Below, one piece after another: positions 1 to 35,299 of a stretch of DNA of 35,299 nucleotides (its first letter is position 1; each line of letters starts with the position of its first letter). A program made the translations under genes and the position numbers. The stretch comes from Gammaproteobacteria bacterium. GTDB taxonomy: Bacteria; Pseudomonadota; Gammaproteobacteria; GCA-2400775. The stretch lies in contig WGFU01000017.1 in the NCBI GenBank assembly GCA_015492075.1, positions 1 to 35,299 of the forward strand. The letters are read 5' to 3'. The notes beneath the pieces were generated by a model that was given only the letters and a program-made list of their open reading frames with translations, was not told the origin of the DNA and made no database searches.

Positions 1-2160
1 GTCAAAGTACTAGTCGAGGGTCAGCACCGCGCTGAAGTTCATTCATTTGAAGAAGATATCGAGGATTATTTCGCTGCGCATGTTACCGTGCTAGAAGCTA
101 AAGTGCTTGGTGAGCGTGAAAGTGCTGTTTTGGTGAGATCGATACTTAGCCAGTTTGAGCAATACACCAAACTCAATAACAAGGTTCCACCGGAAATCAG
201 CGCATCATTATCGGGTATCGATGATCCTAGCCGTTTGGCGGATACCATCGCTGCACATATGTCGCTGAAGGTTGAAGAAAAGCAGTCTTTGCTTGAGACC
301 ATTGACGTCAGTGCGCGCCTTGAGCGCTTGATGGGCCTGATGGAGTCTGAGATCGATTTATTGCAAATCGAAAAACGGATTCGTGGCCGTGTAAAACGCC
401 AGATGGAAAAAAGCCAGCGCGAGTATTTTTTGAATGAGCAAATGAAAGCCATTCAGAAAGAGCTTGGCGACATGGATGATGTGCCTAATGAAGTGGATGA
501 GTTGGCTGAAAAAATTGAATCAGCGGCTATGCCTAAAGAGGCTAAGGAAAAGGCTCTGTCTGAACTGAATAAACTCAAGATGATGTCGCCGATGTCGGCC
601 GAGTCTACTGTTGTTCGTAACTATATTGATTGCATGGTCAATATACCGTGGAAAAAGCGCAGTAAAATTTCCAAGGATATTAAAGCTGCGGAAAAAATAC
701 TTGAGGCTGATCACTACGGGCTTGAAAAAGTCAAAGAACGTATTCTTGAATACCTTGCTGTGCAGCAGCGTGTCTCTAAACTAAAAGGCCCAGTGCTGTG
801 TTTGGTGGGGCCGCCAGGGGTAGGTAAAACCTCGTTAGGACAGTCCATTGCGCGAGCAACCAATCGAAAGTTTGTTCGCATGGCTTTGGGTGGTGTGCGC
901 GACGAGGCCGAGATACGCGGTCATCGCCGTACCTATATTGGTTCTATGCCGGGTAAAATCATTCAAAATTTATCTAAAGTAAAAACAAAGAACCCATTGT
1001 TTTTATTGGATGAGGTTGACAAGATGGCCACGGATTTTCGTGGCGATCCTTCTTCGGCTTTGTTAGAAGTATTGGACCCAGAACAAAACCACACCTTTAA
1101 CGATCATTATCTTGAAGTAGATTACGACCTGTCTGATGTCATGTTTGTCTGTACTGCAAACTCGTTATCGACGATTCCTGCCGCGTTGCTTGATCGTATG
1201 GAGGTCATTCGTCTGTCTGGTTATACCGAGGATGAAAAGCTTGCTATTGCACAGCGTTATCTTGTGCCCAAGCAAATGAAGAACAATGGCCTGAAGGAAG
1301 GCGAGTTAAAAATATCAGAAGGCGCACTGCGCGATATCGTTCGTTACTACACACGTGAAGCAGGTGTGCGCAGTCTGGAACGTGAGATTTCAAAGTTATG
1401 CCGAAAAGTGGTTAAACAAGCAGCTTTGGAAGAGCATAAAGGTACTGTTCATATCAATTCACGCAACATTGAGAAATTCCTTGGTATAAAACGGTTCCGT
1501 TTTGGCCGTGCTGAAGAGATTGATCATGTTGGTCAGGTCACAGGTCTGGCCTGGACAGAAGTCGGTGGTGACTTGCTGACCCTGGAAGCAGCCGTCGTTC
1601 GTGGTAAGGGCAAGCTATCCATTACCGGACAGATTGGTGATGTCATGCAAGAGTCCGCGCAAGCGTCGATGACGGTGGTGCGTAGTCGTGCTGCGATGTT
1701 AGGTATTGACCCTGAATTTTATCGTGATAACGATATTCACATTCATGTGCCTGAAGGCGCCATACCTAAAGATGGGCCAAGCGCAGGTGTCGGTATGTGT
1801 ACCGTATTGGTATCGGCTTTAACGGGCATTCCTGTGCGTTCCAATGTGGCAATGACCGGTGAAATCACCCTCCGGGGAGAGGTTTTGCCTATTGGTGGTC
1901 TAAAAGAAAAATTACTGGCAGCGCATCGCGGTGGTATCGACACTGTACTCATCCCTGAAGAGAACAAGCGCGACCTCGAAGAGATTCCCGGCAACATCAA
2001 ACAGAAGCTGGATATTCGTCCCGTCAAATGGATCGATGAAGTATTTGCCGTGGCTTTGCAACATATGCCAAAGCCATTAAGTGAAGATGAAGTACAAAAA
2101 CTGTTAAGTAAGAAAACAGAAGACAGAAAAAATAAAGACGGTCATATTCGAGCGCACTAG
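1..2160 (+). CDS. lon: ATP-dependent protease Lon (5' end cut by window)
   Basis: Lon is the cytoplasmic AAA+ serine protease that degrades misfolded and regulatory proteins. The reading frame is open from base 1 (VKVLVEGQHRAEV..., a typical end of the Lon substrate-binding domain), so about 85 N-terminal residues lie outside the window and an internal GTG at 88 is not the real start. Visible parts in order are the end of the N domain, the coiled-coil (EREYFLNEQ-like stretch near 420), Walker A GPPGVGKTS near 820, Walker B LFLLDEVDK near 1000, the arginine-rich AAA+ lid, and the protease domain. That domain has the catalytic Ser in PKDGPSAG (near 1775) and the catalytic Lys in GGLKEKLLAA (near 1910). 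It ends in a charged, lysine-rich tail. The gene lies upstream of hupB, as in E. coli and many gammaproteobacteria. No defect is seen. Confidence 0.97.
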   Translation, partial: VKVLVEGQHRAEVHSFEEDIEDYFAAHVTVLEAKVLGERESAVLVRSILSQFEQYTKLNNKVPPEISASLSGIDDPSRLADTIAAHMSLKVEEKQSLLETIDVSARLERLMGLMESEIDLLQIEKRIRGRVKRQMEKSQREYFLNEQMKAIQKELGDMDDVPNEVDELAEKIESAAMPKEAKEKALSELNKLKMMSPMSAESTVVRNYIDCMVNIPWKKRSKISKDIKAAEKILEADHYGLEKVKERILEYLAVQQRVSKLKGPVLCLVGPPGVGKTSLGQSIARATNRKFVRMALGGVRDEAEIRGHRRTYIGSMPGKIIQNLSKVKTKNPLFLLDEVDKMATDFRGDPSSALLEVLDPEQNHTFNDHYLEVDYDLSDVMFVCTANSLSTIPAALLDRMEVIRLSGYTEDEKLAIAQRYLVPKQMKNNGLKEGELKISEGALRDIVRYYTREAGVRSLEREISKLCRKVVKQAALEEHKGTVHINSRNIEKFLGIKRFRFGRAEEIDHVGQVTGLAWTEVGGDLLTLEAAVVRGKGKLSITGQIGDVMQESAQASMTVVRSRAAMLGIDPEFYRDNDIHIHVPEGAIPKDGPSAGVGMCTVLVSALTGIPVRSNVAMTGEITLRGEVLPIGGLKEKLLAAHRGGIDTVLIPEENKRDLEEIPGNIKQKLDIRPVKWIDEVFAVALQHMPKPLSEDEVQKLLSKKTEDRKNKDGHIRAH

Positions 2161-2215
2161 GGAAAATTTCAGGCCGTTTTTTTCTTCATTGCTCTGCAAG
2201 CCGCATAAACACTGC

Positions 2216-2245
2216 TTGACAGGGCTTTTTCTTAGTTGGTATAAA
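2216..2245 (+). promoter_or_regulatory. Sigma-70 promoter of hupB
   Basis: TTGACA at 2216-2221 and TATAAA at 2240-2245 are separated by 18 bases, close to the sigma-70 consensus. Transcription would begin near 2252 and leave an untranslated leader of about 117 bases before the hupB start. The lon-hupB gap of 208 bases holds nothing else that I recognise. Confidence 0.65.
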
Positions 2246-2368
2246 GAGTCACCCTCTCGCTCCGTTTGCGTCATTTGCTTTCGGTGTGCGGCTACTACAT
2301 CAAATTCGGGTGGTTGGACGTTGGCTTGTGCTCACGACACCCGATATAAATACTGAGGAGTATATATA

Positions 2369-2641
2369 GTGAATAAATCAGAATTAATCGACGCCGTTGC
2401 CGAATCTGCAGATCTTTCGAAAGCTGCGGCTGGTCGCGCTCTTGATGGTATTATTGAAGCGATTACAGGAGCGTTGAAAAGTGGAGACCAGGTAACGCTA
2501 GTTGGTTTTGGTACCTTCTCTATTAAAGAGCGCGCAGCACGTGAGGGCCGTAATCCACAAACGGGCGCAACGATCCAGATCAAAGCCTCAAAATCTCCAG
2601 CATTTAAGGCTGGTAAGGCATTTAAGGATGCCGTACAATAG
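2369..2641 (+). CDS. hupB: DNA-binding protein HU (beta-type)
   Basis: HU is a small dimeric nucleoid protein that bends DNA. The 90-residue length is exactly that of the family. It has the N-terminal helical pair ([18 protein letters not shown]) and the DNA-arm signature [18 protein letters not shown] around residues 46-63, ending in [11 protein letters not shown]. The start is a GTG at 2369, supported by the ribosome binding site GAGGAG at 2355-2360. Position between lon and ppiD is the conserved gammaproteobacterial place of hupB. The tRNA-Val gene begins 13 bases after its stop, so mRNA and tRNAs may share a transcript. Confidence 0.97.
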
Positions 2642-2654
2642 CGCTCCTTTCATC

Positions 2655-2730
2655 GGGTGCTTAGCTCAGCTGGTAGAGCGTCGCCCTTACAAGGCGAATG
2701 TCGGGGGTTCGATCCCCTCAGCACCCACCA
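2655..2730 (+). tRNA. tRNA-Val (anticodon TAC)
   Basis: A complete cloverleaf of 76 bases includes an encoded CCA. The acceptor stem is GGGTGCT pairing with AGCACCC. The anticodon stem TCGCC/GGCGA encloses CTTACAA with anticodon TAC. The T arm has TTCGATC. It lies 13 bases after hupB and 9 bases before the next tRNA. Confidence 0.96.
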
Positions 2731-2739
2731 GAAGTATTA

Positions 2740-2816
2740 GGAGTGGTAGTTCAGCTGGTTAGAATACCGGCCTGTCACGCCGGGGGTCGCGGGTTCGAAT
2801 CCCGTCCACTCCGCCA
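2740..2816 (+). tRNA. tRNA-Asp (anticodon GTC)
   Basis: A complete cloverleaf of 77 bases includes an encoded CCA. The acceptor stem GGAGTGG pairs with CCACTCC. The anticodon stem CCGGC/GCCGG encloses CTGTCAC with anticodon GTC. The T loop is TTCGAAT. It forms a pair with the tRNA-Val just upstream. Confidence 0.96.
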
Positions 2817-2826
2817 GTCAACAGTT

Positions 2827-2864
2827 ACAAGGGTTCCAGTGGTTCCCTTGTTGCTTCTTTTTTT
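2827..2864 (+). terminator. Rho-independent terminator after tRNA-Asp
   Basis: A hairpin with 7-base arms ACAAGGG (2827-2833) and CCCTTGT (2845-2851) is followed by a T-rich tract ending in seven Ts (2858-2864). It sits 10 bases after the tRNA-Asp CCA end and would close the hupB-tRNA transcript ahead of ppiD. Confidence 0.8.
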
Positions 2865-2941
2865 AAGTAGCAAACTGCTGGGCCTCAACTCCGATCTGGG
2901 TTATTATTCGGCCCACTATTTCATTGCAATAAAACCATTCC

Positions 2942-4840
2942 ATGCTTGAATTTATTCGCCAACGTGCAACAGGTGTTATCGCCTGGGTCATTGTTCTCGG
3001 CATTGTCGCGACGTTTGCTCTGTGGGGGCTTGGCGATTATTTGTCACCCGATGCAAATGTCTATGTCGCTGAAGTCGATGGTGAAAAAATCACCCAGAAT
3101 GAACTGCAGCGCCGTTATTTGCAAAATCGTGCACGCTTGCAAGCGACACTGGGCGATAATTTCAATCCTGCTTTTTTTGGTGAAGAGACGCTGAAAAGAC
3201 AAGCGCTGGATAGCCTGATTGAAGAGAAATTGTTGTTGATGCGATTGATCGATGCCGGTCAGCGTATCGGCGACCAGCAACTCAGAGTCACTATCCAATC
3301 ACTCGAGGCATTTAAAACCAACGGTGTGTTTGACCCCGTCAGTTACCAAAATCAAATTCGCGTTCAGGGTGAATCGGTGGAGGGTTTTGAAAATCGCCTG
3401 CGTCTTGCCATATTAACGGATCAAGCCGTTAACAGCGTGGTGCAAAGCAGTGTCGTGAGTGATACCGAGCTGGATGCTTTTATCAGATTGCGCGACCAAC
3501 AGCGAGAAATCAGTGTGCTGACAATCCCTCGCGATCGATTTGCTGCTACTGTTGAAATTAGTGATGCAGCCATTAAAAACTATTACGACGAAAACAGCAG
3601 TCGTTACCAAACAGCGGAACAGATATCCGTTGAATACCTTGTACTGGACGCCGATGACTTCACTACAGATATCGAGATTGATGAAGCAGATTTGCGCGCC
3701 GAATACGAAGCCAGAAAAAGCCAGTTCGTTGTAGAGGAGCAGCGTCGTGCCAGCCACATACTCTTGGAGTTGGACCCAGAGGCTGATGAAGCAGCCACCG
3801 CAGAAATTCGCGCTAAGGCGCAAGCCTTGCTTGATCGCGTTAACGCCGGTGAAGATTTTGCCGAGCTGGCAAAACAGTACTCAGACGATGCAGGTTCAGC
3901 AAACAGCGGCGGTGATCTGGGATTCTTTGGTCGCGGTGTCATGGTGCCAGCCTTCGAAGAGTCAGTATTCGCGCTCGCCGAAGGTGAAGTCAGCGGACTG
4001 GTTCAATCCGGTTTCGGTTTTCATATTATCAAGTTAACGGGCGTGCAGCCGGAGCGCGGTAAAACCTTCGATGAAGTGAAGCTGCAACTTGAAAATGAAT
4101 TAAAACGTGACAAAGCAACGGATCTGGTCATTGAGCGCTCAGAGCGCTTAACCGATGCCACTTATGAAAACCCCGAGACCCTGGCCGTGGCGGCCGAAGA
4201 GCTGGGCTTGGAAATTCAAACCAGCGAACTGTTTGAGCGCGGACATGGCACCGGCATTGCCAGTGATGAGCAAGTACGTAATGCCGCCTTCTCTGATGAA
4301 GTCCTTCGAGGGAACAACAGCGAGACCTTGCAGATCAGCGGCAACCGTATTGTCGTGCTGCGTTTAAAGGAACGTATTGAGCCGCAGACGAAACCGCTAG
4401 AAGAAGTGCGCGATCAAATCATGGCGACACTGAACCATCAGGCGGCGCGCGATGCGGCGCAAGCGCTCGGTGAAAGGCTGCTTGCTGATCTAAACGCTGG
4501 TCATGATATCAGTGAGCAATTGGCTGAAAACGAGCTGACATGGACCGAGGCCAAATTCTATCACCGTAATGACGGCCAGCTTGATCGCGTTATTTTGCAA
4601 GAATTGTTCAAGGCTACTAAAGCGAGTGAAAAAGCCAGAGGCATCGAGTTGGCTAACGGTGATTATGCACTGCTTAAAATAACTGCAATCAAAGACGGCG
4701 ACCCGGCCAGCCTCAGCGCCGAACAACGTCAGGTCTTAAAAGACCAACAACAACGCGCGCGTGGTAACAGTGAATATACTGCGTGGATTGAAATGCTAAA
4801 GAATTCGGCGGAAATATCTTTGTTTGAGAAAAATATTTAG
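2942..4840 (+). CDS. ppiD: Periplasmic chaperone / peptidyl-prolyl isomerase PpiD
   Basis: PpiD is an inner-membrane-anchored periplasmic chaperone that helps proteins leaving the Sec translocon. The 632 residues match the family length. Residues about 12-34 form the single N-terminal membrane anchor (GVIAWVIVLGIVATFALWG). A SurA_N-like helical region follows at about 40-200. A parvulin-type rotamase domain lies at about 265-365, with RRASHILLEL, the GGDLGFFGRG motif, FALAEGEVSG and SGFGFHIIKL. The remaining C-terminal half is the usual chaperone part. The start ATG opens directly on the conserved MLEFIRQRATG sequence. The gene lies downstream of hupB and the two tRNAs, the standard neighbourhood, and after a terminator, so it probably has its own promoter, which I could not identify. 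Confidence 0.95.
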   Translation: MLEFIRQRATGVIAWVIVLGIVATFALWGLGDYLSPDANVYVAEVDGEKITQNELQRRYLQNRARLQATLGDNFNPAFFGEETLKRQALDSLIEEKLLLMRLIDAGQRIGDQQLRVTIQSLEAFKTNGVFDPVSYQNQIRVQGESVEGFENRLRLAILTDQAVNSVVQSSVVSDTELDAFIRLRDQQREISVLTIPRDRFAATVEISDAAIKNYYDENSSRYQTAEQISVEYLVLDADDFTTDIEIDEADLRAEYEARKSQFVVEEQRRASHILLELDPEADEAATAEIRAKAQALLDRVNAGEDFAELAKQYSDDAGSANSGGDLGFFGRGVMVPAFEESVFALAEGEVSGLVQSGFGFHIIKLTGVQPERGKTFDEVKLQLENELKRDKATDLVIERSERLTDATYENPETLAVAAEELGLEIQTSELFERGHGTGIASDEQVRNAAFSDEVLRGNNSETLQISGNRIVVLRLKERIEPQTKPLEEVRDQIMATLNHQAARDAAQALGERLLADLNAGHDISEQLAENELTWTEAKFYHRNDGQLDRVILQELFKATKASEKARGIELANGDYALLKITAIKDGDPASLSAEQRQVLKDQQQRARGNSEYTAWIEMLKNSAEISLFEKNI

Positions 4841-4851
4841 ACATATTTTTT
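4829..4851. terminator. Weak A/T hairpin between convergent ppiD and symporter
   Basis: The arms AAAAATAT (4829-4836) and ATATTTTT (4843-4850) overlap the ppiD stop codon and could act as a weak terminator in both directions. A second perfect 8-base inverted repeat, TTTTTCGC/GCGAAAAA at 4847-4854 and 4863-4870, overlaps it. That one has its T and A runs in the wrong order for a terminator. Confidence 0.3.
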
Positions 4852-4882
4852 CGCACTGCTGGGCGAAAAACAATGCTAAAAA

Positions 4883-6118
4883 TCAACCCGTACCGCTACT
4901 CGTTTCTGAGTTGTTTGGGACTAATCTATCGACCACAGCGGCACCGACCGAGTCCCCCCATACATTGACCGTTGTTCTAAAACGATCCAAGAACCAATCC
5001 ACCGCCAATAATAAGGCAATACCTTCTAAAGGTAGGCCAACGGCTTCTAATACAATCACCAAGGTTATCAACCCTGCTTCGGGAATACCGGCGGCGCCGA
5101 TGGCGGCGAGTGTCGCGGTGATAAAGACAATGACTTGCTGACCAATAGTGAGATCGATGCCATAGGCTTGTGCGATAAACATGGCAGCGCAGGCTTCATA
5201 GAGGGCGGTGCCGTCCATGTTGACGGTAACGCCGAGTGGGGTGACAAATTGCACTGAACGTTTGCTGACGCCGTTTTCACGCAGGCATTCCATGGTCAAA
5301 GGTAAGGTGGCTGCGGAGCTTGCGGTACCAAAGGCAGTGAGCAGGGCGCGCAGCATGCCAGTGAGATAGGCGCGCCCGCGCCCGGTGATAACCAATAAAA
5401 TAATAAACAAGACAACGAAATGAATGGCGAGGCCGCTCAATACGGTGGCGACGTGCAAGCCGACAGCGGTGATTTCCGCCATGAACTGTTCGCCGCCACC
5501 GGCCTTGCCCAAGCGCCCTGCAACCAGACCGAAGATGCCGATGGGGGCGAGGTACATGACCCATACGACTAATTTCATCATGGCGTCGTTGATACCGCGG
5601 AAAAAATCGATAACGATTTTGCCGCTATTACCCAAGGTCGTTAACGCGGCAGCAAAGAGTATAGAAAAGAAAATAATGGGTAGTAATTGTGTGTTGGCGG
5701 CGGACTCAATGAGATTGGGTTGAATCATCAACAGCACGATATCGCTGATGCCAGTGTCTTCTTTGCCAATGACCTTGTCAGGCATGACGGCGGCGCTGGC
5801 ATCGATACCAACGCCGGGTTGTATGAGATTAACCATGACCATGCCGATAAACACAGCGATGGCGGTGGTGCTGGCATAAAACAGTAAGGTGGTGCCGCCA
5901 ATGGTGCCAAGCTTGCGAATGTCACCAAGGCTGCCGATGCCGCTGATGACTGCTGCCAGAATGAGTGGCACGATCATCATCTTTAACAGGTTAAGAAAGA
6001 CGTCGCCGATCCAGGCGACCGACAGCATGGCAGGGCCCCAGATCCAACCACTGATGATACCGGCAACAACTCCGATGATAATAAACAAAAGCAGAATGAC
6101 GGCGTGTTTATGAGGCAT
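4883..6118 (-). CDS. Dicarboxylate/amino acid:cation symporter (DAACS/SDF family)
   Basis: This is a sodium- or proton-coupled symporter of the glutamate/aspartate/C4-dicarboxylate family, in the inner membrane. The 411 residues are hydrophobic throughout. Family hallmarks are the serine-containing re-entrant loop near TASSAATLPLTMECLR, the NMDGTALYEA motif of helix 7, the second hairpin AAIGAAGIPEAGLI, and the DWFLDRFRTTVNVWGDSVGA motif of helix 8, which holds the substrate-binding Asp, Arg and Asn residues. These match GltP/GltT/DctA-like carriers, but the exact substrate cannot be read from sequence. It stands alone, converging on ppiD, with fabI upstream on the same strand about 100 bases away. 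Confidence 0.92.
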   Translation of the reverse strand: MPHKHAVILLLFIIIGVVAGIISGWIWGPAMLSVAWIGDVFLNLLKMMIVPLILAAVISGIGSLGDIRKLGTIGGTTLLFYASTTAIAVFIGMVMVNLIQPGVGIDASAAVMPDKVIGKEDTGISDIVLLMIQPNLIESAANTQLLPIIFFSILFAAALTTLGNSGKIVIDFFRGINDAMMKLVVWVMYLAPIGIFGLVAGRLGKAGGGEQFMAEITAVGLHVATVLSGLAIHFVVLFIILLVITGRGRAYLTGMLRALLTAFGTASSAATLPLTMECLRENGVSKRSVQFVTPLGVTVNMDGTALYEACAAMFIAQAYGIDLTIGQQVIVFITATLAAIGAAGIPEAGLITLVIVLEAVGLPLEGIALLLAVDWFLDRFRTTVNVWGDSVGAAVVDRLVPNNSETSSGTG

Positions 6119-6220
6119 AGGTGATCACCTTAATTGTGGTTGGACAGCGGCTGGTCGGCGGTGTGGATGTGAACCTTATTACTGTAGCGGCCACAGCGTG
6201 CAGGGTCATAGTTCGATCAA

Positions 6221-6997
6221 TCAGACCATACCTACCGTATTGAAACCGCAGTCGACATAGGTAATTTCACCAGTAATACCGGAAGCGAGATCAGAACACA
6301 TAAAAGCAGCAACATTACCGACCTCGTTGATAGTGACATTACGTTGTAAGGGTGCGGTGTTGGCGACTTTATCAAGCATGGCACGAAAATCACTAATACC
6401 TGCTGCGGCCAAGGTTTTGATCGGCCCGGCTGAGATGCAATTAACACGAATATCATCAGGGCCAAGGGTCTGCGCCATATAGCGCACATTGGCCTCAAGA
6501 CTGGCTTTGGCCAAGCCCATGACATTGTAGTTGGTGATGGCTTTTTCAGCACCAAGATAACTCAAAGTGAGCAGGGCACCTTTGCGGCCTTCCATCATAT
6601 TACGCCCGGCTTTGGCCAAAGCAGCGAAGCTGTAGGAGCTGATTTCATGGGCGATGTTAAAACCCTCTCGTGTGACACAATCGAGATAGCTGCCTTGTAA
6701 TTGTTCGCGTGGGGCGAAGGCGACGGAATGAATAATGATGTCGAGTGAATCCCAATAATCGTCAAGCCGGGTAAATACCGCTTCGATTTGCTCATCGCTG
6801 CCAACATCGCAGGGTATGGCAATGTCACTGCCAAGTTTTGCGGCCATGTCTTCGACACGCGACTGCAGTTTTTCATTTTGATAGGTAAAGGCCAGCTCGG
6901 CACCCTGCGCATGCATGGCGCTGGCGATTCCCCAGGCAATGGAACGTTGACTGGCCAAGCCGACGATTAAGGCGCGTTTACCTTCTAAAAACCCCAT
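6221..6997 (-). CDS. fabI: Enoyl-[acyl-carrier-protein] reductase (NADH) FabI
   Basis: FabI catalyses the last reduction of the fatty acid elongation cycle, using NADH to reduce enoyl-ACP. The 258 residues match the family (E. coli 262). The atypical nucleotide-binding loop [13 protein letters not shown] is at residues 13-25. The catalytic pair Tyr157 and Lys164 (YNVMGLAK) and the second Tyr147 (SYLGAEKA) are present one position off E. coli numbering. The substrate loop [13 protein letters not shown] follows. A strong ribosome binding site, AAGGGGAA, precedes the ATG. It is divergent from the ABC importer operon, with 159 bases between them. The conserved FabI active site suggests the protein is functional. 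Confidence 0.96.
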
Positions 6998-7058
6998 GAT
7001 ATTCCCCTTTACTTAGCGATGAATAGTGCTTGGCCGGCATATCCCTGTAGGGAACTGC

Positions 7059-7086
7059 TTGCCTAGGCAGACTGTCACCATATAAT
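7059..7086 (+). promoter_or_regulatory. Sigma-70 promoter of the ABC importer operon
   Basis: TTGCCT at 7059-7064 and a perfect TATAAT at 7081-7086 are separated by 16 bases. Transcription would start near 7093, leaving a leader of about 64 bases. The -35 box is embedded in the perfect 10-base palindrome TGCCTAGGCA (7060-7069), and a further inverted repeat TCCCT-GT-AGGGA lies at 7042-7053. Either could be an operator, but no regulator is identified. Confidence 0.6.
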
Positions 7087-7156
7087 ACCAAGCATGGTGC
7101 TAATAGGTAACGTAAGGTTGCTCTGGCCACCACATTGATAAAAACAGAGCAGAACC

Positions 7157-9346
7157 GTGTGTACACCGAAGTTTATTCTTAAAACGCTAAGCTGCCTTGT
7201 CGCGGCAGGGCTGGTGGCTGCCTGCGATATGCAGGGTTGGAATAATCCTTATGCCGATAGCGACAGTGGCAAGAATATTCTTTACAGCGCATTTTCTGCG
7301 CGTCCCAAGCATCTTGATCCGGCTCAATCCTATAGTGCAAATGAAGTGCAATTTACCGCGCAAATCTATGAGCCACCGCTGCAATATCATTATTTAAAGC
7401 GTCCTTATGTGCTTGTGCCGCTAGTAGCCAAGTTGATGCCGGTGCCGGTTTATTACGATGCTGAGGGGAGAGTGCTCGATGGTGATGCTGATGCCAGTCT
7501 GGTGGCAAAGACTGTCTACGAGGTCAAGATTAAGCCTGGTATTCGATATCAGCCGCACCCTGCGTTTGCGCGTGATGGCGATAATTATCTGTATCACCAG
7601 CTCAGTGAAGCACAATTAGACGATATCGATGTGTTGGCTGACTTTAAGCAAACCGATAGCCGTGAGCTGATCGCCGCCGACTATGTGTATCAGATTAAAC
7701 GTTTGGCGCATCCGAAAATTCATTCACCGATTTTTGGTTTGATGACTGAATATATCGATGGCCTGTCTGAATTCAGCACGGTACTGGGAGAACAACTTGG
7801 AGCTGATGATAAGGCATGGGTGGACTTACGTCAGCATAGGCTGGCAGGTGCTGAAGTGGTTGATCGTTATACTTATAGAGTGATACTTAAAAAAAAATAT
7901 CCGCAGTTTCGATATTGGTTGGCCATGCCGTTTTTTGCTCCCATTCCCTGGGAGGCAGACAAGTTTTATGCGCAGCCTGGCTTGGCGCAAAAAAATATTA
8001 CGCTGGATTGGTATCCGGTAGGAACGGGGCCGTATATGTTGACGGTCAACAATCCGAACCGGAAAATGGTGTTGACACGCAACCCTAACTTCCGTGGTGA
8101 AGCCTATCCCAGCGAAGGCGAAGCCGGTGACAAGGAGGCTGGCTTGCTCGTTGACGCCGGCAAGAGTATGCCATTTATCGATAAAGTGGTATTTAGTCTG
8201 GAAAAAGAAGCCATTCCCTATTGGAACAAGTTTTTGCAAGGCTATTACGATAGCTCGGCAATCAATTCAGACAGCTTTGATCAAGCGGTGAATATTGGCA
8301 GTAGCGGAGACGCCACCTTAACTGATGAGATGAAGCGGCGTGGTATTAACTTGTATACGAGCATCGCCACATCAACTTATTATGGCGGTTTTAATATGTT
8401 GGATCCCGTAGTGGGAGGGGATAGTGAGCGCGCCCGTTTGTTGCGTCGAGCTATAGCGATTGCGCTCGATTATGAGGAATTTATATCCATATTTCAAAAT
8501 GGGCGAGGTATTCCGGCGCAGGGACCGATACCGCCAGGTATTTTCGGCTATTCTGATGGCGCAGCAGGTATCAACACCTATGTTTATGACGTGATTGATG
8601 GTCGTGCGCAACGTAAGTCGATAGAAGAGGCGCGTGCGCTCCTGGCCGAGGCGGGTTACCCTGATGGTATTGATCAATCTTCGGGTGAACCCTTGCTACT
8701 TTATTATGATACACCTGCTGTGGGTCCGGCTGCCAAGGCAACGCTGGACTGGTGGCGCAAACAGTTTAAGAAGCTCAATATACAGTTAGTGATTCGTAGT
8801 ACTGACTATAATCGTTTTCAGCAGAAGATGCGTGATGGTAAGGCGCAGATATTCAGCTGGGGCTGGAACGCAGATTACCCTGACCCCGAGAACTTCCTAT
8901 TTCTTTTGTATGGGCCGAATAAAAAGGCGCAGTTAAACGGTGAGAACGCGGCAAACTACGCTAATGCGGAGTTTGATCGGCTGTTCGAGGAGATGAAAAA
9001 TCTGCCTAATGGCCCAAAAAGAGCGGCAGTGATCAAGCAAATGATCGATATCGCCAGAGCGGATGGGCCATGGTTATGGGGTTTCCATCCTAAAGTGTTT
9101 GTTTTGCAGCACGAATGGCTGAAAAATACCAAACCTGCCGATGTGGCAAACAATACCCTAAAATATAAGCGGCTTGATCCCGTTTTACGCGAACAGCAAC
9201 GCGCTGCCTGGAACAAGCCGATACTTTGGCCGCTTTTCGCTGTTTTATTCTTTTTAGCTGCTTTGCTAGTGCCTGCGTTTATCGCGCATAAGCGACGTCA
9301 ACGTGCGTCAGCGATATCATCGTTTCGAGCTGCAGCGGAACGCTAA
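7157..9346 (+). CDS. ABC importer substrate-binding lipoprotein (SBP_bac_5) with C-terminal membrane helix
   Basis: This is the extracytoplasmic solute-binding component of a peptide/nickel-type ABC importer. The 729 residues are long for the family (usually 500-600). The N-terminus is a lipoprotein signal with lipobox VAAC (Cys23 after hydrophobic residues 6-22). Asp at the +2 position is, in E. coli, the inner-membrane retention signal. The SBP_bac_5 core is recognisable from LYSAFSARPKHLDPAQSYS onward, through VGTGPYMLT near residue 290 and WGWNADYPDPENFLFLLYG near 570. Unusually, residues about 689-711 (ILWPLFAVLFFLAALLVPAF) form a membrane helix followed by a basic tail (KRRQR). The start is a GTG that opens the signal peptide. 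It is first in a four-gene operon; its stop and the next start share one base (TAATG). The substrate is probably peptides, by family only. Confidence 0.88.
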   Translation: MCTPKFILKTLSCLVAAGLVAACDMQGWNNPYADSDSGKNILYSAFSARPKHLDPAQSYSANEVQFTAQIYEPPLQYHYLKRPYVLVPLVAKLMPVPVYYDAEGRVLDGDADASLVAKTVYEVKIKPGIRYQPHPAFARDGDNYLYHQLSEAQLDDIDVLADFKQTDSRELIAADYVYQIKRLAHPKIHSPIFGLMTEYIDGLSEFSTVLGEQLGADDKAWVDLRQHRLAGAEVVDRYTYRVILKKKYPQFRYWLAMPFFAPIPWEADKFYAQPGLAQKNITLDWYPVGTGPYMLTVNNPNRKMVLTRNPNFRGEAYPSEGEAGDKEAGLLVDAGKSMPFIDKVVFSLEKEAIPYWNKFLQGYYDSSAINSDSFDQAVNIGSSGDATLTDEMKRRGINLYTSIATSTYYGGFNMLDPVVGGDSERARLLRRAIAIALDYEEFISIFQNGRGIPAQGPIPPGIFGYSDGAAGINTYVYDVIDGRAQRKSIEEARALLAEAGYPDGIDQSSGEPLLLYYDTPAVGPAAKATLDWWRKQFKKLNIQLVIRSTDYNRFQQKMRDGKAQIFSWGWNADYPDPENFLFLLYGPNKKAQLNGENAANYANAEFDRLFEEMKNLPNGPKRAAVIKQMIDIARADGPWLWGFHPKVFVLQHEWLKNTKPADVANNTLKYKRLDPVLREQQRAAWNKPILWPLFAVLFFLAALLVPAFIAHKRRQRASAISSFRAAAER

Positions 9347-10323
9347 TGCTCGCCTACATCGCCAGACGCCTGCTTTATGCTATCCCGATATTGGTCGGCG
9401 TTAATCTAATTACCTTTGCCTTATTCTTTGTTGTTAATTCACCCGATGATGTGGCGCGCGTTCATCTTGGCGGCAAGCACGTGACCGAAGAAGCCATGAC
9501 TAAGTGGAAGGCGGACCGCGGCTATGATAAACCGCTATTTTATAACCCGGATGCGAGTGGTGCCGACAAATTCCGTGAAACAATATTTTTTGACAAGTCG
9601 GCAAGGCTGTTTGTGTTTGATTTTGGCGCCGCTGATGACGGTCGTGATATTGCCTACGATATTCGACAACGTATGTGGCCGAGTTTGGCTATCGCCATCC
9701 CTTCGTTGCTTGTCGGTCTACTGGTCAATATTACCATTGCCATGATTCTGGCATTTTTTCGCGCCAGCTATATAGATATTGCCGGTGTCATTATGGGCGT
9801 TGTCTTGATGTCTATTTCTTCGATGTTTTATATCATTGGTGGCCAGTATCTTGTTAGTAAATCTCTGCATTTGGTGCCGATATCGGGCTACGATGATGGT
9901 GTAAACGCCATCAAGTTTCTTATTCTTCCAGTGATTGTTGGTTTGATTGGCGGTATCGGTTCGGGTACTCGCTGGTATCGTACGATTTTTCTCGAAGAAA
10001 TTAATCGCGATTACGTGCGCACAGCGCGTGCCAAGGGCTTGTTAGAAAGCAGTGTTTTGTTTAAGCATGTTCTAAAAAATGCGATGATTCCGATCTTGAC
10101 CGGCGTTGTTGTGATATTGCCAATATTGTTTATGGGTAGTTTGATAACAGAATCATTTTTCGGCATACCTGGATTAGGCAGCTATGTCATTGATGCGATA
10201 CAGGCGCAAGACTTTGCCATTGTTCGTGCCATGGTATTTCTCGGTTCAGTATTGTATATCGTTGGCCTGATATTGACTGATATTTCCTATACGCTGGTTG
10301 ATCCGCGGGTCCGGCTGAACTGA
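9346..10323 (+). CDS. ABC importer permease, DppB/OppB/YejB type
   Basis: This is the first integral membrane subunit of the peptide-type ABC importer. The family-typical N-terminus ARRLLYAIPILVGVNLITFAL forms the first membrane helix (about residues 6-28). A periplasmic segment of about 75 residues follows, then the BPD_transp_1 domain with five more helices from about residue 107. The cytoplasmic EAA-type coupling loop is DYVRTARAKGLLESSVLFKH near residues 223-245, ending in KNAMIPILTG. The length of 325 residues is normal. It starts within the stop of the binding protein gene, implying translational coupling, and the second permease begins 8 bases after its stop. Confidence 0.92.
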   Translation: MLAYIARRLLYAIPILVGVNLITFALFFVVNSPDDVARVHLGGKHVTEEAMTKWKADRGYDKPLFYNPDASGADKFRETIFFDKSARLFVFDFGAADDGRDIAYDIRQRMWPSLAIAIPSLLVGLLVNITIAMILAFFRASYIDIAGVIMGVVLMSISSMFYIIGGQYLVSKSLHLVPISGYDDGVNAIKFLILPVIVGLIGGIGSGTRWYRTIFLEEINRDYVRTARAKGLLESSVLFKHVLKNAMIPILTGVVVILPILFMGSLITESFFGIPGLGSYVIDAIQAQDFAIVRAMVFLGSVLYIVGLILTDISYTLVDPRVRLN

Positions 10324-10331
10324 TATCGATT

Positions 10332-11750
10332 ATGCATTTATTGGGCTATCAATTCTCACCACTGTGGACTGATTGGCTAGTTTACCTGTTGGTCTTTTCC
10401 GGTGTGGCATTTTTTCTCTATGCACGTCGGCATGAGCATTTGGTGCGACCATGGCGTCAGGTTGCACAGCGGCCATTGGCGATGGCGGCGGCCTTGGTGT
10501 TGATGGCGTATATCGTTATTGGTCTCGCTGATTCATTTCACATTCGTGAGCAACGTGATAATGGCGGTGTGAGTGATGGCCCCGTGTTTTCATCTGAAGT
10601 GGTCTCACTGCTTGATATTGCGTTGACGACTTTGCGCGAGCGGCAAGAGAAAACCTACTCGGCACCGTTTGCCCTCAATTCCTACGCCAAGGAAAGCATT
10701 GAACTGGCAGCGGGTGCCATTGTGCGAGACTATCCTAGATTGCAATATGGCGGCGCCCATCTGGAAGACTTGTCACAACGGCAGGCGGATATTATAGCTA
10801 AAGCCCTAAGGGCATTGATTGAGTCTGTGTTGGTATTTTTAGTTATCACAGCAATGCTCAATTATATGCTTTCGCGCCGACAAGCGCATGGGTTTAGCCG
10901 GCAATTACTCTTGTTGATAAGGGGTGATAGCAAGCTCCCGTGGCGTTCCTTATTATTGACCGGTTTTGCTATCACCTTGACAAGTTTGCTGCTAGTTAGA
11001 TTAGCACCCTATTACCATGTGTTGGGGACGGATAAGGTGGGCCAGGATGTGCTCTATTTATCACTTAAAAGTATTCGCACCGGCCTGGTTATTGGTGGTT
11101 TGACGACCTTGTTTGTTTTGCCCTTTGCTTTGACGCTTGGGATTATGGCCGGTTATTTTCGCGGCCGCATTGATGATATTATTCAGTATCTTTATACCAC
11201 GCTGAGTTCCATTCCCAGTGTATTATTGATTGCTGCATCGGTATTAATGATTGATGTCTATATCCAGAATAACGCTGATCAATTTCCAACCATCGCTGAA
11301 CGTGCCGATGCGCGTCTGCTATTTCTTTGCTTAATATTAGGTGTGACAGGTTGGGTCGGGCTATGCCGCTTATTGCGTGGTGAGGCCTTGAAGCTAAGAG
11401 AGATCGATTACATTCAGGCGTCGCAGGCATTTGGCGTATCACATGCACGAATATTGTCGCGTCATATACTGCCGAATGTCATGCATATTGTTTTGATTAC
11501 TTTAGTGCTCGACTTTAGTGGTCTGGTACTGGCTGAGGCAGTATTGTCTTACATTGGTGTGGGGGTTGACCCCTCAATGATAAGCTGGGGCAATATGATT
11601 AATAGTGCGCGTCTGGAGATGGCGCGTGAGCCAATAGTATGGTGGTCGCTGGTGGCGGCATTTATTTTTATGTTTTTACTGGTATTGTGTGCCAATCTAT
11701 TTTCAGACGCGGTGCGCGATGCCTTTGACCCGAGGGTTCATGGACGCTAA
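10332..11750 (+). CDS. ABC importer permease, DppC/OppC/YejE type, with long N-terminal extension
   Basis: This is the second membrane subunit of the importer. The C-terminal half is a standard DppC-like domain: the conserved HVLGTDKVGQDV motif at about residue 230, the helices LVIGGLTTLFVLPFALTLG and IPSVLLIAASVLMI, the coupling loop DYIQASQAFGVSHARILSRH, and the final SYIGVGVDPSMISWGNMI and AFDPR. In typical DppC or YejE proteins the HxLGTD motif lies far nearer the N-terminus, so about 150 residues are extra here (472 in total). The extra part has two membrane helices near residues 10-55, a soluble loop of about 90 residues, and another helix (ALIESVLVFLVITAML). The ATPase gene overlaps its end by 11 bases. 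Confidence 0.88.
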   Translation: MHLLGYQFSPLWTDWLVYLLVFSGVAFFLYARRHEHLVRPWRQVAQRPLAMAAALVLMAYIVIGLADSFHIREQRDNGGVSDGPVFSSEVVSLLDIALTTLRERQEKTYSAPFALNSYAKESIELAAGAIVRDYPRLQYGGAHLEDLSQRQADIIAKALRALIESVLVFLVITAMLNYMLSRRQAHGFSRQLLLLIRGDSKLPWRSLLLTGFAITLTSLLLVRLAPYYHVLGTDKVGQDVLYLSLKSIRTGLVIGGLTTLFVLPFALTLGIMAGYFRGRIDDIIQYLYTTLSSIPSVLLIAASVLMIDVYIQNNADQFPTIAERADARLLFLCLILGVTGWVGLCRLLRGEALKLREIDYIQASQAFGVSHARILSRHILPNVMHIVLITLVLDFSGLVLAEAVLSYIGVGVDPSMISWGNMINSARLEMAREPIVWWSLVAAFIFMFLLVLCANLFSDAVRDAFDPRVHGR

Positions 11751-13785
11751 GGTGACGACACAGGCTGCCGCTCAGCAGGCGGATATTTTATTACGCGTTA
11801 ATAATCTCAAGACACAGTTTAGCACCCATCGTGGCACATTGCGTGCTGTTGATGGTGTTAGCTTCGATGTGCGTAAAGGGGAGACCTTTGCCTTGCTGGG
11901 TGAGTCCGGTTGTGGGAAATCGATGACCGCTTTGTCGATTATGCGTTTGGTGCCACAACCAGTTGGCCGTATTGTTGAAGGCTCGGTGCACTTAGGCGAT
12001 GTCGATCTATTACAGCGCAGTGAGATGGATATGCGCAGTGTACGTGGCGGCCGTATCGCCATGATTTTTCAGGAACCGCAATCATCACTTAACCCCGTGT
12101 TGATGATTGGTGAGCAGATCATCGAATCAGTGTTATGCCATACCCCATTAAAACGTGCGCAGGCGAAAGCTCGGGTTTTGGAGTTATTGGATGCGGTAGG
12201 GATTCCTGATCCAGTACGGCGTTATAAAGAGTATCCGCATCAACTTTCGGGCGGTATGAAACAGCGGGTGATGATCGCCATTGCCTTGGCCGGGGAGCCG
12301 GAGCTATTAATTGCCGATGAGCCGACTACGGCTTTAGATGTCACTATTCAAGCGCAGGTACTAGCCTTGTTAAGTGACTTGCAGAAACAAACAGGCATGG
12401 CCATGCTGTTTATCACACATGATCTCGGTGTGGTATCTGATATCGCAGACCGCATTGCGGTGATGTATGCAGGCCAAATTATCGAACAAGCAGGGCGCGA
12501 TACGTTTTTTAGCAAGCCGCGACACCCTTATACCTGTAAATTGTTTGAGTCTTTGCCGCGTGCTAATAAGCGCGATGAATCGCTGGCTGTGATCGAAGGC
12601 AGTGTCCCTTCATTGTTGACGGATTTTTCCGGCTGCCGTTTTGTTGATCGTTGTGATTATGCCTGGGATACCTGCCGGCAAAGGGTGCCGCGTTGGTTGG
12701 GGAATGAGGAATATGGTGTGCGCTGCCACCGTTTCGATGGTGAGGTTGAGCAGGTAGAACATAAACTGGTAGAAAAGACACTCGAAACAAAAATTCAAGC
12801 ACAAGCGAGCAGTCACACCTTGCTCAAAGTGGATAATCTTAAAGTATATTTCCCTATTCAAAAAGGCTTGTTCAAACGTACCGTTGGATATGTCAAAGCC
12901 GTTGATGGTGTCTCTATAGATATTGCCAAGGGGCGCACGCTGGCATTAGTGGGTGAATCAGGCTGCGGCAAGACCACGGTCGGTAAGGGCATCTTGCAAT
13001 TAATTACACCGACCTTAGGGCGGGTAGAGTTCGATGGTCGCGAGTTAACCACGCTTGATAAGAAGACCATGCGTGGTTTGCGCTCAGATATTCAGATCAT
13101 TTTTCAAGATCCGTATTCATCAATGAATCCGCGCATGATGGTTAAGGATATTATTGCCGAGGGCATGATTGCGCAAAATACCGTAGCCACTCGTGGCGAG
13201 CGCGATCGGCGAATAGATGAATTATTGCAGCAGGTTGGCTTGTCTGTTGACAGCAAACAACGCTATCCGCATGAGTTTTCTGGTGGCCAACGTCAGCGTA
13301 TTTGTATCGCACGTGCGTTAGCGGTAAAGCCTAAACTTATCATCTGCGATGAGCCAACCAGTGCATTAGACATATCGGTGCAAGCACAGATATTGAATCT
13401 ATTAAAAGATCTACAGCAAAGTCAGGGTTTGGCCTATTTGTTTATTACGCATAATTTATCAGTGGTGGAATACTTGGCGCATGATGTGGCGGTGATGTAT
13501 TTAGGCCGCATTGTTGAACGCGGCCCGGTCAGGACCGTTTTTGCTCAACCCGCACATCCTTATACTGAAGCATTATTATCAGCAGCCCCCACTTTGGATG
13601 ACGAAAGTCAGCGTGATGTGATACGACTGGAAGGGGATCTGCCATCACCGGCAGCACCTCCTGTTGGCTGCCATTTCAATCCGCGTTGTCCTAAGGTGAT
13701 GGAAGAGTGTCGTCGCCTCTACCCGGAAAAAGTGAATCTTGATAAGCACCACATTGTGCGTTGTCATTTGTTTAAAAAAGAATAA
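11740..13785 (+). CDS. Double ABC ATPase of peptide-type importer (DppD-DppF/YejF-like fusion)
   Basis: This is the cytoplasmic ATPase of the importer, with both nucleotide-binding domains on one chain as in E. coli YejF. I chose the ATG at 11740 because GAGGG precedes it and the protein then opens MDAKVTTQAAAQQADILLRV; an earlier in-frame ATG at 11689 would lie deep inside the permease gene. Domain 1 has Walker A GESGCGKSM (about 55), signature LSGGMKQR and Walker B LLIADEPTTALD. Domain 2 has GESGCGKTT (about 405), signature FSGGQRQR and LIICDEPTSALD. Each domain is followed by an oligopeptide-transporter C-terminal region with clustered cysteines (CRFVDRCDYAWDTC... and CHFNPRCPKVMEEC...). 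Both catalytic sites look complete. It ends the operon. Confidence 0.94.
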   Translation: MDAKVTTQAAAQQADILLRVNNLKTQFSTHRGTLRAVDGVSFDVRKGETFALLGESGCGKSMTALSIMRLVPQPVGRIVEGSVHLGDVDLLQRSEMDMRSVRGGRIAMIFQEPQSSLNPVLMIGEQIIESVLCHTPLKRAQAKARVLELLDAVGIPDPVRRYKEYPHQLSGGMKQRVMIAIALAGEPELLIADEPTTALDVTIQAQVLALLSDLQKQTGMAMLFITHDLGVVSDIADRIAVMYAGQIIEQAGRDTFFSKPRHPYTCKLFESLPRANKRDESLAVIEGSVPSLLTDFSGCRFVDRCDYAWDTCRQRVPRWLGNEEYGVRCHRFDGEVEQVEHKLVEKTLETKIQAQASSHTLLKVDNLKVYFPIQKGLFKRTVGYVKAVDGVSIDIAKGRTLALVGESGCGKTTVGKGILQLITPTLGRVEFDGRELTTLDKKTMRGLRSDIQIIFQDPYSSMNPRMMVKDIIAEGMIAQNTVATRGERDRRIDELLQQVGLSVDSKQRYPHEFSGGQRQRICIARALAVKPKLIICDEPTSALDISVQAQILNLLKDLQQSQGLAYLFITHNLSVVEYLAHDVAVMYLGRIVERGPVRTVFAQPAHPYTEALLSAAPTLDDESQRDVIRLEGDLPSPAAPPVGCHFNPRCPKVMEECRRLYPEKVNLDKHHIVRCHLFKKE

Positions 13786-13903
13786 CTTAACCAGGCTTTA
13801 GTTTTTTCCCGGTCTGGTATAAGCTAGACAAAATGGGGTTGTAGCGCGTGGAAACAATGGCATATATTGGTGTAGTTTTTTGCTTGGTTGAGAGAATGGC
13901 GTA

Positions 13904-16807
13904 ATGGCGTTGCTTTCAGGTAGTCAGCTGTCAGTTTTAGGAGAGATGCCCGTCGAGCTGCGCGCTTCCGTGACCTCCTATCTTGAATCCTTCCATCGTG
14001 CTGCCAAGGCGGCCAAAGTGCGCTTGGTACCCCATACGGATTTGCTCAAGGTCTTGTGGCGCGTATGGTCTTATAGCGAATATGTCGCTGACAGCTCGGT
14101 GCAAGATCCCGCAATGTTGGCTGGACTGATCGGCAGTGGCGATTTGCTGACGGATTATTCCCCCGCCGAGTACTATGAAAAACTACATGTCTTGTCCGCG
14201 GCCTTGGATAGTGAAAGCGAATTGGCCCGTGTTTTACGCCAGTTTCGTCGCCGTGAGATGGTACGCATCGCCTGGCGCGACTTGGCCAAGTGGTCTGATA
14301 TTGATACGACTATGCGCGAGCTATCAGCTTTGGCGGAGTGTATTGTCAGGGTGGCAACGGATTGTCTATATCATATGCATTGTGAGAAATATGGAACACC
14401 ATATGGCGAGCAAAGCGGGTTGCAACAGCAGTTGATTGTCATCGCTATGGGCAAGCTCGGTGCGGCTGAGCTGAATTTCTCCTCTGATATCGATTTGATA
14501 TTTTGTTATCCGGAAGAGGGTGAAACGAAGGGTGGGCGTCGCAGTTGCAGTAACCAGGAGTTTTTTACCCGCCTGTGCCAGTCTTTTATTAAGGCGCTTG
14601 ATAAAAAGACCGAAGATGGCTTTGTTTTTCGTGTCGATGTGCGCTTGCGACCCTTTGGCAAAAGCGGCCCGTTGGCGGTTAGTTATGACTTTTTAAGTGA
14701 TTACTACCAAACTCATGGGCGCGAATGGGAACGCTACGCCATGGTCAAGGCGCGTGCTATTACCGGAGATGGCGAGTCGAAGGCGGCGCTGGAGAAAATC
14801 ATAACGCCTTTTGTTTATCGTCGTTATCTTGATTACGGTAGTGTCGATGAATTACGTTCAATGAAGGCAGCTATTAATGCTGAAGTGAAGCGCAAGGCTA
14901 AGCAGGGAGATATTAAATTGGGGCGTGGCGGCATTCGGGAGATTGAATTTATTGGGCAGACCTTTCAACTTATTCGTGGCGGTTGGCAGGCTGCTTTACG
15001 TCAGCGCCCTATTCTTGCCGTGCTGGATTATCTGGGACGTCTAAACTATTTACCACAGCAAGCGGTCGTTGAGCTAACACAAGCCTACCGTTTTTTACGT
15101 AAATTGGAGAACCGCATTCAGGCATGGCGCGATGAACAAAGCCACACCTTGCCTCGAGATGATATCGGACGGTTCCGTATTGCCTTGTCCATGGGTTTCG
15201 ATAGTTGGGATGAGTTTTCACAAGAACTGGACAAGCAGCGTAGCCGTGTTAGCGCACATTTCGATGCTTTGATTGCTCTCCCGGAAGCAGACGATAATGA
15301 TGCTGCCGATGAGTTGGCCGTCGATACCTGGCAGGCGGTGTTGGATGAGAATGAAGAGATCGCTGAATTTGATGCTTTAGGTTATGCCGATGGCCATCAC
15401 GCCTTTGAAATTCTCTTTGCCTATGCGCAATCGGCTGCTTACCGTCAACTGACAGCGCAAGCACGGAAACGTGTTGATCAGTTAATGCCTTGCTTGTTAA
15501 AGGAAATTGGCGAGCGCAGGCAGCCTGAAGTCGTTTTGCTGCGCGTGATCAATGTGGTTGAGGCGGTTTCTCGACGTGTCACCTACTTGATTTTGTTGCA
15601 GGAAAACCCGGCTGCTTTGACACAGTTTGTCACCTTGTGTGCAGCCAGCCCGTGGGTGACAGATCAATTGATTGCGACGCCCATATTAATGGACCAGTTA
15701 CTTGATGTGCGAGCCCTGTATGCGCCACTGGATTCTAAATCGTTAAGCGATGAGTTGAATAATTCGCTGATGGGTATTGCTGACAATGATCTTGAACAGC
15801 AAATGGAGGTTCTTCGCCATTTCAAAATGAACCAGGTTTTGCGTGTCGCCGCCGCCGATGTCGCGGGGGTCTACCCGTTAATGGAAGTCAGCGATCATTT
15901 GACATCGATTGCAGAGACCATATTGAACAAGGTTATTGCCATGGTCTGGAATGACTTTACCGTACGTTACGGTAGGCCGAGTGAGAGTCGTAATGGGGAA
16001 ATCTATTATCCCGGGTTGGCGGTAATTGCCTACGGCAAGCTGGGCGGTATTGAGCTGAGCTATGGTTCTGACCTGGACCTCGTTTTTTTACACGACAGCG
16101 GCGACGAAGGCGTTACTGACGGTGATGAAGCTATTGATAATTCGTTGTTTTTTGCACGCCTGGTGCAGCGGGTTATGCACATAATGGCCAGCCATACATC
16201 GGCGGGGGTGCTTTATGAAATGGATCTACGCTTACGTCCCAGTGGTGCCTCGGGTCTGCTAGTGAGTGACATCGATGCCTTCTTCGAATATCAAAAGAAT
16301 GATGCCTGGACATGGGAACATCAGGCATTGGTGCGGGCCCGGGCGGTAGCAGGTCATGAGCGGCTTATGCAGCGTTTTAACGATATGCGCAGGGATATTC
16401 TGACCCAGCCGCGCAAGAGTAAGGAATTATTGTCCGATGTAAGCGAGATGCGCCAACGCATGCGTAAAGAACTGATCAAGGCCAAAAAAGGTGAATTTGA
16501 TCTCAAACAGAGCGTGGGGGGTATTGCCGATATAGAGTTTATTGTGCAATATCTAACATTGCGCTGGGCCCGTTGTCATCAAGATTTGACGAAATTTACC
16601 GATAATATACGACTGTTGCAATTGTTGTCGGATCGCGGTTTGCTGGCTAAGCGAGATGCCGCGTCATTGGCGGATATTTACCGTGAGTACCGCGTGGCGG
16701 CGCATCGTCAAACATTGCAGGGCGAGTCAGCCGTCGTTAAGTTGTCGGCATACAAGCAGCAGCGTGAAACAGTCAGTAATATTTGGAACAAGCTTTTTTC
16801 TAAGTAA
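13904..16807 (+). CDS. glnE: Bifunctional glutamine synthetase adenylyltransferase/adenylyl-removing enzyme
   Basis: GlnE adds AMP to glutamine synthetase when nitrogen is plentiful and removes it when nitrogen is scarce, under PII control. The 967 residues match the family (E. coli 946). It has the characteristic two nucleotidyltransferase halves. The N-terminal adenylyl-removing half has MGKLGAAELNFSSDIDLIF at about residue 182, with metal-binding Asp pair DID. The C-terminal adenylyl-transferring half has YGKLGGIELSYGSDLDLVF at about 710. Each is followed by a helical domain with the RGGIREIEF or VGGIADIEF motif. Both active-site Asp pairs are intact. The gene begins 118 bases after the ABC operon. 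Its place in a window rich in nitrate assimilation genes fits a nitrogen theme, though glnE is not normally clustered with them. Confidence 0.96.
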   Translation: MALLSGSQLSVLGEMPVELRASVTSYLESFHRAAKAAKVRLVPHTDLLKVLWRVWSYSEYVADSSVQDPAMLAGLIGSGDLLTDYSPAEYYEKLHVLSAALDSESELARVLRQFRRREMVRIAWRDLAKWSDIDTTMRELSALAECIVRVATDCLYHMHCEKYGTPYGEQSGLQQQLIVIAMGKLGAAELNFSSDIDLIFCYPEEGETKGGRRSCSNQEFFTRLCQSFIKALDKKTEDGFVFRVDVRLRPFGKSGPLAVSYDFLSDYYQTHGREWERYAMVKARAITGDGESKAALEKIITPFVYRRYLDYGSVDELRSMKAAINAEVKRKAKQGDIKLGRGGIREIEFIGQTFQLIRGGWQAALRQRPILAVLDYLGRLNYLPQQAVVELTQAYRFLRKLENRIQAWRDEQSHTLPRDDIGRFRIALSMGFDSWDEFSQELDKQRSRVSAHFDALIALPEADDNDAADELAVDTWQAVLDENEEIAEFDALGYADGHHAFEILFAYAQSAAYRQLTAQARKRVDQLMPCLLKEIGERRQPEVVLLRVINVVEAVSRRVTYLILLQENPAALTQFVTLCAASPWVTDQLIATPILMDQLLDVRALYAPLDSKSLSDELNNSLMGIADNDLEQQMEVLRHFKMNQVLRVAAADVAGVYPLMEVSDHLTSIAETILNKVIAMVWNDFTVRYGRPSESRNGEIYYPGLAVIAYGKLGGIELSYGSDLDLVFLHDSGDEGVTDGDEAIDNSLFFARLVQRVMHIMASHTSAGVLYEMDLRLRPSGASGLLVSDIDAFFEYQKNDAWTWEHQALVRARAVAGHERLMQRFNDMRRDILTQPRKSKELLSDVSEMRQRMRKELIKAKKGEFDLKQSVGGIADIEFIVQYLTLRWARCHQDLTKFTDNIRLLQLLSDRGLLAKRDAASLADIYREYRVAAHRQTLQGESAVVKLSAYKQQRETVSNIWNKLFSK

Positions 16808-16858
16808 TTTAACGAGGCGGTCTGTAGTCTCTGACATCGCCTGAGGTGAGGGATTAAC

Positions 16859-17329
16859 ATGTTTGGAAAGGCAGAATCTGAAATGAATGAAATGCAGGTA
16901 CCCAAAGTATCTGCTGGTGCGGGTAGCCGCGAGCAAGCGACGGTCGGCTCATCAATTGCTATCAAGGGTGACCTGGTTGGCGAAGAAGACTTGGTGGTGC
17001 ATGGTCGCCTGGAAGGGACTATTACGCTAAAACAAAATAGCCTGCTGATTGGTAAGGATGGTCATATCAAGGCCGATGTGCGTGCCCGTGTCATCATTGT
17101 TGAAGGACGTGTTGAAGGCGGTCTGTTTGGTGATGAGCAGGTTATTATTAAAAAGTCCGGTGTTGTCCAAGGCAATATTGAGGCACCACGTGTCGCGTTG
17201 GAGGATGGCTGCAAATTCAAAGGTAGTATTGAGATGAATGTCGGCACTAAGGTCGCGGAGCCCGCTGCAGTGGGTAAGACTGCTACCGGAAATGGGCATA
17301 AGGCCGAGGCTGTTGCAATCAGGAAGTAG
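16859..17329 (+). CDS. Bactofilin family polymer-forming protein
   Basis: Bactofilins are small bacterial cytoskeletal proteins that self-assemble into filaments without nucleotide. Where studied, they place cell-wall enzymes or shape the cell. The 156 residues have a flexible N-terminus (about 1-30), then a right-handed beta-helix repeat region at about 30-130. It shows the family pattern of short hydrophobic strands with glycine turns, such as SSIAIKGDLVGEEDLVVHGR, GTITLKQNSLLIGKDG and GGLFGDEQVIIKKSG. A charged, low-complexity tail follows. It begins 51 bases after glnE, and the next gene starts 2 bases after its stop, so those two are probably translated from one message. Confidence 0.92.
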   Translation: MFGKAESEMNEMQVPKVSAGAGSREQATVGSSIAIKGDLVGEEDLVVHGRLEGTITLKQNSLLIGKDGHIKADVRARVIIVEGRVEGGLFGDEQVIIKKSGVVQGNIEAPRVALEDGCKFKGSIEMNVGTKVAEPAAVGKTATGNGHKAEAVAIRK

Positions 17330-17331
17330 CG

Positions 17332-17952
17332 ATGTTTAGAGCACAGGGCGCTGCTGCGCGTGTATCAGCGTCCGATGACAACGAGTTAACATATCGTTCG
17401 CCAGGCCTGCAACTGATCTTTGAACGTATCAGTAGCGCAGATAAGGTCAACATCCTTGATCTTGGGCCACCACTTTCCAGCAACGTCGAATTCTTGTCTT
17501 CCTATCCTTGTCGCTTGTATATTGGCGACTGGTTACAGTGGTTACCCCTATATGGTGATCACTGGGGTGAGCACCCGGCATTTAGCCCTTTGTTTTCGGA
17601 AATGTTATCCCTTAAGGCTGATGATCAATTTGATGTGATCTTGGGCTGGGATATGATCAATTATCTTGGTGAGGAAAATATAAGGCGATTCTCCCGTTTT
17701 CTTGCCGAACACACTCACGCTAACGCTTTATGTTTTTTTTCTGTGGCGACACATAAGGAAATGGCGGCGCAACCAGCAAAATATCGTATTTTGTCTAAGG
17801 GCAGCCTGCATTGTGAGCAGGCTGATTGCAATCCATGTCCTTCGCCGCGCTTTACTCAAAGTCGATTACTGGAATTGATGCCGGAGTTTCAATCACATCG
17901 CTCTTTTTTATTACAGAACGGGCGTCAAGAACAAATCCTTCGTATTCGTTGA
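17332..17952 (+). CDS. Putative class I SAM-dependent methyltransferase-like protein
   Basis: I do not recognise a named family. The 206-residue protein has features of the Rossmann methyltransferase fold. A motif-I-like strand and loop, VNILDLGPP, lies near residue 38; a second acidic strand end, LYIGDWLQWLP, near 63; and FDVILGWDMINYL near 100 resembles motif IV. The glycine-rich SAM loop is degenerate (GPPLSSN in place of GxGxG), so activity is uncertain. Near residues 159-167 a cysteine group, CEQADCNPC, could bind metal. It follows the bactofilin gene by 2 bases, suggesting a shared role, and its last 42 bases overlap the convergent mobA gene. It could be a non-catalytic relative or act on a cell-envelope component; neither is shown. 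Confidence 0.6.
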   Translation: MFRAQGAAARVSASDDNELTYRSPGLQLIFERISSADKVNILDLGPPLSSNVEFLSSYPCRLYIGDWLQWLPLYGDHWGEHPAFSPLFSEMLSLKADDQFDVILGWDMINYLGEENIRRFSRFLAEHTHANALCFFSVATHKEMAAQPAKYRILSKGSLHCEQADCNPCPSPRFTQSRLLELMPEFQSHRSFLLQNGRQEQILRIR

Positions 17953-18558
17953 TGCCGTGTCTGTACGGCTAGCGATAAGTTCTTCAGCTAACGTCAAATC
18001 ATCGGTTGAATTGATATTAAGAAAGCACGAGGTGCCTCTAGGAAACTCTGCATAGTTGCAGTTGCTTTCCTCTATCCAATCGATGACACTGCGCCGCCCG
18101 CTGTTGATATAGTCGGCAATGCCGGTTATATGTGCTTTTTCTATGAGTAATAACAGTGGTTCTATTTGGCTACCATGTTTAACAACGCTAATAGGGCGAC
18201 AGTTCGCTTCCATAGCCTTTTGCAGGCGCGGGAACAAATCGGTTGGCAGAAACGGGGTATCGCAAGGCATAATGAACAAATAGTCATGTTTCATATATTC
18301 AAGTGCAGAGTAGATGCCTGCTAGCGGACCTTGAAAACCAGAGATGGAATCGCCTATAACTCGTTGGCTATAGCGAAGATAGGATGCCCTATTTTTGTTA
18401 GCACTTATGATTGGCCTGTCAGGCGTACATGAGGTTCGTTCCAGTACATATTCAATCAAGGGTCGTTTGTTGAGTACGAGCAAACCTTTGTCGACACCGC
18501 CCAGGCGTTGTGCTTGGCCACCAGCAAGAATCAAACAGTCTGCGACGAGTTCGGTCAC
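17911..18558 (-). CDS. mobA: Molybdenum cofactor guanylyltransferase MobA
   Basis: MobA joins GMP from GTP to molybdopterin-Mo to give the (bis-)MGD cofactor used by DMSO-reductase family enzymes such as the NasA encoded nearby. The N-terminal nucleotide-binding signature LAGGQAQRLGGVDKGL is at residues 11-26. PLAGIYSAL and the metal-binding MPCDTPFL motif near residue 97 follow. The 215 residues are close to E. coli MobA. The start is a GTG at 18558 that overlaps the moeA stop by four bases (GTGA), indicating translational coupling. The 3' end overlaps the convergent methyltransferase-like gene by 42 bases, and its last about 20 residues (TDTASTNTKDLFLTPVL) look non-conserved. Confidence 0.93.
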   Translation of the reverse strand: MTELVADCLILAGGQAQRLGGVDKGLLVLNKRPLIEYVLERTSCTPDRPIISANKNRASYLRYSQRVIGDSISGFQGPLAGIYSALEYMKHDYLFIMPCDTPFLPTDLFPRLQKAMEANCRPISVVKHGSQIEPLLLLIEKAHITGIADYINSGRRSVIDWIEESNCNYAEFPRGTSCFLNINSTDDLTLAEELIASRTDTASTNTKDLFLTPVL

Positions 18559-19760
18559 GACGTCAGGCTAAACAGCGCAGAGTAGGGGATGAAGTCGACA
18601 GTGTCTCCCACACAAATATTGCGCTCTTTATCAATTCGCACTAAGCCATCGCTGTAATGCAATGAAGATTGAATGCCTGAGTCTTGCGAGCAATAAGGCC
18701 TGGCATGAAGTATGCCGTTCTCTTGCTTGAGACTGACGCGAAGATACTCACACCGTTTCTGAGTTCGCCACTCAAAGGCAGATTTAACAGGGTATTGATG
18801 AAAAGGTAAATGACTTACCCCTTGGCAACGCAGCAGAAACGGTCGTGCAATAATTAAAAATGTAATCATTGCCGAGACGGGATTACCTGGCAGCCCGATA
18901 AAGGGAGTGTCCTTGATTAAGCCAAAGGCTAGTGGTTTGCCAGGTTTTATCGCTATTTTCCATAGGTACATGGTGCCGATATTTTGCAGTGCCATTTTGA
19001 CGTGGTCCTCGTCACCGACCGAAACACCGCCTGTTGAAATGATGACATCAGCATCCTTGCTGTGGCGTTCCAACTCGGATTGAGTTTGCTCCAGAGTGTC
19101 GGCGACAATACTATGATGCGTCACGGCAAAGCCGAGCTGTGTGAACGCTGCAGTTAAGGCGTAGCAATTGGAATTGTAGCGTTTTCCTGTTTCAAGACCG
19201 CTACCAGGCTCAACCAGTTCATCTCCGGTGCTTAACAGGGCGATACGTAGTCGTCGGTATACCCGTACAGTATTGATACCGAGAGAGGCAATTATGCCAA
19301 TTTGTGCCGGGGTAATCGCGTCACCGCTTTGTAATATCAGTTCTCCCTTTGCTATATCTTCACCTGCATAGCGGACATGGCGCTTGGTAACGGGTCTTAT
19401 CTTAAAATGGACGCTATGCTCGTCGTAATCACAGTCTTCTTGTGGGACCACACAGTCTGCGCCCTTGGGTAAATTGGCACCGGTAAAAATGCGTGCTGCG
19501 GTACCGGGTTCTAGTTGCGTCGCCATATGCCCTGCTGTAATGCGCTGGCTGATTTTTACTGGTGAATGCGTTAAATCATCCATGCTATTGCAGGCAAAGC
19601 CATCCATCGCGCTATTGTCGCTATCCGGCACATTGATTGGTGCGATAATATCGCCAGCGCAGATACGACCGTTTGCCTCGCTCAGTGTGATCTCTTCGCT
19701 ATTGACTAGCAATCGTGCGTGACTGATTAGCGTTTGAATGGCGTCTTGCTCAGATAGCAT
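18555..19760 (-). CDS. moeA: Molybdopterin molybdenumtransferase MoeA
   Basis: MoeA inserts molybdenum into adenylylated molybdopterin. The 401 residues match the family (E. coli 411). Recognisable parts are the N-terminal NVPDSDNSAMDGFAC motif near residue 40, domain II with AARIFTGANLPKGADCVVPQE, and domain III (MoCF-binding, MogA-like) with LLSTGDELVEPGSGL and the STGGVSVGDEDHVK motif near residue 240. FIGLPGNPVSAMITF follows, with a C-terminal beta domain from about 325. It lies between moaB (17-base gap) and mobA (4-base overlap) in one minus-strand unit. That supplies cofactor for the nitrate reductase encoded about 7 kb away. Confidence 0.95.
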   Translation of the reverse strand: MLSEQDAIQTLISHARLLVNSEEITLSEANGRICAGDIIAPINVPDSDNSAMDGFACNSMDDLTHSPVKISQRITAGHMATQLEPGTAARIFTGANLPKGADCVVPQEDCDYDEHSVHFKIRPVTKRHVRYAGEDIAKGELILQSGDAITPAQIGIIASLGINTVRVYRRLRIALLSTGDELVEPGSGLETGKRYNSNCYALTAAFTQLGFAVTHHSIVADTLEQTQSELERHSKDADVIISTGGVSVGDEDHVKMALQNIGTMYLWKIAIKPGKPLAFGLIKDTPFIGLPGNPVSAMITFLIIARPFLLRCQGVSHLPFHQYPVKSAFEWRTQKRCEYLRVSLKQENGILHARPYCSQDSGIQSSLHYSDGLVRIDKERNICVGDTVDFIPYSALFSLTS

Positions 19761-19777
19761 AGTGATGTCTAGTCTAT

Positions 19778-20299
19778 TTATTTTTCTTTGAGCCGTGGCA
19801 TCAACTGCACTAAGTTACAAGGCTGCGTACGACTATCGAGCTGCTGGCTAATTATGTGCCGCCAGGCCGTGGTGCAAGCACCGGTTGATCCGGGCAAACA
19901 AAATATGATGGTACCATTGGCGACCCCAGCTAGTGCGCGCGATTGTAAAGACGATGTCCCTATCTCTTCTATTGATATGGCGCGAAACATTTCACCGAAA
20001 CCGTTAATCACTTTATCGACTAATGGAAGAATCGCCTCGGGTGTGCCATCGCGACCAGTCAAGCCGGTGCCGCCATTGGTGATAATGGCTTGTACGTTGT
20101 CGTTGGCTATCCACGATGACACGATAGAACGTATCTTATAGATGTTGTCGGCGACAATACGTTTCTCGATTAGTCGATGTCCAGCTTGCTCTAGCTGATC
20201 AGCCAGGTATTGACCTGAGGTGTCTGATATTTCATCTCTTGTATCTGAAATGGTCAGTACGGCGATATTGATTGATGTAGGTGCTTTGGTATCTTTCAC
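19778..20299 (-). CDS. moaB: Molybdenum cofactor biosynthesis protein MoaB (MogA/MoaB family)
   Basis: This is a MoCF-binding family protein that acts in molybdopterin adenylylation; in E. coli MogA does this and MoaB is a close relative. The 173 residues correspond to MoaB rather than the longer MogA. Motifs are AVLTISDTRDEISDTSG near residues 13-29, IITNGGTGLTGRDGTPEA near 73-90 (binding loop), and IFCLPGSTGACTTAW near 131-145. It is the first of moaB-moeA-mobA. A TATAAT-like -10 lies upstream at 20333-20338, so the three genes probably have their own promoter apart from the kinase gene 144 bases upstream. Confidence 0.9.
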   Translation of the reverse strand: MKDTKAPTSINIAVLTISDTRDEISDTSGQYLADQLEQAGHRLIEKRIVADNIYKIRSIVSSWIANDNVQAIITNGGTGLTGRDGTPEAILPLVDKVINGFGEMFRAISIEEIGTSSLQSRALAGVANGTIIFCLPGSTGACTTAWRHIISQQLDSRTQPCNLVQLMPRLKEK

Positions 20300-20332
20300 A
20301 ATGAGTATGTAGAGCCTGGTAAATAGCGTTTA

Positions 20333-20361
20333 ATTATAGCCCGTCGTTGTTAACAATGTTA
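20333..20361 (-). promoter_or_regulatory. Possible moaB promoter
   Basis: On the minus strand a perfect TATAAT lies at 20338-20333, with only a weak -35 about 17 bases upstream (TAACAT at 20361-20356). The 10-base palindrome TTGTTAACAA at 20347-20356 falls in the spacer and might bind a regulator. The 144-base gap between the kinase stop and moaB holds nothing else that I recognise. Confidence 0.35.
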
Positions 20362-20443
20362 TTGGTTTTCCATGTTAGTGTGTTGACGAGCAGCATAGAG
20401 GGCAATTATTTATCATCAATTAGCGTCGCTATCGCAAGTTGAT

Positions 20444-22159
20444 TTAGCTAAGTAATCTGTAGACGAGAAACCCGTTTATAGCCACCATGACAATGGCCAG
20501 GCCACGCCAAAAAGCCAGTGGGCTACGCTCCAATATTGGTGCTTTCGCCTCTTTGCTAAGCGCATGGTTGGGATGAGAGAGATCGTAAATAAATTCTGAT
20601 AATACCTCGTAGCGGCTTTGCGGATCAGGGTCGACGGCTTTTTGTAAGCAACGGTCCATCCACAACGGAATCATGGGGTTGTATTGATTGCTGGGATAGT
20701 ATTTCAAGTTTGAGGCCGACTTCAGGCTAGTAGTTTTATCCAGCGCGGTGCCGTAAGGAAATTTCCCGGTGAGCAATTCGTAGGCGATAGTGGCTAGAGA
20801 AAAGATGTCAGATCGGTTGCTGCCTGGTTGGCCTAACAGGTATTCTGGTGCCGTATAGTTTTTCGTGCCAAGCAGATTGAGGCGCTCAATAGGTGAGGAT
20901 ATTTCTGCAATACCGGCAATTTTTGTAGAGCCAAAATCGATAATGGTGATTTTGCCGTGAGCGTCGATCATAATATTTTCCGGTTTTAGGTCCTGGTGCA
21001 GCATCTGTAGTCGGTGGAAGGCGCGCAATCCGGTTGCGATTTGCTCAATGATGAGGCGTACGTCTTTAATGTCAGGCTGCGAATGTAGATCCATCCATTG
21101 GCGCAGGGTTTGGCCATCGATATACTCTGTCACATAATAGAGAAACTGTCGTGGCCGAGCTGGCCGGATGACTTTTAGCACGCGAGAGTTGTGGATGCGC
21201 TGGCCGACCCATTCCTCACGAATAAACCCCTCAATATAGGTAGGATCATCTTCATAGTTTACTGAGGGCGTCTTAATGACCACTGTTTTGGCACTGTCTG
21301 TATCAACGGCTTTATAGACTTGCGTACGCTTACTGGCATGAATTTCACGTTCGATGCGGTAACCATCCAATATCATACCGGGCTCGAGATCAGGGGGGAA
21401 CGGCAGTTTGGTTAGCGCTTCTACGGCCTCATTCGTGCTCTGTAAGGGCAGTGATTCGACTCGCAGCACCTGACAGGTAATGTTGTCGTGGCTGCCATTG
21501 GCCAAGGCGAATTGGGCTATTGTCTTGGCGCTGTCACTCAAATCTTGTGAGTCGGTAATAAGGTGGGCAATATGATGATCATCGATGAAATCATGTACAC
21601 CATCGGTAGTGAGTACAAAGATATCACCAATTTCGACACTGGTACTGTAGTAATCGATATCCAGATGAGTATCGACCCCCACCGCACGACTGAGATAGTG
21701 TTTATTGGCGACAAAGCGGCGGTGGTCACTGGTCAATTGTTCCAGGGTTTTACCCTGTAGGCGATAGACGCGGGAGTCACCGACATGAAATATATGGGCG
21801 GTGGTTGATTTAACTATCAGTGCGCTTAATGTCGTTATGAGTCCGCGCCCGGATTCCTCACTTTGCTGGCCTCGATGATAGAGCCAGCTGTTTATAGCCA
21901 TAAGAATTTTATGCGCAGAAGTTTTTGTTGTCCAGGAATCGGGCGTGGAATAGTAATCGGAAAGAAAACTTGTGATGCAGGATTCAGCTGCTTCGCGGCC
22001 GCTGATGCAACTGCTAACGCCATCAGCGATGGCGACAGCAATACCTTTGTTGGTTAACTGTGGCTCCTTTGGGTTGACTGCGCCACAACAATCTTGATTT
22101 TCTTCCTTGACACCTTGCTCTGAATGTTGGCTGATACTGATACCGAGTTTTGCCGTCAT
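20444..22159 (-). CDS. Bifunctional PP2C-type phosphatase / Ser-Thr protein kinase, tail-anchored
   Basis: One 571-residue chain carries two opposing activities. Residues about 5-240 are a PP2C-like phosphatase: AIADGVSSCISGREAA, VGDSRVYRL, LTTDGVHDFID and GSHDNIT hold the expected metal-binding Asp residues. Residues about 265-530 are a Hanks-type kinase: VVIK (Lys), LHQDLKPENIMID (catalytic loop, HQD instead of HRD), IDFGSTK (DFG) and TAPEYLLG (APE). Its glycine-rich loop is degenerate. A single helix (FWRGLAIVMVAINGFLVYRLL) ends the protein and would anchor it to the inner membrane facing the cytoplasm. I chose the ATG at 22159 because AGGAACG precedes it; a longer form from 22207 is less likely. 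The gene lies 83 bases after narK on the same strand. A similar kinase neighbours the nitrate assimilation genes of Pseudomonas, from memory. The target is unknown. Confidence 0.9.
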   Translation of the reverse strand: MTAKLGISISQHSEQGVKEENQDCCGAVNPKEPQLTNKGIAVAIADGVSSCISGREAAESCITSFLSDYYSTPDSWTTKTSAHKILMAINSWLYHRGQQSEESGRGLITTLSALIVKSTTAHIFHVGDSRVYRLQGKTLEQLTSDHRRFVANKHYLSRAVGVDTHLDIDYYSTSVEIGDIFVLTTDGVHDFIDDHHIAHLITDSQDLSDSAKTIAQFALANGSHDNITCQVLRVESLPLQSTNEAVEALTKLPFPPDLEPGMILDGYRIEREIHASKRTQVYKAVDTDSAKTVVIKTPSVNYEDDPTYIEGFIREEWVGQRIHNSRVLKVIRPARPRQFLYYVTEYIDGQTLRQWMDLHSQPDIKDVRLIIEQIATGLRAFHRLQMLHQDLKPENIMIDAHGKITIIDFGSTKIAGIAEISSPIERLNLLGTKNYTAPEYLLGQPGSNRSDIFSLATIAYELLTGKFPYGTALDKTTSLKSASNLKYYPSNQYNPMIPLWMDRCLQKAVDPDPQSRYEVLSEFIYDLSHPNHALSKEAKAPILERSPLAFWRGLAIVMVAINGFLVYRLLS

Positions 22160-22242
22160 AGACGTTCCTGTTTTTTCTTTACATGGGAAATTGCCTGTCA
22201 GTAACAATCTTAGTCAAGCAACATCGCTAGTTAGGTGGTGAC

Positions 22243-23715
22243 TTATTTCACTTCTATCATCTGTACCGTACCATCGGGCAGGGTTTCAGCCATTTGGCCT
22301 TTTGGTTCTTCCAGAAAAAATAAAATCAGGGCGAACAGGGCTGTTGCGATAATACCAATAAAAAGAAAGAATAGGTCGTAAGAAACAAGAGAATTGACAG
22401 TTAAAAAGGTGACTGCGCCGACATTACCAAAGGCACCTGCCATGCCTGCAATCTGCCCTGTCATGCGCCGTTGCACCAATGGCACCATAGCGTAGACTGC
22501 ACCGGATCCCGCTTTAGAAAAAATACCCCCGACGATTGTAATTGCAACGACCAGCCATATCGACCAGCTTTTATCAACTAGGCCCAGAATTAGAAAGCTG
22601 GTAGCTATGCCGGCGAAGACGATAATTAGCGTGCGGCGACGGCCAATGATATCGCTTAGCCAACCACCGCCAGGTCGTGCCACAAGATTAACAAAAGGAT
22701 AAGCACCAGCCAAAAGTGCGGCAGTGACTTTTGGGATATCAAACCAGGAGACATAGAATAGCGCTAGCATGGAGACTACGGCTAACTCGGTACCAAAGGT
22801 GACAAAGTAGGCCCAGTTGAGGATGGCCACTTGCTTGAACTTATAGCGATGTAGCTGCGGTACCGGCGTTTTCAGTATATGTGCGTTGACATGCCAGATT
22901 TTTACTAACTGAGAGAGATAGATGATGGTCAAAGCGCCATAAATCATATAGCTGGCGCTAACGGTAATTAGTCCTAATTGTGTGGGTGAGAGTTTCCAGG
23001 TCAGTAATGCCAGCGCTAGAAATAAGGGGATATTCATTAGCATATAAAGTATCAGATCAGAACCGCTAGTCACTTCCATTGAGCCCATTTTTTTGGATTT
23101 GAAATAGGTCGAACCTTTCGGTGTATCGCTGACCACGAAGTAGTAGATAACACCGTATAGAATGGCGACGATACTGGCAGCGGTCAGGGCAATACGCCAG
23201 CCTTCATCAGCGCCAAAGTTAGCGGCGATGAAAGGTAAAGTCATCGCCGCCCCGGCGGAACCCAGATTGCCCCAGCCACCATATATACCTTGCGCCAGAC
23301 CAGTTTGCCTGGCCGGAAACCACTCGCCTATCATACGAATACCGACAACGAAACCGGCACCGATGAAACCGGAGAGAAAACGCATAAGCGCAAGCTTTTC
23401 ATAGCTGTCAACCCAAGCAAAACCGATGCTAATGGCGCCGCCGAGCACCAGAATAGCGCTATACATGATGCGTGGCCCGAGTTTGTCTACTAGCATACCG
23501 ACGACAATACGCGCAGGGATGGTCATAGCAACATTGAGAATAAGCAAGACCTTTGCTTGCTGGTCGGTGAGAGAGAGCGCTTCTTGTATAAAGGGCATCA
23601 TCGGTCCCAAACCCAGCCAGACTACAAATGTCATGAAAAATGCGAACCAGGTATAGTGCAAAATTCTTATATTCGGCTTGGAGAGGTCAAAGATATTGAG
23701 CCTGTTACCCAACAT
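22243..23715 (-). CDS. narK: Nitrate/nitrite transporter, NarK/NasA MFS family
   Basis: This is an inner-membrane major facilitator protein that imports nitrate, or exchanges it for nitrite. The 490 residues have about 12 membrane helices. The two family nitrate signatures are visible: GIYGGWGNLGSAGAAM near residue 140 and GMAGAFGNVGAVTF near 420. The conserved Arg in helix 2 (IPARIVVGMLVDKLGPR) and an MFS A-like loop are present. ATG at 23715 has AAGGA eight bases upstream. It is divergent from nirB-nirD-nasA across a 471-base control region, and a sigma-54 promoter-like sequence lies just upstream, so it is most likely the assimilatory importer (often called nasA in Pseudomonas), not a respiratory one. 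Confidence 0.93.
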   Translation of the reverse strand: MLGNRLNIFDLSKPNIRILHYTWFAFFMTFVVWLGLGPMMPFIQEALSLTDQQAKVLLILNVAMTIPARIVVGMLVDKLGPRIMYSAILVLGGAISIGFAWVDSYEKLALMRFLSGFIGAGFVVGIRMIGEWFPARQTGLAQGIYGGWGNLGSAGAAMTLPFIAANFGADEGWRIALTAASIVAILYGVIYYFVVSDTPKGSTYFKSKKMGSMEVTSGSDLILYMLMNIPLFLALALLTWKLSPTQLGLITVSASYMIYGALTIIYLSQLVKIWHVNAHILKTPVPQLHRYKFKQVAILNWAYFVTFGTELAVVSMLALFYVSWFDIPKVTAALLAGAYPFVNLVARPGGGWLSDIIGRRRTLIIVFAGIATSFLILGLVDKSWSIWLVVAITIVGGIFSKAGSGAVYAMVPLVQRRMTGQIAGMAGAFGNVGAVTFLTVNSLVSYDLFFLFIGIIATALFALILFFLEEPKGQMAETLPDGTVQMIEVK

Positions 23716-23758
23716 TGGCGCGTCCTTTTCTTTGTTGAAAGTAGATTTTTCTTCTATG

Positions 23759-23773
23759 GCAATTATCGAGCCA
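23759..23773 (-). promoter_or_regulatory. narK: Sigma-54-like promoter of narK
   Basis: Read on the minus strand, TGGCTC (23773-23768), five bases, then TTGC (23762-23759) match TGGCAC-N5-TTGC at 9 of 10 listed positions, with GG and GC at the required spacing. Transcription would start near 23747, 32 bases upstream of the ATG. Confidence 0.6.
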
Positions 23774-23828
23774 TAGCTCTATATTATTGAAAATAAAGGA
23801 GATATTTTATTTTTGCTTTGATGCGCAA

Positions 23829-23848
23829 CTGTATTTGATCAAATACAG
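23829..23848. repeat. Perfect 20-base palindrome in the nitrate control region
   Basis: CTGTATTTGA is followed immediately by its reverse complement TCAAATACAG, with no spacer. It lies about 90 bases upstream of the predicted narK transcription start. The centre TTGATCAA does not fit the FNR/NnrR pattern TTGAT-N4-ATCAA, nor the NtrC pattern. It is probably a binding site for an unidentified dimeric regulator. Confidence 0.6.
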
Positions 23849-24007
23849 TGCAGCTTGTGGCGAAGACGAGACAATAATGAGGCACTTTTTGGAGTTATTG
23901 ATGCATCGGTAGCGTGCATCAGAGAGGCAAGGAGTAAGGTTTATCAGTGTTTCGCGATTGTTCACAGGCGCATATTTTTTTCGCCTCATAGCGAGGCGGG
24001 ATGAATA

Positions 24008-24034
24008 GGGCGCGCACCGGTTTGGTGCGCGCCC
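24008..24034. promoter_or_regulatory. NtrC-like enhancer palindrome
   Basis: Arms GGGCGCGCACC (24008-24018) and GGTGCGCGCCC (24024-24034) are perfect reverse complements with a five-base centre. The core GCACC-N5-GGTGC equals the half-sites and spacing of known NtrC sites upstream of glnA. It lies about 120 bases upstream of the predicted nirB start and about 270 from that of narK, suitable for an activator of sigma-54 polymerase. It lacks a following T run, so it is a poor terminator candidate. Confidence 0.55.
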
Positions 24035-24114
24035 GTATTGAGTGGTGCTAAAGACAAGGTGCTTTATCTATATATCGTTATATATAACAATGACTTATAT
24101 GGTTTATTTGTCTC

Positions 24115-24129
24115 TGGAACAATTCTTGC
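24115..24129 (+). promoter_or_regulatory. nirB: Sigma-54-like promoter of nirB-nirD-nasA
   Basis: TGGAAC (24115-24120), five bases, then TTGC (24126-24129) match TGGCAC-N5-TTGC at 9 of 10 positions, with the invariant GG and GC 12 bases apart. Transcription would start near 24141, leaving a 46-base leader before the nirB ATG. The leader contains GTGT and ACAC arms around a loop but no clear terminator. Confidence 0.6.
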
Positions 24130-24186
24130 TCAATGTGTATGAGAGGCGCAAGTCGCGGTGTGCATCGCTAATACACGGAGAGATTT

Positions 24187-26616
24187 ATGAAAGAAAAATT
24201 GGTCATGGTCGGCAATGGCATGGCGGGTGTGCGTGCCATTGAAGAGCTGTTAAAGGTCGCGCCGGAGCAGTACGACATTACTATATTCGGCAGTGAGCCT
24301 TATGCCAATTATAACCGTATTTTATTGTCACCTGTTTTAACAGGTGAAATGGCACTGGAAGACATCATGCTCAATGATGTTGACTGGTATAAAGACAATG
24401 GTATAGATCTGCACCTCAATAAAAAGGTTGTCGATATTGATCGCCGTGGTCGTGAAGTGATTGACGAAGACGGCCAGCGTATACCATACGATCGCTTGCT
24501 CATTGCTACCGGCTCCAATCCGTTCATCATTCCTGTGCCGGGCCATGAGCTAGAAGGTGTGATTGCCTACCGAGATATAGCCGATGTTAACTACATGCTT
24601 GACAGTGCAAAAAAATATAAAAATGCTGTTGTTATTGGTGGTGGCCTGTTAGGTCTTGAGGCGGCCAATGGCCTGAAAGAACGCGGTATGCAAGTCACGA
24701 TTGTGCACTTGCTCGATACACTTATGGAGCGCCAGCTGGATAAGGCATCAGGTGCCTTACTGCAACGTTCACTGCAAGACCGCGGACTGAACTTTTTAAT
24801 GGGCGTGCAAACCGAGTCAATTATTGGTGACGAGCGCGTTGAAGGTGTGCGTTTTGCGGATGGCAGTGAAATTGAGGCAGATATTGTTGTCATGGCTGTC
24901 GGCATTCGACCCAACATCGAGTTGGCGCAGAAAGTTGGTATACACTGCGAACGCGGCATTATTGTTAACGACACCATGCAAACCTATGATCCGCGTATTT
25001 ATGCCGTGGGCGAGTGTTTGCAGCATCGTGGTGCGACTTATGGCTTGGTGGCACCGTTGTTTGAACAAGCCAAGGTGTGTGCCAACCACTTGGCCCAGCT
25101 TGGTCATGCGCGTTATGAAGGTTCGACAACGTCTACCAAGCTTAAAGTCACTGGTATTGATCTTTTTTCTGCGGGTGATTTTACCGGTGATGAAAGTACT
25201 GAAGATATTGTCTTTCAAGACCCAACCGCAGGCGTTTATAAAAAAGTCGTTTTGAAAGAAAACAAAATACTTGGCGCCGTGCTCTACGGTGATACCGTTG
25301 ACGGTGCCTGGTACTTTGACCTGATGCGTAACGGCACTGATGTCAGTGATTTTAGGGAAAGCCTGTTGTTTGGCCAGGCCCATATTGGCGATGCCGGTCA
25401 TGGTGAGACCAATGCCGCTGCTGCTTTGCCTGACAGCGCCGAGATTTGCGGTTGTAACGGTGTTGTTAAAGGCGACATTGTTAATGCGATCCGCGAAAAG
25501 GGTTTGTTTACGCTGGATGACGTACGCGCCCACACCAAGGCGTCCAGTTCCTGTGGCTCCTGTACCGGTCTGGTCGAGCAAATACTGGCGTCAGTGGTGG
25601 GTGACTACTCTGAAACGCCGAAGAAAAAAGCCATGTGTCAATGCACCGACTTTACTCATGATGAAGTGCGAAAAGCGATTGTTGAAAATGAATTGAAAAC
25701 CATCCCTGATGTGATGGCGAAAATGGCATGGAAGACAGCCAATGGTTGCGCCTCGTGCCGCCCGGCGTTGAATTATTATTTGATTTGTGCCTGGCCCGGT
25801 GAGTGGGATGATTATCAGTCTCGCTTTATCAATGAGCGCGCGCATGCCAATATCCAAAAGGACGGTACTTACTCGGTGGTGCCGCGGATATGGGGTGGGG
25901 TCACCAATCCCGCCGAATTACGCGCCATTGCCGACGTTGCTGATAAATATAATATTCCCACAGTCAAGATCACCGGTGGTCAACGTATCGATCTGTTAGG
26001 AGTAAAGAAAGAAGACCTACCCAAGGTGTGGGGTGATTTGAGCCGCGCTGGTTTTGTTTCCGGCCATGCCTATGCTAAAGGCCTGCGTACAGTGAAGACT
26101 TGTGTCGGTAAGGAGTGGTGTCGCTTTGGTACGCAGGACTCGACCACTATGGGCATCGACCTTGAAAAAATGACCTGGGGTGCCTGGGCACCACATAAGA
26201 TCAAATTGGCTGTGTCGGGTTGTCCACGTAACTGTGCCGAAGCGACGATTAAAGACTTCGGTGTGGTCGCGGTGGATTCTGGTTGGGAGCTGCATGTCGG
26301 TGGCAATGGTGGAATAAAAGTACGTGCGACCGATTTTCTGTGCAAGGTGGTGACAGAAGCGGAAGTGCTGGAATACTGTGCTGCTTTTCTTCAGCTCTAC
26401 CGTGAAGAAGCGCATTATCTTGAACGTACCGCACCGTGGATCGAGCGCGTGGGTTTAAGCCGTGTAAAAGAGCTTGTCGTTGACGATGAAGCTGGCCGCA
26501 AAGCGCTAGCACAGCGCTTTTTAGCGTCGCAAAGGCACATGCAAGATGATCCATGGAAGCAGCGTGCCGAAGGTGCTTGCAAAAATGAATTTGAGCCGCT
26601 TACTGCGATAGCATAG
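24187..26616 (+). CDS. nirB: Assimilatory nitrite reductase [NAD(P)H], large subunit NirB
   Basis: NirB takes electrons from NAD(P)H to reduce nitrite to ammonium at a siroheme in the cytoplasm. In the 809 residues I see, in order: an FAD-binding motif GNGMAGVRAIEEL at residues 8-20; an NAD-binding motif VVIGGGLLGLEAANGL near 150; and two BFD-like [2Fe-2S] modules. The first is CGCNG near 421 with SCGSC near 455; the second is CQC near 485 with CASC near 521. A ferredoxin-like half domain and the siroheme/[4Fe-4S] domain follow, with TCVGKEWC near 637 and the SGCPRNC motif near 677 giving the four cysteine ligands. All are intact. ATG at 24187 follows GGAGAG. It is the first gene of nirB-nirD-nasA, with nirD starting 8 bases after it. 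Confidence 0.96.
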   Translation: MKEKLVMVGNGMAGVRAIEELLKVAPEQYDITIFGSEPYANYNRILLSPVLTGEMALEDIMLNDVDWYKDNGIDLHLNKKVVDIDRRGREVIDEDGQRIPYDRLLIATGSNPFIIPVPGHELEGVIAYRDIADVNYMLDSAKKYKNAVVIGGGLLGLEAANGLKERGMQVTIVHLLDTLMERQLDKASGALLQRSLQDRGLNFLMGVQTESIIGDERVEGVRFADGSEIEADIVVMAVGIRPNIELAQKVGIHCERGIIVNDTMQTYDPRIYAVGECLQHRGATYGLVAPLFEQAKVCANHLAQLGHARYEGSTTSTKLKVTGIDLFSAGDFTGDESTEDIVFQDPTAGVYKKVVLKENKILGAVLYGDTVDGAWYFDLMRNGTDVSDFRESLLFGQAHIGDAGHGETNAAAALPDSAEICGCNGVVKGDIVNAIREKGLFTLDDVRAHTKASSSCGSCTGLVEQILASVVGDYSETPKKKAMCQCTDFTHDEVRKAIVENELKTIPDVMAKMAWKTANGCASCRPALNYYLICAWPGEWDDYQSRFINERAHANIQKDGTYSVVPRIWGGVTNPAELRAIADVADKYNIPTVKITGGQRIDLLGVKKEDLPKVWGDLSRAGFVSGHAYAKGLRTVKTCVGKEWCRFGTQDSTTMGIDLEKMTWGAWAPHKIKLAVSGCPRNCAEATIKDFGVVAVDSGWELHVGGNGGIKVRATDFLCKVVTEAEVLEYCAAFLQLYREEAHYLERTAPWIERVGLSRVKELVVDDEAGRKALAQRFLASQRHMQDDPWKQRAEGACKNEFEPLTAIA

Positions 26617-26624
26617 GTAAAAAA

Positions 26625-26978
26625 ATGTCCTTATTAGAAATTGGAAAATTAGAAGATATCCCTAAATTGGGTTCGCGCGTGGTGCGCACTGCCCAGGGTG
26701 ACATCGCAGTGTTTCGTAACAGTGATGACGAAGTGTTTGCTTTGCTCGATATTTGCCCGCATAAAGCCGGCCCTTTATCACAAGGTATTGTTTGTGAGCA
26801 TACAGTAACCTGCCCACTGCATAACTGGAATATTGATATGCGCAGTGGTGCGGCTTGCGCGCCTGATGAAGGTAAAACAACGGCATATGAAGTGACTTCA
26901 AAGGCAGGCGTATTATTTCTGAAGCTGCCGGATGGTGCCGAGAAAGTAAGTAAGCCGACTCAAACCGTAGGTAGCTAA
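26625..26978 (+). CDS. nirD: Nitrite reductase small subunit NirD (Rieske-type)
   Basis: NirD is the small partner of NirB, needed for nitrite reduction. The 117 residues form a Rieske-like beta domain. The [2Fe-2S] ligand motifs are present: CPHKAGPLSQG (C-x-H) near residue 46 and CPLHNW (C-x-x-H) near residue 65. Many NirD proteins of enteric bacteria have lost these ligands, so this one is of the cluster-binding kind. It starts 8 bases after nirB and ends 8 bases before nasA, in one operon. Confidence 0.93.
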   Translation: MSLLEIGKLEDIPKLGSRVVRTAQGDIAVFRNSDDEVFALLDICPHKAGPLSQGIVCEHTVTCPLHNWNIDMRSGAACAPDEGKTTAYEVTSKAGVLFLKLPDGAEKVSKPTQTVGS

Positions 26979-26986
26979 GCACTACC

Positions 26987-29662
26987 ATGACGCTGGCGCA
27001 AGACTTCGAACGTGAGGTGCGTACTACCTGTCCCTATTGCGGCGTCGGCTGTGGTGTCATCGTTTCGCAAACCGCGGATGGCGTAGCGAGTGTAAAAGGC
27101 GATACAGAACACCCGGCGAACTATGGACGGCTTTGCTCCAAAGGTTCCGCGCTTGCCGATACGGTTGATCTGGATGGTCGTCTGCTGGCGCCAAAAATCG
27201 CCGGGGAGACGGTCAGTTGGGATCTGGCGCTAGATACCGTTGCTAATAAATTCAGGTCCGTCATCGAACAGTACGGCCCCGATGCCGTGGCCTTTTATGT
27301 TTCAGGGCAGCTATTGACCGAAGATTATTACGTTGCCAATAAACTAATGAAAGGCTTTATTGGTAGTGCCAATATCGATACCAATTCACGTTTATGTATG
27401 GCCTCATCGGTGGCGGGGCATCGCCGTGCTTTTGGGATGGATACCGTGCCCGGTTGTTATGAAGACCTCGAGCTGGCAGATTTGATTGTATTGATCGGGT
27501 CGAATACCGCCTGGTGTCACCCGGTGCTCTATCAACGCATCGTAAAGGCAAAAGAAGCACGGCCGGACTTACAAATTATCGTCATTGATCCGCGCAAAAC
27601 GCCGACCTGCGGTATCGCAGATCTGCATCTGCCTGTACGTATCGGTAGTGACGTGATGTTGTTCAATGGTTTGTTGAATTTTTTGCGTCGCGAAGATTAT
27701 CTCAACTTCGAATATCTTGAAAATCACACGGAAGGGTTTAGTGCGGCGATGAATGCTGCGCGTGAGTCGGCCCCTTCAATTACAGCGGTAGCTCAGGCTT
27801 GTGATCTTGATGCTGCTGATGTTGCTAGCTTTTATCAGATGTTTGCTACAACTAGCAAAGTGGTGAGTCTCTATTCACAAGGTGTTAACCAGTCATCTAG
27901 TGGCACGGACAAGGTCAACAGTATTATCAACTGCCATTTGGCGACAGGCCGTATCGGTCATCCCGGCATGGGGCCCTTATCCATTACCGGTCAGCCCAAC
28001 GCTATGGGCGGGCGCGAAGTGGGTGGTTTGGCCAATCAGCTGGCGGCGCATATGAATCTGGAAGACGAGGCGCATCGCGATACCGTCACGCGATTTTGGC
28101 AGATAAATTCAGTGCCTGACCAGCCAGGCCTTAAAGCTGTTGATCTATTTGATGCCATTGACGATGGTAAGGTAAAAGCCGTCTGGATTATGGCAACCAA
28201 CCCTGTCGTCAGTATGCCTGATGCCAACAGGGTAAAACGTGCACTCGGTAAATGTGAGTTAGTGGTGGTATCAGACTGTATTGAGAATACAGACACTACT
28301 GCTTGTGCCGACATATTGCTACCCGCGGCAGGTTGGGCGGAAAAAGATGGAACGGTGACCAATTCAGAGCGGCGTATTACTCGCCAGAGAAAATTTATGC
28401 CCGCTGCGGGTGAGGCCAGGGCCGATTGGTGGATCATCACCGAAGTCGCCAAACGCATGGGTTATGCAACGCATTTCGCTTATCACAGTGCCGCTGACAT
28501 CTTTCGTGAGCATGCCGCTTTATCGGGTTTTGAAAATAATAATGACCGTGACTTCGATATCAGTGCGCTGTCAAATATTGACGATGATGATTACCACAAC
28601 ATGGCGCCCATACAATGGCCAGTAAACGTCGCTTCACCCAGCGGCCAAGCACGTCTATTTGCCAACGGTGATTTCTACACGCCCAGCCGTCGCGCACGTT
28701 TCGTCGCCGTAATGGCAACTGCGCCGACCAACCTGGCCAACGCAGAATATCCTTTAATATTGAATACAGGTCGCCTGCGCGATCAGTGGCATACCATGAC
28801 ACGTACGGGTAAATCAGTACGCTTGTTTAGTCATCAGTCAGAGCCTTTTTGCGAGATCAACCCAGATGATGCTGAGGACTACGCCGTAGCCGATGGTGGC
28901 ATTGTCAGGGTGAAAAGTCAGTGGGGTGAGATGCTGGCGCGGGTAGTGGTTACTGAAAGTCAACCGCGTGGCTCTGTATTTGTGCCCATTCATTGGAACG
29001 AGCAGTTTGCCAGCAATGCCAGAGTCGGTGTCCTGGTCAATCCCGCTGTCGACCCGATTTCAGGTCAGCCAGAATTAAAACATACACCGGTAGCCGTGTC
29101 TCCGTACACTGCACTTTGGCATGGTTTTATCTTAAGCAGAAAAGAAATACACCAGGCAGGGAATCTGGACTACCTGGTGCGCATTCCGGAAAAACATTGC
29201 TACCGCTATGAGCTATGCGGTAACGACATCATCGCCGATTGGCATGCCTGTTCTAGGGCGATGTTACAAGAGAACGAAGCAGCCGACTGGCTTGATTATT
29301 CTGACCAGGCACATGGATGGTATCGCAGCGCATGTGTCAAAAACGGGCGCCTACAGTCTTGTTTGTATATTGCACCAATGAAATCATTGCCTGCGCGAGA
29401 CTGGTTAATTGAATTATTTGCCAAAGCCCAGCTTGATGATAGCGAACGTATGTCACTGCTTGCCGGTAAGCCTGGCACACCACGTAAAGATGTCGGCCGC
29501 ACGGTTTGCGCCTGTCTTGATGTCGGTGAAAAAACCATTATAGAGGCGATTACCGAAGACGGTATCGATAGCATAAAAGGTCTCGGTGAAAAATTGAAAG
29601 CAGGTACAAATTGCGGTTCTTGTATTCCGGAACTTGGTGCTCTAATTAATAAATATTCGTGA
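26987..29662 (+). CDS. nasA: Assimilatory nitrate reductase catalytic subunit NasA
   Basis: NasA reduces nitrate to nitrite in the cytoplasm with a bis-MGD molybdenum cofactor. The 891 residues have an N-terminal [4Fe-4S] motif with Cys15, Cys18, Cys22 and Cys50 (TCPYCGVGC and LCSKG), the molybdopterin oxidoreductase domain (SRLCMASSVAGHRRAFG near residue 135), and the dinucleotide-binding C-terminal beta domain (LILNTGRLRDQWHTMTRTGK near 590). There is also an extra BFD-like [2Fe-2S] module at the end (VCACLDVGE near 840, NCGSC near 875), as in Klebsiella NasA. The absence of a Tat signal fits the assimilatory enzyme. It is third in the operon after nirB and nirD. An insertion sequence begins 21 bases after its stop, so the native operon end is disrupted. 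Confidence 0.95.
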   Translation: MTLAQDFEREVRTTCPYCGVGCGVIVSQTADGVASVKGDTEHPANYGRLCSKGSALADTVDLDGRLLAPKIAGETVSWDLALDTVANKFRSVIEQYGPDAVAFYVSGQLLTEDYYVANKLMKGFIGSANIDTNSRLCMASSVAGHRRAFGMDTVPGCYEDLELADLIVLIGSNTAWCHPVLYQRIVKAKEARPDLQIIVIDPRKTPTCGIADLHLPVRIGSDVMLFNGLLNFLRREDYLNFEYLENHTEGFSAAMNAARESAPSITAVAQACDLDAADVASFYQMFATTSKVVSLYSQGVNQSSSGTDKVNSIINCHLATGRIGHPGMGPLSITGQPNAMGGREVGGLANQLAAHMNLEDEAHRDTVTRFWQINSVPDQPGLKAVDLFDAIDDGKVKAVWIMATNPVVSMPDANRVKRALGKCELVVVSDCIENTDTTACADILLPAAGWAEKDGTVTNSERRITRQRKFMPAAGEARADWWIITEVAKRMGYATHFAYHSAADIFREHAALSGFENNNDRDFDISALSNIDDDDYHNMAPIQWPVNVASPSGQARLFANGDFYTPSRRARFVAVMATAPTNLANAEYPLILNTGRLRDQWHTMTRTGKSVRLFSHQSEPFCEINPDDAEDYAVADGGIVRVKSQWGEMLARVVVTESQPRGSVFVPIHWNEQFASNARVGVLVNPAVDPISGQPELKHTPVAVSPYTALWHGFILSRKEIHQAGNLDYLVRIPEKHCYRYELCGNDIIADWHACSRAMLQENEAADWLDYSDQAHGWYRSACVKNGRLQSCLYIAPMKSLPARDWLIELFAKAQLDDSERMSLLAGKPGTPRKDVGRTVCACLDVGEKTIIEAITEDGIDSIKGLGEKLKAGTNCGSCIPELGALINKYS

Positions 29663-29683
29663 CCTTGCTAAGGAAGCTCTTAC

Positions 29684-29696
29684 ATGGACACCGCCC
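29684..29696 (+). repeat. IS1111-type inverted repeat, end downstream of transposase
   Basis: ATGGACACCGCCC is the exact reverse complement of 31042-31054. It lies 21 bases after the nasA stop codon. Confidence 0.9.
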
Positions 29697-29943
29697 GTAT
29701 GCCAAGAGAATTCTGAGAAAGAGGATCGATTGCAGTCTTACATCCGGCCTGTTGATGGAGTTTATGCTCCTGGCCTCTATGGTATTCGCCGACGGGGCCC
29801 TATCTGATTAGCGAGGTTTGCACCTCAAGAGATTCCCCGGGTTTGACCCGCCGCGGTTCGACCTGTTTTCCCATGCCTCACTTGTGCAATCGTTGAGTGA
29901 CCTCCGTTACTCGTTAATCGGTTATTTGTTTCGGTACATCCAT
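29697..29943 (-). ncRNA. Possible bridge/seek RNA region of the IS1111-type element
   Basis: The 247 bases between the transposase stop and the inverted repeat carry no gene. IS1111-group elements keep their guide (bridge, or seek) RNA in the long non-coding end downstream of the transposase, which is the layout here. Hairpins consistent with a structured RNA are GGCC-7-GGAG-6-CTCC-1-GGCC (29746-29775), GAGGT-TTGC-ACCTC (29813-29826) and CGGGT-TTG-ACCCG (29838-29850). The exact RNA ends and guide loops are not determined, and the element may have decayed. Confidence 0.3.
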
Positions 29944-30972
29944 TTAAGCAGGACGTGCCGGACAATACGTTTCGTCTCTTGCCAACACAACCCAGGCAGT
30001 TCGAGCCATTTTATTGGCCAATGCGACGGCCGCCTCATTCACGTGACAGCGCTGTAGCAATTGCTCCACCCAGGCATTACCGCCTGGCCTGCCGGCCTTC
30101 ATACGGCGCCGAATATGATGGATCACCGCTCTGGCGCCATGGACCAGCAAACAGCGCAGATAACCATCACCCCGCTTGCTGATGCCCAATAACCGGTCCT
30201 TGCCACCCGAAGCGGGGCACTAGCCCAAGATAAGCGGCCAGTTGTCGGCCATTACGGAAGTCCTGGCCTTCACCCACCGTGGCCGCCAGGGCAGTCGCAG
30301 TCAATACGCCAATGCCCGGGATACTGGCCAGTCGCTGACTGACCGCGCTACTGGCATGCCAAGCTTTTAACTGCTGCTCACATCGGGCAATCCGCTCCAT
30401 CAACTGATCATGCTCGGCCTTGAGTTCCGCCAGCAGATGCCGAGCCAGCATCGGCAGTTCATTATCTGCATCTTCCAGGAGTTCCGGAAAAGATCGCGAG
30501 ATGACCTTGACCCCTTGTGGCACGACGATGCCATACTCTGAGAGGATTCCACGAATGTGGTTACTCAGCGCAACACGTTGGCGTACCAATAACTGGCGTC
30601 CATGATGCAGGTGCAAGACGCACTGTTGCTCTGGCATCTTTGGCTGGACAAACCGCATGCTCGGCCGCTGTACCGCCTCACAAATGGCTTCTGCATCGTT
30701 ACGGTCGTTCGTGTTTGACTTTAGATACGGTTTGACAAAGACCGATGCCATCATGCGGACGGTATGCCCCAACCGGGTCAATTCCCGCGACCAGTAGTGC
30801 GCACCGCCGCAGGCTTCCATACCAATCAAACACGGTTCCAGCTTGGTAAATATCTACACATTTCAGATCGCCTGAGTTGTTTATGCACCACCACCTCGCC
30901 CTCTGCATCAGTCCCGTGTACTTGAAACACATTCTTTGCCAAATCTAATCCAACCACGCTAAGCTTGTTCAT
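29944..30972 (-). pseudogene. IS110/IS1111 transposase, broken by two frameshifts
   Basis: Three pieces in different frames together give about 349 residues, the normal length. Piece 1 (30972 to 30826) starts MNKLSVVGLDLAKNVFQVHG, with the first catalytic Asp, and runs into TGA. The correct frame resumes as IFTKLEPCLIGMEACGG, placing the first shift near 30865. Piece 2 (to about 30210) holds the catalytic Glu (GMEACGG), the NDRNDAEAI Asp residues, the coiled-coil, and the helix-hairpin SIPGIGVLTATALAATVGEG typical of Transposase_20. A second shift near 30200-30215 follows GLVPR. Piece 3 (30200 to 29944) resumes as GGKDRLLGISKRGDGYLR and ends PARPA. It is probably inactive. Programmed frameshifting is unlikely at two places without slippery sites. 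Confidence 0.88.
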
Positions 30973-31041
30973 GGGTGCCGTCCTCTCTGTTTTAGTTGAA
31001 AATCACATCTCAACTATGGCACTTTGAGGCCGGTTAAGGGA

Positions 31042-31054
31042 GGGCGGTGTCCAT
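31042..31054 (-). repeat. IS1111-type inverted repeat, end upstream of transposase
   Basis: GGGCGGTGTCCAT is the exact reverse complement of 29684-29696. It lies about 70 bases before the transposase start. Confidence 0.9.
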
Positions 31055-31060
31055 TCCATC

Positions 31061-31202
31061 TGATTCATTCATCTATGAATGATCAGAGCACGAAAAAGAT
31101 AAAATGCGATGCTATCTTTTTCTTAATTTCAATGGCTTGCAAGCCATAAAAAATGGCAGCATATCCCAGTGCTGCGGAAACTCTGAATAAATGAGAGTTT
31201 CC
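31061..31202. repeat. Cluster of five consecutive inverted repeats
   Basis: Within 142 non-coding bases I see five separate inverted repeats. They are TCATTCAT-CT-ATGAATGA (31065-31082, extendable with one bulge), AAAAAGATA-11-TATCTTTTT (31093-31121), the spacer-free ATGGCTTG/CAAGCCAT (31132-31147), GCAGC-10-GCTGC (31156-31175), and GGAAACTCT-9-AGAGTTTCC (31176-31202). The second has the A-tract/T-tract layout of a two-way terminator. The group lies directly beside the dead IS1111-type element. It may be the old nasA terminator region, a structured RNA, or the palindromic target that attracted the IS. Confidence 0.7.
31093..31121. terminator. nasA: Terminator-like hairpin, possibly original end of nirB-nirD-nasA
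   Basis: The arms AAAAAGATA and TATCTTTTT are perfect, with a run of As before and Ts after, usable in both directions. Without the 1.37-kb IS it would lie about 60 bases downstream of nasA, a natural terminator position. The stem is A/T-rich, so strength is uncertain. Confidence 0.4.
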
Positions 31203-31352
31203 TTAATAGCGCTTGAGTAGTTGAGGGGTATTTAGTTTTATCTGTGTGCCAACGGCTTATACTGTCAATAACGCTTAAGAGGCGAGTAACGATAGACGGA
31301 ACTGTCGGATGCAGCCTTTTTTATTATTTCATTGGTATAGGAATTGACTACA
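31203..31352 (+). promoter_or_regulatory. Upstream region of small membrane protein, with a weak promoter
   Basis: TATACT at 31258-31263 could be a -10 box, with only a poor -35 (TTTTAT at 31236-31241) sixteen bases upstream. Transcription would begin near 31270. I see no other feature here. Confidence 0.3.
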
Positions 31353-31706
31353 ATGAGTACATCGATAAAGGCGTTGCTATTGTCTGCATTGGTATTTCCT
31401 GGGGCGGGCCATATTTTCTTAAAGAAATACCTTATTGCTGCTGCATTGGCTGGCAGCGCATTGATCGCACTCTATTCCATTGTGTCTAAGGCGGTCGAGA
31501 TGGCTAATGAAATATTTTTGAAAATTCAAGGCGGTGAAGTTTCACCTGATGTGGCAGCCATCTCAGAACTTGTCACGCAGCAGACTATGTCAGTCGATGG
31601 GCAGTCAATGAATATTGCTGCTACTGTCTTAATTGTTGCCTGGCTGATAGGTATTGTTGATGCTTATCGGCTTGGACGTATACAAGATCGCCTAACGACG
31701 AAGTAA
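31353..31706 (+). CDS. Small two-helix membrane protein of unknown function
   Basis: I do not recognise a named family. The protein has 117 residues if it starts at the ATG at 31353, with AGGA upstream at 31339-31342; a TTG at 31344 is less likely because it would leave almost no gap to that site. A hydrophobic stretch at about residues 6-42 contains FPGAGHIFLKKYLIAAALAG, resembling the short glycine-rich turns of TM2-like or DUF-type inner-membrane proteins. A second helix lies near 88-108 (IAATVLIVAWLIGIVDAYRLG). Between them is a soluble loop of about 45 residues. It ends 4 bases before the HIT-domain gene, so the two are probably one operon, but no functional link is known to me. Confidence 0.75.
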   Translation: MSTSIKALLLSALVFPGAGHIFLKKYLIAAALAGSALIALYSIVSKAVEMANEIFLKIQGGEVSPDVAAISELVTQQTMSVDGQSMNIAATVLIVAWLIGIVDAYRLGRIQDRLTTK

Positions 31707-31710
31707 TGGT

Positions 31711-32136
31711 ATGGACAGTTTTGAACTAGATGCCAGGCTGGCACGCGATTGCTTGGTATTAGGTGAAATGGACATGAGTCTTGTCTTGCTGATGAACAAC
31801 TCATTGCTGCCATGGTTTATTTTAGTGCCTAAAACGACTGAAACCGAAATGATTGATTTGCCACGGTCAGAGCAAGTGCGCGTATTAGAAGAAATTAATC
31901 TATTGTCCGCTTTCGTAAAAAATCATTTCGCTGTCTCTAAGCTCAATATTGCCACAATAGGTAATATTGTGAAGCAGCTGCATATCCATATTGTCGGCCG
32001 CACGCCCAATGACTGCTGTTGGCCCAACGTGGTATGGGGGACAACACAGCGTGAAAACTATTCACCAGAGCGGGTAGAAGAAATAAGGTTGGCCCTTAAA
32101 AGGTGTTTGGCTGATAAGTTCACCTGCAAAAAATAA
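31711..32136 (+). CDS. HIT (histidine triad) domain protein with modified triad
   Basis: HIT proteins are nucleotide hydrolases or transferases acting on nucleoside phosphoramidates or dinucleotides. The 141-residue protein has the fold's N-terminal part (LARDCLVLGEMDMSLVLLMN), the strand LPWFILVPKT, and the C-terminal motif VKQLHIHIVGR. The canonical triad is H-x-H-x-H. Here the first His is Gln (QLHIHIV), while the two catalytic-region His residues remain, a pattern I recall for a proteobacterial subfamily that also shares DCCWPNVVWG. Activity and substrate are unknown. It follows the small membrane protein by 4 bases. About 100 non-coding bases follow before the convergent xseA, where I see no clear terminator. 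Confidence 0.88.
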   Translation: MDSFELDARLARDCLVLGEMDMSLVLLMNNSLLPWFILVPKTTETEMIDLPRSEQVRVLEEINLLSAFVKNHFAVSKLNIATIGNIVKQLHIHIVGRTPNDCCWPNVVWGTTQRENYSPERVEEIRLALKRCLADKFTCKK

Positions 32137-32235
32137 TCACTTTGTACGTAATGTGAAAAAACGCCTTAATTTGAAGTACTTATATTGTTAGTGAGAATTA
32201 TCTAATTCAATTAGGCTAAGCCGTAATAGGCATTA

Positions 32236-33639
32236 TCACCCAGAATGTTTAGCGGTTTCTTCGTGCTTGAATCGTTTTATCACCTTGCAACGGAGTTTGC
32301 CTCGGTGCAATCGAGCATCGATTTCGCTGCCAGGTTCTACCATCGTGGCATCGGATATCACCTCATTAGAATCAGTGTGTGTCACGATGGCATAGCCGCG
32401 ACTAAGCGTGGCTAGCGGGCTGACGGTGTTTAGGCTATGGCTGGCATGTTGCAGGCGCTGCTTGGCTGATTTGAGTCGTTGTTGGTAAGCCAGGTGAAGA
32501 CGCGAGTGTAATGACTGCTGTTGTGTGCGCCAATGTTGTAGACGATAGGCCGGGTTTTGTTGCATTACGCGTTTGCTTAGCGCAATAACACGTTCATGTA
32601 GATAGCGTTGTATATGGCGCTGTGAGATGACTAAACGTTGCTTAAGTTCGAGTAGACGTTGTTCTTGTAAGCGCAGCCATTGGCCTGGGTGGCATTGTGT
32701 TAAACGTCTTTCAAGCCAGTCAAGTTGTTGTTGCTGTTGTTGCAGTGCCCCTTTCATTTCCCCGAGTAAATTTTGTTCTGCCAGTTTTAGCTGTTGCTGT
32801 AAGGCATTTTGATCCGGCGTAATGAGTTCGGCGGCGGCAGATGGCGTGGGTGCCCTGTGGTCGGCGACAAAGTCTGCGATGGTGAAGTCGACTTCGTGAC
32901 CGACACCGCTGATCAGTGGAAGAGGGCAATCAAAAATCGCGCGGGCAACGACTTCTTCGTTAAAAGCCCATAGGTCTTCCAGTGAACCGCCGCCACGGCT
33001 CAAGATGAGCACATCGCATTCATCGCGCTGTGCGGCAAGCTTAATCGCCTTGGCGATTTTTACGCCAGCGCCCTCACCTTGCACCGGTACTGGATAGACA
33101 ATCACCGGTGTGAGGGGGAATCGACGTTTTAGAACGCTGAGGATATCGTGCAGGGCCGCGCCGGTAGGGGAGGTGACGATGCCGATTTGTTGCGGTATCT
33201 TAGGCCATTCTTGCTTGTGTTCGGCGTCAAACAGGCCTTCGGCATGGAGTTTCTGTTTGAGGCGCTCGAAGGCTTGCTGTAGCGCGCCAGCCCCTGCTTG
33301 TTCCATGCTGTCGACGATCAACTGGAAATCACCGCGGCCCGGATAGAGGCTGACACGGGCCCGCACTTTAACCAGCATGCCGTGCTCAGGGCTAAAGCGC
33401 AGGCGCTGGTTGTCGCCGCGAAACATGGCGCAACGCACTTGTGCGCGATCATCTTTGAGAGAGAAATAGATATGGCCGGAGGAGGGGCGGGCCATATTGG
33501 AGATTTCGCCTTCTACCCAGATCGAGGGGAAGTTTGACTCAAGCAAGGCCTTGACCTCACCATTGAGTTGAGAGACTGAATAGACAGCACCGCTGTCGCC
33601 GGCGTCGCGATAAGCGCTGTCGAAGTCAAATGTATTCAT
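32236..33639 (-). CDS. xseA: Exodeoxyribonuclease VII large subunit
   Basis: XseA is the catalytic subunit of ExoVII, which degrades single-stranded DNA from both ends together with XseB. The start chosen is the ATG at 33639 (MNTFDFDSAYRDAG); a longer frame to 33804 would run into guaB. The resulting 467 residues fit the family (E. coli 456). It has the N-terminal OB-fold (VSQLNGEVKALLESNFPSIW and SGHIYFSLKDDRAQVRC), the catalytic core motifs GIVTSPTGAALHDIL, LSRGGGSLEDLWAFNEE and GHEVDFTIADFVADHRAPTP, then a long glutamine-rich coiled-coil and a C-terminal SPLATLSRGYAIV segment. It is divergent from guaB with 108 bases between, the usual gammaproteobacterial arrangement. xseB is not in the window. 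Confidence 0.95.
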   Translation of the reverse strand: MNTFDFDSAYRDAGDSGAVYSVSQLNGEVKALLESNFPSIWVEGEISNMARPSSGHIYFSLKDDRAQVRCAMFRGDNQRLRFSPEHGMLVKVRARVSLYPGRGDFQLIVDSMEQAGAGALQQAFERLKQKLHAEGLFDAEHKQEWPKIPQQIGIVTSPTGAALHDILSVLKRRFPLTPVIVYPVPVQGEGAGVKIAKAIKLAAQRDECDVLILSRGGGSLEDLWAFNEEVVARAIFDCPLPLISGVGHEVDFTIADFVADHRAPTPSAAAELITPDQNALQQQLKLAEQNLLGEMKGALQQQQQQLDWLERRLTQCHPGQWLRLQEQRLLELKQRLVISQRHIQRYLHERVIALSKRVMQQNPAYRLQHWRTQQQSLHSRLHLAYQQRLKSAKQRLQHASHSLNTVSPLATLSRGYAIVTHTDSNEVISDATMVEPGSEIDARLHRGKLRCKVIKRFKHEETAKHSG

Positions 33640-33691
33640 GGCCGGTATGATAACGCACAGAGCAGCGATTGTGCGGGATCGCGGATTTATG

Positions 33692-33721
33692 TTTACCACT
33701 GCTGCAAGTCCTTGATACAAT
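33692..33721 (+). promoter_or_regulatory. guaB: Possible guaB promoter
   Basis: TTTACC at 33692-33697 and TACAAT at 33716-33721 are separated by 18 bases, a moderate sigma-70 match. The start would be near 33728, giving a short leader of about 20 bases. I see no clear PurR-type site. Confidence 0.4.
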
Positions 33722-33747
33722 AAGGCGTTTACTCGTTTGGTGAACGC

Positions 33748-35211
33748 ATGCGCATCGTCCAAGAAGCCCTCACATTTGACGATATTCTCCTGTTGCCCGC
33801 GCACTCGACTGTGTTACCTAAGGAAACACAGCTGCAGTCACGTCTGACCAGAGATATCTCTCTTAATATACCGCTGTTATCTGCGGCCATGGATACCGTG
33901 ACGGATTCCGGTCTGGCCATTTGTCTGGCACAGGAAGGTGGTCTTGGCATCATCCATAAAAATCTGAGTGTCGAAGAGCAGCGTGACCAGGTCGCTATTG
34001 TCAAGAAATTCGAAAGTGGTGTGATCAAAGACCCCATTACCGTTACCCCCGGCACCACGATAGGCGAAGTGCTGCGTTTGACCTTGCAACACAAGATTTC
34101 TGGTGTTCCCGTTGTGGATGGAGCGGAATTGGTGGGTATCGTGACCCATCGCGACCTGCGCTTCGAGACCCGTTATGATGCGCCCGTATCGCATGTGATG
34201 ACGCCGAAAGAACGTTTGGTGACGGTACAAGAAGGCGCTTCTCGAGAAGAAGTAATGAGTTTGCTGCATCAGCACCGTATCGAAAAGGTGTTGGTGGTGA
34301 ATGGTCATTTCGAATTGCGCGGCATGATTACCGTCAAGGATATTCAGAAGGCCACAGATTTTCCCAATGCCTGTAAAGACAGCTATGGTCGCTTGCGTGT
34401 GGGTGCTGCGGTCGGTACCGGTGGCGATTGCGAGGAGCGTGTCGCGGCTTTGGTTGCGGCAGGTGTCGATGTGGTTGCGGTGGATACCGCGCATGGTCAT
34501 TCACAAGGGGTGCTAGATCGCGTTAGTTGGATTAAGAAACAGTACCCTGATGTACAGGTGATTGGCGGCAATATCGCTACTGCCGCAGCGGCTAAAGCCT
34601 TGGTTAAAGCGGGGGCCGACGCTGTCAAGGTGGGTATTGGCCCGGGCTCTATTTGTACGACACGTATTGTGACGGGTGTCGGTGTGCCACAGATAACCGC
34701 GATCGCCAACGTAGCCAGTGGCCTGAAGGGGACAGACGTACCCTTGATTGCCGATGGTGGCATCCGTTTTTCCGGTGACTTGGCCAAGTGCATTGTTGCT
34801 GGCGCGCATGCAGTGATGATAGGCAGTATGTTTGCCGGTACCGAGGAGTCACCGGGTGAGGTTGAGCTTTACCAGGGCCGCTCCTATAAATCTTATCGCG
34901 GTATGGGTTCAATCGGTGCTATGCAGCAGGGCTCCAGTGATCGTTATTTCCAGGAGGCCTCTGCCGTTGAAAAACTGGTGCCAGAAGGCATCGAAGGTCG
35001 CGTTGCTTATAAAGGTACGGCGGTGGCGATTATTCACCAGCTTATGGGTGGTTTGCGTGCCAGCATGGGCTATACCGGCTGCGCCGATATTGACGAGATG
35101 CGTACCAAGCCTGAGTTTGTCCGTGTCACGGGTGCCGGTATGGAGGAAAGTCATGTCCATGATGTCACCATTACGCGAGAAGCCCCGAACTATCGCGTTG
35201 ACAGAAGTTAG
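33748..35211 (+). CDS. guaB: Inosine-5'-monophosphate dehydrogenase
   Basis: GuaB oxidises IMP to XMP with NAD, the first step from IMP to GMP. The 487 residues match E. coli (488). It has an N-terminal TIM barrel part ([17 protein letters not shown]), two CBS regulatory domains inserted at about residues 92-200 ([20 protein letters not shown]), the DTAHGH motif near 250, the catalytic loop [13 protein letters not shown] with Cys303, and the flap [10 protein letters not shown] near 395. All active-site elements are intact. It is divergent from xseA and followed by guaA within a few bases, the usual guaBA operon. Confidence 0.97.
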
Positions 35212-35216
35212 CTGTT

Positions 35217-35299
35217 TTGAATACCGAGACCGATGCCGGTACCTGCCAGGCACATGTCCACCGTATACTGATTCTCGATTTCGGTTCGCAATATACCCA
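35217..35299 (+). CDS. guaA: GMP synthase (glutamine-hydrolysing), 5' end only
   Basis: The frame reads HVHRILILDFGSQYT at its end, the conserved start of the glutamine amidotransferase domain of GuaA, which converts XMP to GMP. The window cuts it after about 27 codons. The only plausible in-frame start visible is a TTG at 35217, with GAAG about ten bases upstream, so the start is uncertain. It begins 5 bases after guaB, as expected for guaBA. Confidence 0.8.
   Translation, partial: MNTETDAGTCQAHVHRILILDFGSQYT

Follow-up and report, generated by a model that had tools for sequence, protein, structure and literature searches.

Divergent sigma-54-type promoters and a candidate NtrC enhancer between nitrate import and reduction genes of an uncultured gammaproteobacterial-type genus

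Genes and control elements of the locus

The window (the whole stretch of DNA analyzed, 35,299 nucleotides) belongs to an assembly of 1.65 Mb with an estimated completeness of 80%. Within it, an intergenic gap at positions 23716-24186 separates narK on the reverse strand from nirB, nirD, and a nitrate reductase gene on the forward strand (Table 1). The narK match to TIGR00886 falls slightly below the cut-off of 311.7 bits, and the nitrate reductase matched both NF047855 (E 1.2e-140) and TIGR01591 (E 2.3e-157) below their respective cut-offs. Directly downstream of narK, and ahead of moaB and moeA, lies a gene for a fusion of a PP2C phosphatase with a Ser/Thr kinase (20444-22207); narK, the kinase fusion, moaB, and moeA possibly form one transcript. 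Past the nitrate reductase gene there is a transposase-like open reading frame on the reverse strand (30167-30829), which appears IS110-like by eye and is possibly interrupted.

Table 1. Coordinates of the genes and predicted control elements at the narK-nirB locus
Feature	Position	Strand	Basis or remarks
PP2C phosphatase-Ser/Thr kinase fusion, moaB, moeA	18555..22207	-	downstream of narK
narK, NarK-family nitrate/nitrite MFS transporter, 490 aa	22243..23715	-	TIGR00886 E 3.7e-88, 296 bits; MFS_1
Sigma-54-type promoter of narK (predicted), TGGCTCGATAATTGC	23773-23759	-	identical in G004 and G001
Perfect palindrome, 11-bp arms, GGGCGCGCACC-GGTTT-GGTGCGCGCCC	24008-24034		NtrC-type core GCACCGGTTTGGTGC at 24014-24028
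GGTGCT direct repeats, half-site-like	24044-24049 and 24058-24063	+	
IHF-like site (tentative), TAACAATGACTTA	24085..24097	+	between palindrome and nirB promoter; one mismatch to WATCAAN4TTR
Sigma-54-type promoter of nirB (predicted), TGGAACAATTCTTGC	24115..24129	+	GG/GC element in all three congeners carrying the locus
nirB, NADH-nitrite reductase large subunit	24187..26616	+	TIGR02374, 991 bits, cut-off 578
nirD, nitrite reductase small subunit	26625..26978	+	TIGR02378, above cut-off
Nitrate reductase, assimilatory type (NasC-like)	26987..29662	+	C-terminal Fer2_BFD domain

The initial annotation of this DNA had described outward-facing TGG-N2-C-N5-TTGC elements with exact GG/GC spacing in front of narK and nirB, and both elements were located where it had placed them; each matches 9 of the 10 letters of TGGCAC-N5-TTGC, with ten bases from GG to GC. 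Derived from the −12 elements, the predicted transcript starts would fall near 24141 for nirB and near 23747 for narK, which would give leaders of approximately 46 nt and 31 nt, respectively. A structured nirB leader was considered and rejected, as 191 of 200 shuffles fold at least as well as the predicted leader.

Also present is the perfect palindrome on a GCACC-N5-GGTGC core that had been noted between the two promoters. It is the sole full NtrC-type dyad in the gap, with its core 86 bp upstream of the nirB sigma-54 element and 240 bp from the narK element. Two GGTGCT direct repeats had been pointed out nearby; both exist, but they are half-sites only and the second is not conserved in the congeners, while the first reads GGTGC in G004 and G002 and GGCGC in G001. 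A tentative IHF site, one mismatch from the IHF consensus, has a one-mismatch counterpart at the corresponding position of G004 and G002, whereas G001 shows none. A further perfect palindrome, ACTGTATTTGATCAAATACAGT (23828-23849), lies on the upstream side of the narK promoter; G004 and G001 share its core TTGATCAA, and G002 does not.

Chance expectation for the elements

Across the assembly the pattern TGG-N2-C-N5-TTGC matched 92 times, against 59 for its reversed control, so that a lone match is weak evidence and the case rests on position and conservation. In 5000 dinucleotide shuffles of 23716-24186, the promoter pattern within 120 nt of the gene start arose on the nirB side in 13 and on the narK side in 6, the palindrome core GCACY-N5-RGTGC arose in 5, and neither both promoters together nor all three elements arose in any.

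The GC-rich 11-bp stem of the palindrome could fold in RNA, as would be expected of a hairpin or terminator accompanied by promoters of the sigma-70 type. This reading is scarcely credible, since a terminator scan of the gap recovered no terminator-like site and an Rfam scan of 23500-24400 returned nothing above the gathering score (two sub-threshold matches were chance-like). Sigma-70 boxes, which the initial annotation had named, at transcript starts elsewhere, as refuting evidence, were no commoner in the gap than chance, with one weak sigma-70-like site approximately 400 bp from nirB against a chance level of 1.2 per shuffle.

Conservation within the genus

Three congeners carry the locus, with NirB identities of 92% (G004), 88% (G001), and 88% (G002); the fourth, G003, is 52% complete and gave only a weak partial match. 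The G002 region was read from loci L013 and L211; L083 and L130 apparently derive from one species (G001), and L013 and L131 from another (G002). The nirB element reads TGGAACAATTTTTGC in G004, TGGAATGGTTCTTGC in G001, and TGGAATAATTCTTGC in G002, and the narK element is unchanged in G004 and G001 and weakened in G002 (CGGCCTAATAATTGC), where CGG stands in place of TGG at −24. The spacer and flanks of the palindrome diverge among the congeners around a retained NtrC-type core, kept in G001 and G004 and present in G002 as GCACC-N5-AGTGC. The distance from the core to the nirB element is similarly stable (86 bp here, 86 in G004, 87 in G001, and 84 in G002), and that to the narK element is 245 bp in G004 and 242 bp in G001, the G002 narK element being below threshold. 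The conservation in relatives that had been proposed as a check was thus observed in all three congeners carrying the locus, with a weakened narK element in G002, and also more widely.

We also collected every GCACY-N5-RGTGC palindrome in the five genus genomes (G000 to G004). Genome wide, the excess of this core is only mild (40 palindromes versus 28 for the reversed pattern), with 26 within open reading frames and 14 intergenic. Ten of the 14 intergenic palindromes precede nirB/narK (4), ntrB (4), glnA (1), or the gene of a TorF-family porin (1), and the remaining four lie ahead of other genes and lack a promoter match. NCBIfam naming identified one NtrB, the GlnA, and the porin; the remaining three ntrB genes were named by likeness. 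The glnA dyad (in G001) is followed by an 8/10 sigma-54 match 66 bp on, and a dyad stands before ntrB in all four congeners (L202 in G003, L207 in G001, L209 in G002, and L225 in G004).

At the porin locus (L221; G000:C32:30400-35400), the dyad lies at 3001 and a 9/10 sigma-54 match, TGGCACATTAGCTGC, lies 106 bp on; on this sequence pattern, the porin gene is likely a further NtrC target. Among the ntrB dyads, an 8/10 sigma-54 match occurs near those of L207 and L209 only, and in L209 it falls within a called open reading frame; for this reason the role of the ntrB dyad may be autorepression and not activation.

Survey across the class

The survey drew on the 80 top-ranked relatives out of 586 or more; six loci with less than 400 bp upstream were dropped, which left 74. 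Among these 74 of the top 80, a perfect core palindrome was found within 500 bp in 29, a promoter match within 200 bp in 47, and both in 26, counts that are not independent because close relatives are included (e.g., L085, L087, and L089); in 1480 shuffles the corresponding rates were 0.27%, 6.0%, and 0. A narK homolog is divergently oriented in 33 of the 74. These 33 loci, drawn from the same top 80 of 586 or more, had the nirB promoter in 32, the narK promoter in 28, both promoters in 27, the palindrome in 23, and all three elements in 21, compared with 3.6% for the nirB promoter, 3.7% for the narK promoter, 0.18% for the palindrome, and 0 for all three in 1650 shuffles. The other 12 of the 33 in this top-ranked set of 80 are each missing one or more elements; L057, L067, L069, and L071, for example, keep the nirB match with neither a perfect palindrome nor a narK match. 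In the 41 loci in which no divergent narK was seen (same top-ranked 80), the promoter was recovered in 15, the palindrome in 6, and both in 4, with some of the contigs ending before the narK position.

Spacing was also recurrent: of the 22 loci (top 80 of 586 or more relatives, window excluded) that have both a palindrome and a nirB element, 11 place them 84 to 87 bp apart. Helical phasing of this distance is only suggestive: for 15 groups of relatives, grouped by judgement, a period of 10 to 11 bp gave a resultant of 0.75, a value that 6 of 20000 jittered sets attained, and with only the 10 distinct distances the observed value was reached by 1087 of 20000.

Perfect palindromes occur in pairs at five loci (L019, L023, L025, L027, and L045), one member close to nirB and the other 125 to 139 bp from the start of narK; most other palindrome-bearing loci among the top 80 of 586 or more relatives have a single one. 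These five relatives bear on a reading in which the palindrome serves nirB only and the narK sigma-54 promoter relies on a separate nearby NtrC site or half-site that is weaker and degenerate, such as AGTGC at 23847-23851; an RGTGC half-site approximately 130 bp from the narK start, found here and in G001, G002, and G004, points in the same direction. We nevertheless consider this arrangement unlikely, given that the partner half of the half-site is off consensus, that enhancer distances of approximately 240 bp are workable, and that many relatives likewise pair two promoters with just one full site.

Regulators encoded in the genome

Absence of rpoN or ntrC from the genome had been named in advance as refuting the reading. 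The assembly contains rpoN (PF04552, E 2.9e-71), but no ntrC above the cut-off was found in the source assembly (80% complete). Neither was glnA found in this 80% complete assembly, a gene that nearly all such bacteria carry and that was recovered in all 14 control genomes. In addition, ntrC scored above the curated cut-off in all four congeners, and in G002 and G004 glnA is on the ntrB-ntrC contig, approximately 2.3 kb upstream of ntrB. With glnA likewise missing and ntrC present in every congener, the missing ntrC is not decisive; the proximity of glnA to ntrB-ntrC in G002 and G004 points to one lost stretch, and an assembly gap is the simplest account.

The assembly does encode four strong sigma-54 activators, none of them NtrC above the cut-off, and one of these (NtrX-like, PilR-like, PEP-CTERM, or PAS-type activators, for instance) might in principle act at the locus. 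That an activator other than NtrC is responsible is very improbable, however, as the same core precedes classical NtrC targets, standing before ntrB in each of the four congeners and before glnA in a single one, and as all four congeners have ntrC and the missing glnA suggests that one stretch was lost from the assembly.

A search for ANTAR domains (NasT/NasR type) recovered no match in any of the five genus genomes (G000 to G004), two of which are at 95% completeness. When applied to nine other members of the class, the same search gave matches in 6 of the 9 genomes, so that NasT-type, nitrate-specific antitermination looks absent from the genus.

Proposed mechanism

Taken together, the elements, their positions and conservation, rpoN, and the ntrC of the congeners suggest that the gap is probably a divergent sigma-54 control region from which NtrC coactivates nitrate import and reduction under nitrogen limitation, using one shared enhancer. 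Control of nirB alone by NtrC and sigma-54 is the firmer part and very likely. Under nitrogen limitation, phosphorylated NtrC would bind the palindrome at 24008-24034 and contact sigma-54 RNA polymerase waiting at nirB, the palindrome center being approximately 120 bp upstream of the predicted start. It would reach the narK promoter through a longer loop, approximately 274 bp from the predicted start, and ATP hydrolysis by NtrC would then open both promoters. With both opened by NtrC, expression of narK for import would increase together with that of nirBD and the nitrate reductase gene for reduction.

Occupancy of the dyad by NtrC and use of both promoters are inferred, as is, with less certainty, the sharing of a single enhancer by the two. 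The initial annotation had predicted that import and reduction are switched on together from one enhancer; the coactivation by NtrC and sigma-54 is supported, while the shared enhancer is the least secure part, because the only full dyad is separated from the narK element by 240 bp and a second one occurs near narK in five relatives. The single full site itself counts against the reading, many NtrC enhancers being tandem, and the second full palindrome near narK in the five relatives means that sharing is not the sole arrangement. Also weighing against it are the absence of ntrC from the 80% complete assembly, the weakened narK element of G002, the 12 of 33 divergent loci with an element missing, the merely mild genome-wide excess of core palindromes, and the four intergenic ones ahead of other genes. 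A more far-reaching proposal, which we regard as doubtful, is that the genus switches nitrate assimilation by nitrogen status alone, with one NtrC dyad for two promoters, only a half-site left of the narK-side dyad that relatives have, and no NasT-type layer for sensing nitrate.

Comparison with known systems

The nas operons of Azotobacter and Klebsiella combine a nitrogen-status layer of NtrC and sigma-54 with antitermination by NasT or NasR. The locus described here resembles them in its predicted NtrC and sigma-54 layer but differs in that G000 to G004 gave no ANTAR match and the nirB leader has no notable fold.

Comparative reconstruction of the NtrC regulon in Proteobacteria predicted glnA, ntrB, and ntrC as targets and, in alpha- and betaproteobacteria, also placed assimilatory nitrate and nitrite reductases and narK in the regulon (PMC5343134). 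The nitrate genes in the portions of that reconstruction considered here are alpha- and betaproteobacterial, whereas the loci we surveyed are mostly titled Gammaproteobacteria. For Pseudomonas stutzeri A1501, NtrC-dependent genes for nitrite reductase and a nitrate transporter, with putative NtrC sites, have been reported (PMC8443478); expression was measured there and is predicted here, and a divergent layout is not described in the parts of that report considered. A survey of sigma-54 found NAD(P)H-nitrite reductase to be enriched in Pseudomonadota, according to the portion considered (PMC12316311). In literature searched by title and opening of the abstract, we found no description of the divergent narK-nirB layout itself, and our survey shows that this layout, with two sigma-54-type promoters and an NtrC-type dyad, is widespread. 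That NtrC governs nitrate assimilation is well established, and the locus is an ordinary, well-supported case that leaves the understanding of NtrC unchanged while offering, for an uncultured gammaproteobacterial-type genus, a prediction about regulation that can be tested.
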